From positions 186,001-250,000 of the forward strand of contig NZ_BFBR01000001.1 of NCBI RefSeq assembly GCF_003112735.1: a DNA stretch of 64,000 bases, given 5' to 3'. Origin of the DNA: Candidatus Phycosocius bacilliformis. GTDB lineage: Bacteria; Pseudomonadota; Alphaproteobacteria; Caulobacterales; Aquidulcibacteraceae. Below are positions 1-64,000 of this stretch, piece by piece; the stretch's first letter is position 1; each line of letters begins with the position of its first letter. Under the pieces are notes generated by a model. That model made no database searches, was not told where the DNA came from, and was given only the letters and a program-made list of their open reading frames with translations. Both the position numbers and the translations under genes were made by a program.

Positions 1-86
1 GTTCAGGCGCGCCTGTCCTGCAATTGGAAGCAGGCGAGCTCACCCAGTTTCCCGGGCTTGAGCCGGGGGCAAAGGCTCGGCGATGA
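1..86 (+). CDS. ftsE: FtsE, C-terminal end only (cell-division ABC ATPase)
   Basis: Open reading frame entering from the left edge (codons in phase with position 3) and ending in TGA at 84-86. Only about 27 residues are visible, ending in LEPGAKARR, so no ATPase motif can be checked. The assignment rests on position: the stop overlaps the ftsX start in an ATGA junction, and ftsE directly before ftsX is the normal bacterial arrangement. FtsE would be the cytoplasmic ATPase that drives FtsX to activate peptidoglycan hydrolases at the septum. The family call is inference from context. Confidence 0.6.
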   Translation, partial: SGAPVLQLEAGELTQFPGLEPGAKARR

Positions 87-994
87 TGCGTAAACTCTGG
101 TCCTCTTTCCTGCGCCTGTTCCGGGAATCAGACCGGGCATTGCTGCCAGCGGATTCCCGCCAAGTGCGTCCTTTGACCATTGTGGTAGCGATCATGTGCG
201 CGCTGGGCTGTCTGGCGGGATTGAGTGCTTCAGCAGGTTTTCGTGCGGCTGATACCTGGACCAGCGACCTCAAGAGCGCCATGAGCGTGGTGGTGCAATC
301 CCCGCGCGGAGATGCAGACCTGACGCGGGCAGCTGCCATTGTCGGGCGGGTGGCCGGCGTCACCCGCAGCGAGGCCATGAGCCGGGATCGGGCCAAGGAG
401 TTGCTGCGCAATTATGGCACCGACATGAGCACGACGATCGACGCTTTGCCTGTGCCGCGCTTGATCGAAGTCGGCGTGGTGGCAGGCCAGACCAATGTGA
501 AAGCTGATATCGAACGTGTGCTCAAGGCGGCAGGTTTTACTGTCACTGTCGATGATCATAGCCGCTTTACCGGGGAAGTCCTGCGCACCTCAACCTTGGT
601 TCGGATCGTGGCAATCCTGGCTTTGGTTGCCCTGGTGGTGGCGGCAATTGCGACCATCGCCTTTGCCGCCCGCGCAGCACTGGAGACACGGCGCGAAGCC
701 GTCAATATTCTCCATCTGGTCGGGGCGAAAGACGCGTTTGTTGCCCGTGAGGTCCAGATCCGCTTTTTGCGGCTGGGATTTGTGGCTGGATTGATCGGGG
801 CTGGCGTGGCGGGGGTCTTGGCTTTGATCGGTACATTGGTGTTTGCCTTCGGGGCCTCAGACTTTACCAGCGGCGCGCCGCTGTTGGCTTGGACTGATGT
901 GTGGATTCTGCTGATTGCCCCCATGATTACCGGCAGTGCCAGCGCCATCGCCGCCAATATGGCAGCACGCGCGACACTGCGGGATTTGGTGTGA
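83..994 (+). CDS. ftsX: Cell-division protein FtsX (permease-like)
   Basis: 303-residue membrane protein with the FtsX layout: a cytoplasmic basic N-terminus, one membrane segment near residues 31-52, a periplasmic domain of about 115 residues, then three more membrane segments near 172-195, 229-256 and 268-292. FtsX works with the ATPase FtsE at the septum, where its periplasmic domain controls peptidoglycan hydrolase activation. The start ATG at 83 shares bases with the stop of the preceding ftsE end. A second ATG follows directly at 86, so the true start is one of two adjacent codons. Length and topology are ordinary for alphaproteobacterial FtsX. Confidence 0.9.
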   Translation: MMRKLWSSFLRLFRESDRALLPADSRQVRPLTIVVAIMCALGCLAGLSASAGFRAADTWTSDLKSAMSVVVQSPRGDADLTRAAAIVGRVAGVTRSEAMSRDRAKELLRNYGTDMSTTIDALPVPRLIEVGVVAGQTNVKADIERVLKAAGFTVTVDDHSRFTGEVLRTSTLVRIVAILALVALVVAAIATIAFAARAALETRREAVNILHLVGAKDAFVAREVQIRFLRLGFVAGLIGAGVAGVLALIGTLVFAFGASDFTSGAPLLAWTDVWILLIAPMITGSASAIAANMAARATLRDLV

Positions 995-995
995 C

Positions 996-1697
996 ATGGC
1001 CCGGCGCGGTCATGGACGGTCAGGCCGGGCCGGATCACGCGCCTCTGTGCCGGTTGCTTCATCGACTTTGGTGTCACGCCTGATCTTTCTTCTGAGCCTA
1101 ACCGGGGGCCTGCTTCTGTTGATCGGCTTTGTTCGATTTGGTGATCATGTCAGCCGTTTGCAGACCCCATCTGGACCCTTGAAAGCCGATGGGGCCACGG
1201 CGTTGACCGGTGGGTCAGACCAACGCCTGCAAGCCGGGGTGCGGCTGGTCGAGAACGGCACTGTCCCCCGGCTTTTGATTTCTGGGGTTAATCAGACCAG
1301 CACGACAGCCGAAGTGCGCGCTGTCGCAGGGGGTGCTGAAGCCACCTATGCCTGCTGTATCGATCTGGGGCGTCGGGCCACAGATACATTGGGCAATGCC
1401 GAAGAAGCCGCTCAATGGGTAAAGGTACATCGGATTCGGCGGCTGATCCTGATTACGGACGCCTATCATATGCCACGTAGCCTTTATGAAGTGCGCAGGG
1501 CTATTCCCGAGGTGACGCTGATCCCCTACCCTGTGCAAACCACAGCTGCGTTTGATCGTGACTGGTGGAAGGATGAACGCGCAACCCGATCGCTGGCATT
1601 GGAATATGGCAAATATCTGGTTGCCATCAGCCGTGGCCTGTTGGAAGGCGATAGCGAGATTGTTTGGAGCCAAGTGGCTCTCACACACAAGGAATAG
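996..1697 (+). CDS. YdcF/SanA-like DUF218 membrane-anchored protein
   Basis: 233 residues from the ATG at 996, one base after the ftsX stop. A basic N-terminus and one membrane helix (about residues 25-48) precede a DUF218 domain. The family signs are an ALTGG segment near the start of the fold, the LISGVN strand, a conserved TLGNAEEAA segment, and the ILITDAYHMPRS block. DUF218 proteins (YdcF, SanA, ElyC) are membrane-tethered and linked to envelope integrity, and ElyC affects undecaprenyl-phosphate metabolism. The exact reaction is unknown. Its place between ftsX and plsC suggests an envelope role and shared transcription. Confidence 0.85.
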   Translation: MARRGHGRSGRAGSRASVPVASSTLVSRLIFLLSLTGGLLLLIGFVRFGDHVSRLQTPSGPLKADGATALTGGSDQRLQAGVRLVENGTVPRLLISGVNQTSTTAEVRAVAGGAEATYACCIDLGRRATDTLGNAEEAAQWVKVHRIRRLILITDAYHMPRSLYEVRRAIPEVTLIPYPVQTTAAFDRDWWKDERATRSLALEYGKYLVAISRGLLEGDSEIVWSQVALTHKE

Positions 1698-1702
1698 CAC
1701 GA

Positions 1703-2500
1703 ATGACCCTGATCCGGTCACTAATCTTCATGCTCTGGATGTGGGGCAGCGTGTTGATTGTCGGCACTTTGGGTGCGCCGTTTGTCTTTCTGTCACCTCT
1801 TGGTGGGGCCAAGGTGATGGAAGTGTGGGCGCGGGTCATGGTGTTTGGGGCCAAGTGGATTTGTGGCATCACTTATGAAGTGCGTGGCTTGGAACATCTT
1901 CCCAAAGGCCCGGTGATGATTGCCGCCAAACATCAAAGCGTGCTCGACACGGTGGTCCCGACCTTGTTCACGCATTTGCCGGTCTATGTGCTCAAGCAGG
2001 AATTGTTGAACCTGCCGATCTTTGGCTGGTATTGCCGCAAAGCCGGTCTGATCGCGATTGACCGCTCGGGCCATATGAGTGCGCTCAAAGCGATGGTGGC
2101 CCAAGCCAAGCAACGCTTCGAACAGGGCCGCCCCTTGATCATTTTCCCAGAAGGCACGCGCCAGATTGTCGGCGCAGAACCCGACTATAAGCCCGGGGTG
2201 GCGGCCATTTATATGATGCTGGGAGTGCCCTGCGTACCGCTGGCCCTGAATACCGGGGTGGTTTGGCCCGCCAAGGGCATTTTGCGCTATCCAGGCACGG
2301 CCGTGTTTGAGTTTTTGCCGGTGATCCCGCCGGGCCTGAAACGGGCTGAATTCATGGCGCAAGTCGAAGCCCAGATCGAACAGGCGACACAAAAGCTGGT
2401 GGATGAGGCCCACGAGGCCCGGCAGACGGAGGTCCGCCATCGCGCCTCTGAAGAAGGTGGCTGGGATAGCAGTGACGGCGGTGATGGTGGTGGCGACTAA
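1703..2500 (+). CDS. plsC: 1-acyl-sn-glycerol-3-phosphate acyltransferase (PlsC)
   Basis: 265 residues from the ATG at 1703. Acylates lysophosphatidic acid to phosphatidic acid at the inner membrane. The HX4D catalytic motif is visible as HQSVLD (residues 77-82) and the substrate-binding FPEGTR block lies near residues 148-153. A hydrophobic N-terminal segment (about 3-32) anchors it. The C-terminal tail is acidic and glycine/aspartate rich, beyond the catalytic fold. It sits five bases after the YdcF-like gene and its TAA overlaps the next ATG by one base, so translation is probably coupled. Confidence 0.92.
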   Translation: MTLIRSLIFMLWMWGSVLIVGTLGAPFVFLSPLGGAKVMEVWARVMVFGAKWICGITYEVRGLEHLPKGPVMIAAKHQSVLDTVVPTLFTHLPVYVLKQELLNLPIFGWYCRKAGLIAIDRSGHMSALKAMVAQAKQRFEQGRPLIIFPEGTRQIVGAEPDYKPGVAAIYMMLGVPCVPLALNTGVVWPAKGILRYPGTAVFEFLPVIPPGLKRAEFMAQVEAQIEQATQKLVDEAHEARQTEVRHRASEEGGWDSSDGGDGGGD

Positions 2501-3420
2501 TGACTGAGACCAAAACAGGGTCGATCCGCGGCCTCATCCTTCCCCTTGGCTTTGGTGCGTTGGTGTTTGGGGGCTATGTCACGTATTGGAACCTCATCGC
2601 CCAACGCTTGCAGGCCGAGCTTTCCCGTGCGCTACCTCAGACTGAGCCTGGCAAGATCGAGATAAACGGCTTTCCCTATCGGGTTGAGGTAAGATTGGCT
2701 GATTTTGCCGCCACATCTGCCAATGGGTTTGGATTTGCTGCCTCCAGTCTTGTGATGGCAGCCTCACCTTTCAACCTTAATCTGTGGGCGCTGGAAGGCG
2801 CGCTAAAGCCCCGTCTCACATTGCCGGGCGGTCCGCAGCGGCCATTGACGGCAGGCGACCTTAAGGCCAGCTTGCGGCTGAAAGAGGGTCAATTGGCGCG
2901 CCTGTCGATCACCTTCAACCGCCTGGAAGCGGGTCCTGCCAATGCAGCCGATACATCGGGCTGGCAGACGGGTGTCGGTGCGTTTCATCTGGTGGCTGAT
3001 CCAAAGGACATTACCCGCTTGGCGCTTGCCCTGGATGTGCGCGATCTGATTCTGGCGGGCACGCCCGAAGGCCCTGCTGCCATTTTGGGCCCAAAGATTC
3101 ACCATGTTCGCCTGACCGGGCCTATCAGCCAAGGCCAGACCCTGTTGCGGTCAGCACGTGATTGGTCGGCCGCAGGTGGGGCGTTCACCATAATGGCAGG
3201 CGAATTGGCTTGGGGGCCCCTGTCATTCTCCAAAGGGCAAGGCAGCCTCAAAGTATCGGCAGATGGCTATTGGCAGGGCTCCATCCGTGGCGAGGGTGCT
3301 TTGAAACCCGAAGGAGTTGCGGTGGCGGGCCTCAGTGCTCCCCTCGACATTGCCCTTGAAAACGGCCAAGCGCGCGTATTGGGCCTGACCGCGGCTCGCC
3401 TGCCCAAAGCCTTTGACTGA
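2500..3420 (+). CDS. DUF2125 family protein
   Basis: 306 residues. One N-terminal membrane helix (about 11-29) is followed by a beta-rich periplasmic domain with the DUF2125 signature region: EINGFPYRVEVRLADF, then SPFNLNLWALEG. DUF2125 is an uncharacterised, mainly alphaproteobacterial family and no biochemical role is known. The start overlaps the plsC stop (TAATG), so it is the last gene of the ftsEX-YdcF-plsC run. Co-transcription with plsC suggests an envelope or lipid-related function, which is inference only. Confidence 0.85.
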   Translation: MTETKTGSIRGLILPLGFGALVFGGYVTYWNLIAQRLQAELSRALPQTEPGKIEINGFPYRVEVRLADFAATSANGFGFAASSLVMAASPFNLNLWALEGALKPRLTLPGGPQRPLTAGDLKASLRLKEGQLARLSITFNRLEAGPANAADTSGWQTGVGAFHLVADPKDITRLALALDVRDLILAGTPEGPAAILGPKIHHVRLTGPISQGQTLLRSARDWSAAGGAFTIMAGELAWGPLSFSKGQGSLKVSADGYWQGSIRGEGALKPEGVAVAGLSAPLDIALENGQARVLGLTAARLPKAFD

Positions 3421-3480
3421 CACATCGGGTCCACAGGCTGGATTTGTGCCGTAAATGGCGGCGAAGTTCAGCATTCTCAA

Positions 3481-3509
3481 TTGACTTCGGTCGCGCCCGA
3501 CTTTATGGA
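3481..3509 (+). promoter_or_regulatory. Sigma-70-type promoter of rplU-rpmA
   Basis: TTGACT (3481-3486), a 17-base spacer, then TATGGA (3504-3509), giving a start near 3516. This leaves a leader of about 100 nt before rplU. A stem-loop with eight-base-pair arms (3523-3530 with 3534-3541, loop TCA) sits at the 5' end of that leader and could be a regulatory or stabilising structure. The -35 matches the one proposed for rpmB. Motif match only. Confidence 0.5.
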
Positions 3510-3614
3510 CACCCTCCCTAACGCTCGCCGTCACGGCGGGCGATTTCGTTTATGTCGCGAACCCCATCCCGATCCCCGGTCTGGTCCGTTCGCCCCTTAT
3601 CAAGGAACAGCGCG

Positions 3615-3926
3615 ATGTTCGCGGTGATCAAAACTGGCGGCAAGCAATATAAAGTCGCTGCAGGCGACAAGCTTGTGATTGAGAAATTGGAAGGCGAAGC
3701 AGGCAGCGCCGTGACTTTCAGCGATGTGCTGATGGTTGGCAGCGAAGCTGGCGTGACCGTTGGTGCCCCTTTGGTGGCTGGCGCAACAGTGGCCGCAACC
3801 CTGCTGGAAACCCGCAAGGGTGACAAAGTCATGGTGATGAAGAAGACCCGCCGGTCGACCTATCGCCGCCGTAATGGGCACCGCCAATGGGGCAGTGTCG
3901 TCCACATCACTGCTGTCAACGCCTAA
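3615..3926 (+). CDS. rplU: 50S ribosomal protein L21
   Basis: 103 residues from the ATG at 3615, preceded by AAGGAAC. The N-terminus [14 protein letters not shown] and the C-terminal [16 protein letters not shown] block are diagnostic for L21, which binds 23S rRNA in the large subunit. An in-frame upstream extension begins at 3552 but has no L21 similarity. rpmA follows 21 bases later, the usual pair. Confidence 0.98.
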
Positions 3927-3947
3927 TCGCGTCGAGGAGACTGACAC

Positions 3948-4217
3948 ATGGCACATAAAAAAGCCGGCGGCTCGTCACGTAACGGTCGCGATTCCCACTC
4001 CAAGCGCCTCGGCGTGAAGAAGTTTGGCAACGAGTTGGTTGTCTCGGGCAACATCCTCGTGCGTCAGCGCGGCACCAAATTCTTTGCTGGTGAGAACGTC
4101 GGCCTTGGCCGCGATCACACCCTTTTTGCGACCGCCAATGGCAAAGTCGTATTCACCCGCAAGCGTGACGACAAATGCTTTGTATCGGTCATGCCGATTG
4201 CGGAAGCAGCAGAATAA
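3948..4217 (+). CDS. rpmA: 50S ribosomal protein L27
   Basis: 89 residues with the conserved N-terminus [20 protein letters not shown], and LGVKKFG plus the GTKF strand further on. L27 reaches the peptidyl transferase centre of the ribosome. There is no Firmicutes-type N-terminal extension, so no cleavage is expected. A GAGGAG-like site lies upstream of the ATG. It is co-transcribed with rplU and followed by an intrinsic terminator at 4288-4311. Confidence 0.98.
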
Positions 4218-4287
4218 GGCGGTCCTGACCACTCCGGATCGCTTCCCTGAAAAGGGGTGATCCGGTCAGACAGACCATTTCCCGCGC

Positions 4288-4315
4288 GGGGGGCCGGATC
4301 ACCGGCCCCCCGTTT
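4288..4315 (+). terminator. Intrinsic terminator after rpmA
   Basis: Perfect ten-base-pair GC-rich stem (4288-4297 with 4302-4311), loop ATCA, then GTTTGCATT. The T tract is short but the stem is very stable. It ends the rplU-rpmA transcript. Confidence 0.65.
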
Positions 4316-4435
4316 GCATTCTGCCCTGATGCAGACGGTTCCTCGACAAGCCTTCTCCTGAGACCCCCTCTCGAGAATCATGGCTTGGGCCAGTCTCCTC
4401 CCACCCCGCGCGGGATTTCCTTTGGAGATCCTGCC

Positions 4436-5002
4436 ATGCGCAAACAGATTGAAACCAGCCGCCTCACCCTGCGCCCCCTGCAGATGACGGACCTTGAGTC
4501 CATGGTATGTCTGGCCAATGATCTGCGCGTGTCGGCCAATCTGTCGCGCATGCCCCACCCCTATACACATGCGGATGGGACCGAGTGGCTTGGCAAGCAG
4601 GCCGATCTGTGGGCCGGAGGCAAGGATTATGTCTATGCCATCACGGATCGGGACGGTGAGTTCATGGGGGCCATGGGTCTGCACTGGATGGACCGGATGA
4701 CGCTGGATGACAGTTTTGCTTGGGAGCTTGGTTATTGGCTGGGCTTCCCGCACTGGGGCAAGGGCTATGCGACTGAGGCAGGCCAAGCCGTCTTAGCGGC
4801 AGCCATTGCAGACCTTGATGTCACAGTTTTTGTCGCAGGTTTTGCCACGACAAATACACAATCTGGTCACGTGCTTGAGAAACTTGGCTTCTACAAGCGC
4901 GATGCGATTCTCGATCTGCCTGTGCTGGCCACAGGGCAAGTGTCACCCACCCAGGTGATGCGGCGGGATGTTGCAGAGCATGAACGGAGGCCGAGGTCAT
5001 GA
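4436..5002 (+). CDS. GNAT-family N-acetyltransferase (RimJ/RimL type)
   Basis: 188 residues from the ATG at 4436 (TTGGAGA upstream). Shows the RimJ/L pattern: ETSRLTLRPLQMTD at the N-terminus, ELGYWLGFPHWGKGYATEA (acetyl-CoA binding region) near residues 99-117, and the late NTQSGHVLEKLGFYKRD block. These enzymes acetylate protein N-termini or small amines; the substrate is not predictable here. It overlaps the next acetyltransferase in an ATGA junction, and the two probably form a small operon behind rpmA. Confidence 0.88.
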   Translation: MRKQIETSRLTLRPLQMTDLESMVCLANDLRVSANLSRMPHPYTHADGTEWLGKQADLWAGGKDYVYAITDRDGEFMGAMGLHWMDRMTLDDSFAWELGYWLGFPHWGKGYATEAGQAVLAAAIADLDVTVFVAGFATTNTQSGHVLEKLGFYKRDAILDLPVLATGQVSPTQVMRRDVAEHERRPRS

Positions 5003-5544
5003 CACCTGCATTGCTGACCCAGCGCCTGCTGTTGCGGCCCCTTGAGCATGAGGATAGCGCCGCTCTGGCCGACCTTCTCAATCGGCCCGAAGTGGCGCGC
5101 GGTTTGTGCACCATCCCCAAGCCATTCACGCCCCTGCATGCCAGTGCCATGATTTTGATGGTCCGGGCGTCGGAAAGCCAAGGCAAGGAATTTGTCTGGG
5201 CTGTTGAGAATGGCGAGGGCGATGTGATCGGCCAGATTGGCCTGCGCGAGATCCGGCCTGGCTGTGGCCGACTGGGCTATGCCTTATTGCCAGAATATTG
5301 GGGACAGGGCTTGGGACGCGAGGCATTGCAAGGCGTCCTTAGCTGGGCAGAACGACACACCGCTCTAACCCGGATCGAAGCCGACGCCCAAGAGGCCAAT
5401 CCAACCAGTCGTCCCTTGCTTGAAAGATTGGGCTTTGTTCTCACCGGTCGGGTTGAACGTTTCAGCCTGGCTGACCACGGCCCTTTGCCTTTCCTCACCT
5501 ATGAGCTTGCGTTGACCAGTCCTGCACAGCTTCATGTGGCTTGA
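4999..5544 (+). CDS. GNAT-family N-acetyltransferase (RimJ/RimL type)
   Basis: 181 residues, similar in design to its upstream neighbour: LLTQRLLLRPLEHED at the start, RLGYALLPEYWGQGLGREAL as the acetyl-CoA loop (about 91-110), and EANPTSRPLLERLGF near the end. The start codon overlaps the stop of the preceding gene (ATGA). The substrate is unknown. The two paralogues differ clearly in sequence, so this is an old duplication or a pair of distinct subfamilies. A strong hairpin terminator follows at 5573-5600. Confidence 0.88.
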   Translation: MTPALLTQRLLLRPLEHEDSAALADLLNRPEVARGLCTIPKPFTPLHASAMILMVRASESQGKEFVWAVENGEGDVIGQIGLREIRPGCGRLGYALLPEYWGQGLGREALQGVLSWAERHTALTRIEADAQEANPTSRPLLERLGFVLTGRVERFSLADHGPLPFLTYELALTSPAQLHVA

Positions 5545-5572
5545 TTGAGGCCGCTTGGTCGCCACGAGCAAA

Positions 5573-5608
5573 AGGGCCCGCCGGATCACCGGCGGGCCCT
5601 GATTTTTA
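5573..5608 (+). terminator. Intrinsic terminator after the acetyltransferase pair
   Basis: Twelve-base-pair perfect stem (5573-5584 with 5589-5600) with an ATCA loop, followed by GATTTTTAT. It has the same loop and a closely related stem to the rpmA terminator. It may also block readthrough from the converging chemoreceptor gene. Confidence 0.8.
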
Positions 5609-5729
5609 TCAGCTGATGGACACCCGATCTGAGCAGCGCAACGTGTTATTGGGTTGCCCCGCCACGCTCTGCTTTGACACGTCGCTTTACTTCGAGCGAC
5701 ACTCGGTTCCCACTTTTCAGCACGATGCT

Positions 5730-7883
5730 TTAGGCAGCGCGGACACGGGCCAAGAAGTCTTGGGTTTCCTTGTCGAGCTTGGCAGCTTGGATCGACAATT
5801 CGCGGCTGGCGGCCAGAACTTGGCTGGCAGCTGCCCCGGTCTCACCGGCCGTCTCCGTCACCCGCGACACATCGGTGGCCACCGATTGGGAAGCAGCGGC
5901 CACTTGGGTAATGGCGCTGGCAATTTCCTGGGTGACTGTGGCCTGCATGTCGACCGACTGGCCAATCATGTCTGCATTCTGGTTGATCCGGCTGATCACA
6001 GCTTCAATCCGCGCCATGGCGCCGACAGCCCCATCAACAGCACCTTGGATCGCCCCAATCTGGGCGGCGATGTCTTCGGTGGCATTGCCAGTCTGGCTGG
6101 CCAGATTCTTCACTTCCTGGGCCACGATGGCAAAGCCGCGACCGGCCTCACCGGCACGGGCTGCTTCGATGGTGGCGTTCAGCGCCAAGAGGTTGGTCTG
6201 ATCGGCGATGCCTTTGATCAATTCGACCACTTCGCCGATCCGGCGGGCCGAAGTGGCCAATTCGGTCACCGCACCTTGGGCTTCGCTGGATAGAGCAACC
6301 GCCTCTACCGCCACAGAGCTCGATTCAGCCACATTGGACTGAATGGTCGAGATGGAGGTGGTCAAGCTGTCTGCGGACCCTGCGGCCGTGGAGGCACTCA
6401 CAGTGCTTTCTTCTGCGGCTGCTGCCACGCTGGAGGCCATCATATTGGTGCGGTCCGCAGCTGCTGTCATGGCTTGGGCGGTTGCTTCAAGCTCGGCAGA
6501 GGCGGCAGCCACGGTGCGCAACATGTCCCCGGCAACTTGCTCATAGGCCTTGGTGGCAGAGGCAATGGCTTCAGCCCGGCGCATCTGAACCTGGGTTTCC
6601 TCGCTGGCAGCCTTTTCAAGGACGATGCGTTGGATCGCATTTTCGCGGAAAATTTCAACCGCTTCAGCCATCGCACCGAGCTCATCTTCCCGGTCGCGTC
6701 CGGGGACTTCCAAATCGGTGACGCCGTTAGCCAAGGTCTTCATCGTGTCAGTGAGATCCGAGATTGGCTTGGACAGGCTCTTGGCGAAAAAGATCCCGGC
6801 AACCACCGCAGCACCAATGGCGGCAAGGGTGGTCAGCAGAATATTGATCTGCAAGGCAACCAGAGGCTCGCGGGCTTCAGCCACGGTTTTGTCTGCGCTG
6901 ACCACGAATTTAGCACCCAAAGCGGTGAAGGACGTCATGGCAGTGACGGCATCATTGCCATCGGCGTCCTTGGTGGTGGTTGTGATGGTTTCGCCCGCGA
7001 ATGCGCGCTTGACGAAATCATTTTCAACCTTCTGCTTCAGAATGGTTGGTTCCTTGGCAAAGGGGGAATTGTTGCGAACAAGGAAATCTTCCCCGATCAA
7101 AGTATTTTCGCCGGTTTTGCCATTGGCAGGCTGTGGCTTCATGCTCGCGTCAAGCTTATTGATCGACAATTGGATGGCAAACACGCCCTTCAACTGGCCA
7201 TCAGCCCCTTTGATGGGAACGGCGATAAAGCCGGCTGGCACATCGGCCGATGGCGCATAAGGCTTGAAATCAGCCACTTTCGGCTCAGCACTCGGACCAG
7301 CGCTAATCACGTCGCGTACCAAGACGCCAAGACCTGAATCCTTCCACTTGCCGCTTGCAAGCTGGGTGGCAAAGTCGCGTTCTTTGAACACGGTATAGAC
7401 GTTGCGGCCTTGGGAATCGAACAGGAAGATGTCGTAAAAGTCATTGGTGCGCAGGATGTTGCGCAGCCATGGGTGCAGCTCGCGGTGGACGGCATCATAG
7501 GCGGTGCCATTGTTAGCCGCGTCCCACTTTTCCTTTTGACCCAGTGGATTTGGGTTCTGGTCAATATAGGTGGCCTGAAGAACGGCTTCAGCATTTGGGC
7601 CCAACTCGCTGTAGGCGGCGCTGAAGCGGTCAAGGGCGGATGAGATAATCGCGCTTGAACCCAGTTCTTTGGCTTGCGCACCAGAGGTCTCAAAGAAAGC
7701 CTTAGCGGCCTCCGCACGAGATTGAGCGGTTGCTGCGAGACCAGCCTGGGTCTCCGAATTGATGTTGCTCTGCGAGTTGAGATAGGCCGCGCCCCCCGTC
7801 AAGGCTGCGGCAAGTGCCGCGAGGCCTGCTATGACCATCGGCAACTTTTTAGAAATGGCGACCTTATTCAGCCCAGACAACAT
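5730..7883 (-). CDS. Methyl-accepting chemotaxis protein
   Basis: 717 residues from the ATG at 7881-7883, preceded by GAGAGG. A membrane helix (about 15-35), a large periplasmic sensor domain of about 300 residues, a second helix (about 345-367), a HAMP domain, and a cytoplasmic signalling coil. The signalling tip is the conserved [20 protein letters not shown] segment near residue 555, followed by [14 protein letters not shown]. It therefore sends an unknown ligand signal to CheW/CheA. The sensor looks like a Cache-type fold, which is inference. No C-terminal CheR-binding pentapeptide is visible. No che genes lie nearby. Confidence 0.95.
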
Positions 7884-8015
7884 AACACCTCTCCACGGCT
7901 CGCTGCGGTCAAGTACGGCTATCGAGCCTGTCTCGATAGATTTGGCACGCTCTTGATTCGACGTACCAATCCTACATGGCGAGAGGTTACATATATGTTT
8001 ACAGAATGGGGCTTC

Positions 8016-8044
8016 TTGACACAAATCTGCACAGATCGTGTCAA
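8016..8044. repeat. Palindrome between the chemoreceptor and hydrolase genes
   Basis: Nested dyad: TTGACAC (8016-8022) pairs with GTGTCAA (8038-8044), and inside it ATCTG pairs with CAGAT. It lies 14 bases beyond the hydrolase stop and upstream of the chemoreceptor. It could be a weak terminator for the hydrolase (no T run) or an operator for the chemoreceptor. Confidence 0.5.
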
Positions 8045-8057
8045 TTGATCAGGACAG

Positions 8058-8912
8058 TCAGCGCGTCTGGCGAATAATGGCCTCGATCGCGGTCCAAGCT
8101 TCAGGTTCCTCGAGGGTAGGCGCATGGCCGACCTCTGGAACTTCCACCGTAATCAAATCGGGCTTTGCCTGTTTCATCCGCGCGACAATGTCGACAGATA
8201 ACAGGTCAGAGAGTGCACCCCGGATTACGGCGGTGGGGATCGGGTTTAGGGCGGCAAACGGCTCCCACAAGGTGGGAATCGCCGCGGGGTCACCTGCCCC
8301 TGCGACTTGGGCGATCGCTGGATCATAGTCAAACACAATACCATCAGCGGTTTCGATACAGGTCTTGTGGGCGAAATCGAGCCAGAAGTCTGCGCTGCGC
8401 CCTGGAAAAGCCTGTTCTCCGATTGAGGCGATCATCCGGGCTGCTTCATCCCAGCTGCTGGCTTTACCGATTTTGCCGACATAGGACTGGATGCGCTGGA
8501 TACCGACAGGATCAACTTCAGGGCCGATATCATTCAAAATTGCGCCCGCAACTGTGGCCGGTGAAAAGGCGGCAACCAGCATGGTGATGATGCCCCCCAT
8601 GCTGGTACCCAGAAAGACAGCCCGCTTCAGACCCAGCCGATTGAGGATGTTCAACACATCCTGGGCGTAGATCAGCGGTGTATAATTGGCAGGATTGGGG
8701 TCCCAGTCAGAGCGTCCCCGCCCGCGGATATCAAGAGCCAGCACCCGACGACCCATGCGCCGGATCGGCTCAATCACACCTTGAAAATCCTTGTGATTGC
8801 GGGTCAGGCCATGCAAGCACAAGACAGGCGGACCCGTATAGGCCCCCACAGGGTCAAAGTCGGCGACATATGTTTTCACCCCATCCTGACCGGCAATCAT
8901 ATGCTCGTTCAT
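8058..8912 (-). CDS. Alpha/beta-fold hydrolase
   Basis: 284 residues from the ATG at 8910-8912 (CAGGAG upstream). Typical fold markers: LCLHGLTRNHKDF (oxyanion-hole HG), GTSMGG with the nucleophile serine near residue 101, and EVGHAPTLEEPEAW with the catalytic histidine near 262. An aspartate in SDLLSVDIV fits the acid position. Related enzymes act as esterases, lactonases or C-C hydrolases; the substrate is not clear from sequence. No signal peptide, so it is cytoplasmic. It stands alone between a chemoreceptor and an SOS-like small gene. Confidence 0.9.
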   Translation of the reverse strand: MNEHMIAGQDGVKTYVADFDPVGAYTGPPVLCLHGLTRNHKDFQGVIEPIRRMGRRVLALDIRGRGRSDWDPNPANYTPLIYAQDVLNILNRLGLKRAVFLGTSMGGIITMLVAAFSPATVAGAILNDIGPEVDPVGIQRIQSYVGKIGKASSWDEAARMIASIGEQAFPGRSADFWLDFAHKTCIETADGIVFDYDPAIAQVAGAGDPAAIPTLWEPFAALNPIPTAVIRGALSDLLSVDIVARMKQAKPDLITVEVPEVGHAPTLEEPEAWTAIEAIIRQTR

Positions 8913-9075
8913 CTGTGCTCCTGAACGCCAATTTATGCGTGCGACATGACACTTAAGGCCCAATTGGCAGCGCCACACAAGGTCACCTAAACACGAAAAC
9001 TGCGCACGCAAACACAAAATCCACCTCAAAGCGTCATAGTCGGACGTATCAAGCCGCGCAAAACCGCGATTTTTC

Positions 9076-9108
9076 TTGCAATTCGATCAAAATGTTCTTA
9101 TCTTGTTC
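9076..9108 (+). promoter_or_regulatory. Promoter with overlapping LexA (SOS) box
   Basis: TTGCAA (9076-9081), 17 bases, TATCTT (9099-9104). GTTC-N7-GTTC lies at 9094-9108 and covers the -10. GTTC-N7-GTTC is the LexA site known from Caulobacter and Rhodobacter relatives. LexA bound here would block RNA polymerase, so the small gene at 9143 should be induced by DNA damage. Motif match; LexA itself is not in this window. Confidence 0.65.
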
Positions 9109-9142
9109 GTATATGGCGCAGCTCGACCAGAAAGGAACAGCC

Positions 9143-9454
9143 ATGCAATTGTCATTCTTGCCAGTTTTGGAGGCAAAAGGCCGCCAAACACGCGCTGCTG
9201 GGCAGACCACGTCGCTTAAGCGTGACTCAGCTACCGATGGTGTGGCCGCTTTGCCGGCTGTCAGTCGGCCAACACCGGCTCAAATCCAATATCTCAAGCG
9301 GCTCACGCGGATCCGGGCTGATGGGCAACTCAAGCGCTATGTCGCCCGCAAGGTCGGCAAGGCGGCCACGGGCGGTGAGGCACCTGTTTTGACCAAACAA
9401 GATTTCGCGGTCGTTATTGATCGGGAGCTTCATGAGAAGCACTGGGCGGCGTGA
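9143..9454 (+). CDS. Small protein of unknown function, probably SOS-regulated
   Basis: 103 residues from the ATG at 9143, which has AAAGGA at a good distance. An in-frame ATG at 9113 would start almost at the predicted transcript start, giving 113 residues. The first half is low in structure; the second half (PAQIQYLKRLTRIRADGQLKRY) is basic and helical, followed by LTKQDFAVVIDRELHEKH. No membrane helix is present, unlike the known SOS division inhibitors SidA and DidA. I do not recognise the family. The SOS box over its promoter is the main functional clue. Confidence 0.7.
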   Translation: MQLSFLPVLEAKGRQTRAAGQTTSLKRDSATDGVAALPAVSRPTPAQIQYLKRLTRIRADGQLKRYVARKVGKAATGGEAPVLTKQDFAVVIDRELHEKHWAA

Positions 9455-9509
9455 CATGTAAGGCCACAGGCCAGAGGGCTTCTTTGGCGCTGTTGAAACC
9501 AAGCCGGCT

Positions 9510-11719
<2,210 letters not shown>

Positions 11720-11763
11720 CTAGCCTGTTATGGCAGACATTGAAAGCCAAGGCGCTGAGTGCA

Positions 11764-12735
11764 TCACCCAGCCGGTGCGCCCAGACCGCCAGTTGGCTGT
11801 GGCAGGGGCTGAGGCTGCAGCGGATTAAATGGGTGAGACGGGTCGTGAGCCATCACCTCTTCAATATGGGCTTTGAGCTGTTGGGTGAGCATATTGGTAT
11901 CGCCCACCAGAAACTCTGGGCTGATCGCAGGACCGGCCCGCAGCGTGAACATCTGCTCTTTCTTGTTCAACAATTCCTTGAACAAAGTGATGTCGCGCAA
12001 TTCCTTCGACATGCGGTCAAACACGTGAAACCAAAGGCTGAAGGGTCCAGACATGTGAATAGGAATGAGGGGGGCATTGTTTTTGCGCGCCAGTGAGACC
12101 GCCGAACTCATCCAATCCGGGTCGCGCAATTCGCCCTGATCAAAACGGGCAAGCCTGCCGGCTGGAAAAATGAAAAGTGCCCGTTCGGCGTCAAATGCCG
12201 CTTGGGTCAGGCGCAGGGTGTCACGCGTTTTTTCCCGCGTCCGCTTATGCTCTTCCCATTCAACCGGGATCAATACGTCAATCAGGCCGGGCGCGACCCG
12301 ATGGGCATCGGCATTGGCATAGAAAACAAGGTCAGGCCGGACTGGCTTGATCGCGTCCCAGGCTGCAATCCCATCAGCAATACCGGTTGGATGATTGGCA
12401 ATGATGACGCAACGGCCTGTTCGGGGAATGTGATCAAGGCCACTGACACGAAGCTGCACACGCAGCAATTCCGAGACAGCTTCCAAAGCTGGCAGGCCAG
12501 CTAAGGGCGCGATCTGGTCAGCCATTGCCACCGCTTGGGGATAGTCCAAGAGCTTGTAGAGGATCGCCCGCAATGCTGGCCACAGGATCGAGCCCGCCAG
12601 CGTTGGCGCGCGTTCTTCGATCAAAATGTCGATGATGTGCTTATCATCGAAAGCGCGCTGCTGCTGCATCCAAACATCCATCGCCTCAGCCGGGTCGATG
12701 CGTGGAAGCTGCCATGATGGCACCCATAATGACAA
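11764..12735 (-). CDS. Lysophospholipid acyltransferase-family protein (PlsC-like)
   Basis: Up to 323 residues from a TTG at 12735. An ATG at 12681 with GAGGCG before it is a good alternative start (305 residues). The acyltransferase signature is IIANHPTGIADG near residue 113, with the H-X5-D spacing found in hemolysin/OlsA-like members, and an FPAGR block that replaces the usual FPEGT. No clear membrane helix, so a peripheral inner-membrane enzyme is likely. The acceptor is unknown. The proline/glutamine-rich C-terminus (about 300-323) is probably disordered. Confidence 0.82.
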   Translation of the reverse strand: MSLWVPSWQLPRIDPAEAMDVWMQQQRAFDDKHIIDILIEERAPTLAGSILWPALRAILYKLLDYPQAVAMADQIAPLAGLPALEAVSELLRVQLRVSGLDHIPRTGRCVIIANHPTGIADGIAAWDAIKPVRPDLVFYANADAHRVAPGLIDVLIPVEWEEHKRTREKTRDTLRLTQAAFDAERALFIFPAGRLARFDQGELRDPDWMSSAVSLARKNNAPLIPIHMSGPFSLWFHVFDRMSKELRDITLFKELLNKKEQMFTLRAGPAISPEFLVGDTNMLTQQLKAHIEEVMAHDPSHPFNPLQPQPLPQPTGGLGAPAG

Positions 12736-12878
12736 GGGGTGATAGGTCGGTTTCCTGCCATCGGGGACGACATCCCGGCGGAGCCTGTTACAACACTGTT
12801 TATCTCTGTGCTGTCACAGGCTAAGGCAAAAGCAAGCAGTGCCGACAGAGAGATCGGCCGATGTTTGAGGGCAGGATC

Positions 12879-14372
12879 ATGCGCGAAATCCATCATTTCA
12901 TTGACGGTCAGTCGAAGAAGGCCCAGACCGGCCGCTTCCAGAATGTGTATGATCCTTCCACGGGCAAGGTCCAAGCGCTGGTCGAATTGGCTTCGGCGGA
13001 CTTTCTGGCTGAGGCGGTGGCGGGTGCCAAAGCTGCCCAACCGGCTTGGGCTGCCACCAATCCCCAAAAGCGCGCGCGGGTGATGTTTGCCTTCAAGGCC
13101 CTCTTGGAACGCGATATGGAGGATTTGGCCCGCCTGTTGTCGTCCGAGCATGGCAAGACGGTCGCGGATGCCAAGGGCGACATCCAACGCGGCCTTGAGG
13201 TGATCGAATTTGCCTGCGGCATCCCGCATTTATTGAAGGGGGAGTTTACCGAAGGTGCCGGCCCCGGCATTGATATGTATTCCATGCGCCAGCCGCTTGG
13301 CGTGGTGGCAGGCATTACCCCGTTCAACTTCCCTGCCATGATCCCGATGTGGATGTTTGGCGTGGCCATTGCCTGCGGCAATGCCTTTATCTGTAAGCCG
13401 TCCGAGAAGGACCCATCGGTGCCGATCCGGCTGGGTGAATTGTTGAAGGAAGCCGGGCTGCCCGATGGCATTTATCAGGTGGTCAATGGCGACAAAGTCG
13501 TCGTCGATGCCATTCTTGAACATCCAGACGTCAAGGCTGTCAGCTTTGTCGGCTCCTCGGCGGTGGCAGAATATATTTATGCCAAGGGTGCCACCTATGG
13601 AAAGCGCGTCCAAGCCATGGGTGGGGCGAAGAACCATGCCATCATCCTGCCGGACGCTGACCTCGACCAAGTGACCAATGACCTTATCGGCGCAGGCTAT
13701 GGCAGTGCGGGCGAGCGCTGTATGGCGATTTCGGTGGCTGTGCCTGTGACCGACAAAGTGGCAGACGCCCTAATTGCCCGTCTGAAGCCCCGCGTCGAAG
13801 CCCTCAAGGTTGGCCCAAGCCTTGACCCTGAGGTCGATTACGGTCCGCTGATCAGCCGCGAACACCGCCAGAATGTCATTAATTGGATCGACAAATCGGT
13901 GCAGGAAGGCGCAGAGCTGGTGGTCGATGGCCGCACAGTTTCGTTCCAAGGCTATGAAGATGGCTTTTATCTGGGCGGCTCGCTGATCGACCGGGTTACA
14001 CCCACGATGGAGAGCTATAAGACCGAAATCTTCGGGCCTGTCTTGCAAATCGCGCGGGCAGAGGATTTTGACAGCGCAATTGCCCTGCCTAATGCGCACC
14101 AATATGGCAATGGCACCGCCATCTATACCCGCAATGGCCGCGCCGCGCGCGAATTCGCCAGCCGCGTTGAAGTCGGCATGGTGGGCATCAATGTGCCCAT
14201 TCCCGTGCCCTTGGCCTATCACAGCTTTGGTGGCTGGAAACGCTCTGCCTTTGGCGATGCGAACCAACATGGCACCGAGGGCGTGCGCTTCTTCACCAAA
14301 GTCAAAACCGTCACCGCCCGCTGGCCCGAAGGCGCAGGTGCCGCAGAATTTGTCATCCCGACGATGAAATGA
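12879..14372 (+). CDS. mmsA: CoA-acylating methylmalonate-semialdehyde dehydrogenase
   Basis: 497 residues from the ATG at 12879 (GAGGGCAGGA upstream); an in-frame ATG at 12861 would add six residues. Oxidises methylmalonate or malonate semialdehyde to propionyl- or acetyl-CoA in valine and inositol breakdown. Visible family marks are the N-terminal EIHHFIDG, GVVAGITPFNFPAMIPMWMF, SFVGSSAVAEYIY, and the catalytic cysteine in GERCMAIS (about C280). The C-terminal KSAFGDANQHGTEGVRFFTKVKTVT block is typical of MmsA. No other valine-degradation gene is adjacent. Confidence 0.95.
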   Translation: MREIHHFIDGQSKKAQTGRFQNVYDPSTGKVQALVELASADFLAEAVAGAKAAQPAWAATNPQKRARVMFAFKALLERDMEDLARLLSSEHGKTVADAKGDIQRGLEVIEFACGIPHLLKGEFTEGAGPGIDMYSMRQPLGVVAGITPFNFPAMIPMWMFGVAIACGNAFICKPSEKDPSVPIRLGELLKEAGLPDGIYQVVNGDKVVVDAILEHPDVKAVSFVGSSAVAEYIYAKGATYGKRVQAMGGAKNHAIILPDADLDQVTNDLIGAGYGSAGERCMAISVAVPVTDKVADALIARLKPRVEALKVGPSLDPEVDYGPLISREHRQNVINWIDKSVQEGAELVVDGRTVSFQGYEDGFYLGGSLIDRVTPTMESYKTEIFGPVLQIARAEDFDSAIALPNAHQYGNGTAIYTRNGRAAREFASRVEVGMVGINVPIPVPLAYHSFGGWKRSAFGDANQHGTEGVRFFTKVKTVTARWPEGAGAAEFVIPTMK

Positions 14373-14400
14373 AGGTGGGAGACGGCGCGAGCAGACAAAG

Positions 14401-14529
14401 CCCCTCGCCCCTTTTGGGGGAGAGGGGTTGGGGTGAGGGGGTCGCTGCGGCCCACACTCATGCTTCGAGCATATGGCTACTAAATCACCCCCCTCACCCC
14501 CGTCCCCTCTCCCCCAAGGGGGCGAGGGG
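14401..14529. repeat. Long imperfect inverted repeat between mmsA and zapE
   Basis: Two 41-base C/G-rich arms (14401-14441 and 14489-14529) that are reverse complements at about nine positions in ten, separated by 47 bases containing a small ATGCT-TCG-AGCAT hairpin. Arms built from CCCCTC/GAGGGG blocks resemble the REP-like palindromes scattered through many proteobacterial genomes. In RNA it would form a very stable rod and could separate mmsA from zapE expression. Confidence 0.8.
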
Positions 14530-14553
14530 AGGTAATCGAGTTGCGCCTTCCCC

Positions 14554-15678
14554 ATGATTACCACCCTCTATCGCCAAAAGGCCGAGCAAGGCTTGATCAA
14601 GTTCGATCCCGCCCAAGCGGCGGCGGTCGAATTGTTGGGCATCTTGCAGAACCGCCTCAAGGACTGGCGGCCCGGTAAAGCGCGCTTTTTGTTCGGCAGG
14701 CCAGAGCCTGCGCCTGAGGGGATTTATCTCTACGGCGGGGGGGGGGGCGGCAAAAGCATGCTGATGGACCTCTTCTTTGAGGTTGCCCCGGTTGAAAAGA
14801 AGCGGCGCGTGCATTTTCATGAATTCATGGCCGAGGTGCATACTGGCGTGAATGCGTGGCGGGCGATGAGCGCCCAAGAGCGCAAACAACAACCCCATTT
14901 TGTCAAAGGGGCGGGCGATGATCCGATCCCGCCGGTTGCCAAGGCCATCGCCACTGAAGCTTGGCTCTTATGCTTTGACGAATTCCAAGTGACCGATATT
15001 GCCGACGCCATGATCCTTGGCCGCTTGTTTGAACAATTGTGGATGCGCCAAGTTGTCGTGGTCGCCACCTCAAACCGCCACCCGCGCGACCTCTATAAGA
15101 ATGGCATCAACCGCCAACTCTTCTTGCCCTTCATCGCCATGCTGGAAGAAAAGCTGGAGCTGCACGCCTTGGATGGCCAGCGTGACTATCGCCTTGCGCG
15201 ACTTGAAAGCCAGCCCGTCTATCACACCCCGCTTGATGGCCGCGCCTTTGCCGCGATGGACCAGGCATGGAATATGTTGACCCAAGGCGCGCAACCCCGC
15301 CCGACCACGTTGACCGTTGCGGGGCGGGAGGTGAAGATCGCGCGCGCGGCTGCAGGCTGTGCGCGCATGAGCTTTGAGGATTTGTGTGTCGCAGCCCTTG
15401 GAGCCAGCGATTATCTGGCGCTTGCCAAGCGGTTTGAGACATTGCTGTTGGATGGGGTTCCGATCATGGGACCTGAAAAGCGCAATGAAGCCGCCCGCTT
15501 CCGCACCCTGATTGACGCACTTTACGAGAACAAGACCAAATTGATCATGAGTGCCGAGGCTGAACCCGACCGCCTCTATGGCACAGGCGACCAAGCCTTT
15601 GAGTTTGAACGCACCGCTTCCCGCCTCTATGAAATGCGCTCGCGCGACTATCTAGCGGCAGAGCGGGGTGGGGATTGA
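14554..15678 (+). CDS. zapE: Cell-division ATPase ZapE (AFG1/Lace1 family)
   Basis: 374 residues. AFG1-type P-loop ATPase; E. coli ZapE modulates the Z-ring under stress. Visible marks are an extended Walker A of six glycines followed by KS (residues 61-68), SMLMDLFFE just after it, RVHFHEFMAEVH, Walker B CFDEFQVTD (about 140-148), TSNRHP and the arginine-rich end. The Walker A glycines are encoded by a run of eleven G (14737-14747), which is unusual. No strong ribosome-binding site is seen; the upstream 150 bases are filled by the inverted repeat. Confidence 0.93.
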   Translation: MITTLYRQKAEQGLIKFDPAQAAAVELLGILQNRLKDWRPGKARFLFGRPEPAPEGIYLYGGGGGGKSMLMDLFFEVAPVEKKRRVHFHEFMAEVHTGVNAWRAMSAQERKQQPHFVKGAGDDPIPPVAKAIATEAWLLCFDEFQVTDIADAMILGRLFEQLWMRQVVVVATSNRHPRDLYKNGINRQLFLPFIAMLEEKLELHALDGQRDYRLARLESQPVYHTPLDGRAFAAMDQAWNMLTQGAQPRPTTLTVAGREVKIARAAAGCARMSFEDLCVAALGASDYLALAKRFETLLLDGVPIMGPEKRNEAARFRTLIDALYENKTKLIMSAEAEPDRLYGTGDQAFEFERTASRLYEMRSRDYLAAERGGD

Positions 15679-15685
15679 GGGGATC

Positions 15686-16306
15686 CTAACCCACCACCCG
15701 CATCGTCAGATTGATCCGTCCGCCGCCGGGTATCAGACTGGACGAGCCAGACAGCACCCGATCAATGCCGTGGTAGAAATGCCGCGAGGCACCGCCCAGC
15801 ACCACGACATCACCTGAAGACAGTTTAAGCGACGTGGTTGGCCCACCTCTTTGCGGTCCACCCAAGCGGAAGATGGCCTGATCCCCCAAGGACACCGAGA
15901 CCACAGGCGCTTTAGGGTCGCGTTCATCGCCATCGACATGCAGACCCATTTTCGCACCCACCCGATACAGATTGACCAAGCAGGCTTCTGGCAGGATCGG
16001 ATAATTGGCGACCTGTCGCCATAGGGTGAGCAGCATGTCGGGAATCTGCGGCCAAGGCAGCCCCGTAACCGGATGGGTCGCCTGATAGCGATAGCCGCCC
16101 TCGCGGTCCGATACCCAGCCAAGCGACCCCAGATTGGTCATCTCAACGCTGAAGGTTTTACCGGTCTTGGGCATGGTGGGGCGAAAGAATGGGGCGGCTT
16201 GTATCAAAGGCTGAAGGGTCGCCAACAGCGCCTCCTGTTCTGCCCGATCCAGATAGCCGGGATGGAAGTCAAAACCCGAATGTAATTGGCTACCCAAGCA
16301 TTTCAC
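15686..16306 (-). CDS. alkB: AlkB-type 2-oxoglutarate/Fe(II) DNA repair dioxygenase
   Basis: 206 residues, starting at a GTG (16304-16306) with AGAAG close upstream. Removes methyl groups such as 1-methyladenine and 3-methylcytosine from nucleic acid by oxidative demethylation. The Fe(II) ligands are visible as HVD in GLHVDGDE (about 121-123) and the histidine of FYHGIDR (about 177). The 2-oxoglutarate and substrate arginines are in RINLTMR near the end. It diverges from dnaK, with about 150 bases between the two starts. Confidence 0.9.
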
Positions 16307-16314
16307 CTTCTAGC

Positions 16315-16342
16315 CTTGCGGTCCAAACGAGCGACACCATAT
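16315..16342 (+). promoter_or_regulatory. Candidate heat-shock (sigma-32) promoter of dnaK
   Basis: CTTGCGG (16315-16321), 13 bases, CACCATAT (16335-16342). Compared with the sigma-32 consensus CTTGAAA-N13/15-CCCCATNT, the -10 matches at seven of eight and the -35 at its core CTTG. It would start transcription near 16350, about 107 nt before dnaK. Confidence 0.45.
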
Positions 16343-16456
16343 GAGCCTCAGCGCCCGAACACGGGCATTTTACTGGCACACCAACAGAGCCGTCCTTCTG
16401 GGCTTCCAATGTGGGGACAAAAGAGACGGTGTCCGCTTTTAAGGGACTTGAGGAAC

Positions 16457-18355
16457 ATGAGCAAAGTCATCGGTATCGACCTGGGAACGACCAATTCCTG
16501 CGTGGCCATCATGGATGGCAAAAACGCCAAAGTGATCGAAAACTCCGAAGGGGCACGCACCACGCCGTCGGTTGTGGCGTTTGCCGCTGATGGGGAACGT
16601 CTGATCGGCCAACCTGCCCGTCGTCAGGCCGTCACCAATCCTGAACAGACCTTCTTTGCGATTAAGCGCCTCGTCGGTCGGCCATTCGGTGACCCAATGG
16701 TCAAGAAGGATATTGGGCTGGTTCCCTACAAGATCACCCAAGGCCCCAATGGCGATGCCTATGTGACCGGTCGCGACAAGGATTACAGCCCGTCGGAAAT
16801 CTCGGCCATGATCCTCACCAAAATGAAGGAAACCGCGGAAGCCTATCTGGGCGAGACCGTAACCCAAGCGGTGATCACCGTGCCGGCCTATTTCAACGAC
16901 GCCCAGCGTCAGGCCACTAAGGATGCTGGCAAGATTGCCGGTCTGGAAGTGCTGCGCATCATCAACGAGCCAACGGCTGCGGCTTTGGCTTACGGCATGG
17001 ACAAGGGCGGAAACCGGACCATCGCCGTCTATGACTTGGGTGGCGGGACGTTTGACGTCTCGATCCTGGAAATCGGTGATGGCGTGTTTGAAGTGCGCTC
17101 GACCAATGGCGACACGTTCCTTGGCGGGGAAGACTTTGACATGCGCATCGTCGACTATCTGGCCGACGAGTTCAAAAAGGAAAAAAGCGTCGACCTGCGC
17201 AATGACAAGCTGGCCCTGCAGCGCCTGAAGGAGGAGGCTGAAAAGGCCAAGAAGGAATTGTCGACCACCGCGCAATATGAAGTGAACCTGCCCTTCATCA
17301 CCATGGATGCAACCGGCCCGCTTCACCTCAATCTGAAGCTGACCCGCTCCAAACTTGAGGCCTTGGTTGATGATCTGATCAGCCGCACGATCGAGCCTTG
17401 CAAGGCTGCCTTGAAAGATGCCGGTCTGACGGCGTCGGACATTGATGAAGTGGTTCTGGTTGGCGGCATGACCCGCATGCCAAAAGTGCAGGAAGCCGTG
17501 AAGCAATTCTTCGGCAAAGAGCCACACAAGGGTGTGAACCCTGACGAAGTGGTGGCACTTGGTGCTGCGATCCAAGCAGGCGTGCTGCAGGGCGACGTCA
17601 AAGACGTGCTGCTGTTGGACGTCACCCCGCTGTCGCTGGGTATCGAGACCAAGGGTGGCATTTTCACCCGTCTGATTGAACGCAACACCACTATCCCAAC
17701 CAAGAAGAGCCAAGTGTTCTCGACCGCTGATGATAATCAGTCGGCCGTGACCATCCGGGTCTTCCAAGGTGAACGCGATATGGCAGCCGACAACAAGTCG
17801 CTCGGCCAGTTCGACCTCGTGGGCATTCCGCCTGCACCCAGCGGCGTGCCACAGATTGAAGTGACCTTCGACATCGACGCCAATGGCATTGTGTCGGTGT
17901 CGGCCAAGGACAAGGCAACCAATAAGGAACAGTCGATCCGTATTCAGGCCAATGGTGGTCTGTCGGATGCCGACATTGAGCAAATGATCAAGGACGCCGA
18001 AGCCAATGCCGAGGCCGACAAGAAGAAGCGCGATCTGGTGGAAGCCAAGAATGGCGCTGAAAGCTCAATCCATATGGTGGAAAAGCAATTGGGTGAGTTT
18101 GGCAGCAAGCTTGAAACGGCTGACCGCGAAGCGATCGAGGCCGCACTTGCCGCCACCAAGGAAGCGGTGACGGGCGATGATGTTGCCGACATTCAAGCCA
18201 AGACCCAAACCCTGATGCAGGCTGCCATGAAGATTGGCGAAGCCATGTATGCCGAACAGCAAGCCAATGCCGCCGAAGCCGACGCCAAGAAGGATGCCGG
18301 TGACGATGATGTGGTGGATGCTGATTTCGAAGACGTCAGCGACAACAAGAAGTAA
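16457..18355 (+). CDS. dnaK: Molecular chaperone DnaK (Hsp70)
   Basis: 632 residues from the ATG at 16457 (TTGAGGAAC upstream). The ATPase domain opens with [19 protein letters not shown] and contains [11 protein letters not shown] and [12 protein letters not shown]. The substrate domain has [13 protein letters not shown], and the C-terminus is the acidic [12 protein letters not shown] tail that resembles the EEVKD-type end. DnaK folds and refolds proteins with DnaJ and GrpE; in alphaproteobacteria it also controls sigma-32. An in-frame extension upstream to 16286 has no family similarity. dnaJ follows after a 73-base gap that contains a hairpin. Confidence 0.99.
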
Positions 18356-18371
18356 TCGAGCCAGACGGTTG

Positions 18372-18398
18372 CGGGCCGACCTGATGAAGGTCGGCCCG
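18372..18398 (+). promoter_or_regulatory. dnaK-dnaJ intercistronic hairpin
   Basis: Perfect eleven-base-pair stem (18372-18382 with 18388-18398), loop GATGA, and no T tract after it. It begins 17 bases after the dnaK stop and ends 31 bases before dnaJ. More likely an mRNA processing or stability element, or partial attenuator, giving more DnaK than DnaJ, than a full terminator. Confidence 0.6.
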
Positions 18399-18428
18399 TA
18401 AGCTGTGCGCCCGCCAATCGGGGATTCC

Positions 18429-19568
18429 ATGAGCGACGATTATTACGATCTTCTGGGCGTGGCCCGCGATGCGGATGAGGCCACGCTGAAAAGTGCCTAT
18501 CGCAAAAAGGCGATGCAGTGGCATCCCGACCGCAATCCTGGCAATGCGGATGCCGAAGCCAAGTTTAAAGACATCAACGAGGCTTATGCCGCTTTGTCCG
18601 ATCCCCAGAAGCGGGCTGTCTATGACCGCTATGGCAAGGCCGGCCTGAACGGGGGCATGGGCGGGGGTGGCGGTGGCTTCCACGGCGATGCTGGCGACAT
18701 TTTTGAGAGCGTCTTTGGCGATATCTTCGGCGAAGTCTTCGGCGGTGGCCGGCGTCAACAACGTGCAGGCCCCGCGCGCGGCGCAGACCTACGCTATGAT
18801 TACGAGATCACGCTGGAAGAGGCCTTCCGCGGCAAGGATGCCGAAATCACCATCCCGACCAATCAGGTCTGTGAGGTGTGCGACGGCAGTGGGGCAGAGC
18901 CTGGAACTCGGCCTGAAACCTGCCCGACTTGTAATGGCAGCGGCCAGGTCCGCGCCCAACAAGGCTTCTTTATGATGCAGCGCACCTGCCCGACCTGCCA
19001 TGGGCGCGGCACGGTGATCAAAAAACCCTGCAAGGCCTGTCACGGCCATGGCACCAAACAAGTTGAGCGCACGCTATCGGTCGCCATTCCGGCCGGGGTT
19101 GAAGATGGCACACGTGTGCGCTTGAGTGGCGAAGGTGAATTGGGCGCGCGCGGCGGGCCGCGCGGCGATCTTTACGTCTTCCTGTCCGTGCGCAAGCATG
19201 ACTTGTTTGAACGCGATGGACCGACGCTTTATTGCCGCATCCCCGTGACGATGACGACCGCAGCTCTTGGCGGCAAGATCGAGGTGCCGACGATTGATGG
19301 CGGCAAAGCCGATCTCGACATTCCTGAAGGCAGCCAAACAGGGCGGCGCATCCGCCTGCGCCATCATGGTATGACGACGCTTAAATCGGCCCTGCGCGGC
19401 GACATGCATGTTGAACTCTTTGTCGAAACCCCCCGCAATTTAACCGCCAAGCAGAAGGAATTGCTGCGCGAGTTTGCCGGGGAATGCGGCGATAAGAGCC
19501 ACCCTGAACACACGGGCTTTTTTGATAAGGCCAAAGGCTTCTGGGACCGGGTGACCGGGACGGATTGA
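18429..19568 (+). CDS. dnaJ: Co-chaperone DnaJ (Hsp40)
   Basis: 379 residues from the ATG at 18429. J domain with HPD at 32-34, a glycine/phenylalanine-rich linker ([10 protein letters not shown]), then four CXXCXGXG zinc-binding repeats beginning near residue 148 ([32 protein letters not shown]), and the C-terminal substrate-binding domain. It stimulates DnaK ATPase and delivers clients. It lies behind dnaK, the standard order. Confidence 0.98.
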
Positions 19569-19615
19569 AGAAGTGCGCGCGGCCCAAACGGCGCGCGCCT
19601 GCCGATGCCGTCAGC

Positions 19616-20074
19616 CTAGTCCCGGGGTGGTCGCTTGGCCATCAAGGTGCGTGTCATCACGCTCATCACCAATAGACCGTCCTGATCCTGCACTTCGTGG
19701 CTGGCCGTCAGCACGCCTTCGCGGTCATTGCGGTCTTCGGTCGCCAAAAAGGTCAAGCGCACCGACAATTCCTCCCCGGCATAGACCGCCTTATAATAGC
19801 GCAGTGCATCCTGACCCAAACGCTGCAACACTGGCCATTCACGTGTCTCTTCCCACAGCATGCGCCGCCACAAGGCATAGACATGGCTTTCGGCCGCCCG
19901 AGGCCCCGCCCCTTCGCGGCCCTTCTCGCTGGCCTTTAGCGGTAAATTGGGGGCAAAACGCTCATGAAACAGCGCAATATCATCGGCTGTGACCTTCGCG
20001 GCCCCGAAATCATAGCTGCGCCCAACAATGATATCCTCAAACCACCAGCCCGGCTGTTTTGGCAAAATGCTCAC
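19616..20074 (-). CDS. MaoC-like acyl dehydratase-domain protein
   Basis: 152 residues from a GTG (20072-20074) with AAAGGA at good distance. Hot-dog fold of the MaoC type: WWFEDIIVGRSYDFGAAKVTADDIALFHERF at the N-terminus, then GREGAGPRAAESHVYALWRRM and LRYYKAVYAGEELSVRLTFL. The classic D-X4-H hydratase dyad is not obvious (DDIALFHERF is close), so activity as an enoyl-CoA hydratase is uncertain. It is a single gene between dnaJ, which converges on it, and the divergent dsbD-like gene. Confidence 0.75.
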   Translation of the reverse strand: MSILPKQPGWWFEDIIVGRSYDFGAAKVTADDIALFHERFAPNLPLKASEKGREGAGPRAAESHVYALWRRMLWEETREWPVLQRLGQDALRYYKAVYAGEELSVRLTFLATEDRNDREGVLTASHEVQDQDGLLVMSVMTRTLMAKRPPRD

Positions 20075-20260
20075 ACAATTGTCCTTTCCCGCTCGCGGCC
20101 TGCCTCCGACGGCCCCTGTGGGTTGGACGGTGGTTTATTTCGGCTGATTTTTCCAGCCCCTGCCAGCCCCGAAAACAGGATTTGTTGATCAAAGCCACGG
20201 ATAAGGATGATTGGCCCGCGCCATGATCCCAGCTAAAGAGCGCACCAGAAGGAAATATCG

Positions 20261-22387
20261 ATGAAGCGCCTGTTGTTGGTTCTAGTCCTGATCTTATCAA
20301 CCATGGTGTCAGGGCCCCGGCTTGCAACCGCCCAAGCCTTTGAACCGGCCAATGGGCCAATCGGGCCATCAGCGCGCTCGCAAAATGTCGAGATCACATT
20401 GATCAGCGCGGCCAGTAAAGTCGCGCCAGGTCAGACCGTCCAAGTGGCGTTGAAACAGACAATCGCGCGTGGCTGGCATACGTATTGGCGCAATCCCGGC
20501 GATAGCGGCGAACCAACAAGCCTGACATGGACCCTGCCCGAAGGCCTGACGGCCGGGGAGATTCGCTGGCCAGTACCCAGCGCCATCCCTTTCGGTCCGC
20601 TCGTCAATTATGGCTATTCTGACAGCGTTGTGCTGCCGGTTCAGCTCAGCATCCCGAAAAATGTGACACCGGGCACCAATCTGGCGATCAAAGTGGAAGC
20701 AAATTGGCTTGAATGCGCCGATATCTGCATCCCCGGCAGCGGAATTGTCAGCATCACTTTGCCCGTCAGCACCTCAAGCGAGGATGGCCCCGCGGCACGC
20801 GAAATCAGCACGACCTTATCCAATCTGCCCAAGCCTCTGCCGGGCCAAGCCCGCGTGAGCGATCTGGGCGATGCTGGCTTGCAATTGGTCATCAATGGCA
20901 TTCCGGCCAATGGCAAAGCCTATTTCTTTGCCTATGAATTGGCCAAAGGGGCGCTGGTGGATTTTGCCGCCCCCCAGACATTTGTTCAGGGCAAGGATGG
21001 CTTTGGCCTCAACCTCACCAAGTCGCCCTCCTTTCCGAAAGAGCTAACCGGCCCAATAGGCGGGGTGCTGGTGGTGGGTGAAGGCCGCACAGCTCAGGCG
21101 TATGACGTGTCTGCCGAGATGACGATTGCCCCGGCCATGACCCCGGTTGCAGGCGCACAAGACACACAAGCAGGCACGGGTCTGGGACTTGTGCAAGCCT
21201 GGCTGTTTGCTTTTTTGGGTGGCCTGATCCTCAATCTGATGCCGTGCGTGTTTCCCATCCTGTCAATGAAGGCATTGGGCTTATTGGAGGCCTCACAGGG
21301 CGACCGCCGTGAGGCCCGCCGCCATGGCCTGTTTTATGGTGCCGGGGTGCTGATATGTTTCATAGGATTGGCAGCGGCCTTAATCGGGTTGAAGGCGGCT
21401 GGTATGGCCATCGGATGGGGCTTTCAATTGCAAGCCCCGGCGGTCATCACCGGGCTTGCGATTTTGATGACATTGATCGGCTTCAACCTGCTGGGCTTTT
21501 TTGACATTGGGACCAGCCTGCAAGGTGCAGGTTCGGGCCTGACCCGATCAGGCGGGGCCACGGGTTCCTTCATGACCGGTGTCTTGGCTGTGGTGGTTGC
21601 CGCACCCTGCACGGCCCCCTTTATGGGCGCGGCCTTGGGCTATGCGGCGGTCCAACCCGCCCCACAAGCCTTGAGTATTTTTGCGGCCTTAGGTCTGGGT
21701 TTCGCAGCACCTTTTGTTGGTTTGACCTTTGCACCGGGACTGTTGAAGGCCCTGCCAAAGCCCGGTCCATGGATGGTGCGCCTGCGCGAGATCTTGGCAT
21801 TTCCGATGTTTGCCACAGCGATTTGGTTGATCTGGGTCGCCACTGCCCAAATCGGTCAAACCGGCGTGCTGGCCGCTTTGGGCGGGATTGTGATGGCCGG
21901 ATTGGCGGTCTGGGTCTGGCGCACGTGGGATAGCCGGACAGGCCGCCTGATTGGCCTTGCCATTTTGCTCCTCGGCCTTGGCGGGGCTGGCTTTTATGCA
22001 AGCATGGCCCCCGAGGCCAGCCAGCAGCGTGCCCAAGCGGGCCTTGATGGTGAGGCTTGGACACCAGCCCGCGTCAGCGAACTGCAAGCACAGGGCAAGG
22101 TTGTCTTTGTCAATTTCACCGCAGATTGGTGCGTGACCTGCAAGGTCAATGAAGCCACCGTCTTTGCCGACCCCAAGGTGCGCGATGCCCTGTCATCGGA
22201 TCGGGCTGTCTATCTGGTTGCTGATTGGACCAGCCGCGACGACATTATCGCCCAAGAGCTTGCCCGCCATGGCCGTGTGGGTGTTCCGCTCTATCTGGTG
22301 TATCAGGCCGGTCAGTCTGAACCCCAGATTTTGCCGCAATTGCCCAGTGTCGAGACCATTCTCACCGCGCTTGGGCCTGCGCGCTAG
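20261..22387 (+). CDS. DsbD/ScsB-type protein-disulfide reductase
   Basis: 708 residues (AGAAGGAAA upstream). Signal peptide (about 1-25), a periplasmic N-terminal domain with the CADIC cysteine pair, a multi-helix membrane domain (about 305-590) with redox cysteines in NLMPCVFPIL and AAPCTAPF, and a C-terminal thioredoxin domain with WCVTC near residue 623. It passes electrons from cytoplasmic thioredoxin to periplasmic partners. The N-terminal domain is longer than in E. coli DsbD and resembles ScsB. No scs or ccm neighbours are present, so the partner is unknown. Confidence 0.9.
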   Translation: MKRLLLVLVLILSTMVSGPRLATAQAFEPANGPIGPSARSQNVEITLISAASKVAPGQTVQVALKQTIARGWHTYWRNPGDSGEPTSLTWTLPEGLTAGEIRWPVPSAIPFGPLVNYGYSDSVVLPVQLSIPKNVTPGTNLAIKVEANWLECADICIPGSGIVSITLPVSTSSEDGPAAREISTTLSNLPKPLPGQARVSDLGDAGLQLVINGIPANGKAYFFAYELAKGALVDFAAPQTFVQGKDGFGLNLTKSPSFPKELTGPIGGVLVVGEGRTAQAYDVSAEMTIAPAMTPVAGAQDTQAGTGLGLVQAWLFAFLGGLILNLMPCVFPILSMKALGLLEASQGDRREARRHGLFYGAGVLICFIGLAAALIGLKAAGMAIGWGFQLQAPAVITGLAILMTLIGFNLLGFFDIGTSLQGAGSGLTRSGGATGSFMTGVLAVVVAAPCTAPFMGAALGYAAVQPAPQALSIFAALGLGFAAPFVGLTFAPGLLKALPKPGPWMVRLREILAFPMFATAIWLIWVATAQIGQTGVLAALGGIVMAGLAVWVWRTWDSRTGRLIGLAILLLGLGGAGFYASMAPEASQQRAQAGLDGEAWTPARVSELQAQGKVVFVNFTADWCVTCKVNEATVFADPKVRDALSSDRAVYLVADWTSRDDIIAQELARHGRVGVPLYLVYQAGQSEPQILPQLPSVETILTALGPAR

Positions 22388-22403
22388 ACTGGGTGTGCTG
22401 GCC

Positions 22404-23477
22404 TCAATCTTCGGCCTCAGCCAGACGACGGGCGGTATCATCGGCAATCAAGGCTTCGATCATTTCATCCAAGCCACTGCCTTCCAACAAAGTATCGAGC
22501 TTATAAAGCGTCAGATTGATGCGGTGATCGGTCACCCGGCCTTGGGGGAAATTATAGGTGCGGATCCGCTCTGAACGATCGCCGGACCCAACTTGGGATT
22601 GCCGACTGGCGGAGCGTTCGGCCGCCAGCGCTGCCCGCTGCATCTCATAGAGCCGCGCCTTGAGGGTGCGCATCGCATTGGCCCGGTTCTGGTGTTGGGA
22701 CTTTTCCGACGATGTCACCACAATGCCTGTCGGCAAGTGGGTGAGGCGGACCGCAGAATCGGTCTTGTTGACGTGCTGGCCACCGGCCCCGGAAGACCGA
22801 TATGTGTCGATGCGGATGTCCTTTTCCTGGATCTCGATTTCCACATCCTCGCGCGCGGGCAAAACGGCGACAGTGGCGGCCGATGTATGGATACGCCCAC
22901 CAGCTTCGGTGACAGGCACGCGCTGGACCCTGTGCACACCGCTTTCAAATTTGAGACGGCCAAACGCCCCTTCACCCGATACCGACGCGATGATTTCCTT
23001 ATAGCCGCCCATTTCCCCGTCCGAGACGCTCTCGATCTCGACCCGCCAGCCTCGTGTGGCGGCATAGCGTTGGTACATGCGGAACAAGTCACCGGCAAAC
23101 AGAGCCGCCTCATCCCCGCCTGTGCCAGCGCGGACTTCCAAGATGACATCGGCCTCGTCATCGGCATCCTTTGGCAAGAGCAGGATTTGCAATTCCTGCT
23201 CCATCTCCGGGATTTTCGTGCGCAGGATCTCAAGCTCGGCTTGCGCCATTTGCGCCATTTCATCCGAACCCGGCAGCTCCTGGATCATATCCTCAAGCTC
23301 ACCCCGCTCGGCACGGGCTTTTTCCAAGGCGCGGATGGCATCAGCGACCGGGGCGAGACTGGCGCGCTCTTTTGACAGGCGCATGATTTCAGGCCCGTCG
23401 GTTGAAACCGACAGGCGGGCATCAATCTCGTCGAAACGGTCGAGAACACGGACAAGGCGATCGTGGGTCAGGCGCAT
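22404..23477 (-). CDS. prfA: Peptide chain release factor 1
   Basis: 357 residues from the ATG at 23475-23477. Recognises UAA and UAG stop codons and triggers peptide release. The GGQ catalytic motif is in [17 protein letters not shown] (about 229-231), and the PVT (RVPVTE) that replaces PxT in RF1 selects it from RF2. The N-terminal coiled domain is intact. The methyltransferase gene prmC, often next to prfA, is not downstream here; the dsbD-like gene converges instead. Confidence 0.97.
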
Positions 23478-23539
23478 AAGACGGCGGCGGTAGCATGACA
23501 GGGGCGGGTCGGTCGAGCAAAGACCGCATGACCCCAAAA

Positions 23540-23571
23540 GCAAAGGCGCGACCCTGTTGAGGATCGCGCCT
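23540..23571 (-). terminator. Intrinsic terminator after rpmB
   Basis: On the minus strand an eleven-position stem (23561-23571 with 23544-23554, one internal mismatch), loop of six, then TTGCTTTT. It lies between the rpmB stop and the prfA start, so prfA must have its own promoter nearby. Confidence 0.7.
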
Positions 23572-23621
23572 ATATGTTTCGAAGGCTGACAGCGATCACG
23601 CCATCAGACCAGATGATATGT

Positions 23622-23918
23622 CTAGGCAGCGGCCTTTTCAGCCAGCTTGGCTTTGATGTCGCGGCGGATCTTGCGCGCGCGGTCCGACATCTTGGTCTCG
23701 TCAATCTTCACAATATAGCCATCAAGGCCACCATTGTGATCGACCGAGCGCAAGGCAGCCATGGTGATACGCAGCTTGAAAGCGCGGCCCAAGACTTCCG
23801 AAGCCAGCGTCACGTCCTGCAGGTTTGGCAGATAACGGCGCTTGGTCTTAATGTTAGAGTGGCTGACAATATGGCCAACCATAGGACCGGTTCCAGTCAA
23901 TTCGCAACGGCGCGACAT
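23622..23918 (-). CDS. rpmB: 50S ribosomal protein L28
   Basis: 98 residues starting MSRRCELTGTGPMVGHIVSHSN, with the KRRYLPNLQ segment, diagnostic of L28. The RBS AAGAGAG precedes the ATG. It carries only the first cysteine of the zinc-type C- family. A single-gene transcript is likely: a promoter about 135 nt upstream and a terminator 50 bases after the stop. Confidence 0.97.
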   Translation of the reverse strand: MSRRCELTGTGPMVGHIVSHSNIKTKRRYLPNLQDVTLASEVLGRAFKLRITMAALRSVDHNGGLDGYIVKIDETKMSDRARKIRRDIKAKLAEKAAA

Positions 23919-24293
23919 GGCGATTTCTCTCTTGTTAGTGCCTTGCCACCCTCAACAGAAGAGTGCTCATCGGCGAATTCGTGATATCTGTCCTGCCCTG
24001 AACCAACAGCCCACACCCGTGTGAGCCGGGAGGTGATTGGACCAGTCAGAAGAGCGGCGCGGATACGGGTTTGTGGCGATAAAGTCAAGACAAGCGGTGC
24101 CGTGAAACTGCCAAACTGCGCTTTCTGGCCAACCGTGGCTGCACACAGCCATTTTACCGCTTTCTCACCAGATATTAACCTTATCGCCCCACTCAAGCCG
24201 TAATCCCTGTCTAAGTGCCGATTGTGACAGGTTTGCAGGAGGGGTCTGCCCACAGGTGCAGGCCGGAGCATTTGATCCACAGGTGAGACGTGC
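23919..24293. other. Intergenic region between divergent rpmB and tolQ
   Basis: 375 bases without a convincing gene. The left part is the rpmB leader. A good minus-strand promoter is visible at 24060-24088. The right part, upstream of tolQ, has AGGTGAG as the tolQ ribosome-binding site; I cannot pick a clear tolQ promoter. Confidence 0.6.
24060..24088 (-). promoter_or_regulatory. Sigma-70-type promoter of rpmB
   Basis: Minus strand TTGACT (24083-24088), 17-base spacer, TATCCG (24060-24065). Start near 24053, giving a leader of about 135 nt before rpmB. The -35 is the same TTGACT as in the rplU promoter. Confidence 0.5.
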
Positions 24294-24983
24294 ATGGACG
24301 CGGTGACAACAACAAGTTTTTCCTTCCTTGATCTGTTTTTGAAGGCCGATTGGGTCGTCAAATCGGTTATGATCGGCTTGGCACTGGCCTCGATCTGGTC
24401 ATGGGCTGTGGCAATCGACAAATGGCTGCAGATCCGCAAATTGGAAGCTGGCGCACGCGATGTTGAAGCCGCCCTTGCTGAAGGGCGCGGCATCGACGCC
24501 ATCGAAGAAAGCGCCCGCCCCGGCGACGCAATGGCCCGTGTGGTTGCTGTTGGCATGGCAGAAGCGCGCCTCGCGCGGCGTCTGCCCAATCAGACCGAAA
24601 CCGGTCTTTCCCGCGCGATCGAGCGGATGGAGCGGGTCATGCAAGCAGCCACCGCGCGGGAAATGGCGCGCGCTGAGCGTGGTCTGGCTGTACTGGCCAC
24701 CATTGGCTCATCAGCCCCCTTTATCGGCCTGTTTGGCACCGTCTGGGGCATTATGAATGCATTCCGCGGCATTGCCCAATCCAAGGACACCAATCTGGCC
24801 GTCGTCGCCCCCGGGATTGCAGAGGCCTTGTTTGCGACCGCGCTTGGCCTGCTGGCGGCCATTCCTGCAGTGATCTTTTACAATTGGCTGGCCGGCAGCC
24901 TCGACCGTTTTGCGGTTCGCCTCGATGCGTTGAGCGATGATGTGATCGCGCGCGTCTCGCGCCGTTTGCAGGACCCGACCTAA
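24294..24983 (+). CDS. tolQ: Tol-Pal system proton channel subunit TolQ
   Basis: 229 residues with the MotA/TolQ/ExbB layout: a first helix near 24-42, a long cytoplasmic loop, and two further helices near 139-160 and 180-205. The conserved block IGSSAPFIGLFGTVWGIMNAF is present. With TolR it forms the proton-driven motor that powers TolA at the division site. It is the first gene of a six-gene Tol-Pal operon and is one base away from tolR. Confidence 0.95.
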   Translation: MDAVTTTSFSFLDLFLKADWVVKSVMIGLALASIWSWAVAIDKWLQIRKLEAGARDVEAALAEGRGIDAIEESARPGDAMARVVAVGMAEARLARRLPNQTETGLSRAIERMERVMQAATAREMARAERGLAVLATIGSSAPFIGLFGTVWGIMNAFRGIAQSKDTNLAVVAPGIAEALFATALGLLAAIPAVIFYNWLAGSLDRFAVRLDALSDDVIARVSRRLQDPT

Positions 24984-24984
24984 G

Positions 24985-25425
24985 ATGGCGGCCGGACTGG
25001 GCATGCGGCGGGGTGGATCGCGACGAGGACGGCGCGGTCGTCGCCTGATGGGCGAGATCAACGTCACGCCCTTTGTCGATGTGATGCTGGTGCTATTGAT
25101 CATTTTCATGGTCGCCGCGCCCTTGCTGACGGTTGGCGTGCCGGTCGACCTCCCCAAGACAGAGGCCAAGAGCCTTCCGTCTGAACAAGAGCCTTTAACG
25201 GTCACCATCCTGGCCAATGGTCAGGTCTATTTGCAGAATGAAGTGGTTGCCTATGACCAATTGCTGCCGCGTCTGACCGCATTGGCTGGGGAAGGTTATG
25301 ATCGGCGCATCTTCATTCGCGCTGCTGAAAAGGCCCCTTATGGCATCGTCATGCAGGTGATGGCGCGGGTCAATTCAGCGGGCTACCGCAATCTGGGTCT
25401 GGTGACCGAAACGGTCGACCAATAA
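24985..25425 (+). CDS. tolR: Tol-Pal system protein TolR
   Basis: 146 residues. One membrane helix (about 32-50) preceded by GEINVTPFVDVMLVLLIIFMVAAP, which carries the protonatable aspartate of the ExbD/TolR family. The periplasmic domain ends in RIFIRAAEKAPYGIVMQVM and GYRNLGLVTE. Pairs with TolQ as the stator-like channel. The N-terminus is rich in glycine and arginine. Confidence 0.95.
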   Translation: MAAGLGMRRGGSRRGRRGRRLMGEINVTPFVDVMLVLLIIFMVAAPLLTVGVPVDLPKTEAKSLPSEQEPLTVTILANGQVYLQNEVVAYDQLLPRLTALAGEGYDRRIFIRAAEKAPYGIVMQVMARVNSAGYRNLGLVTETVDQ

Positions 25426-25440
25426 GCAGGACCTCGGGCC

Positions 25441-26415
25441 ATGCGCGCCAGCCAGCGTTCCCCAGCAAGCACTCAGACCCTGACCACACACTGGCAGGAC
25501 AGCCAAGGGTTTGGCCCCGGCGTCGCGGTTTCTGCTGTTGTCCATGTCGGCATTGTTGTGCTGGGCCTGATCAGTTGGCAAAACGCCCCCGCCTTCAAGC
25601 CTGAAGATGTGATCCCGGTTGCCATCGTCGCTGATACACCAAGCGCCATCGGCCCCGAAAGTGCGGCAGAAGCCGTCCGCACGGGGGAAGAAACCAGCGA
25701 GCTCACGGTTGCAGAAACCCCGCTCCCCGACGCGGCACCACGATCTGAACCTGTGCCAACGCCAAGCCCTGCCCCGGCATCAGCCCAACAGGCTGTGACC
25801 ACGCCCACGCCCAAATCCGCGCCCAAAGCACCCCCCCCACCCCAACCGGCCAAGGCCAGCACCTCTGCCAAGCCTGAACCGAGCCCAAGTAAGGCCGCCC
25901 TGAAGACCCAAGCTGCCCAGCCAGCGCCCAGTAGCGCCGCCAGCGCGCGCGCGCGTACCCAGCCCACGCCGCGCCCTGAACCTCAGTTCGATTTTGCTGC
26001 AGCCAGCGCGGCGGCCAGTGGTGCAGATTCCGGGGGACGGCGGGCCCCGCAATTGGCCGCTGCCGGACAGTCGGCCCGCCAAGGTCGTGCCGGCGGGGGA
26101 ACCCAATTGGCGGGAGATTTGGAATCAGCCCTGCGCGCGCAGATTTATCCCTGCTGGCAGGAGCCGTCAGACCCCTCACCGCGGCTGATTGTGTCCATCC
26201 AGATCGAATTGGGCCCTGACGGCAATTTGGTGCGCGAACCCAAGCTTATGCAGCCGACCAGTCGGGCTGGTGCCGATGGTCGGCTTTTGGTGGCAATTGA
26301 CAATGCGATGCGGGCTGTCCGGCAATGTGCGCCATTCGACCTGCCCGCCGACCGCTTTAACCAATGGCGACAGGTCAATTTCAGCTTTGACAAGCGCAAA
26401 GCTGCCCGACCTTGA
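25441..26415 (+). CDS. tolA: TolA-like energy transducer of the Tol-Pal system
   Basis: 324 residues. A single helix (about 27-46), a long alanine/proline/serine-rich linker (about 80-215) expected to span the periplasm, and a C-terminal TonB/TolA-like domain (LESALRAQIYPCWQEP onward). Links the TolQR motor to TolB-Pal at the outer membrane. The linker is proline-rich rather than the long lysine/alanine helix of E. coli TolA, which is common in alphaproteobacteria. Identity rests partly on its position between tolR and tolB. Confidence 0.88.
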   Translation: MRASQRSPASTQTLTTHWQDSQGFGPGVAVSAVVHVGIVVLGLISWQNAPAFKPEDVIPVAIVADTPSAIGPESAAEAVRTGEETSELTVAETPLPDAAPRSEPVPTPSPAPASAQQAVTTPTPKSAPKAPPPPQPAKASTSAKPEPSPSKAALKTQAAQPAPSSAASARARTQPTPRPEPQFDFAAASAAASGADSGGRRAPQLAAAGQSARQGRAGGGTQLAGDLESALRAQIYPCWQEPSDPSPRLIVSIQIELGPDGNLVREPKLMQPTSRAGADGRLLVAIDNAMRAVRQCAPFDLPADRFNQWRQVNFSFDKRKAARP

Positions 26416-26490
26416 TCTGCACATGTCCATAACAGAAATTTGTTTTACCCTGCCGCAAAATGTTCATCTTCTAAGGTCAGAAAAACGATC

Positions 26491-27813
26491 ATGACTGTCA
26501 CGCTGCCCCAGTTCGATTCCATCAAGCGCGCCATAATGGCTGTTGTTCTGGCTGTGGTCGCCGCTGTGTGCTGGGCCAGTCCAGCCAGCGCTCAGTTGAA
26601 CGTGAGCGTGACCGAAGGCCATCGCAGGCCCATGCCTATCGCGATTTCCGATTTCACAGGTCCCCATGGCAGTGCGATCTCGGCAGCTGTGCGCGACAAT
26701 CTGGCCCGCTCAGGCTTGTTTCAGGTCCAAAATCCGGACTCCTTCTTGCAGCGCGACATGGATGTGAATATCGCGCCGCGCTTTGCTGACTGGCGCGTGA
26801 TCAAGACCGAAGCGCTGGTCGTTGGCCGTGGAGGGGTCAATGCAGGCCGATTGCGGGTGGAGTTCCGGCTGTGGGATGTCTATGGCGAAAGCCAGATGCT
26901 GGGCCTTGAATTCTCGTCCACCGACGAAAATTGGCGTCGGATCGCCCATAAGGTCTCTGATGCGATCTATCGCCGTCTAACCGGCGAGGTCGGATATTTT
27001 GATAGCCGGGTGGTGTTTGTTGCCGAAAGCGGCACACGCAAGAACCGCATCAAGCGTTTGGCCGTGATGGATCAGGATGGTGCCAATCCAAGCTATTTGA
27101 CCGACGGGACCGAGCAGGTGCTCAATCCGCGCTTTAACGCCCAAGGCCAGCAAATTGTCTATTCTGCCCTCACCGACCGCGGCATCAAATTATGGGTGGT
27201 CGATATTGAGTCAGGCCGCAAGGAAGCCGTCGATGTACCGGGCAATATGGCCTTTGCACCCCGTTTCACGCCGGATGGCCAGTCGATCATCTTCAGTTCA
27301 GATAGGGACGGCGATACTGACATCTTCATCAAGAGCCTGCGCACTGGGAAACTGACGCAATTGACCCGCAATCCCGCCATCGACACCTCCCCCGACATGT
27401 CGCCCGATGGCCGTCAGATCGTGTTCACGTCAGACCGGGGCGGCAGCACACAGATTTACGCCATGAATGCGGACGGCTCAGGTGTGCGCCGACTGACGTT
27501 CGGCGAAGGGCGCTATTCCACAGCGGTTTGGTCGCCGAAGGGCGATCTCATCGCCTTCACCCGCCAATTGGGCGGCCAATTCCAAATTGGCGTGATGGCC
27601 GCCGATGGCTCAGACTTGCGCATTCTGGCCGAAGCCTATCTGGTGGAAGGCCCCACTTGGTCACCCAATGGCCGGGTCATCATGTTCCAGCGCGAGGCAG
27701 GTCCCGGCCAAGGCTCGAGTCTGTGGACTGTTGATGTCTCTGGCACCAATCTTCGCAAGTCGCCTTGGTCAGCACCCGGTTCAGATCCGGGCTGGTCAGC
27801 CATATTGCCATGA
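26491..27813 (+). CDS. tolB: Tol-Pal system protein TolB
   Basis: 440 residues from the ATG at 26491. A signal peptide (hydrophobic near 15-32, cut expected after ASAQ), an N-terminal TolB domain ([26 protein letters not shown]), then a beta-propeller of PD40 repeats seen as [32 protein letters not shown] and [11 protein letters not shown]. TolB binds Pal and TolA in the periplasm. Another in-frame ATG at 26536 is possible but would leave no basic n-region. Confidence 0.96.
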
Positions 27814-27874
27814 TCGTGTTGCGTCCGAATTGCCTTTTGTCCTTCACCCACCTTTTCACAACAAGGAGCCTGCC

Positions 27875-28516
27875 ATGACGACCGCCCTCCAGACCCAGTC
27901 ATCCAACCCGCGTCACCACGTCAAATTGGGCCTTTTGCTTGTCGCCTCAAGCCTGGTTCTGACCGCCTGCGCCAGCACGAAGCCCGCCAAGCCGCCCGTT
28001 GCCGACACCACAGCGCCTGTTGCGGCCAATACCGAAGCAGCCCCCACCAGCGCCCCTGCGGCCCCTGCTGCTGACACGTCGGTTAGCTCTGCGCCTTTGG
28101 CACCAGCCACGCAGTCACCCGCGTATAATTACAATCAAACCAATCAGGGTGCGACCAATCTATCACCCTATGCCAATCTCGCTGAGGCTGGCGACCGCAT
28201 CTTCTTCCTGACGGACCGCTTTGATTTGACAGATGAGGCCCGTGCCATCCTGACCCGCCAGGCCGCGTGGATTAAGGGCAATCCCGGCAAGCGCGTGATC
28301 ATCGCGGGCAATTGTGACGAACGTGGTACGCGTGAGTATAATCTTGCCTTGGGCGCGCGCCGGGCCAGCGCCGCGCGAGACTTCCTGACCAGCCTTGGGG
28401 TGAGTGCGGACCGCATCGAGACTGTCTCCTATGGCAAGGAGCGTCCGATTGATGACCGGCCTAATCCTGAGGGCTGGGCCGTGAATCGAAATGCTCAGAC
28501 CATTCTTCTGGATTGA
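27875..28516 (+). CDS. pal: Peptidoglycan-associated lipoprotein Pal
   Basis: 213 residues from the ATG at 27875 (AAGGAG upstream). A lipoprotein signal ends in LTAC with the lipidated cysteine at residue 32, followed by an alanine/proline-rich spacer and a C-terminal OmpA-like domain with NCDERGTREYNLALGARRA. Pal tethers the outer membrane to peptidoglycan and is the endpoint of Tol energy. The spacer is longer than in enterics. Confidence 0.96.
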   Translation: MTTALQTQSSNPRHHVKLGLLLVASSLVLTACASTKPAKPPVADTTAPVAANTEAAPTSAPAAPAADTSVSSAPLAPATQSPAYNYNQTNQGATNLSPYANLAEAGDRIFFLTDRFDLTDEARAILTRQAAWIKGNPGKRVIIAGNCDERGTREYNLALGARRASAARDFLTSLGVSADRIETVSYGKERPIDDRPNPEGWAVNRNAQTILLD

Positions 28517-28518
28517 TC

Positions 28519-29469
28519 ATGATGCACAGACCTGCCCCCGGTGCTCTGTCCCTAACTGATGGGGCGCGCAGACCTCGCCGCGGTCTGCGACATGCAGCCG
28601 CGCATCTGGTATTGGGGGCGGGATTGGCCGTTGTGACTGCAGGTCTGTGCCTCCCCGCCAGTCTTGCTTGGGCACAAGCGCGCGGGGCAATTCAGCCTGA
28701 AGCGGCGCCAACTCCTGTAAATCCTGCACCAATTATCATCCCCCCGGTCTCAGCTGAGCCCGTATCAGCGCGTCTGATCATCCGTCTGGAACAGGTCGAG
28801 CGGCAGGCCGCAGAAATGACCGGGCGGATCGAAGTGCTCGAATCTGAACTGGCCCAGCAACGCGCCAGCCAATCGCGCTTATTGCAAGAATTAGAGGCGG
28901 AGCGGGCCAATCGCGCAGCCTCCCTTGCGGAGGGCGCTCCCGCTTCTGGAGACAGCCAAGCCGTGCGCGGCTCCGAGGTCGGATCAGCCAAACCTAGCAC
29001 CACCGAAACGGAAAGCCCTAAGCCCGCAATCGCCGAAACCAGCACACAAACCCCACCCGTCCCACCGCCACCACAAGCCTCTGCAGAGGCGCTTTATCGA
29101 GCCGCGGAACTGGCTTTGCAGCGCGGGGATTATCAATCCGCAGAAGCGAATCTCAATGATTTGGTCAGCCTTTATCCCGCCGCACCTGAAGGCGTCGAAG
29201 GCCGCTGGTTGCTGGGAGAAACACGCTTTGTTCAATCAGCCTGGGGACCGGCAGCGGAAGCCTATTTGAGTTATCTCAACACAGCACCGCAAGGTCGGCG
29301 GGCATCTGAATCGCTGTTGCGTTTGGCAGGCGCGTTTGGCCAAATGGGCAATTCCAAGATGCGCTGTTCAGCTTTGGCTGAGTTTCGCCGCCGCACACCC
29401 GCCCCTGATCCAACATTGAAGGCCCGTGCGGACGCCGAAGCAGGCCGCGCACCATGTCCGACCACCTAG
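28519..29469 (+). CDS. cpoB: Cell division coordinator CpoB (YbgF-like, TPR protein)
   Basis: 316 residues from the ATG at 28519, just after the pal stop. Signal peptide ending near AWAQA, a coiled-coil segment (about 82-135, IIRLEQVERQAAEMTGRIEVLESELA), a disordered linker and a C-terminal TPR domain starting with AEALYRAAELALQRGDYQSAEANL. CpoB links Tol to peptidoglycan synthesis during constriction. It overlaps tilS by 16 bases. Confidence 0.9.
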   Translation: MMHRPAPGALSLTDGARRPRRGLRHAAAHLVLGAGLAVVTAGLCLPASLAWAQARGAIQPEAAPTPVNPAPIIIPPVSAEPVSARLIIRLEQVERQAAEMTGRIEVLESELAQQRASQSRLLQELEAERANRAASLAEGAPASGDSQAVRGSEVGSAKPSTTETESPKPAIAETSTQTPPVPPPPQASAEALYRAAELALQRGDYQSAEANLNDLVSLYPAAPEGVEGRWLLGETRFVQSAWGPAAEAYLSYLNTAPQGRRASESLLRLAGAFGQMGNSKMRCSALAEFRRRTPAPDPTLKARADAEAGRAPCPTT

Positions 29470-30632
29470 CGGCCAAGCCGGACCAAGCCAGCTCGGCGGC
29501 ACCTTTGGCGGTGAACTTAACAGCCGTCCACCACCAGCTCGAGGGGTGGAAGTCTGAGTTTGGGGCGGCTTTCCTTTTGGCGCTATCGGGTGGGAGTGAC
29601 AGCCTTGCCCTGTGCCATTTGGTAGCGGATTGGGCGGGTGATGCGGGTGCCCACGTCCATGTCGTCAGTGTGGATCATGGCTTGCGACCGACAAGCCGGG
29701 CGGACGCCGAACAGGCCATGGCTTGGGCCAATGCACTCGGCCTCACCGGCGAGATCGTCTCTTTGGAGGGTCAGCCTGCCAGCGGTGTACAGGAATGGGC
29801 ACGCCGAGCGCGCTATCAGAAACTCGACCAGATCGCCCAGAATGTGGGTGCGCGCGTCATCCTTTTGGGCCACACCCGCGATGATCAAGTTGAGACAATC
29901 GCCTGGCGATTGAGCCGGGACAGTGGACTGGATGGTTTGGCCGGTATGGCGTCGCTTGCCAACAATCCCGCAGCGACATCCCAGCCCCAAAGCCTTCTAG
30001 GTCGGCCACTTCTGGACCTGAAGCGGGCGGATTTGCGTGCGTGGCTGGAGGACAGAAGCCAAAGCTGGCTCGAAGATGACAGCAATCAGAACCTGCGCTT
30101 TGCCCGCGTGCGCACGCGACAAAAATTGGGGGCATTAAAGGAAGTTGGCGGGGATGTGGACGCTTTTGTGCGGATTGGGGCGTTGGCAGAAGAACTGCGC
30201 CGGGCCCAAGAAGCCGCGTGCGAGGCTCTTTTGAGCCGCAGCAATTTGGGCTTCGTTGGGGATGGGTGGACGCTGGCGGCGGAGCCATTTTTCAACAGCA
30301 ATGCCTTGTTGGTTGAGCGCGCCCTGGGCTGGCTGATCCAATCTTTGTCTGGGATCGACCACGCCCCGGACACAGATAAACTGTCGCGTCTGCGACACGC
30401 CTTGACGACGGATCGACCGGGCCGGCGCACATTGGCAGGGCTCATCATGACGATCCGGCACGGCCAATTCATCATCCAACCTGCGCCACCACGTCGCGGG
30501 CAAAAGCCAAACATTATCCAGTCTGAGGCCGGAGCCTGGGCCCGTCTGGCAGCCGTTTCACGCCAGACACACAGATTTGTAACCGAGCCTGCCCGGATTC
30601 TCTCACAGGATGGGCTTACATCAACGCGATGA
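29454..30632 (+). CDS. tilS: tRNA(Ile)-lysidine synthase
   Basis: 392 residues. The PP-loop ATP-binding motif SGGSDS is at 45-50, followed by VVSVDHGLR and LGHTRDDQVETI, typical of TilS. It converts C34 of tRNA-Ile (CAU) to lysidine, changing its decoding and charging; normally essential. The start lies inside the end of cpoB, so translation is coupled. The tolQ-to-ftsH order with tilS before ftsH is common in proteobacteria. Confidence 0.95.
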   Translation: MSDHLAAKPDQASSAAPLAVNLTAVHHQLEGWKSEFGAAFLLALSGGSDSLALCHLVADWAGDAGAHVHVVSVDHGLRPTSRADAEQAMAWANALGLTGEIVSLEGQPASGVQEWARRARYQKLDQIAQNVGARVILLGHTRDDQVETIAWRLSRDSGLDGLAGMASLANNPAATSQPQSLLGRPLLDLKRADLRAWLEDRSQSWLEDDSNQNLRFARVRTRQKLGALKEVGGDVDAFVRIGALAEELRRAQEAACEALLSRSNLGFVGDGWTLAAEPFFNSNALLVERALGWLIQSLSGIDHAPDTDKLSRLRHALTTDRPGRRTLAGLIMTIRHGQFIIQPAPPRRGQKPNIIQSEAGAWARLAAVSRQTHRFVTEPARILSQDGLTSTR

Positions 30633-30736
30633 GCGACTATGTTAGAAGGACCTTATGTGTCACCTTCGGATGATGCTTGGGAGCTGATTGACAAATCATC
30701 GGCCCAATTGGGCGTTGGTTTTTGAAAGAGACAAAG

Positions 30737-32656
30737 ATGAAGCTGCGCGATCTTGCAATCTGGGGATTCCTGGCTCTGGCCTTGGTGACGGTGTTTTCCC
30801 TGATGAACCGTCCCACCCCTTCGGCCTCGGCGACCCAAATTCCGTATTCGACCTTGTTGAGCGAGGTGGATAATGGCCGGGTCAAGAAGATCACCATTAC
30901 GGGTGATCGGGCGACTGGCCTCATGCAGGACGACAAGCCTTTTGTTTCGATGGTTCCCGATCAGGCCACTGACTTCGTCACCCGGCTTGAGAAAGCGGGC
31001 GTTGAGATCCGTGCTGAAGCACCACCCCGCACCCCATTCTTGAGCGCGCTGATTGCCAATCTGCTGCCATTGTTGATCATGGTTGGCTTGTGGTTCTTCC
31101 TCATGCGCCAGATGTCCGGCGGCGGCGGCAAAGGTGGTGCCATGGGCTTTGGCAAGTCCAAGGCCAAATTGCTCACGGAGAATAAGAACAAGGTCACGTT
31201 TGACGATGTGGCTGGCATTGATGAGGCACGTGAGGAATTGCAGGAAGTCGTCGACTTCTTGAAGGACCCCTCGAAATTCCAACGTTTGGGCGGCAAAATC
31301 CCCAAAGGTGCGTTGTTGGTTGGACCGCCTGGAACCGGTAAGACACTGACGGCGCGCGCCGTGGCGGGTGAAGCCAATGTGCCTTTCTTCACCATCTCGG
31401 GCTCAGACTTTGTTGAAATGTTCGTCGGCGTTGGTGCAAGCCGCGTGCGCGACATGTTCGAGCAGGCCAAAAAGAATGCGCCTTGCATCATCTTTATCGA
31501 CGAAATCGACGCCGTCGGTCGGCACCGGGGTGCAGGTCTGGGCGGCGGCAATGATGAGCGCGAGCAGACCTTGAACCAATTGCTGGTCGAAATGGATGGG
31601 TTTGAGGCCAATGAAGGCATCATTATCATCGCCGCGACCAACCGTCCTGATGTGCTCGACCCCGCGCTCTTGCGCCCAGGTCGTTTTGACCGCCAAGTCA
31701 CTGTGGGCCTGCCTGACATCTCTGGTCGGGAGAAGATTTTGAAGGTGCATATGCGCAATGTGCCTTTGTCCTCAGATGTTGATGCCAAGACGATTGCCCG
31801 CGGTTGCCCCGGCTTCTCGGGTGCGGATCTGATGAATCTCGTCAATGAGGCAGCACTTTTGGCTGCCCGTCGTGGACGGCGTCTGGTCACCATGCAGGAA
31901 TTTGAAGACGCCAAGGACAAAATCCTGATGGGCGTTGAGCGTAAGACAATGGCGATGACCGACGATGAAAAGCGTCTGACCGCCTATCATGAAGGCGGCC
32001 ATGCTCTGGTGGCCATGACCGTGCCGCACACCGATCCGGTGCATAAAGCCACCATCATTCCCCGTGGTCGAGCCTTGGGTATGGTGATGCAATTGCCTGA
32101 GCGGGACAAATTGTCCTTCAGCTATCGCCAGATGATGAGCCGTATGGCCGTGATGATGGGTGGCCGGGTGGCTGAGGAATTGGTGTTCGGCAAGGATGCC
32201 ATCACGTCGGGTGCATCCTCTGACATTGAACAGGCAACCCGTCTGGCGCGCGCCATGGTGACACGCTGGGGCTTCTCGGATGAATTGGGCACTGTGGCTT
32301 ATGGCGAAAATCAGGAAGAGGTCTTCCTCGGCCATTCGGTGTCGCGCACACAGAATGTGTCTGAAGCCACGGCTCAGACCATCGACAAGGAAGTCCGCCG
32401 TCTGGTCGAATGGGGCAATGCCGAGGCCACGCGCATCTTGACAGAGCGGCGCGCAGACCTGGAGCGTCTGGCCCAAGGCCTGCTGGAATATGAGACCTTG
32501 AGCGGGGAGGAAATCAAAATCCTGCTCGACGGTGGCTCGATCAAGCGCGATGATCCAGTAAGCCGTCCACCGGCTGGCCCATCCTCGGCTTTGCCGACGA
32601 TCGGCAAGAAAAGTGGCGGAACCACCTCCACCGGGCCGGAGCCCTCACCCGCCTGA
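30737..32656 (+). CDS. ftsH: ATP-dependent zinc metalloprotease FtsH
   Basis: 639 residues from the ATG at 30737; an in-frame TTG at 30722 is less likely. Two membrane helices (about 7-23 and 101-123), an AAA domain with GPPGTGKT (about 196-203) and [13 protein letters not shown], and the zinc site HEGGH (418-422). It degrades membrane proteins and regulators such as sigma-32 and LpxC. The proline/glycine-rich tail is disordered. An intrinsic terminator follows at 32704-32732. Confidence 0.98.
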
Positions 32657-32703
32657 AACAGGCACACCCGTAACCCACGCGGGTTCACCCCCCCCCTTTA
32701 AAG

Positions 32704-32732
32704 ACCCCTCCCCGTACGGGGCGGGGTTTTTT
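32704..32732 (+). terminator. Intrinsic terminator after ftsH
   Basis: Stem of C/G blocks (32705-32713 with 32718-32726, one mismatch), loop GTAC, then six T. Just upstream lie a small AACCC-ACGC-GGGTT hairpin (32672-32685) and a run of nine C (32688-32696). Confidence 0.9.
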
Positions 32733-32766
32733 CAACCCCGAAACGTGCTTGCCGGAGCCTTACGCC

Positions 32767-33060
32767 ATGACCCGAACCCTGACCAAACTAGACGCCCAAG
32801 AGCTTGTCGGCCGCCTCACCGGCTGGTCGGTTGTGGACGGTCGGGACGCCATTGAGAAAACCTTCCAATTTGCCGATTTCAAGCTGGCCTGGGGTTGGAT
32901 GAACCAAGTCGCCCTCAAGGCCGAACAGATGGATCACCATCCAGAATGGTTCAATGTCTATGGTAAAGTGCATGTGCTCTTGGCAACCCACGATGCCCCC
33001 GGCGTCACACATTTGGATGCAGAGCTGGCTGAATTCATGGATGCGCGGGCCGGAAACTGA
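32767..33060 (+). CDS. phhB: Pterin-4a-carbinolamine dehydratase
   Basis: 97 residues from the ATG at 32767. The family signature EQMDHHPEWFNVYGKV holds the catalytic histidines. It recycles the tetrahydrobiopterin cofactor or acts as a moonlighting dehydratase; no phenylalanine hydroxylase is nearby. It is a single gene between the ftsH terminator and ftsK. Confidence 0.93.
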   Translation: MTRTLTKLDAQELVGRLTGWSVVDGRDAIEKTFQFADFKLAWGWMNQVALKAEQMDHHPEWFNVYGKVHVLLATHDAPGVTHLDAELAEFMDARAGN

Positions 33061-33097
33061 CGAATCACCAGCCGAAACGTGAGAAAAAAGAGTTAAT

Positions 33098-33112
33098 TTA
33101 ACTTCGTACTAA
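33098..33112 (+). promoter_or_regulatory. Weak CtrA-like site upstream of ftsK
   Basis: TTAA-N7-CTAA followed by C; the CtrA consensus is TTAA-N7-TTAAC, so one base deviates. ftsK-type cell-cycle genes are CtrA targets in Caulobacter relatives. Weak motif, low confidence. Confidence 0.25.
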
Positions 33113-33201
33113 CCACACGAACCCCTTTTATCCCTGAAATAGAAACTCTGCCCCTCAATCGGGGTGGGGGAAGATCGGTCATTGGTTGCAGGGACGAAGA
33201 C

Positions 33202-35643
33202 ATGGGTGCGCGCACACGCTCGAAATCAAATGGCATGCAGTGGCGGCAACGCGTCACCCGCGATGGTCTGTTGGGTAGCGGCATTTTGGCTGGTGGCGTG
33301 CTGTGTCTGGCCACCATGACATTCAACGCCCATGATCCAAGCTGGAATGTGGCGGGCAATGAGAAAACCACCAATCTGTTGGGTGGAACCGGGGCCACTT
33401 TGGCTGACTTTGCGCTCCAAATCCTTGGCCTCGCGATTATTCCGGCCTTGGCTGCTCTGATCGGCTTTTGCCTGCTTGCCCTGATCCGTGGACCCGGTGG
33501 GGTTGTGCGTTTAAAGCTGCGTGCTTGGCTCGGGGGCCTAGGCGTGGTGATGTTTGCCGCCGCACTGGCCGGTTTGCCCCATGCGCCTGGTTGGCCAATG
33601 CGGACGGGCCTCGGCGGCTTGGTCGGCGACTGGATTTTGAACCTGCTCGCCATGCCGTTTGCTGGCGCGCAAAGCGGACAAGGATTTGGTGCCGTCATTG
33701 CCTTTGCGGTGGCAGTGGTTTGCGCTGTGGTGGCCTTGCAATTGAAGCGCAGCGATTTTGACGCGGCCTTGGACGCGGCCGCCTATGGCTGGGCCAGCCT
33801 GCGGGTGGGCGTGGATGAGGTGACGGCCCGGTTTGGCCATGCCAAGCCCACGCGCAAGAAAGCTGCAGCCCCTGTTCGCAAGCGGCCCGTCCCCAGCGCA
33901 GATGAGCGCGGGTTGGACCCGATGGACGTGGCCTCCATCGCAGCCCGCTTTGCCCCCGGTGAAGCCAAAGCCAGCGCGGCGCGCGACAGCTGGCGTGAGC
34001 CAGAAGTGCATCGCACCGCCTATGAGGCTCCCGGCTATCCGGCCCAAGATATTCCCATCGAATTGCCCAAAAGCCCCAAGCAATCCCAGCGGGCCGGACG
34101 CGAAGCCCAAGGCGTTTTGCCGATGTATCCGGCAGGACCAGACTTCGAATTGCCCCGGCTGGACCTTTTGGCAAAGCCCAAACCCCGTATCGCCCACCAT
34201 GATGAAGCGGGCTTGAAGCAAAATGCCCGCCTCTTGATGACCGTATTGAGCGATTTTGGCGTCAAGGGTGAAATTTTGAACGTGCGTCCGGGCCCTGTGG
34301 TCACGCTCTATGAGCTGGAACCTGCGGCTGGCGTAAAATCAGCCCGTGTGATTGGTCTGGCCGATGATGTGGCCCGCTCTATGTCGGTTCAAGCCTGCCG
34401 CATCGCAGTGGTGCCCGGTCGCAACGCCATCGGGATCGAATTGCCCAATGCCCGACGCGAGACAGTCTATCTGCGCGACCTTCTGTCGACCCAGGACTAT
34501 GAAAGCGGGCGGCAAGAATTGCCCTTGGCCTTGGGCGAGACGATTGGCGGGGAGCCTTCTGTCGCAGATCTCGCGCGTATGCCGCACTTATTGATCGCGG
34601 GGACAACCGGATCGGGTAAGTCGGTGGGCATCAATGCCATGATCCTGTCGCTCCTGTATAAAATGACGCCCCAACAGTGCCGCTTCATCATGATCGACCC
34701 CAAAATGCTGGAATTGTCGGTCTATGACGGCATTCCCCATCTGCTGGCCCCCGTGGTGACCGACCCGAAAAAGGCCGTCGCTGCGCTCAAATGGGCCGTG
34801 CGCGAGATGGAAGACCGCTATCGGAAAATGTCCAAGATCGGGGTGCGCAACATCGGTGGCTATAATCAGCGCGCCGCAGAAGCCCAAGCCAAGAATGAGA
34901 CCTTCTCGCGTACCATGCAGACGGGCTGGGACCGGGAAACCGGCAAGCCAATCTATGAGACCGAGACGTTCGAACTCACCCACATGCCCTATATTGTGGT
35001 GGTGATCGACGAAATGGCCGATTTGATGCTGGTCGCCGGCAAGGATATTGAAGGGGCGGTCCAACGTCTGGCGCAGATGGCGCGGGCCGCTGGCATCCAT
35101 TTGATCATGGCCACCCAACGCCCCTCAGTCGATGTGATCACTGGCACGATTAAAGCCAATTTCCCGACCCGGATTTCCTATTCGGTCACGTCAAAAATCG
35201 ACAGCCGCACCATTCTGGGCGAACAAGGGGCCGAACAATTGTTGGGCCAGGGTGACCTGCTTTACATGGCCCAAGGTGGGAAAATGCGCCGCCTACATGG
35301 ACCCTTTGTATCCGACAAGGAAGTGGAAGAAATCGTCGCCAGCCTCAAGGCGCAGGGTGCGCCGGAATATTTTGATGAAATCACGGCCGAAGCCGACGAC
35401 GACAATCCCTATGCCGATGGCGGCGAGTTCGAGCCCGGCGGATCTTCGGGCAATGACTTGTTCGATCGGGCTGTGGCCATCGTGGCACGTGATCGCAAGG
35501 CCTCAACCTCTTATCTTCAGCGGCGTTTATCACTGGGCTATAACCGCGCCGCCAGCTTGATTGAGCGCATGGAACAAGAAGGCATGATCAGTCCGCCCAA
35601 CCATGCCGGCAAACGCGAAATCTTGCTGCCGGATCATGGTTGA
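33202..35643 (+). CDS. ftsK: DNA translocase FtsK
   Basis: 813 residues. Membrane segments in the first 180 residues, a short linker (about 210-310, charged and proline-rich), the motor domain with Walker A GTTGSGKS (467-474) and [23 protein letters not shown], and a C-terminal winged-helix gamma domain ([27 protein letters not shown]) that reads KOPS sites. It moves chromosome ends through the septum and activates XerCD. A possible CtrA half-matched box, TTAA-N7-CTAA, lies upstream at 33098-33112. Confidence 0.98.
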
Positions 35644-35674
35644 GCGGATTGCCGGGGGCTGGTAACTCTCGCGT

Positions 35675-36376
35675 GTGTTGCAACCTGTCCGATTTTTCGC
35701 GCTTATCATAATCGCTGCGCTTGCGTTGGGCCTGCCCAGCTCATTGTCCAATTTGGGTTCACCGCAAATCGACAGGCGAACACGTGACAACGCAGGCCCG
35801 CCAGCCATTTTCATGGCTTGGTTGCGAAAGGAGCCTGATCGGGCTGTTGCGTTCGACGCTTTCAGCAGATTTTTGAAGCAAGAAGGGTTGGATGATGTTG
35901 TGCCGGTCTGGTCACTTTTGTGGGTGGACCGTCACTTTGCCAGTCCGACGTGCCCAACCGAGCCCTTCGTCCTGCCACCCCGCAATCAATGGCCTAAGAT
36001 TGTGCCAACCCTCAGGGTCATACGTGATCAGGTTAAACCGGCGATTGGACCTGTCCAGGTGGTCTCTGGCTATCGCACAGCCGCCTTCAATGCGTGCATG
36101 GGTGGGGCGCGCCGAAGTGCTCATTTACAATTTGGTGCCCTTGATCTGATGCCACGCACGCCAGCACAAGGAGAACACGAACCCTATCGGAGTCTGTGCC
36201 AAATGTGGCGGGCATCGCCTTCCAATCTGAAGATTGGCTTGGGAGCCTATTATGACCCTACAAAAAAGACGTCGACGCGCCGGCAGCGCTTTCACATCGA
36301 CACATTCGGCAAACGAACCTGGGGTTTTGGCTATGGGACCGGAACCAGTTTCTGCTTAGACGCACAAAGCCGATAG
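35675..36376 (+). CDS. M15-type (D-Ala-D-Ala carboxypeptidase fold) peptidase-like exported protein
   Basis: 233 residues from GTG at 35675 (TTG at 35678 also possible); no strong ribosome-binding site. A hydrophobic N-terminal segment (about 5-24) gives a signal peptide or anchor. The C-terminal half shows the M15_3 pattern: VVSGYRTAAFNACMGGARRSAHLQFGALDL, holding the first zinc histidine and aspartate, and a late RFHIDTFG with a further histidine. Likely a periplasmic peptidoglycan peptidase. It lies between ftsK and lolA, where a cell-wall role would fit. Confidence 0.72.
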   Translation: MLQPVRFFALIIIAALALGLPSSLSNLGSPQIDRRTRDNAGPPAIFMAWLRKEPDRAVAFDAFSRFLKQEGLDDVVPVWSLLWVDRHFASPTCPTEPFVLPPRNQWPKIVPTLRVIRDQVKPAIGPVQVVSGYRTAAFNACMGGARRSAHLQFGALDLMPRTPAQGEHEPYRSLCQMWRASPSNLKIGLGAYYDPTKKTSTRRQRFHIDTFGKRTWGFGYGTGTSFCLDAQSR

Positions 36377-36487
36377 ACTGGCATGGCCGGGTCCACCGAG
36401 CCGCCTTGCGCAGTCCGCGATGATCAATGGACACAACACAATAAATTGCCTTCAAATCTCCATAGAATTCCGGCACAGGTATGCCCC

Positions 36488-37111
36488 ATGAACCGACGTC
36501 ATCTTCTTGCTCTTTGTGCATCCCTGTGCGTGCCAGGCATCGCGTCTGCTCAAAGCCTGTCTGGGGCGGAACGCAGCGCGGCAATTGCCAGCCTCACACG
36601 GGCGCTGAACGCCATCACCCGCCTGCAAGGCCGTTTTCAACAGACCAATCCTGACGGCACTTTGGTGAGCGGACGGTTCTGGTTGCAACGACCTGGCAAG
36701 GTGCGGTTTGAATATGACGCCCCCTCGCCCCTGCTGCTGATCTCAGACGGGTCTACGGTGAGTTTGCAGGATCGACGCCTGCGCACAACCGACCGCTATC
36801 CCTTGCGCAAGACCCCACTCTATTTTCTGCTGAAAGCCAATGTCAGCCTTGAGACCGATGTCTTGGTGACTGCCATAGCCAAGCGCAGTGGCACCACTGT
36901 GATGGCCGTACGCGACAAGGCCCGTCAGGCCGATGGCGAGCTGACAGTGGTGTTTGACGAGAAGGCAGGCCAGCTGCGCGAATGGTCGATCGCTGACCGC
37001 CAGGGTCGGATCACACGTGTTCAGTTGAGCGAAACTGCCGGGGGTGGTGCCATGGCCCCATCGCTGTTCACCACACCGGGGCCAACCGTTAAATATGATC
37101 CGCGTCGCTGA
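36488..37111 (+). CDS. lolA: Outer-membrane lipoprotein carrier protein LolA
   Basis: 207 residues from the ATG at 36488. Signal peptide (about 1-20, cut expected after IASAQ). The LolA core is clear: LQGRFQQTNPDGTLVSGRFWLQRPGKVRFEYDAPSPLLLISDG is split over residues 38-85, followed by the TPLYFLL strand. It shuttles lipoproteins across the periplasm from LolCDE to the outer membrane. The next feature downstream is a putative sRNA. Confidence 0.94.
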   Translation: MNRRHLLALCASLCVPGIASAQSLSGAERSAAIASLTRALNAITRLQGRFQQTNPDGTLVSGRFWLQRPGKVRFEYDAPSPLLLISDGSTVSLQDRRLRTTDRYPLRKTPLYFLLKANVSLETDVLVTAIAKRSGTTVMAVRDKARQADGELTVVFDEKAGQLREWSIADRQGRITRVQLSETAGGGAMAPSLFTTPGPTVKYDPRR

Positions 37112-37139
37112 CACATCTGCCATACTGACATCACGGAAT

Positions 37140-37181
37140 TGTAACAATTATGTCACATGCAAGGATTAAATACTTTTAATC
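37140..37181. promoter_or_regulatory. Two operator-like palindromes upstream of the sRNA promoter
   Basis: TGTAACA-N4-TGTCACA (37140-37157, six of seven arm positions paired) and GATTAAA-N4-TTTAATC (37164-37181, seven of seven). The second ends exactly one base before the -35 at 37182. They look like binding sites for two dimeric regulators. The proteins are not identifiable from here. Confidence 0.5.
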
Positions 37182-37210
37182 TTGATTTTCTGTTCTGATG
37201 TGTCTATCTT
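37182..37210 (+). promoter_or_regulatory. Promoter of the putative sRNA
   Basis: TTGATT (37182-37187), 17-base spacer, TATCTT (37205-37210), start expected near 37217. Confidence 0.6.
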
Positions 37211-37216
37211 GCAACT

Positions 37217-37367
37217 CATGGACAGAGGGCATGCGGATTGGCGTCGTCCCCCCGCTTGCAGATCCGGCCTTTTGTCCCGCTCCGCCGGCATTCCCCCCGG
37301 CGCAGACCCGGCGTGCCCTGCGCTGAACGTCTGAACGCCCGGCCTTCATGGTCGGGCGTTTGTCGTT
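37217..37367 (+). ncRNA. Putative trans-acting sRNA with C-rich loops
   Basis: About 150 nt between a promoter and a terminator, in a 268-base gap without a convincing gene. Predicted pairing by eye: outer stem GGGCATGC (37227-37234) with GCGTGCCC (37311-37318); inside it one hairpin GGAT/ATCC (37235-37238, 37262-37265) with a loop containing six C, and a second CGCCGG/CCGGCG (37283-37288, 37297-37302) with loop CATTCCCC. Terminator hairpin at 37334-37360. C-rich loops that can pair with Shine-Dalgarno G stretches are typical of regulatory sRNAs in this class. I do not recognise an Rfam family. A 38-codon reading frame at 37218-37334 exists but its codon usage looks random. Confidence 0.65.
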
Positions 37368-37368
37368 T
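37334..37368 (+). terminator. Intrinsic terminator of the putative sRNA
   Basis: Eleven-base-pair stem (37334-37344 with 37350-37360, one G-T pair), loop TTCAT, then TGTCGTTT. Confidence 0.8.
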
Positions 37369-37379
37369 GAGGACGGCCC

Positions 37380-38063
37380 TCAGAAAGGCTTGACCGCACC
37401 AAAAAAGGCGGTGGTGGCAATCCCAATCCAATAGCAATAGGCGATCATGCGACCCCGGCCGATGGAGATTTCAAGCTGGGTCTGGGCAGCTTGATTGGGT
37501 CCAGCCGCCAGAATGCGGAATAAAGTGGTCCATTCCCGCATGATAAAGCGCAAACCAAGACCCAGGACCAACATCAGCGAATAGGTGAACATCTTGGCCG
37601 GATACCAATAGCTGCCGACCTCAATCGCCAGGGGGCCATGGCCAAGGAACGCCAAAATCGACACCCCAAACAACACAGGGATCAATACGAAGCGTACTTT
37701 CTCGTCCATCTTGGTCAAAGCGATCCCTGCATCGGTCTCACGCTTGAAGAAGGCAGCCCAGCACAGGCCCAGCCAGGACAAGGCCAAGACCCACATGATC
37801 GCCAAGCCAATGCCATCAAGAAACGGCACAAAGCCGTAGAGATGGCCCATGTGCAGCCCGAGCGGCAACAACATGATAATGCCGGTACGGGCAAGAATAT
37901 CGATGCGATAGGCGGTTTCCATGTGCCGCCGCCGCTCGTCCAGACTGAGATCGCGATTGGTAACATGGTAGGAAGTCTGGAACACACCCCACTCCCCGCC
38001 CAGCCAATAGACCATGGCCAGAATGTGTAGCCAGCGCACCACATCCACTTCATTGACAACCAT
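37380..38063 (-). CDS. Integral membrane protein, CopD/DUF2269-like
   Basis: 227 residues from the ATG at 38061-38063 (GAGGGGG upstream). About six membrane helices. The first, VVRWLHILAMVYWLGGEWGVFQ, has the W-x-H and GG-x-W pattern seen in CopD and DUF2269 membrane proteins, where histidines may bind copper or heme; this is a resemblance, not a firm assignment. It is the last gene of a minus-strand group (VOC protein, CurA-like reductase, this gene), but 112 bases separate it from the reductase. That gap holds an operator-like palindrome at 38119-38143, so it probably has its own promoter. Confidence 0.65.
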   Translation of the reverse strand: MVVNEVDVVRWLHILAMVYWLGGEWGVFQTSYHVTNRDLSLDERRRHMETAYRIDILARTGIIMLLPLGLHMGHLYGFVPFLDGIGLAIMWVLALSWLGLCWAAFFKRETDAGIALTKMDEKVRFVLIPVLFGVSILAFLGHGPLAIEVGSYWYPAKMFTYSLMLVLGLGLRFIMREWTTLFRILAAGPNQAAQTQLEISIGRGRMIAYCYWIGIATTAFFGAVKPF

Positions 38064-38118
38064 ATCACGCCCCCTCTTGTGACATACAGACCCCGCGGGT
38101 CCTTGTTGGTGAGGACCA

Positions 38119-38143
38119 GTCTAAAGGATATACTCTTTTAGAC
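38119..38143. promoter_or_regulatory. Operator-like palindrome GTCTAAAGGA-N5-TCTTTTAGAC
   Basis: Ten-base arms (38119-38128, 38134-38143) that pair at nine of ten positions. Lies 56 bases upstream of the membrane-protein start. Shares AAAGGATATA with the palindrome at 40095-40114. Confidence 0.55.
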
Positions 38144-38175
38144 AAGACGTGCGTTATACGGCCCTGCAGGTCCGA

Positions 38176-39186
38176 TCAAATCTGCTCAGGGGCCACGCTA
38201 ACGACCGCTTTGCCGACATTGGCACCCGCCATCAGCCTGCCAAACAGGGCCGGGGCCGCCGCGAGGCCTTCCACGCGGTCTTCACGATAGCGCAGACGCC
38301 CGTCTGCCAGCCAGGCGCTGGCCTCAGCCACATAGTCATCCCAGCGGGGGTAAAAATCATAGACGACCAGCCCCATAACATGGGCGCGCTTTCCCACAAT
38401 CAACCCCGCATTCAGGCCTGGCGGCGGCTGGTCTGCGTGATACTGATCAACCAGACCACATAAGATCATCCGGCCATAAGGCGCCAACCGCACCAGCGCC
38501 TTACTGGCCATCGTGGTCGACACATTTTCAAAATAGACAGTCGGGGCCTGCGGCAGCACCGCACTTAAGGCCGCCTCCCATCCCTCCTGTTGATAATCGA
38601 TACAGGCATCAAAGCCGTAATCATTGGTCACAAGGGCGCATTTTTCAGGCCCCCCCGCAATCCCGATAACCCGGCTCGCCCCCTTGATGCGGGCAATCTG
38701 GCCGACTGTCCCGCCAACGGGCCCAGCCGCCGCATCGACCAACACGACATCACCTTGGCCGACTTTGGCCAGTTGCGTCATCCCAGCCCAGGCGGTGAGC
38801 CCCGGCATACCCAAAACCCCAGCATGGGCTGATAGGGGAGCCACATCAGGGTCGATCTTGCGGAAGCTGCCCGGCGGCAGGTCTGCCACCTCGCGCCAGC
38901 CCACCTCCATCGCATGAACCCAATCACCTGGCTTGACCCACTCGGCGCGGCTTTCCACCACTTGGCACACGGCAGCTCCCGGGATTGGGTCGAGGCCTGG
39001 TTGGGGTGCAGGCTCGCCCATATGTTTGCCGCGCAGGCGCGAGCCGACATAGGGATCAAGCGAGAGGTGGACGACGCGCACCAAAACCCCGCCTTCCGGG
39101 CATGCTGGGGCCGGGACGTCGAGCAGGACGAAGTCCTCCGCACTGGGCCTGGCGGTTAAGGCGTGCTTGAGGACAACTTGTTTCAT
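38176..39186 (-). CDS. NADP-dependent MDR oxidoreductase (CurA/PTGR-like)
   Basis: 336 residues. Zinc-free medium-chain reductase of the leukotriene-B4-dehydrogenase/CurA type: LSLDPYVGSRLRGKH in the catalytic domain, then a Rossmann part with VDAAAGPVGGTVGQIARIKG and VIGIAGG. The segment YFENVSTTM and the late AHVMGLVVYDFYPRWD are typical. It reduces alpha,beta-unsaturated carbonyls; the natural substrate is open. Its ATG overlaps the stop of the VOC gene (ATGA), so they form an operon. Confidence 0.88.
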   Translation of the reverse strand: MKQVVLKHALTARPSAEDFVLLDVPAPACPEGGVLVRVVHLSLDPYVGSRLRGKHMGEPAPQPGLDPIPGAAVCQVVESRAEWVKPGDWVHAMEVGWREVADLPPGSFRKIDPDVAPLSAHAGVLGMPGLTAWAGMTQLAKVGQGDVVLVDAAAGPVGGTVGQIARIKGASRVIGIAGGPEKCALVTNDYGFDACIDYQQEGWEAALSAVLPQAPTVYFENVSTTMASKALVRLAPYGRMILCGLVDQYHADQPPPGLNAGLIVGKRAHVMGLVVYDFYPRWDDYVAEASAWLADGRLRYREDRVEGLAAAPALFGRLMAGANVGKAVVSVAPEQI

Positions 39187-40082
39187 GCCTCAACCAATTC
39201 AAACAGAATACCATCGGGGCCGCGCATGGTCGCCGCCCGCTTGCCGCGGTAAATTTCGCCCTGATGCCGCTGGGGCGGGGTGATGAGCCATTTGGCCTGA
39301 GCGCGCACCCGCTCATGAAAGTCAGGCAAGATGATGGTCGACATGGCGACCCCCTGCGGCAGGTGATTCTTCCAGCCCGGTCGTGGCCCGCCAGCCGGGG
39401 GCAATTGATCAAACTCGAAGAAAACATCGCGCTCATGGGTCAATGTGGCGATGGTGAATTTATGCTCAAAAGGCACACCGAACGCATTGGCCAGCATGGT
39501 ATAGACAATGTCCATGTCACGCCCGAAGCTAAGACCCAAAACGTCCTGACACCAAGTCAGAGCGCCCTTCAGGTCCGAGACAGCACAGACATGGATGAAT
39601 TGGCGATCAATCAGGCTGGTGGCGCGCGGCAGATCATACATGGGCAGATCATCGCGGATCTGGGTCAGATAGACGATCTCCTCATCGGGGCCTTGTACCT
39701 GCATCGGGAAAATGGCGGGCATGCCGTCCAATTCCCGCGGCGGACCAATGATTTTGAAGGGGCTGGCTTGCATGCGCTCATGGACTTTCAACACATCCTC
39801 GACGCAGATTTCGATGGCCGCCCAGCCATAGGTCTTGAGGGCCTCATAATCAGGATGGGGTTCGTCCTGGATCAGGCGCAGATAAATCTCTGCGCCGCTT
39901 TCAGGCTGCATGACGGCATAGGGCAGGCCAGCGCTACCAGTAGCACCCCAGCTTGCTGCGAGATCGGCTGCCAGCACACCTTTTTCCACGGTGCGATAGA
40001 ATAACCAGTCCCGATAGAGGGCTTCGGAGCGATCGAGGTCTTTGACCGTCAGGGTCGCGGCGCGCAAAAGTTTCACTTGCAT
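39183..40082 (-). CDS. VOC-family (glyoxalase/dioxygenase-like) protein
   Basis: 299 residues from the ATG at 40080-40082 (GGGAGG directly upstream). Two VOC modules: LLRAATLTVKDLDRSEALYRDWL near the start, and RQFIHVCAVSDLKGALTWCQDVLGL (about 158 onward), followed by GPDGILFELVEA at the end. The two-module layout with metal-binding histidine/glutamate positions fits a lyase, isomerase or dioxygenase, but the reaction is unknown. It is coupled to the CurA-like reductase, suggesting a detoxification or catabolic pathway. Confidence 0.82.
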   Translation of the reverse strand: MQVKLLRAATLTVKDLDRSEALYRDWLFYRTVEKGVLAADLAASWGATGSAGLPYAVMQPESGAEIYLRLIQDEPHPDYEALKTYGWAAIEICVEDVLKVHERMQASPFKIIGPPRELDGMPAIFPMQVQGPDEEIVYLTQIRDDLPMYDLPRATSLIDRQFIHVCAVSDLKGALTWCQDVLGLSFGRDMDIVYTMLANAFGVPFEHKFTIATLTHERDVFFEFDQLPPAGGPRPGWKNHLPQGVAMSTIILPDFHERVRAQAKWLITPPQRHQGEIYRGKRAATMRGPDGILFELVEA

Positions 40083-40094
40083 CCTCCCAGTGAA

Positions 40095-40114
40095 ACAATG
40101 GATATATCCTTTGT
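40095..40114. promoter_or_regulatory. Operator-like palindrome ACAATGGATA/TATCCTTTGT
   Basis: Twenty bases, arms pair at nine of ten positions. It sits in the 74-base gap between divergent VOC and DUF1330 genes. A minus-strand promoter TTCCAA-N17-TATCCA has its -10 inside the palindrome. Confidence 0.55.
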
Positions 40115-40156
40115 CAGGACTTTGGAAGCAGCCTGCACAAAAATTGAGGGAGCCCC

Positions 40157-40450
40157 ATGCCAGCCTATATGATTGTCACAGTGCGGGTCCATGATCGTGA
40201 GCGTTTTTTGGAGGTCTATGGCAAGCCGACAGCCGCGCTCATCCAGCGATATGGCGGCCGTTATCTGGTCCGCGGCCCTGGTTGCGAAAGTTATGAGGGC
40301 CCACGTGCGAGCGGTTTGGCGGCAGTGGTGTCTGAATGGCCCAGCAAGGCTGCGATCGAGGCTTTCTGGAACAGCCCGGACTATCAGGTCCTGAAGGCCG
40401 CCCGCCAAGGTCTGGCCGAGGCTGACGTGCAAGTGCTGGAGGTGCCGTGA
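40157..40450 (+). CDS. DUF1330 family protein
   Basis: 97 residues (TTGAGGGAG upstream). Dimeric alpha-beta barrel family DUF1330, recognisable from MPAYMIVTVRVHDRERFLEVYGKPTAALIQRYGGRYLVRG split over residues 1-42 and the later AAIEAFWNSPDYQVLKAAR. Function unknown; members often accompany catabolic or oxidative enzymes. Overlaps the following gene in a TGATG junction. Confidence 0.88.
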   Translation: MPAYMIVTVRVHDRERFLEVYGKPTAALIQRYGGRYLVRGPGCESYEGPRASGLAAVVSEWPSKAAIEAFWNSPDYQVLKAARQGLAEADVQVLEVP

Positions 40451-41241
40451 TGCGGCTCGGTTTGGGGCTCAGTCTGTTTCTGGTCTCACTCTTGCCATGG
40501 CCGGCGCAGGCAGGTCCGCCGCCGGGTCCTGATAAGCCGCTGGTGGGTGCGCGCATGGCCCAACCAGAGCTTGACGCCGCAACCATTGTCGCCCGCGCGA
40601 CCGCCCACGCCGGGGGCGAGACGTGGCGGCGACCGGTTACGCTTTATCTTGAAGGCTATGGCACTTTCTATGACCCCGACGGCAAGCCCTTGGTCAATGA
40701 GAGCCACCGGATGTGGCGTGTCTATCCCGATTTCAAACCCCAAGCCCATCAGGCTGATGGCAAAGTGCGGATTGAGAGCCGCCGCGATGGTAAGATCGTG
40801 ACCATGCTAACCTTTGACGGCACGCGCAGCTATGGCCCAGACGGCGTGTTGCCACCATCGGCGGCGGATCGGCAATGGGCGGAGAATTTCGGCTTCGGCG
40901 TCATCCGCTTTGCACGCGATCCGGGCTATCGGCTCGCCCGACACGCCGATGACCTGGTGGATGGTCAACCCGTCTATCGAATCGAGGTCACCGATCCCAC
41001 CGGGGCCAAGACCCTGTTTGGGATCGCGTATCGCGATTATGCCATCCTGTCGGTTGGCTTTGCCACGCCGCGCGGCTGGCATGAGCGCATCTATTCAGAC
41101 TTTTACACCAAGCCCGGCCTGTCGTGGGTGCAGCCTGGCCGCATCCGGCTCTATTACAACGGCATCAAGCAGAATGAGATTGTCTGGCGCGACTTTAAGC
41201 TGAACGAGCCCATGCCGGATGGTCTTTTCACTATTCCCTGA
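40450..41241 (+). CDS. Exported protein of unknown function
   Basis: 263 residues from the ATG at 40450. A signal peptide ends near residue 19 (PWPAQAG). The mature part is beta-rich, with segments such as LTFDGTRSYGPDGVLPP and RIRLYYNGIKQNEIVWRDFKLNEPMPDGLF; the overall look recalls LolA/LppX-like or DUF1329-like periplasmic folds, which is only an impression. It is translationally coupled to the DUF1330 gene. No catalytic motif recognised. Confidence 0.7.
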   Translation: MRLGLGLSLFLVSLLPWPAQAGPPPGPDKPLVGARMAQPELDAATIVARATAHAGGETWRRPVTLYLEGYGTFYDPDGKPLVNESHRMWRVYPDFKPQAHQADGKVRIESRRDGKIVTMLTFDGTRSYGPDGVLPPSAADRQWAENFGFGVIRFARDPGYRLARHADDLVDGQPVYRIEVTDPTGAKTLFGIAYRDYAILSVGFATPRGWHERIYSDFYTKPGLSWVQPGRIRLYYNGIKQNEIVWRDFKLNEPMPDGLFTIP

Positions 41242-41280
41242 TCGGACGGACCAGTGCTGAAAACCAGCCCGAGCACAGGC

Positions 41281-41568
41281 TTAAAGATGACCCACCACGA
41301 CCCGGAAGGGGTGGATCTTGTGGCTGGCAAACACACCTGCCAGAGCATAGGGATCCTGTGTGGCAAAGGCTTCCACGGCCGCCTCATCAGACACATCCAA
41401 GATAAAGTGTGAGCCGATTGGGCCCCCGTCAGGGGTGTCCAGGACAGGCCCCGCCAATTTCACTGCCGCCCCGAAGCTGGCAACATAGTCTAAATGCGCC
41501 GGTCTGGTGGCAAGCCGGGTTTCCAAAGCACCAGGCTTGTCGAGGCAGGTTAGAAGGAACAAGGGCAT
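41281..41568 (-). CDS. YciI-like protein
   Basis: 95 residues. YCII dimeric fold: [29 protein letters not shown] at the start, with GGPIGSHFILDVSDEAAVEAFATQDPYALAGVF following. The histidine and aspartate of the family are present (AHLDY). Function unknown. Its start overlaps the gpsA stop by one base, a frequent pairing in alphaproteobacteria. Confidence 0.9.
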   Translation of the reverse strand: MPLFLLTCLDKPGALETRLATRPAHLDYVASFGAAVKLAGPVLDTPDGGPIGSHFILDVSDEAAVEAFATQDPYALAGVFASHKIHPFRVVVGHL

Positions 41569-42560
41569 TAGTCAGTCTCCACTTTGAAAGGTCGTGCGAG
41601 CAAGGTGCCGATGGCCGTCGCCACGTCGACCCGACCGGCCAGAATGGCGGCAACCGCCTCGCAAATCGGCATCGCGACAGATTTGCTGGCGGCAAGTGCC
41701 AACAGGGCTGGGGCGGTGGAGGCCCCTTCGGCAATGCTCACCTTGCCCGCTGTTGCCTGCGCCAAAGTCTGGCCCTGCCCCAGGGCAAAGCCCAAAGCAA
41801 AATTGCGGGAGGTCTTGCTGGAACACGTCAGCACAAGGTCACCTAAACCGCACAGGCCCGCCAAGGTGCGTGCATCCGCCCCCATGGCGACGCCCAATCG
41901 CGTCATCTCGGCAAAGCCGCGGGTGATCAAGGCCGCCCGCGCGCTCTCACCCAAGCCACGGCCTTCTGCCATGCCGCAGGCTATCGCGAGCACATTCTTG
42001 ACCGCCCCGCCAATCTCAGCCCCAACCAAATCGGTCGCCAGATAGGGCCGGAACGTGGCGATCCCGATCAGATCAACCAAACGCTGACCCACTTCAGGAT
42101 CGGCACAGGCCAAGGTAACAGCTGTGGGCAGGCCAATCGCCACATCTTTGGCAAAGCTCGGTCCAGACAATACAGCACCGATAGCCTGTGGCAGAACTTC
42201 TGCCAGAACATCGGTCATCAACTTTTGGCTGCCCTGCTCAATCCCTTTCGAACACAGAACAACGGGCGTGGCTGGCTTGAGATGCGGGGCAAGAGCTTCA
42301 AGCGTAACGCGCATGAATTGGGCCGGGACCACTGCCAATATTGCCTCCGCATCAGCAAGCGGTGCTAAATCAGTCGTGGCTGTAATCCGGGGAGACAATG
42401 TGACCTGCGGCAGAAAGAGGCTGTTTTCGTGCTGGGCACGAATGGATGCGACCACATCGACCTCGCGCGCCCACAAGGTCACCTCATGGCCGGCACTGGC
42501 TGCGACTTGCGCCAAAGCGGTCCCCCACGCCCCTGCACCGATAATGCCAATCGTGGTCAT
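41568..42560 (-). CDS. gpsA: Glycerol-3-phosphate dehydrogenase [NAD(P)+]
   Basis: 330 residues. The NAD-binding [13 protein letters not shown] is near the N-terminus and the catalytic lysine is in [13 protein letters not shown]. It makes sn-glycerol-3-phosphate for phospholipid synthesis from dihydroxyacetone phosphate. It diverges from tetR, and the 98 bases between them hold a TetR-type operator at 42613-42634, so gpsA might also be affected by that regulator. Confidence 0.97.
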
Positions 42561-42612
42561 TCTGGCTCATTCTCCTGCTCAATTCTGACACTGACGTCAT
42601 TTTTATAAAGAC

Positions 42613-42634
42613 TGAACATTTTGTTGATTGTTCA
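42613..42634. promoter_or_regulatory. TetR-type operator in front of tetR (site 1)
   Basis: TGAAC-N12-GTTCA. Lies 25 bases before the tetR start and overlaps a candidate promoter TTGATT-N17-TATGAG (42624-42652) that would start almost at the ATG. A second copy with the same spacing is at 43523-43544. Confidence 0.7.
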
Positions 42635-42658
42635 TCGTTTCCAGTCTATGAGGGCGTC

Positions 42659-43246
42659 ATGGACGAAAAAACTGAAACCCGTGAACGCATTTTGGAAGCT
42701 GCTGGTCGGCGATTCGAGCATTATGGTTACAACAAAACCACGATGTCGGAGATTGCCGCTGACCTCAAGATGTCTACGGGGAATCTTTACAGATTCTACC
42801 CTTCGAAGCTCGACATCGCGGAAGCCTTTGCCCGCGCGCACGAGTGTGAGGAAGATACGATGATGGAGCAGGTCGTCAGCAGCGGCGGCTCTGCGGGTGA
42901 GCGGCTGCGGGAATTTCATCGCGTTGTGCTTGAGCACACGTTCAACATGATCGACCACAGCAAAAAGATATTTGAATTGGCCCAAGCCATTTCGCGGGAG
43001 CGGCCAGCCTATTCAAATCGCCGCTTGGCTGCTGAGCGCGTCTATCTGGAGCGTATCTTGCGGGATGGGATTGCAGAAGGCCTGTTTGCGCCCAATGACA
43101 ATCTCAATGAACTGGCTGAAATGATCCAATGTGCCACGATGAAATTCCGTTATCCGCAATTGTATAATTGCTATCGGATTGACATGTTGCGCCGCGAGCT
43201 CGAAGGCACCATGGATCTGCTCTTCAAGGGCTTGCTCAAGCGCTAG
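42659..43246 (+). CDS. TetR/AcrR-family transcriptional regulator
   Basis: 195 residues. N-terminal helix-turn-helix: RERILEAAGRRFEHYGYNKTTMSEIAADLKMSTGNLYRFYPSKLDIAEAF over residues 8-57. The C-terminal ligand/dimer domain has no clear ligand signature. Such regulators usually bind a palindrome near their own gene. Here TGAAC-N12-GTTCA is found both upstream of this gene and at the promoter of a 37-residue membrane protein, so autorepression and control of that gene are predicted. Leaderless translation is possible. Confidence 0.93.
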   Translation: MDEKTETRERILEAAGRRFEHYGYNKTTMSEIAADLKMSTGNLYRFYPSKLDIAEAFARAHECEEDTMMEQVVSSGGSAGERLREFHRVVLEHTFNMIDHSKKIFELAQAISRERPAYSNRRLAAERVYLERILRDGIAEGLFAPNDNLNELAEMIQCATMKFRYPQLYNCYRIDMLRRELEGTMDLLFKGLLKR

Positions 43247-43294
43247 AGGTGCGCGCGCGGATTATCTCGCCCTGGCAACACAGTGTCGAAGACC

Positions 43295-43347
43295 CGGCTT
43301 CATCGCCCTGCATGACAATCTGATAGAGAAGCCGAGACGTCAGGGCG
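43295..43347 (+). repeat. Interleaved inverted repeats (possible H-type pseudoknot)
   Basis: CGGCTTC (43295-43301) pairs with GAAGCCG (43328-43334), and CGCCCTG (43304-43310) pairs with CAGGGCG (43341-43347); the pairs interleave. CGCCCTG also occurs at 43268-43274, so alternative folds are possible. Part of the tetR 3' untranslated region if transcribed. Confidence 0.4.
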
Positions 43348-43365
43348 CTTGTTATCCACGCTGAC

Positions 43366-43407
43366 GCAAAACGCGCAGACACACGCGCAAAACGCGCAGA
43401 CACACGC
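43366..43407. repeat. Perfect tandem direct repeat, 2 x 21 bases
   Basis: The unit at 43366-43386 is repeated exactly at 43387-43407. Non-coding, between tetR and the microprotein promoter. Confidence 0.85.
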
Positions 43408-43522
43408 GCCGTGCGGTGCCGACAAGCCATAAGCTAGGCGGACCAAAGCCACCAATCCACCCCACACAAGACTGACCTCACCCCCGCCCAACCCCCAAAA
43501 ATCGCATCTTGCGAATAATTAA

Positions 43523-43544
43523 TGAACGATATGCAAATTGTTCA
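43523..43544. promoter_or_regulatory. TetR-type operator at the microprotein promoter (site 2)
   Basis: TGAAC-N12-GTTCA with the same arms and spacing as site 1 and the same ATTGTTCAT right half. It abuts the -35 hexamer (43545), a position where binding would hinder RNA polymerase. Confidence 0.7.
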
Positions 43545-43573
43545 TTGACAAGCGTACAGCCTTTAGCTATATA
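43545..43573 (+). promoter_or_regulatory. Near-consensus sigma-70 promoter of the microprotein
   Basis: TTGACA (43545-43550), 17-base spacer, TATATA (43568-43573). Perfect -35. Start near 43580, leaving a 31-nt leader. The best promoter match in the window. Confidence 0.8.
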
Positions 43574-43610
43574 GAGTGCATCAACATAGAAACAGAAACG
43601 GAACCTCCCC

Positions 43611-43724
43611 ATGACGACCTCAAACACCAACCCACACCTCTGGAGCCTGACCTTGGCAGCCCTGTTTGTGATCTCCATCCTTGCCCCCGTCGGCGAGATG
43701 GCAGCCCGCGTGGCCGGCTACTAA
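43611..43724 (+). CDS. 37-residue single-pass membrane microprotein
   Basis: Residues MTTSNTNPHLWSLTLAALFV and a short remainder ending GEMAARVAGY. One hydrophobic helix (about 11-27) with a polar N-terminus. Third codon positions are strongly G/C, as in the flanking genes, which supports real coding. GGAA lies upstream at a moderate distance from the ATG. It has a strong promoter, a TetR operator touching it, and its own terminator, so it is an isolated regulated unit. Function unknown; small membrane proteins of this sort often modulate transporters or sensor kinases. Confidence 0.7.
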   Translation: MTTSNTNPHLWSLTLAALFVISILAPVGEMAARVAGY

Positions 43725-43752
43725 AGCAAGCGAACTCCCCTCCCCTTACCCC

Positions 43753-43778
43753 CACGTCTTCCCCCCCAAAGAGACGTG
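43753..43778 (+). promoter_or_regulatory. C-loop hairpin in the microprotein 3' UTR
   Basis: Eight-pair stem (43753-43760 with 43771-43778, one G-T pair) with a loop of seven C and AAA. Preceded by the C-rich stretch CTCCCCTCCCC. Resembles the C-rich loops of regulatory sRNAs. Confidence 0.5.
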
Positions 43779-43784
43779 TTCCTT

Positions 43785-43817
43785 AGCCGCCAAAGCCCCC
43801 CGCTTTGGCGGCTTTTT
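43785..43817 (+). terminator. Intrinsic terminator of the microprotein transcript
   Basis: Perfect twelve-base-pair stem (43785-43796 with 43802-43813), loop of five C, then TTTT. A canonical, strong terminator. Confidence 0.92.
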
Positions 43818-43912
43818 GCTGTTGGCCGCGCAAACGGTAAGGATTGGGCGAGGGTTTTGTGGCACAAGACCTGCGTGTCACCAGCAAATCCGAAATCGGG
43901 GAAGGACAAAAC

Positions 43913-44905
43913 GTGACAGGCAAAGAGACGACGGCACCGGTCATCAGTGTCATCATCCCGACCTTTCACCGTCCAAATGGCGCGTTGAATGCCGTGGGGT
44001 CCGTGCTCGCCCAGATTGGCGCACCCCCGTTCGAGATTATTCTGGTCGACAATGACGCTGAAAAGAGTGCTGAACCGGCGGCCAAAGTCCTGTCTGAGGC
44101 GGCAAACCAGCACAAATCTGGGCCAGTTCCGTTCACCTATGCTGTTGAGCCCGCCGCCGGGGTTGCCAATGCGCGCAATACCGCCGTGGCGCTGGCGTGT
44201 GGAACATTCATTGCCTTTCTCGATGACGATGAAGTTGCCACGCCTGACTGGCTGGCTAACCTCATGAAAGCGCAGGCCGAAACGGGCGCTGAGGTGGTGT
44301 TCGGCCCGATCGAAGCACGCGTGCCTGCCAATCATCGGGTGCCGTCTGACTATTTCAAGGCGTTTTTCTCCCGCCTATTGAACGGCCCGACCCGGCTGAT
44401 TGAGATACCCTATGGCTGCGGCAATTGTTTACTGCACCGGGACAAAGTGCTTTCGGGAACGCAGCCATTCAATCCAAAGGCCAATGAAACCGGAGGTGAG
44501 GATGATATTCTGTGGCGTGAGGTTGTCAGCAAAGGCTACCGCTTTGGCTGGGCCGCTGATGCCTGGGTTTATGAAGATGTACCACCCCATAGAGCGACCT
44601 GGCACTATTTGACCCAACGCGCGTTTGCATTTGGCCACAATGCAACCGGCCAATGGTATAATCGTGCGGACAGAAACTATCTGCGCATGGTGCTCGCGAT
44701 GGCCAAAGGCGTGGTCCAAGCCGTTATACTGGCACCACTGGTCGCCCTTCTGTGGCTGACCGGTCACGCGAAGCTTGCTTGGGCTTATGACAAGATGTGG
44801 CGTGGGATCGGCAAAGTCTTCTGGTTTGGCCCCTTTAGGGTTGGCTTCTATGGCGCAGCGGCGCGTCGAAAAGGCTTGGTCCAAACCCACAATAATCAAG
44901 CCTAG
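43913..44905 (+). CDS. Family 2 glycosyltransferase
   Basis: 330 residues from the GTG at 43913, which has GGAAGGA at ideal spacing; TTG at 43844 or GTG at 43859 would add residues without family similarity. GT-A fold: VISVIIPTFHRPNGALNAV, VEPAAGVANARNTAVALACGTFIAFLDDDE (DDD near residues 103-105 binds the nucleotide-sugar metal), then GCGNCLLHRD. A hydrophobic stretch near 262-282 may bind the membrane. Sugar donor and acceptor unknown. No polysaccharide genes surround it. Confidence 0.88.
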   Translation: MTGKETTAPVISVIIPTFHRPNGALNAVGSVLAQIGAPPFEIILVDNDAEKSAEPAAKVLSEAANQHKSGPVPFTYAVEPAAGVANARNTAVALACGTFIAFLDDDEVATPDWLANLMKAQAETGAEVVFGPIEARVPANHRVPSDYFKAFFSRLLNGPTRLIEIPYGCGNCLLHRDKVLSGTQPFNPKANETGGEDDILWREVVSKGYRFGWAADAWVYEDVPPHRATWHYLTQRAFAFGHNATGQWYNRADRNYLRMVLAMAKGVVQAVILAPLVALLWLTGHAKLAWAYDKMWRGIGKVFWFGPFRVGFYGAAARRKGLVQTHNNQA

Positions 44906-44911
44906 GCCTGG

Positions 44912-46021
44912 TTAGGCCTTGGCCCCTTTGCGCCCAGTCTTATAGACCGGAGCCGCCTGAGCGGCGACATCATCAAGTGGCCAGCGTGGGCGCGCCAGAA
45001 CATCCAGATCATCCACCATTCCCTGGACCAAGCGTTCTGCTCCTGCAAGCGCGATCATGGCCGCATTGTCCCCGCAATAGGCCAGAGAGGGGGCAAAAAA
45101 CGTCCAACCAAGATCATCACACAGCCCTTGCAGGCGGCCGCGCAACACCAGATTGGCTGCCACGCCCCCGGCAACAACCAGACGCCCAGCTTCACCCGCA
45201 GGCACAGCCATTGACTCCATCGCGTGTCGGGTGCGGTCCTCCAGCACATCGCCCACAGCGGCCTGAAAACTCGCGCATAGATCTGCAACATCGGTGGCTT
45301 GCAAGGGCACAAGACTGGCCGCCTCGCGCGCAACCGCAGTTTTCAGACCAGCAAAAGAAAAATCGCAACCGGGTCGGCCTTTGAGCGGCCGCGGCAGCGC
45401 AAAGCGGGTTGCATCACCTGTCCGGGCTGCCCGTTCCACTGCTGGTCCGCCGGGATAACCCAAACCCAAAACCTTGGCGGTCTTGTCAAAGGCTTCACCC
45501 ACCGCGTCGTCAATCGTCGACCCAAGCCGCTCGCAAGCGCCCAAGCCTGACACGCGCAACAATTGGCAATGCCCGCCCGACACCAAAAGAAGGAGATAGG
45601 GAAACGGCACATCGGCTTCCAGCCTTGGCGACAGCGCATGGCCTTCGAGATGATTGACGCCCACCAGTGGCAGACCACACGCCAAAGCAATGGCTTTTCC
45701 GGTCAAAAGGCCCACCATTACTCCGCCGATCAAGCCCGGCCCCGCCGTGGCCGCAACCCCCGTCAGGTCCGAAAAACCAAGATCGGCCTGCCGCAGCGCC
45801 TCCTGCACCAGCCCGTCGATCACCTCCACATGGGCGCGGGCGGCAATTTCGGGGACAACGCCACCATAAGGGGCATGGGCCTCAATCTGGCTGGCCACCA
45901 CGCTCGACAGGACACGCGCACGTCCGGCCTCCAGCACGACGACTGCAGCAGCGGTTTCATCGCAGCTGGTTTCCAATCCCAGAACAATCTGGCGGGACAA
46001 ATGGGACGACTGCCCGTGCAT
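44912..46021 (-). CDS. tsaD: tRNA N6-adenosine threonylcarbamoyltransferase TsaD
   Basis: 369 residues. ASKHA fold with [15 protein letters not shown] at the start, and the metal site NHLEGHAL (two histidines). Adds threonylcarbamoyl to A37 of ANN-decoding tRNAs with TsaB and TsaE. It diverges from hemC, a common arrangement in alphaproteobacteria, and ends 6 bases from the converging glycosyltransferase gene. Confidence 0.97.
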
Positions 46022-46211
46022 GCTGGCTCCAAAGCGTGATCTGCCTTGCCACTAGAGCATGCGGGCTTTAAGGAAAAGACAGCTTATCGGCAATTGCAAG
46101 CTGTGGGCCTGAACTTGGCATCTTTCCCCAAGCGCTTGGCAGACTTGCCGAATCCGGGGTCAGATCAGGGTCAGGCTGCACATCTGCCCCGCTTGGAACT
46201 GGAAGTCTGTC

Positions 46212-47150
46212 ATGCGCATTGGTGCTCGCGGTTCGCCGCTTTCTTTGGCTCAGACAGGACAGCTGCGGGCGTTGTTGGCAGAAGCATTGGGGTTGGCAGG
46301 GGAGGAGATTGACACCCATCTGCCCATTATACCCATTACCACGACCGGCGACCGCATTCAGGACCGCCCTTTGAGTGAAGCAGGTGGCAAAGGCCTGTTC
46401 ACCAAGGAGTTGGATGATGCGCTGCTGGACGGCCGCATCGACTGTGCCATCCACTCGCTGAAGGATGTGCCAACCCAATTGCCAGACGGAATCGTCTTGC
46501 TTGCCGGGCCCAAGCGTGAGGATCGGCGCGATGCTTTGGTCAGCGTTTCGGGCTTGGGGTTGAGCGACCTGAAACACGGGGCCGTCATTGGATCGGCCAG
46601 TCTGCGCCGGGTGGCCCAGCTCAAGCACGCACGACCCGATCTCTCGGTGATCAGCTTACGGGGCAATGTCGGCACACGTCTGGACAAATTAAAGGCGGGT
46701 CAGTGCGATGCGACCCTGCTGGCGGCTGCCGGACTTGCCCGTTTGGGTTATCGGGATGTGCCTCATGTGATGTTGGACCCGGTGGCCATGCCGCCTGCCA
46801 TTGGCCAAGGCGCTTTGGCAATCACAGCGCGGGCCGGAGACACAAAAACCGCTTCTGCCTTTGCCCGCATTGCCGATCACATGACTGAAATCGAAGTGGC
46901 CGCTGAACGGGCTTTTCTGACGGCATTGGATGGCTCGTGCCGAACCGCCATCGGCGCGCTTGCCCAGCTTGATACCCATGGCGATCTGACCTTTATCGGC
47001 GAGGCCCTCGATGCCGATGGCACAACGCGTTGGCGTAAAGAGGCCCATTTGTCGGCCGCCAGTGTTGCTACGGCTCAACACTTAGGGGCTGATCTTGGTG
47101 CCCAGATCAAGGCAATGGCGGGCGACCGACTGGCCGGAGTGCATGGATGA
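46212..47150 (+). CDS. hemC: Porphobilinogen deaminase (hydroxymethylbilane synthase)
   Basis: 312 residues. RIGARGSPLSLAQTGQLRALLAE, IHSLKDVPTQLPDG, SLRRVAQLKHARPDL and the dipyrromethane-cofactor cysteine in GSCRTAIGALAQ. Makes hydroxymethylbilane for heme. First gene of a hemC-hemD-mic60-hemY run, overlapping hemD. Confidence 0.97.
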   Translation: MRIGARGSPLSLAQTGQLRALLAEALGLAGEEIDTHLPIIPITTTGDRIQDRPLSEAGGKGLFTKELDDALLDGRIDCAIHSLKDVPTQLPDGIVLLAGPKREDRRDALVSVSGLGLSDLKHGAVIGSASLRRVAQLKHARPDLSVISLRGNVGTRLDKLKAGQCDATLLAAAGLARLGYRDVPHVMLDPVAMPPAIGQGALAITARAGDTKTASAFARIADHMTEIEVAAERAFLTALDGSCRTAIGALAQLDTHGDLTFIGEALDADGTTRWRKEAHLSAASVATAQHLGADLGAQIKAMAGDRLAGVHG

Positions 47151-47871
47151 CATGACAGCGTGCATCATCACCCGCACGTTACCTGGTGCTGATGTCACTG
47201 CCGAGGCGGTGCGCGCGCTGGGACTTGCGCCTGTGGTGATTCCCGCCGCCCAAATCTATGCGACAGGTGCCGAGATCGTCCTTGAGGGCGTGCAAGCACT
47301 TTTAATGACCAGCGCCGCCGCTGCCCGCACCATCGAGGTGACCGACGCAATCAAGGCTTTGCCGCTCTATGCGGTCGGCGATGCGACCGCCGAAGCCGCC
47401 TTGACCGCGGGCTTTGAAACCGTGATCTCAGCAGGTGGCGATGGGGCAACTCTGGCCGTTCTGGCCGCTGACCGGATGAGCCCGCGCCGTGGCGCACTCT
47501 TGCATCTGCGCGGCCAGGAAGTTGCCGGTGATGTGACCGGCATGTTGCGCGCCTGTGGCTTTGAAGCCCGTCACATCGAGGTTTACACGACTGCTGACCA
47601 TCCAGATTTCCCAGCCCGTCTGCGCGAAACCTTGGCCAGCGCGCATGGCTTTGTTCTGATCCACTCCCCGGCTGGGGCCCGCAGGCTGGGTTCGGCGATT
47701 GCAGATTCGGATGCAGATTTGCGGCGCTGGCAGTTGATTGGCCTTTCAGCGGCCTGTCTTAAGCCGCTGGAAACATACGACTTTAGCTCTAAGCATATGG
47801 CCGAAGCCCCCGACGAAGCCGCCTTGATGGCGGCCTTGCGTGAGGCAATGACGCAAGAAGGCCTTGAGTGA
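47143..47871 (+). CDS. hemD: Uroporphyrinogen-III synthase
   Basis: 242 residues from the ATG at 47143; the ATG at 47152 is an alternative. The HemD fold is weakly conserved but seen in CIITRTLPGADVTAEAVRALG, LLMTSAAAARTI, YAVGDATAEAAL and HSPAGARRL, with a late LIGLSAACLKPL. It closes hydroxymethylbilane to uroporphyrinogen III. The start lies inside the hemC stop, so the two are coupled. Confidence 0.9.
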   Translation: MDDMTACIITRTLPGADVTAEAVRALGLAPVVIPAAQIYATGAEIVLEGVQALLMTSAAAARTIEVTDAIKALPLYAVGDATAEAALTAGFETVISAGGDGATLAVLAADRMSPRRGALLHLRGQEVAGDVTGMLRACGFEARHIEVYTTADHPDFPARLRETLASAHGFVLIHSPAGARRLGSAIADSDADLRRWQLIGLSAACLKPLETYDFSSKHMAEAPDEAALMAALREAMTQEGLE

Positions 47872-47898
47872 TTGGGCGCAGCAGAGTTTAACAAGACC

Positions 47899-49257
47899 AT
47901 GGCAAACAAAAAGCTATCAACTGACCCTAACCCCGCCGACGTGTCGCCCCCATCCGGCGCTTCTGATCCTGTTGCCGCTGCGGACACCGACAAGGTGGTG
48001 CCGGAACAAGCCGCCGGAATCCTGCGCGAGGAAACCCAAGCCCCACGTCCGATATCCGACCCGTTTTTGGACGCGCAATTGCGCGCAACGGGTAAGGCTG
48101 CTGCATCAGAAACGGCCAGCAGCTGGCCACCTGCAAACACTGGCCCCGCCACAACACCCGCGCCACGAGGCGGTGTTGGCCTGTTCACGGTGCTGATCAT
48201 GTCAGTTTTGGCCACAGGGGGTGGCGCGGTTCTGGCTTTGACCGCTTTAAGCCAGCCTGCCTTGCTTAAAGCGGTGGGACTTTCGACTTTGGCCCCGCAG
48301 CCTGCGGCACAAGCCGGAGGGGTGACCACGGCGTTGGGCGATGTCGCCGCCCGCTTGAAGGCCTTAGAGGGGAGGGTCAGCCAGCTTGAAGCCCGGACCA
48401 ACCCCAGCCCCCCTACTGGCCCAGGTGCAACACCTCCATCTGCCACCACACCTGACACAGGCGACCTTGGCGCAGAATTGAAGGGTGTTGCTGGACGCGT
48501 AACCGCAATTGAAACCAGACTTGCAGCCCTTGATCCAACCGGGGCAGGCGGGGCGGTTATAGCCGGCCTGCAAAGCGATATCGCCAGCCTTAAGGCGCTG
48601 GTTCAGGGCCTGCAAAGCCAGGCTGCGCAAGCCCCTGCTCCAGGGGTTACCTTCGCTGTGATCAATCTGGTGGAAGCCGCCAGCCGACCCGGCCCCTTCT
48701 GGCCAGAGTTTGAGACCGTCCGGGCAGCAATGCCCGGCACCGCCGAAGTGGCCGCCTTGGAAGAGTTTGCCCGCAAAGGCGTGCCGACACGCGTCCTGTT
48801 ACAAGAACGCTTTGCAGCCCTTGGACCCGCGATTGAGGCCGCCGACCGGGAGGCTTTGAAACAGAGCGGCTTCTGGGGATGGCTCAAGAGCTTTTTCTCG
48901 GGTCTGGTTCGTGTTGAGCAAGTCGCCAGCGTTACTGGGACCAGCCCGCAGTCGAGCCTTTTGCGCGCCAAACTCAAGCTGGATCAAGGTGACCTTTCGG
49001 CGGCAATTGAGGAGGTCAAGGCCATTAGTCCTGCGCCGGCGGTTGTGAGTGACTGGCTGGTTGGAGCCCAAGGAAGGCTTGAACTTGAAGCGCGAGTTGC
49101 GGCGTTGCGGGGGGCGGTTGAGCGGGGCGGTCGCGGTGGAACCGTCAGTCCAGCACCCACGCCCTCAAGCCCTGTTGGCATTATTCCTGCATCTCCGCCG
49201 GCAAATCGTGCCACAACTGGAACTGCTCCCCAATCCGGGCAAGGGACTCTGCCATGA
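47899..49257 (+). CDS. Mic60/mitofilin-like protein (COG4223)
   Basis: 452 residues from the ATG at 47899. Disordered proline/alanine-rich N-terminus, one membrane helix (about 93-117), coiled-coil segments (about 150-240, DVAARLKALEGRVSQLEA and LKGVAGRVTAIETRLAAL), and a C-terminal mitofilin-like domain (about 250-430, with FWPEFETVRAAMPGTAEVAALEEFARKG split over it). This is the layout of alphaproteobacterial Mic60, related to the mitochondrial cristae protein, and its location between hemD and hemY is the known conserved context. It probably shapes intracytoplasmic or inner-membrane contacts in the envelope. Confidence 0.85.
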   Translation: MANKKLSTDPNPADVSPPSGASDPVAAADTDKVVPEQAAGILREETQAPRPISDPFLDAQLRATGKAAASETASSWPPANTGPATTPAPRGGVGLFTVLIMSVLATGGGAVLALTALSQPALLKAVGLSTLAPQPAAQAGGVTTALGDVAARLKALEGRVSQLEARTNPSPPTGPGATPPSATTPDTGDLGAELKGVAGRVTAIETRLAALDPTGAGGAVIAGLQSDIASLKALVQGLQSQAAQAPAPGVTFAVINLVEAASRPGPFWPEFETVRAAMPGTAEVAALEEFARKGVPTRVLLQERFAALGPAIEAADREALKQSGFWGWLKSFFSGLVRVEQVASVTGTSPQSSLLRAKLKLDQGDLSAAIEEVKAISPAPAVVSDWLVGAQGRLELEARVAALRGAVERGGRGGTVSPAPTPSSPVGIIPASPPANRATTGTAPQSGQGTLP

Positions 49258-50750
49258 AAACGATCCGCCTGATTGTACTGATTGCCATCGGGTTGGCGTT
49301 GCTGGCCGGATTTGTGTTTTTGGCGATCATGCCCGGTGAAATCGTCTATAATGACGGTCAGCACAAGATTAGCGCCAGCCCTGGAGTTGCCGCGGCGATT
49401 GCAATGCTGGTCACCATCATCCTGACAGCGACATGGGGCTTCATCGGTTGGCTGTGGGGATTGCCTGCCCGCATGAAGCGGGCCCAAATGGAAAATGCCC
49501 GCAAGAAATGCCTCGATACTCTGGGTCTTTCCATGGCCGCCCTTGAGGGTGGGGAGATTTCTGAAGCCCGCAGACATGCCCAAAAGGCGCTGGGCTTTTC
49601 ACCCGATGCAGCAAGCGCGAAGTTCCTTGCGGCAAAGGCTGCCGTGATCGCCGGTGACGGAGCGGCCGGGGAGCGCCTCTATGGCGAACTCACCGATGTG
49701 GCGGGCTATGGTGTCGCCGCGCGGCGCGGCTTGGCAGAATTGGCGCTCAATCGTGGCAATATGGCTGCGGCTATTTCGCACGCCGAAGCAGCCTTGCAGC
49801 AATCCAAAAAGGCCCCGTGGCCAGCGGAATTCCTGTTTCATCGCCGCGTCTTAGCAGCAGATTGGGATGGGGCGCTGGGTGCGCTTGATGATGCCGAGCG
49901 GCGCGGCCTTGTCGGCCAGAAGACGGCGACGCGCCGGCGGGCGGTCGTACTTTCCGCAGCAGCCCATCGCGCCGAACGGATGATGGATCCCGCCCAAGCC
50001 CTTGAACTGGCCCAACGTGCCATCAAATTTGCGCCCGGCTTTGCCCCAGCGGCGGTGATGGCAGCGCGGCTGCAAGCCATGGTCGGCAAGCAATGGCAAG
50101 CCGCCGGAACCTTGGAATCAGCGTGGGAGGCCGCTCCTCACCCTGCCCTTGCGATTGCTTATCGCGACCTCAAAAGCGAGGAGCCCATTCCAACGCAGGC
50201 ACGTTGGTTGGATGGATTGATCCGGCTGAATCCCAATCACCGCGAAAGCCGGATTTTGGGTGTGGAACAGGCCCTGCTCAATCAGGATGCCGTAACGGCC
50301 ATACAGGGTCTGGAACCTTTACTGGCCGAACGGCCGACCTCGCGCATTCTGGGGCTGCGGGCGGCTGCCGCCAAGACGGCGGGGGATGAAGCGGGGGCGC
50401 GGGAGTGGTTGGCCAAAGGCGCTAATGCACCGCGTGAGCCTGATTGGTCTGATCTGGACCCCGATGGCATTGCCTTTGCCTATGAGGATGCCGACTGGGC
50501 GCGTTTGATCGAATCCTATGGGGATCGCGGCGTTTTGGTCCATCCACGGCTGGAACGGTCTGATTCTGAACGTCTGGCGGCACCTGAGCTTGCCAGCCTG
50601 ACCGAACGCACAGGCCAGCCCGGGCAGGCAGGGGCGACCGACACCACGCCGGTTGTGCCGGATGATCCGGGTATTGAGAGCTTTGATGGATTAGGCGCAG
50701 AGGATGAAACGGCCAGCACTGGCAACAAGAAGTCTTGGCTGAATTTCTAG
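49254..50750 (+). CDS. HemY-like TPR membrane protein
   Basis: 498 residues; start overlaps the mic60 stop (ATGA). Two N-terminal membrane helices (about 4-24 and 42-66) form the HemY_N region, with NDGQHKISAS between them, followed by tetratricopeptide-like helices (about 80-430) and an acidic tail. Not the protoporphyrinogen oxidase also called HemY. It travels with hemC/hemD and mic60 in alphaproteobacteria; role in heme or envelope organisation not established. Confidence 0.88.
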   Translation: MKTIRLIVLIAIGLALLAGFVFLAIMPGEIVYNDGQHKISASPGVAAAIAMLVTIILTATWGFIGWLWGLPARMKRAQMENARKKCLDTLGLSMAALEGGEISEARRHAQKALGFSPDAASAKFLAAKAAVIAGDGAAGERLYGELTDVAGYGVAARRGLAELALNRGNMAAAISHAEAALQQSKKAPWPAEFLFHRRVLAADWDGALGALDDAERRGLVGQKTATRRRAVVLSAAAHRAERMMDPAQALELAQRAIKFAPGFAPAAVMAARLQAMVGKQWQAAGTLESAWEAAPHPALAIAYRDLKSEEPIPTQARWLDGLIRLNPNHRESRILGVEQALLNQDAVTAIQGLEPLLAERPTSRILGLRAAAAKTAGDEAGAREWLAKGANAPREPDWSDLDPDGIAFAYEDADWARLIESYGDRGVLVHPRLERSDSERLAAPELASLTERTGQPGQAGATDTTPVVPDDPGIESFDGLGAEDETASTGNKKSWLNF

Positions 50751-50784
50751 ATCGGGGTGCCGCTCCACGGAAGCGGGCCGCCGC

Positions 50785-51636
50785 TTAAACCGCGACCGCC
50801 GCCTTGATGTGCGGGTGGGCTTGATAATTCTCAAGCGTGAAGTCGCCATAGTTGAAGCCGAAGATATCGGTAATCTCTGGATTGAGCCGCATCGTGGGTA
50901 GGGCAAAAGGTGTACGCTCTAGCTGCAGGCGCGCTTGATCCAAATGGTTCACATAGAGGTGGGCGTCGCCCAAAGTGTGCACAAATGTACCGGGCTTCAG
51001 GCCGGCCACCTGCGCCATCATCAGGGTCAATAAGGCATAAGAGGCAATGTTGAAGGGCACACCTAAAAAGACATCGGCTGACCGCTGATAAAGCTGGCAG
51101 GATAAGCGGCCATCGGTTGAGACATGAAACTGAAACAGGCAATGGCACGGCGGCAACGCCATGTCGTCGACATCTGCCGGGTTCCACGCTGAAATAACGT
51201 GCCGACGAGACCAAGGATTGGCGCGCAGCGCGCCAACCAATTGGTTGATCTGATCGATACTGCGCCCATCTGGGGCCGCCCAAGACCGCCATTGCTTGCC
51301 ATAGACTGGGCCCAGTTCACCATCTGCATCGGCCCATTCATCCCAGATCGAGCAGCCATTTTCCTTCAACCAGCCAATATTGGTTTCCCCGCGCAGAAAC
51401 CACAAAAGCTCGATGATGATTGAGCGTGTGTGCAGTTTTTTGGTGGTCAATAAGGGAAAGCCATCGGCCAGATCAAAGCGCATCTGACGGCCAAATACAC
51501 CCAATGTCCCCGTCCCCGTGCGATCCTCGCGCCGCTGACCATTTTCGAGAATATCCTGCAACAAGGCTTGATACACCCGGTCTGCATGGGTCGCTGGGAT
51601 GGCCTCTGTGGGGGTAGGGAAATGACCGTCTGCCAT
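50785..51636 (-). CDS. thyA: Thymidylate synthase
   Basis: 283 residues from the ATG at 51634-51636; an ATG at 51648 is also possible, and a longer upstream frame has no similarity. Methylates dUMP to dTMP using methylenetetrahydrofolate. The catalytic cysteine is in [12 protein letters not shown] (about C165), and [14 protein letters not shown] and [18 protein letters not shown] are typical. dfrA is not adjacent. Confidence 0.97.
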
Positions 51637-51817
51637 GGTGCCTATCATCTGATGATTTCGGCCCACCTTATGCCCACGATTCGGTGCGTCAACAGACGGG
51701 GTCAACGGGTAAACTGTGTGATCACAGCCCTCAGGCCTGCATGAAATTGGGAATGGGGCTAGGCAGCGTTGATTTCCTCGGTCACAATTTGGTGAGACAT
51801 TGCTTGGAGGAGATAAA

Positions 51818-52780
51818 ATGGCGACCATTTCAGAACACCAAAAACCGCTCAATTCAGGCTTTGGCATGCGGACAGCGGCGCTAGATGTGATCGCCGGACG
51901 CGATTTGACCGGCAAAACCGCCATCGTCACCGGTGGCTATTCCGGGCTGGGACTGGAAACGGTGCGCGCGCTTGCCAGTGCCGGAGCGCGCGTCATTGTC
52001 GCTGCTCGCCGGCCCGACGCGGCCAAGGTGGAGCTTGCTGACGTCGCAGGCCAGGTGGAGATTACCGCCCTCGACCTGTCAGATCCTGAGAGTATCGATG
52101 CTTTTGCCAAGGGGATCGGCGGACCCGTTCATATCCTGATCAATAATGCCGCCATCATGGCCAACCCACTGACGCGCGATAAGCGCGGCTATGAGAGCCA
52201 GTTTGCCACCAATCATTTGGGCCATTTCCAGCTTGTTGGTCGGCTATGGCCCCGTCTTGTCGACGCCAAGGGTGCGCGGGTTGTCTCGGTGTCATCCATC
52301 GGCCACCGCATTGGCGGGGTTGATCTTAACGACCCCAATTTCGAGACCACGCCTTATGACAAATGGCTCTCCTATGGTCGGGCCAAAAGCGCCAATAGCC
52401 TGTTTGCGGTCGAGCTTGACGCGCGAGGTAAGGCCCATGGCATCCGCGCATATTCGGTCCATCCCGGTGGGATCATGACCAATCTGCAGCGCCATTTACC
52501 CAAGGAAGAAATGATCGCCATGGGCTGGATGGATCAGGAGGGTAATCTCAATCCGCTGTTTAAGACCCCCGAACAAGGGGCGGCCACCAGCGTGTGGTGC
52601 GCCACCTCGCCACAGCTTGACGGGATCGGTGGAGTCTATTGTGAGGATTGCGACATTGCCGCATTGTCAGAGCCCGGCGGCAAAGCCCATGGCGAAGTCC
52701 GCGCGCATGCGGTGGACCAAGACATTGCCCGCGACCTATGGACCCTGTCGGAAAAATTGACCGGTATTTCATACGGTTAA
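51818..52780 (+). CDS. Short-chain dehydrogenase/reductase
   Basis: 320 residues from the ATG at 51818 with GGAGGAG at ideal spacing. NAD(P)-binding TGGYSGLG (38-45), INNAAIM, and the catalytic Y-GRA-K (about 186-190). The layout is of the retinol dehydrogenase/WWOX-like SDR group, often annotated as oxidoreductases of unknown substrate. It is a single gene, between divergent thyA and the nuclease-like gene. Confidence 0.9.
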
Positions 52781-52822
52781 ATCCCTGATCAAAAAAATCT
52801 GCGCGCTTACCTAAAATAAGAC

Positions 52823-52851
52823 TCGACAAGATCAAAACAAGAACATAGGCT
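52823..52851 (+). promoter_or_regulatory. Candidate promoter of the nuclease-like gene
   Basis: TCGACA (52823-52828), 17 bases, TAGGCT (52846-52851). A near-SOS site, GATC-N7-GAAC (52830-52844), lies in the spacer; it misses the GTTC-N7-GTTC consensus (minus strand) at one base. Confidence 0.35.
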
Positions 52852-52888
52852 GAGGTCATTCACAACCCAAGAAGAGGCAGGGCGTGTG

Positions 52889-53725
52889 ATGACATTAGGT
52901 AAATCTCTGAAATTGATTGGTTTGTTTGGTGTAGTCGCAGCCATTATCGCCGCCAGCCCTCGGTTTGAGCGTGGCGAAAGTGGGCAAGTCAGCAAAGTGC
53001 TGGATGGGGATAGTTTTGTCCTGGAGTCGGGGCTCGAGGTCCGCTTGGCGGAGGTCGAAGCCCCGCGGGTTCGCCCGGGCGATCAGTGGGGTCCGCGCGC
53101 AAGCCAGGAATTAGAGCGGCTGATCCTCGGCCAGAAGGTTGAATTGCGCTATGATGGTTTGCGGCGCGACAAACGCGGCCGCGCCATTGCCCATGTCTTT
53201 ATCCCGCAGGGCTTTGGCAAAGAGCCCATCTGGGTGCAAGATCGGATCTTGCGCGACGGCTTGGCGCGGGTCCATACCTATGCTGATAATCGTCAGGCGA
53301 TTGGTGACCTGTGGCAGGCAGAGCGGGAGGCGCGACGAGCTGGGCGGGGTCTGTGGACCGCGGGGCCCTACCAAGTCCGCTTTGCCACACCTGAAGCCCT
53401 GCAAGGTGGGCTCAATAGTTTCCAATTGATGGAAGGGCGGGTGGAGAAAGCCAGCCAGCGAGGTCAGGTCATTTACCTCAATTTCGGCACGGATGAGAAA
53501 ACCGACGTGACGGCAATCGTCCCGGCACGCGCTTTTGGTCTCTGGAAGGGTGGGGCAGAAGAAATCCTGGCACTGCAAGGCCGATCGATCCGGGTGCGCG
53601 GCTTTGTCCGAAGCTCCAATGGTCCCAGCGTCTGGGTCGACCATCCCGAGCAGATTGAGTTCATCATGGGTGCGCCAGCCACGAAGGCAAAGCCAACAGC
53701 TGCAGCCAGTAAAGCGCGGTCTTGA
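52889..53725 (+). CDS. Staphylococcal nuclease-fold (thermonuclease) protein
   Basis: 278 residues from the ATG at 52889 (GTG at 52886 adjacent). A short hydrophobic N-terminus (about 8-22) may act as a signal or anchor. The SNase domain is clear: KVLDGDSFVLESGLEVRLAEVEAPRV, then ELERLILGQKVELRYDGLRRDKRGRAIAHVF, and GLARVHTYADN. The catalytic arginine/glutamate pair of active nucleases is partly replaced, so activity is unproven. The C-terminal third (about 180-278) is a second beta domain seen in related alphaproteobacterial proteins. Confidence 0.85.
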   Translation: MTLGKSLKLIGLFGVVAAIIAASPRFERGESGQVSKVLDGDSFVLESGLEVRLAEVEAPRVRPGDQWGPRASQELERLILGQKVELRYDGLRRDKRGRAIAHVFIPQGFGKEPIWVQDRILRDGLARVHTYADNRQAIGDLWQAEREARRAGRGLWTAGPYQVRFATPEALQGGLNSFQLMEGRVEKASQRGQVIYLNFGTDEKTDVTAIVPARAFGLWKGGAEEILALQGRSIRVRGFVRSSNGPSVWVDHPEQIEFIMGAPATKAKPTAAASKARS

Positions 53726-53859
53726 GGCTTGACCTCCGCAGTTGGCGAATACGTGCGTGGGTTTCAACTGAACCAAATTGGCGGTCTGGGCCATTATCAT
53801 CGGTCTCATGGCCGAGGCCCATGGGTCTCCATGAATTTTGGCTAAGCCAAGCGGGCAAT

Positions 53860-53930
53860 GCCGGGGGCACTACAGGAGGGTGGCGTGCGGGTCCAAATGG
53901 GTGCCCCCGGCCGTGGTGACGGCGCACGGC
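53860..53930. repeat. Perfect inverted repeat and adjacent hairpin between two genes
   Basis: GCCGGGGGCAC (53860-53870) and GTGCCCCCGGC (53901-53911) form 11-base arms with a 30-base loop. A second dyad, GCCGTG (53910-53915) with CACGGC (53925-53930), follows. They lie between the converging nuclease-like and oxidoreductase genes; no T run, so not a standard terminator on either strand. Confidence 0.6.
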
Positions 53931-53943
53931 TCTGGTGTCATCC

Positions 53944-55260
53944 TCACACCGGCGAGAAATATGTGTTGCTGCGGCGGGCTGCAAGCCAGCGTTTGGACAG
54001 ACCCATCACTTCACCCATGGCCTTTAACGGCGCTAAAGCGGGGGCGGCGTCTTGCCCGCGGCCCAATCGGTAGAATTGGCCATAATACCAATAGATGCCA
54101 GCAAAACCCTGAATGGTTCGGATGAGCTTGAACGGGGATTTCGGGCCGAACAGGCCGGGCCGCTCCTGCAATTGGGCCTCCCAGGCTGGCAGATGGTCAC
54201 TTGTGCCGTTTAACAAAGGCAATGCAGCGCGCAGGTCCACGGTGAGTGGGCGGGCAATGCCGATGACATCAATCCCCTCGTCAAGGGCCGCCTGCATGCC
54301 AGCACGCGTTCTGAGGCCGCCGGTCAGCATGATCGGCATTTTGACCTTGGCGCGCAGGCCACGGGCAAACTCGAAGAAATAGGCTTCCCGCGCCAAGGTT
54401 GAAGCACTTTTGGTGGGCCGTGGCGCATCGGGGTCCAGCCCCTCCATCCCCATCATTTCGGGAGCCTCATAATTGCCGCCCGATACTTCTAACAAATCCA
54501 CGCCCAAGTCCTGCAACCAAGTCGCCACCGTCACCGAATCCTCGGTAGTGAGCCCACCCTTTTGGAAGTCAGAAGAATTGAGTTTGACGCCAATGGCAAA
54601 GCCAGGCCCGACGGCTTGGCGCGTCCGCCGCACGATCTCCAGAAGTGGACGGGCACGATTGGCCAAAGTTCCACCAAAGTCATCCTCGCGCTGGTTGGCG
54701 AGAGGGTTGAGAAATGCTGACAGCAAATAGCCATGTGCGGCGTGGATTTGCACACCGGTAAAGCCGACCGTCTGACAGGTGCGGGCCGCGTCGACATAGG
54801 CCGTAATGGTCGCTTCAATCTCTGCTTGGGTCATGGCCTGCGGCTCACCAAACTGGCCACCAGGCAAGCCCAATTTGACCGCGGAAGGCGCCTTAGGACG
54901 GGGATTGACCAGCTTCTGGGTCTGCCTGCCGGCATGACTGATCTGGGCCCATACGTGCGTCCCGTCAGCCGTCCCGGCTTGGGTCCAGGCTTTGAAGGCT
55001 GCTTTGGCAGCATCAGACAAAGCTCCCGCCAACACCACATTGCCAGGACGTTCAAGATGGTCAAGCTCAACAATCACATTGCCGGTGATCAGAAGACCAC
55101 AGCCACCCTCCGCCCAGCCCTGATAAAGGCGCACCAGACCCTGCGTCGGCACCCCCATCGAGTCGGCGAGGCCTTCGGTCATCGCGGCCTTAGCCAATCG
55201 GTTTTTCAACACCACGCCACAGGGCAGGGTGAGTGGGGTCGTGATCGTGGTCTCAGCCAT
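53944..55260 (-). CDS. NADH:flavin oxidoreductase (old yellow enzyme family)
   Basis: 438 residues from the ATG at 55258-55260 (CTGGAGG upstream). FMN-binding TIM barrel with LTLPCGVVLKNRLAKAAMTEG at the start, the active-site histidine region QISHAGRQ and the conserved QIHAAHGYLLSAFL-NPLANQREDDFGG, which in this family binds FMN and substrate. No C-terminal FeS/NADH domain, so it is the short form. Reduces activated alkenes; substrate unknown. The extension upstream of 55260 has no similarity. It follows lpd on the same strand. Confidence 0.9.
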   Translation of the reverse strand: MAETTITTPLTLPCGVVLKNRLAKAAMTEGLADSMGVPTQGLVRLYQGWAEGGCGLLITGNVIVELDHLERPGNVVLAGALSDAAKAAFKAWTQAGTADGTHVWAQISHAGRQTQKLVNPRPKAPSAVKLGLPGGQFGEPQAMTQAEIEATITAYVDAARTCQTVGFTGVQIHAAHGYLLSAFLNPLANQREDDFGGTLANRARPLLEIVRRTRQAVGPGFAIGVKLNSSDFQKGGLTTEDSVTVATWLQDLGVDLLEVSGGNYEAPEMMGMEGLDPDAPRPTKSASTLAREAYFFEFARGLRAKVKMPIMLTGGLRTRAGMQAALDEGIDVIGIARPLTVDLRAALPLLNGTSDHLPAWEAQLQERPGLFGPKSPFKLIRTIQGFAGIYWYYGQFYRLGRGQDAAPALAPLKAMGEVMGLSKRWLAARRSNTYFSPV

Positions 55261-55337
55261 CAGTGGCCTCCAGCGTGCGCGGACAAAAGCGATCGCAGAC
55301 ACCAAGGTTTGCTCAAAACCTTGCCTGCTCGGGTGGT

Positions 55338-56741
55338 TTACATTTGCATGACCCAGCCGTCGACGGCCTTGCCAGCCTCTCGCATGGCTTCCGACATGGT
55401 GGGATGGGCGTGGCAAGTGCGAGCGATATCTTCAGCCGAAGCCCCAAATTCCATCGCAAGACAGGCCTCGCCAATCATTTCACCCACGCCAACCCCAATC
55501 ATGTGGACGCCCAAAATGCGGCGGGTTTCAGCATGCTCGAGGATTTTCACAAAGCCATCAGTCTCATGATTGGTTCGTGCACGGCTATTGGCCATGAAGG
55601 GGAATTTGCCGACTTTATAGGGCGTCCCAGCGGTCTTGAGCTCTTCTTCGGTCTTGCCGACGCTGGCGACCTCGGGATTGGTATAGACCACGCCCGGAAT
55701 GACATCAAAATTCACATGGCCGGGCAGGCCAGCGATGATCTCAGCCACTGCCGCCCCTTCCTCTTCAGCCTTATGCGCCAGCATGGGCCCATAGGTCACA
55801 TCACCAATGACATAAATGCCAGGCGCGGTGGTCGCCCAATGTTGAGACGGAATGAAGCCGCGTGGATCGGTTGCAATGCCGACCGTCTCCAGCCCCAAGC
55901 CCTCAGTATAGGGTTTGCGGCCGATGGACACCAATACGACATCGGCGTCGAGCACTTTGCCTTCGCCGCCTTTGGCCGGTTCAACCGAGACTTTCACACC
56001 TTTTCCGGTGTTTTCAACACCCGTCACCTTGGTGCCCAATTCAAAGCTGATGCCCTGCTTCTTCAAGATGCGCATGAATTGGGTGGATACCTCGCCATCC
56101 ATGGTCGGTGTGATGCGGTCTAGATATTCGACGACCGTAACTTCGGCCCCCAGACGCCGCCAGACCGAGCCCATCTCAAGCCCGATATAGCCCCCGCCAA
56201 TCACGATCATCTTCTTGGGCACCTGTGCCAGTTTCAGCGCGCCGGTGGAAGAAACGATCCGCTCCTCATCAATGGTCACGCCGGGCAGTGAGAGAATGTC
56301 TGACCCAGTGGCAATCACGATATTGCGTGTCGCCAAGCCTGACACCGTGCCATCAGCTGCGGTCACCTCAACCTGACCAGGACCGGCGATCCGCCCGGTA
56401 CCGACCAGATAGGTGATCTTGTTCTTCTTCATCAGGAATTCGACACCCTTGGTCAGGCCGTCAACCGCATCATCCTTCTGCGCCAGCATTTTGGCGAGGT
56501 TGAGCGAGACACCTGTCACCTCAATGCCCATGTCAGCAAAATGATGCTGGGCCGCTTCATAGGCTTCTGAGGCATGCAAGAGCGCTTTGGAGGGAATGCA
56601 GCCGACATTCAGGCAGGTGCCGCCCAAGCGACCGCGCTTTTCGATGATGGCGGTCTTCAAACCCAATTGGGCCGCGCGGATTGCGCAATTGTAGCCGCCT
56701 GGCCCGCCCCCGATAATGACGACGTCAAACTGATCTGCCAT
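55338..56741 (-). CDS. lpdA: Dihydrolipoamide dehydrogenase (E3)
   Basis: 467 residues. FAD site [16 protein letters not shown], redox cysteines C43 and C48 in [15 protein letters not shown], and the C-terminal histidine in [10 protein letters not shown]. Reoxidises lipoamide for the 2-oxoglutarate complex encoded just upstream, and possibly others. The stop lies 77 bases from the oxidoreductase start. Confidence 0.97.
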
Positions 56742-56850
56742 GATGGATGCTCCTGCTTGGCTTGATTGGCTGTGGTGGTCTTACGCCCCTTGCCTGGCCA
56801 GTACCACCGATGAATGATTTGATTTCTGCAATCCCGCCCCCTGCCCGTGC

Positions 56851-57285
56851 TCAACCCAGTCGCCCGTTCAGCGTCATGATGAGGAAGAGCGTCAAGCTGG
56901 CCAATAAGGCCAGACATTGAGCGGCATCGACCAAGCGTTCGGTTTGCGTCGTCTGCGACAGGATGGGCTTTATGTCCCGACAGGTCATGAACAACAAGCA
57001 ATCGATCGCTAAGGCAAAGCCCAGCGCCCAAAAGGCCAATGCGCTGGAAAAGGCCAAGGCGACCAGCGTGGTCACCAAAGCCCCAATCGAAACGCGCCAG
57101 GCAAGCGCCCGCGAGCCCATTGCATAATTGACCATGAGTTCGAGGTGATGACGCGGGGTTTCGGCGAAAACCTCCGGCATAGGCCCATCACCTTCCAGCA
57201 CTTTGGTGACCTGGCTGGCCAACCACAGTCCCAGAATGCTGGAAACCGCATATAAGAAGATAATGATGCCAGCCAGCGTCAGCAT
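56851..57285 (-). CDS. Small membrane protein of unknown function
   Basis: 144 residues with about three or four membrane segments: 2-24, 61-80, 82-100 and 122-140. No recognised motif; a TTQTERLVDAAQCLALL stretch is helical. It lies between odhB and lpdA in the same direction, where no gene is usually found, so it probably belongs to the 2-oxoglutarate dehydrogenase operon. Function unknown. Confidence 0.75.
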   Translation of the reverse strand: MLTLAGIIIFLYAVSSILGLWLASQVTKVLEGDGPMPEVFAETPRHHLELMVNYAMGSRALAWRVSIGALVTTLVALAFSSALAFWALGFALAIDCLLFMTCRDIKPILSQTTQTERLVDAAQCLALLASLTLFLIMTLNGRLG

Positions 57286-57331
57286 TCAGCCTGTCCACTT
57301 AATCGGGCCAAGGTCAGTGCTCCTATCTGGA

Positions 57332-58540
57332 TCAGATATCCAACAGCATGCGCTCTGGATCTTCCAGACATTCCTTCACGCGAACAAGGAAGGTCACTGC
57401 CTCTTTGCCATCGACGATGCGGTGGTCATAAGACAAGGCCAGATACATCATCGGGCGGATCACGATCTGGCCACCGACAACCATGGGCCGATCTTGGATC
57501 TTGTGCATGCCCAAAATGCCCGATTGCGGGGCATTCAGGATCGGCGTGGACATCAGCGAACCATAAATGCCGCCGTTGGAAATGGTGAAAGTACCACCCT
57601 GCATATCCTCAATGCTCAACGCGCCATCGCGGGCCTTTTTGCCCAGATCGGCAATGCCTTTTTCAATCCCGGCCAGACCCAGATCATCAGCATGGCGCAG
57701 CACGGGAACAACAAGCCCCTTATCCGTGCCCACAGCCACGCCGATGTCATAGAAGTTCTTGTAGATGATGTCGGTGCCATCAATCTCAGCATTGACCGCC
57801 GGCACATCCTTGAGGGCAACGATACAGGCTTTCACAAAGAAGCTCATGAACCCGAGCTTTGCGCCATGCTTCTTCTCAAACACATCCTTATAGCGATTGC
57901 GGACAGCCATCACATTGGTCATGTCGACCTCGTTGAACGTGGTCAGCATGGCCGCAGTATTCTGGGCATCTTTTAGGCGCCGCGCGATGGTTTGGCGTAG
58001 GCGCGTCATCTTCACCCGCTCTTCACGCGGGCCAAGAGCACGTGGGGCCGAAGGGGCGGCCACAACAGGTGCAGGGGCTGCTGCCAAAGCAGCAACGGCA
58101 GCCAATGCGTCGCCTTTGGTGATGCGACCATCCTTGCCGGTGCCGGTGACCGAAGCCGGCGACAAACCAGCCGTCTCCATCGCCCGGGCCGCGGCTGGCA
58201 TGGGTGCATGGTTGCTGGCCGAAGCGGGCGCAGCAACAATCGGGGCTGGTGCGGGCGCGGGGGCTGGTGCGGCAGGGGCAGCAGCGGGTGCAGCAGCTGC
58301 GCTTGCACCGGCTTCAACCCGGCCGATCACGGTGCCGGGTGTGACATTGGTACCTTCGGCCGCCAAAATCTCAACAAGGACCCCATCGGCGGGTGCAACC
58401 ACCTCAAGCGCGACCTTATCGGTCTCAATTTCGACCAAGAGCTCGTCCTTCTTGACCGCGTCACCAGCCTTTTTCGACCAAGAACCGATCGAGCCTTCGG
58501 CTACGGATTCACCCATCACGGGAACGACGATATCGAGCAT
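57332..58540 (-). CDS. odhB: Dihydrolipoyllysine succinyltransferase (2-oxoglutarate dehydrogenase E2)
   Basis: 402 residues. One lipoyl domain (1-77) with the lipoylated lysine in [11 protein letters not shown] (K42), an alanine/proline hinge (about 78-110), an E3/E1-binding domain ([30 protein letters not shown] split over it), and a catalytic domain with YDHRIVDG (histidine near 372). It is the core of the 2-oxoglutarate complex. Between odhA and the small membrane protein. Confidence 0.97.
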
Positions 58541-58615
58541 AAATCCTCCAGCGGAGTCACATGTTTCAGATGGGGCACAACACCCCGGCTTGGTTCATTC
58601 AGGGCCGAGGCCACT

Positions 58616-61603
58616 TTATCCGTAAGTCATTGCCTCATTGAGGAAAGTCTCAAGTTCGCGAATGTGCTTTTTCATCAGGCCTGCGGCGGTGGATGCCGAG
58701 GCTGGACGACCAACATAGGATGCACGCTTGGCCTTCGACTTGGTTTTGCTCAGAACCCATTCGATATTGGGTTCCATAAAATTCCAAGCCCCCATGTTCT
58801 TCGGTTCTTCCTGACACCAAATCACCTCAGCATTCTTGAAGCGCGACAATTCGGTGATCATCGACTTGGCCGGGAAAGGATAAAGCTGCTCGACCCGCAG
58901 GATCACCACATCGGTGAGCCCACGCTTTTCGCGCTCTTCAAACAGGTCATAATAAACCTTGCCCGAACACAGGATAACGCGCTTGATCTCGCTATCTGGC
59001 TTAAGCTGGATGGTGGTGGTGTGGGGTTGATAATGGGCATCATCCCACAAAATGCGGTGGAAGGACGAGCCAGGCCCCATTTCGGCCAAGGTCGACACGC
59101 AACGCTTGTGGCGCAACAACGATTTAGGCGACATCACGATCAACGGCTTGCGGAACTGGCGATGAATCTGGCGGCGCAGCACATGGAAATAATTGGCCGG
59201 GGTGGTGCAATTGACCACCTGCATATTGTCTTCTGCACACAATTGCAGGAAGCGCTCCAAGCGGGCCGAGGAATGTTCCGGACCTTGGCCTTCATAGCCA
59301 TGGGGCAACAGCATCACCAAGCCACTCATGCGCAGCCATTTGCGCTCGCCTGAGCTGATGAATTGGTCGATCACCACTTGGGCACCATTCACAAAGTCGC
59401 CGAACTGGCCTTCCCACAAGGTCAGGCTGTTGGGTGCTGACAGTGAATAGCCATATTCATAGCCCAGCACCGCCTCTTCCGACAAAGCACTATCGATCAC
59501 TTCATAGGCAGCCTGGGTGGGGGAGATATTGTTTAGCGGCGTATAGCGCTGCTCTGTCACCTGATCGACAAAATGGCTATGGCGATGCGAGAACGTCCCG
59601 CGGCAGGAATCCTGCCCTGACAGGCGGACCGGGAAACCTTCATCGAGCAAAGAGGCAAAAGCCAAATGCTCGCCCATAGCCCAGTCCAAGCCTTCACCGG
59701 TTTCAATCATTTTTTGCCGGGCTTGCACCACACGTTCCACGGTCTTGTGGATATTGAGATCGGCCGGGATCGTGGTGATTTTCTCACCCAATTGCTTGAG
59801 TTTTTCGATGGACACATTGGTGTCACCGCGACGGTCTTCACCTTCTGGCAAGCCGAGACCAGACCACACGCCATCCAGCCAGTCGGCCTTATTGGGCTTA
59901 TAGGTTTTGGCCGCCTCAAACTCCTGCTCGAGGAAAGCCTCGAATTCCTTGACCTCAGCCTCAACCTCTGCGGCACTGATGATGCCCTGCTCGATCAGGC
60001 GGGCAGCATAGATTTCCCGCGTGGTCTTTTGGTTCTTGATCTTGGCATACATGACCGGATTGGTCATGGTGGGGTCATCGCCTTCATTGTGGCCAAAACG
60101 GCGATAGCAGAACATGTCCACCACCACATCTTTGGCAAATTTCTGGCGGTATTCGGTGGCCACTTTCGCGGCAAACACCACAGCCTCAGGATCATCGCCA
60201 TTCACATGGAAGATAGGGGCGGCGACCATCAAAGCCACATCGGATGGATAAGGCGAAGACCGCGAGAAGCGCGGCGCTGTGGTAAAGCCAATCTGGTTAT
60301 TCACGATCAGATGGATGGTGCCGCCGGTGCGATGGCCACGCACGCCCGAAATGGCAAAACATTCTGCCACCACGCCTTGCCCGGCAAAAGCAGCATCGCC
60401 ATGCAATAGAAGCGGCATGACCGCCCGGAACTGATCGGCCTTTTCCGGACCATGACTCATCATTTTGGCCCGACATTTGCCCAGCACCACCGGATTGACG
60501 ATCTCAAGGTGCGAGGGGTTCGGCGTCAGCGACAAATGCACGCTATTGCCGTCAAAGGCCCGGTCAGACGACGCCCCCATGTGATATTTCACATCGCCCG
60601 ATCCATCGACATCATCGGGTGTGGCAGAGCCACCTTGGAACTCGTGGAAGATGACGTGATAGGGCTTACCCATCACCGCAGACAAGACATTCAGGCGGCC
60701 CCGGTGCGGCATGCCCAACACCATGTCCTTCACACCCAGATTGCCGCCGCGCTTGATGATTTGCTCCATGGCGGGGATCAGGGCTTCACCACCATCAAGT
60801 CCAAAACGCTTGGTACCAGGGAAGCGCTTGTGCAGGAATTTCTCAAAGGTCTCGGCCTGGATGACCTTGCTTAGAATGGCGCGCTTTCCCTCATTGGTGA
60901 ACGCAATACTCTTGTCCGGGCCCTCGATACGTTCTTGCAGCCAAGCTTTTTCAGCCGGGTCTGAAATATGCATGAACTCTATGCCGACTGTGGAACAATA
61001 TGTGCGGTTCAGCACATCCAGCATTTGGCGGGGCGTGGCATATTCCATTCCCAGCACAAAATCGATGAATATCGGCCGGTCCATATCCTCTGGACCAAAG
61101 CCATATGTCTCGGGTTGCAATTCTGGCTGAGGCTCACGACCCTCATCCAGACCCAAGGGATCGAGGCGGGCGGCCAAATGGCCGCGAATCCGGAAGGCGC
61201 GGATCATCATGAGCGCGCGGATTGAGTCGCGCGTGGCGCGCAGCACATCGGCTTCAGATACAGCCTTGCCTGCTGCCTGAGGGGCAGCGGCAGCCTTGTC
61301 GGCGATTTTCTTTTCAAGCTTGGGCTCAATCAGCGCCCAATTTCCATCCAGCGTGGAGACCAGTTCGCCAATTTCGGATTTCGGCCAATCTTGTCGCTTC
61401 CAGCTTGGCCCTGCCGCGGCACGTTGCGCATCACCACCTGCATCGCCCATGCCGGCAAAGAAGGCCGCCCAAGACGCATCCACAGAGGCCGGATTGGCGG
61501 CCCATTTGGCATATTGCTGCTCAATAAAGACAGCATTCCCACCATAGAGGAACGACGTATCGAGGAGAGCGGAATTGTGCGCGCTGCGCATGTCGTCTGC
61601 CAT
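58616..61603 (-). CDS. odhA: 2-oxoglutarate dehydrogenase E1
   Basis: 995 residues. The N-terminal FLYGGNAVFIEQQYAKW segment is the E2-binding region of E1; RGHLAARLDPL follows. The thiamine-diphosphate domain shows GMPHRGRLNVLSAVMGKP, HLSLTPNPSHLEIVNPVVLG and DMFCYRRFGHNEGDDP. It decarboxylates 2-oxoglutarate, the rate-setting step of that part of the TCA cycle. It is upstream of odhB; 129 bases separate it from sucD. Confidence 0.98.
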   Translation of the reverse strand: MADDMRSAHNSALLDTSFLYGGNAVFIEQQYAKWAANPASVDASWAAFFAGMGDAGGDAQRAAAGPSWKRQDWPKSEIGELVSTLDGNWALIEPKLEKKIADKAAAAPQAAGKAVSEADVLRATRDSIRALMMIRAFRIRGHLAARLDPLGLDEGREPQPELQPETYGFGPEDMDRPIFIDFVLGMEYATPRQMLDVLNRTYCSTVGIEFMHISDPAEKAWLQERIEGPDKSIAFTNEGKRAILSKVIQAETFEKFLHKRFPGTKRFGLDGGEALIPAMEQIIKRGGNLGVKDMVLGMPHRGRLNVLSAVMGKPYHVIFHEFQGGSATPDDVDGSGDVKYHMGASSDRAFDGNSVHLSLTPNPSHLEIVNPVVLGKCRAKMMSHGPEKADQFRAVMPLLLHGDAAFAGQGVVAECFAISGVRGHRTGGTIHLIVNNQIGFTTAPRFSRSSPYPSDVALMVAAPIFHVNGDDPEAVVFAAKVATEYRQKFAKDVVVDMFCYRRFGHNEGDDPTMTNPVMYAKIKNQKTTREIYAARLIEQGIISAAEVEAEVKEFEAFLEQEFEAAKTYKPNKADWLDGVWSGLGLPEGEDRRGDTNVSIEKLKQLGEKITTIPADLNIHKTVERVVQARQKMIETGEGLDWAMGEHLAFASLLDEGFPVRLSGQDSCRGTFSHRHSHFVDQVTEQRYTPLNNISPTQAAYEVIDSALSEEAVLGYEYGYSLSAPNSLTLWEGQFGDFVNGAQVVIDQFISSGERKWLRMSGLVMLLPHGYEGQGPEHSSARLERFLQLCAEDNMQVVNCTTPANYFHVLRRQIHRQFRKPLIVMSPKSLLRHKRCVSTLAEMGPGSSFHRILWDDAHYQPHTTTIQLKPDSEIKRVILCSGKVYYDLFEEREKRGLTDVVILRVEQLYPFPAKSMITELSRFKNAEVIWCQEEPKNMGAWNFMEPNIEWVLSKTKSKAKRASYVGRPASASTAAGLMKKHIRELETFLNEAMTYG

Positions 61604-61732
61604 TAGCCAAACCGTCCAGTTTTCGGGACGGTCGGTCAGGGCGAAGGAAGTCGGCCTTGCCCGGCCGTCACATGATTATTCTATAGCGTCATTCGCGTGC
61701 GAGGCGACTGCTTTATACAAGTCTAAAGCACA

Positions 61733-62617
61733 TCAACCCTTAAGAACTTCCAACAAAGTCGAGCCCAAAGCTGCAGGTGAGGGTGCTACACGAATACCTG
61801 CTGCTTCCATGGCCGCGATCTTGTCCTCTGCGCCACCCTTGCCACCGGCAATAATGGCCCCAGCATGGCCCATGCGACGGCCTGGAGGCGCGGTGCGCCC
61901 GGCGATAAAGCCTGCCATCGGCTTTTTGCGACCCTTTTTGGCCTCATCAGCGATGAATTGAGCGGCATCTTCTTCTGCACTGCCACCGATTTCCCCGATC
62001 ATGATGATCGACTGGGTTTCGGGGTCTGCCAAGAACATCTCCAGCACATCGATAAACTCTGTCCCCTTGACGGGGTCACCACCAATGCCGACCGCAGTTG
62101 TCTGACCAAGACCAGCATTGGAAGTCTGGAACACGGCCTCATAGGTCAAGGTGCCCGAACGCGACACAATGCCAACATTGCCCTTCTTGAAGATCGACCC
62201 TGGCATGATACCGATCTTGCACTCATCTGGGGTCAGAACACCCGGGCAGTTAGGCCCGATCAGACGGGACTTTGACTTTTCCAGTCGGCTCTTGACCTGC
62301 ACCATATCGGCGACGGGAATGCCTTCGGTAATACAGACAATCAGCTCAATCTCGGCTTCAATCGCCTCAATGATGGCAGCCGCAGCACCGGGAGGCGGCA
62401 CATAAATGACCGTAGCATCAGCGCCCGCGCCGTCTTTAGCTTCTGCGACCGAATTGAACACGGGCAAGCCCAAATGTGTCTGGCCGCCCTTACCGGGGCT
62501 GACGCCACCGGTCATGCGGGTGCCATAGGCGATGGCCTGTTCGGAATGGAAGGTACCGTTCTTCCCGGTGAAACCCTGACAAATCACCTTGGTTTCTTTA
62601 TTGATCAGGATCGACAT
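61733..62617 (-). CDS. sucD: Succinyl-CoA synthetase alpha subunit
   Basis: 294 residues from the ATG at 62615-62617. CoA-binding [35 protein letters not shown], and the phosphohistidine loop [18 protein letters not shown]. It converts succinyl-CoA to succinate with ATP/GTP synthesis, together with SucC. sucC is not upstream; the quinone-oxidoreductase gene is. A longer frame upstream of 62617 is not similar to SucD. Confidence 0.97.
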
Positions 62618-62789
62618 GAGGCCCTCGGTTCGCAGTAAAGATTGTGGCCGCCGTGTTAGCGCAGCCTGCTCCACTTGCAAACCGAAAGAGGCGGTAATCT
62701 GGCAACGAATCTCACCTGAGACCCCGGACCAGATGTCGCACCACACAAACAAGACAGGCCAAGCGGCCAAGCACGGGGGTGATCGGCCC

Positions 62790-63755
62790 TTAACCTGCGA
62801 CTTTCAGCATGATTTTGCCCGCATGGGCGTTAGCCTGCATTTTCGCTTGAGCTGCGTCGGCATCTTCAAGCTCAAACACAGAATCAATGAGCGGGCGGAC
62901 CTGGCCGCCAGCCACCCAAGGCCAAACATGGGTTTCCACCGCACGCGCCAAACGTGACTTCTCCGCCACTGTTCGGGCGCGCAAAGTTGATCCAGTCAGG
63001 GTAAGCCGCTTGAGCATCAAGGCCATCAGATTCAGCTGGACTTGCGGGCCCTGTAAAAAGGCAATTTGCACACACCGGCCATCCAATTTCAGACAATCCA
63101 AATTCTGCTGAACATAAGGCCCGCCAACCATATCGAGAACAACATCGACCCCACCGTCGGCCTTGATAATCTCCACAAAAGATTGGGTCTGATAATCAAT
63201 CGCCACATCTGCTCCCAATGTGGTGCACAAAGCAGCTTTCTGCGCCCCACCGGCAGTGGCGTAGACTTTTGCGCCATGCGCCTTGGCCATTTGGATGGCG
63301 GTGGTGCCAATCCCGGAAGCCCCACCATGGACCAGAAAATGCTCTCCCGGCTGCAAGGCTGCACGCTCAAACACATTGGCCCAAACCGTCAGGACAGTTT
63401 CGGGGAGTGCTGCAGCTTCAAGCAAACTCAACCCGTCAGGTATGGCCATACAACAACCCTCATCCGCCCACGCGTAATCAGCATAACCCCCACCGGGCAG
63501 CAGCGCACAAACCAGATCACCCGGCTTCCAGCGCGTGACACCTGGCCCAATGGCAACAATTTCACCCGAACATTCCAGACCCATGGTCTGCGGTGCCCCC
63601 GGTGGTGGCGGATAGGCACCCATGCGTTGAATCAAGTCCGGCCGATTGATCCCGGCATAGGCAATCTTGATGAGCACCTGACCCGGCCCTGCGACTGCGC
63701 GATCAATCAGGGCAAGTTCGAGCGCAGCTCCAGCGGGTGCAACAACAGCGCGCAT
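62790..63755 (-). CDS. NAD(P)H quinone oxidoreductase (PIG3-type MDR)
   Basis: 321 residues from the ATG at 63753-63755; a TTG at 63776 would add seven. Zinc-free MDR with [33 protein letters not shown], and a nucleotide-binding [32 protein letters not shown]3-like reductases act on quinones. Divergent from DUF1192, which is a common neighbour. 172 bases separate it from sucD. Confidence 0.92.
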
Positions 63756-63818
63756 CTTGTCGTGGGGGACTGTCAAAATTGGGACTCCGGTGCCAGAATG
63801 GGAATGAGGAGGCCAGTC

Positions 63819-64000
63819 ATGATCGACGATGATCCATTCGCCAAGTCCGTTCCCCAGTCTGTCCGGCTGGAGGATCTCTCCATTCGAGAGTTACAAGAGC
63901 GGATTTCAGACCTCGAGGCGGAAATTCGGCAGATAAATGACCTGATTAAGGCAAAAGAAGGCAGCAAAAAGGCAGCAGATTCCTTTTTTAAGACGCCCCC
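63819..64000 (+). CDS. DUF1192 family protein (3' end outside the window)
   Basis: Sixty codons are visible from the ATG at 63819 (GAGGAGG upstream) with no stop before the window ends. Sequence: an acidic start, then VRLEDLSIRELQERISDLEAE and a lysine-rich end, typical of the short alphaproteobacterial family DUF1192, usually 60-70 residues. Function unknown. Frequently divergent from a PIG3-type quinone oxidoreductase, as here. Confidence 0.85.
   Translation, partial: MIDDDPFAKSVPQSVRLEDLSIRELQERISDLEAEIRQINDLIKAKEGSKKAADSFFKTP

Follow-up and report, generated by a model that had tools for sequence, protein, structure and literature searches.

The window, a 64,000-nt stretch of Candidatus Phycosocius bacilliformis DNA, carries a lolA gene on its forward strand (positions 36488 to 37111; match to PF03548, E = 2.9e-32), and the initial annotation proposed that a gene resembling those for small RNAs (sRNAs) lies downstream. 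This proposal is borne out, in that the gene upstream matches the LolA profile and is encoded on the same strand, and lolA proves to be the neighbor that anchors the RNA family described below. As judged from sequence, the region from 37182 to 37367 is very probably the gene of a small regulatory RNA that exposes two C runs. The predicted transcript, which resembles the RusT RNA of Caulobacter, spans nucleotides 37217 to 37367 of the forward strand, where both of its ends are predicted positions. The next gene of the window (37380 to 38063) is on the reverse strand and therefore converges on the RNA. This gene is 90.7 to 93.8% identical in the seven congeners in which it was seen, one copy being partial, and it finds no match in Pfam or NCBIfam.

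The putative promoter proposed for the RNA, which consists of TTGATT (37182 to 37187) and TATCTT (37205 to 37210) on the forward strand with a 17-nt spacer, is found at these same positions by direct reading of the sequence. It agrees with the consensus at 8 of 12 letters by manual count and was therefore missed by a consensus promoter scan, which does not list it. In an alignment of nine sequences from the genus, the block is largely kept, wherein TATCTT is retained in eight and the −35 element is mostly TTGCTT. Farther upstream, a conserved forward-strand element (TTGTAACA..TGTCACATGCAAGG, 37139 to 37164) is related to an element of Caulobacter rusT promoters. The motif CANGCAA, whose copy in the window occupies 37156 to 37162, is present in 49 of 82 upstream regions from the family, with 48 of these copies starting between −58 and −64, as compared to a mean of 1.7 and a maximum of 8 in shuffled sequences. 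A near-palindrome, AATTGTAACAATT, is also seen 5′ of the promoter at 37137 to 37149 and persists with minor variation across most of the genus.

An ATG at 37218 opens a 38-codon frame on the forward strand (37218 to 37334), which raises the alternative that a small protein or leader peptide is encoded here. The ATG is present in all nine genus sequences, and eight of them share the beginning MDxxHxDWRRPPA. However, the congeners diverge after approximately 13 to 15 residues such that the frames of their C-terminal parts differ, and one of them has a frameshift. Among 82 loci of the family, just 33 have an ATG-initiated frame of 30 or more codons that passes through the first C-rich loop, and starts of any kind are distributed over all three frames. 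The frame product has no match in NCBIfam, and the stems of the RNA covary as described below. We therefore rejected the small protein reading as very improbable indeed and judge that this frame is not a conserved gene. The initial view that the region holds no convincing coding gene is thus upheld, and the frame does not account for the conservation observed at the locus.

Predicted structure and covariation of the RNA

Folding of nucleotides 37217 to 37367 yields a structure of −75.5 kcal/mol (z = −3.57), and none of 200 shuffled sequences was equally stable. In the MFE structure, all of whose elements are on the forward strand, a closing stem called P1 (37220 to 37230 with 37267 to 37277) encloses hairpin 1 only (SL1; 37234 to 37266), which displays CCCCCC at 37248 to 37253. 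This module is followed by hairpin 2 (SL2; 37283 to 37302), with the loop CATTCCCC at 37289 to 37296, and by the hairpin 3 region (SL3; 37303 to 37333), whose core at 37309 to 37325 carries the loop GCCCT. The RNA is predicted to end with an intrinsic terminator (37334 to 37367) that includes an 11-pair stem (37334 to 37344 with 37350 to 37360) and a weak T-tract, TTTGTCGTTT.

Two C-rich loops had been described for this RNA, and ensemble calculations agree, wherein the first five C residues of CCCCCC are unpaired with probabilities of 0.99 to 1.0 and CATTCCCC is unpaired at 1.0 throughout. The sixth C of the run is unpaired at 0.28. The 11-pair terminator noted earlier also appears in the MFE structure, and all 11 pairs are kept in each of the nine genus sequences; a simple terminator scan does not list this terminator, and its T-tract is weak. 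The closing stem of the initial annotation (37227 to 37234 with 37311 to 37318), which was thought to hold both hairpins, fared differently. It is absent from the MFE structure, and its eight pairs can all form in the window sequence alone, with three to six of eight in the eight congeners. This stem was rejected, and P1 was found instead.

The module around the first C run is recovered when the genus sequences are folded singly. All nine form 14 to 21 pairs around the run in a stem that closes inside the initial 75 nt, and five of the six C residues are unpaired in each of these MFE folds. SL3 retains all six of its pairs in eight of the nine sequences and four of six in the ninth. In a sequence-only alignment of the genus, the congeners appear to form 5 to 10 of the 11 P1 pairs and 2 to 6 of the 6 SL1 pairs. 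Because the single folds recover the stem in all nine sequences, we read these low counts as the result of misplaced gaps.

A broader view of the structure was obtained from an alignment of 82 loci matched by a covariance model, R1 (see below), with one locus per genome taken from 115 matched genomes, the rest being duplicates or not fetched. In this alignment, 89.4% of cells are paired, and changes on both sides of the pair are observed for 19 of 22 base pairs. Compensatory changes of the kind that a covariance search in relatives was expected to reveal are thus found, albeit in the stems as redrawn here. The covariation score is 0.491, versus 0.192 (SD 0.008) for shuffled alignments and at most 0.128 for slid pairing partners, where the alignment had been fitted to the model. 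All eight P1 pairs of the model show both-sided changes, and so do all six pairs in the outer helix of SL1. When 18 sequences from one family (f5) were aligned by MAFFT on sequence alone, and the structure was set by hand after the alignment had been seen, both-sided changes were found in 14 of 39 pairs, with a score of 0.237 versus 0.145. Weaker spots are P1, for which two counts give 85.3% and 84.1% of cells as paired, and the inner helix of SL1, which is paired in 79.3% and includes one pair that fails in 43 of the 82 sequences.

The loops, in contrast to the stems, hardly change. The six C residues of loop 1 are kept in all 82 aligned copies and the CCCC of loop 2 in 80. Neither the stems nor the C-rich loops are lost among relatives. 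The SL1 run is unpaired at a probability of at least 0.7 in 79 of 82 sequences. The corresponding count for SL2 is 67 of 81, as obtained with a regular expression able to pick the wrong stretch; it did so in the window (0.25), for which the value of 1.0 given above comes from a separate ensemble, and another expression for hairpin 2 missed 27 loci. A strict test for a terminator was passed by 70 of the 82 loci.

Distribution of the RNA family and its linkage to lolA

When 101 related genomes were searched at the DNA level with BLAST, 20 gave matches, including the genome of the window and all eight congeners. Of 11 loci found outside the genus, eight are located by lolA, and the three without LolA (L012, L014, and L017) were dropped. 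Among 299 genomes of the order, the covariance model R1, built from 13 sequences, then matched 107, counting that of the window, and these represent 18 of 54 genera; at the threshold used (E = 0.001), 192 of the 299 gave no match. The genome of the window has a single match at this threshold. In a sample of the class, R1 matched 8 of 289 genomes, again including its own, and the other seven belong to four other families (f8, f95, f120, and f130).

This RNA is found at a consistent genomic address. A lolA gene lies upstream on the same strand at 36 of the 37 R1 loci examined, which include all 30 loci fetched from the order (the best-scoring ones) and six of the seven class loci, where the separation is a few hundred bases. 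At the seventh class locus (G423), approximately 113 kb separate the RNA from the only LolA match in its genome. By eye, this RNA keeps the downstream gene of the other class loci. A protein of about 200 residues (with a stretch like IERQPAIALVRRFA..PWFARLGD, again judged by eye) is encoded 3′ of the sRNA in several of the loci L051 to L057, including L051, where lolA is not adjacent.

Such tight linkage is what might be expected if the structure were a cis-acting element or a product of the lolA 3′ UTR, for example one that serves in termination or mRNA stability, rather than a free sRNA. Three observations argue against this alternative and leave it quite unlikely. The promoter block and the conserved upstream element stand between lolA and the RNA, the G423 RNA is far removed from the sole LolA match in its genome, and RusT of Caulobacter is described as a separate transcript of 118 nt (PMC11005374). 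We therefore continue to regard the RNA as the product of its own gene.

To extend the survey, 80 more regions downstream of lolA were drawn from the 254 class-sample genomes with a LolA match and searched with R1, which revealed one clear copy (L131, E = 8e-5) and one weak match (L069, E = 0.57). Among 30 further LolA loci, the R1 search covered L138, L156, and L161 only. Other candidates with a C-rich hairpin and a terminator were seen after lolA at L088 and L089 (family f44), L097 (f142), and L138, L156, and L161 (f17). The genome-wide models gave no match at the candidates from f44, f142, and f17. Genes for sRNAs of this kind may often reside after lolA among Alphaproteobacteria.

Searches of databases gave the family no existing name. 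There were no Rfam matches at the gathering threshold in the window or in nine loci (eight from other genera, and L009), and 10 further loci gave none at E = 0.05. Nine Rfam matches (E = 0.58 to 9.6) that scored well under the gathering threshold were discarded. The initial description of an sRNA that is undescribed and whose family is not recognized therefore holds with regard to Rfam. It does not hold with regard to Caulobacter, where RusT, an sRNA encoded after lolA, is probably a relative. The open-access main texts that were searched yielded no report of this RNA outside Caulobacter.

Probable relationship to Caulobacter RusT and proposed function

RusT (CCNA_R0199) of C. crescentus is an Hfq-bound RNA whose gene is flanked by lolA and xth. 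Of its four stem-loops, the second holds the seed and the third the Hfq site (PMC11005374). NtrX binds and represses RusT, an iron chelator or zinc induces it, and the RNA in turn represses TonB-dependent receptors, ompW, and other targets (PMC11005374). Homologues are reported in closely related Caulobacteraceae, and the available text names no wider ones (PMC11005374). We assigned rusT in four Caulobacter genomes on the basis of place and structure within the lolA-xth interval. In a LolA tree, Caulobacter groups with family f3 (support 100/99), which is assigned to the order of the window. We take the window to belong to the order of Caulobacter but to another family; a placement in Rhodobacterales was dropped in view of this tree and of the 38 TonB plug domains of the genome.

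Several features are common to RusT and the RNA of the window. Both are encoded directly after lolA and on the same strand (4/4 Caulobacter genomes), and both have four hairpins of which the last is the terminator, as predicted here by MFE and as probed in RusT. Hairpin 2, the probable counterpart of the hairpin that holds the RusT seed, has a CCGG stem and a CCCC loop in both, although the window departs from the exact pattern given below. The upstream elements are related as well, wherein the Caulobacter promoters as printed carry CAGGCAA in all four cases. Other features distinguish the two RNAs. The window RNA is longer than RusT, and its hairpin 1 consists of a stem in two parts topped by a CCCCCC loop, a C run that the Caulobacter hairpin 1 lacks. 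The gene xth follows rusT in all four Caulobacter genomes, whereas a different gene comes next in the window; this is a detail of the locus rather than of the RNA. Frames similar to xth follow in L069, L080, and L128.

The sequence of hairpin 2 in Caulobacter is CCGGATCCTATCCCCTCCCGG, and we searched 23 chosen genomes with the pattern CCGGAN{0,7}TCCCCTCCCGG. It occurs at 16 places in 14 of these genomes, as compared to a single occurrence of the reversed pattern in all 23. Each of the four Caulobacter genomes has it once at rusT, and they hold one match in addition; the places away from the locus are one in G586 and one in G388. Every pattern place that was fetched (12/12) lies downstream of lolA. 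The exact pattern is present in two of three f2 genomes and in one of three f3 genomes; it is absent from the genome of the window, which has CCGGCATTCCCCCCGG in its stead.

A second covariance model, R2, was built from the 82 aligned loci. When used genome-wide at E = 1, R2 recovers rusT in none of the four Caulobacter genomes. In a regional search with filters switched off, which covered lolA regions totaling 45 kb, R2 scores 14.6 to 20.9 bits at rusT (E = 0.055 to 0.56). Over all expected places, E values range from 0.027 to 0.56, with scores of 22.8 (L069), 20.9 (L175), 18.5 (L173), 18.2 (L174), 16.2 (L218), 16.1 (L089), 15.4 (L088), and 14.6 bits (L172). Interspersed among these are unexpected matches, for example in L128 (16.7 bits) and at a second place in L069 (14.1 bits).

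Because hairpin 1 differs and the genome-wide R2 search misses rusT, kinship is argued from position, hairpin 2, and the promoter. These same facts, together with the different-looking C-rich candidates after lolA in f17, f44, and f142, would also be consistent with a genuine lolA-locus sRNA that is not homologous to RusT, where C-rich hairpins arose independently at a site prone to sRNA genes. We consider this unlikely, given that the hairpin 2 sequence of RusT is also found in some members of f1, f2, f3, f4, f8, and f95, that the 12 fetched pattern loci are all downstream of lolA, and that the upstream element is held in common. The conservation, the covarying structure, the place after lolA, and the common hairpin 2 and upstream element are observations made on sequences. 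The window RNA is quite likely homologous to RusT. The fuller description that we favor, and hold to be probable, is that of an approximately 150-nt trans-acting sRNA gene after lolA, with its own promoter and terminator, whose product is presumably a divergent homologue of RusT.

The upstream element is a candidate site for a regulator. Two published tables place a hypomethylated GANTC at 3987164 to 3987166 and have CCNA_R0199 starting at 3987216 (PMC5172544, PMC5988900). In the Caulobacter sequence, which is from another strain, a GAATC approximately 52 bases upstream (manual count, within about a base) adjoins CAGGCAA. This arrangement, combined with the hypomethylation, would fit a protein bound there. 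The NtrX motif, reported as GCAn9TGC (PMC7240162), occurs in one of the 82 upstream regions, as against an average of 2.3 in shuffled sequences, and is not found upstream in the window. Published ChvI and CenR motifs and a CAA-TTG motif were likewise without enrichment in the upstream regions.

Transcription of the window RNA, Hfq binding, control by NtrX and iron, and the class of targets are suggested mostly by analogy with RusT. By this analogy, the RNA is most likely an envelope-stress sRNA that would act by blocking ribosome-binding sites. A signal of envelope or iron homeostasis would be read at the conserved upstream element to cause production of the RNA, which would then bind Hfq. The two C-rich loops, which are presented on covarying stems (CCCCCC on the long hairpin 1 and CCCC on hairpin 2), would pair with G-rich ribosome-binding sites and block them, and the main outcome would be reduced synthesis of outer-membrane transporters. 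The genome of the window has an hfq gene and 38 TonB plug domains.

The proposed pairing with Shine-Dalgarno regions is likewise suggested by analogy, and we assessed it by computing loop duplex energies at 30 TonB-receptor starts from five genomes, where the starts were guessed. Relative to 47 window genes, these starts show no greater loop complementarity (one-sided p = 0.46 and 0.71); relative to 16 neighboring genes, no clear excess is seen (p = 0.09 and 0.16). TonB receptors from four genus genomes (L244, L246, L247, and L248) have in common a G-rich leader, AGGGGACAAATGGAGG or a close variant, before the ATG. This leader could pair with loop 1, in a set of 30 receptors that shows no enrichment overall.

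The C run of loop 1 has near-invariant flanking letters and covarying stems across seven families, a degree of constraint that exceeds what shifting mRNA targets would seem to impose. We therefore offer the proposal, rather doubtful at present, that loop 1 docks a fixed partner, which could be a protein, a second RNA, or some conserved site on the translational machinery. In that case RusT would be derived, having lost this module, and the ancestor would have been an ancient, two-armed regulator of the alphaproteobacterial envelope.

Other sRNAs of Alphaproteobacteria resemble the window RNA in part. GsrN of Caulobacter also has a C-rich loop, which pairs with G-rich leaders, and its predicted homologues are typically near core regulators of the general stress response, C. 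crescentus excepted (PMC5869019). The available text of that report does not mention lolA, and GsrN was set aside by its locus as described and not by sequence. StsR (RSs0827) of Rhodobacter sphaeroides is likewise a stress sRNA and was first seen under iron starvation, but it is 72 nt long and controlled by RpoHI/RpoHII (PMC8307010); it was set aside by its described length and not by sequence. SuhB of Sphingopyxis granuli is another Hfq-dependent alphaproteobacterial sRNA and, unlike the window RNA, is 61 nt long (PMC6563040).

Caulobacter RusT is thus probably the tip of a broader alphaproteobacterial family, conserved in position, that has no matching Rfam entry and that reaches well beyond the close relatives of Caulobacter. 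Members of this family expose a nearly invariant C-rich module that is absent from RusT, the member that has been studied. The usual place of the RNA after lolA, the gene for the outer-membrane lipoprotein carrier, fits a role in envelope homeostasis, and this position offers a simple route to further members and to their targets.
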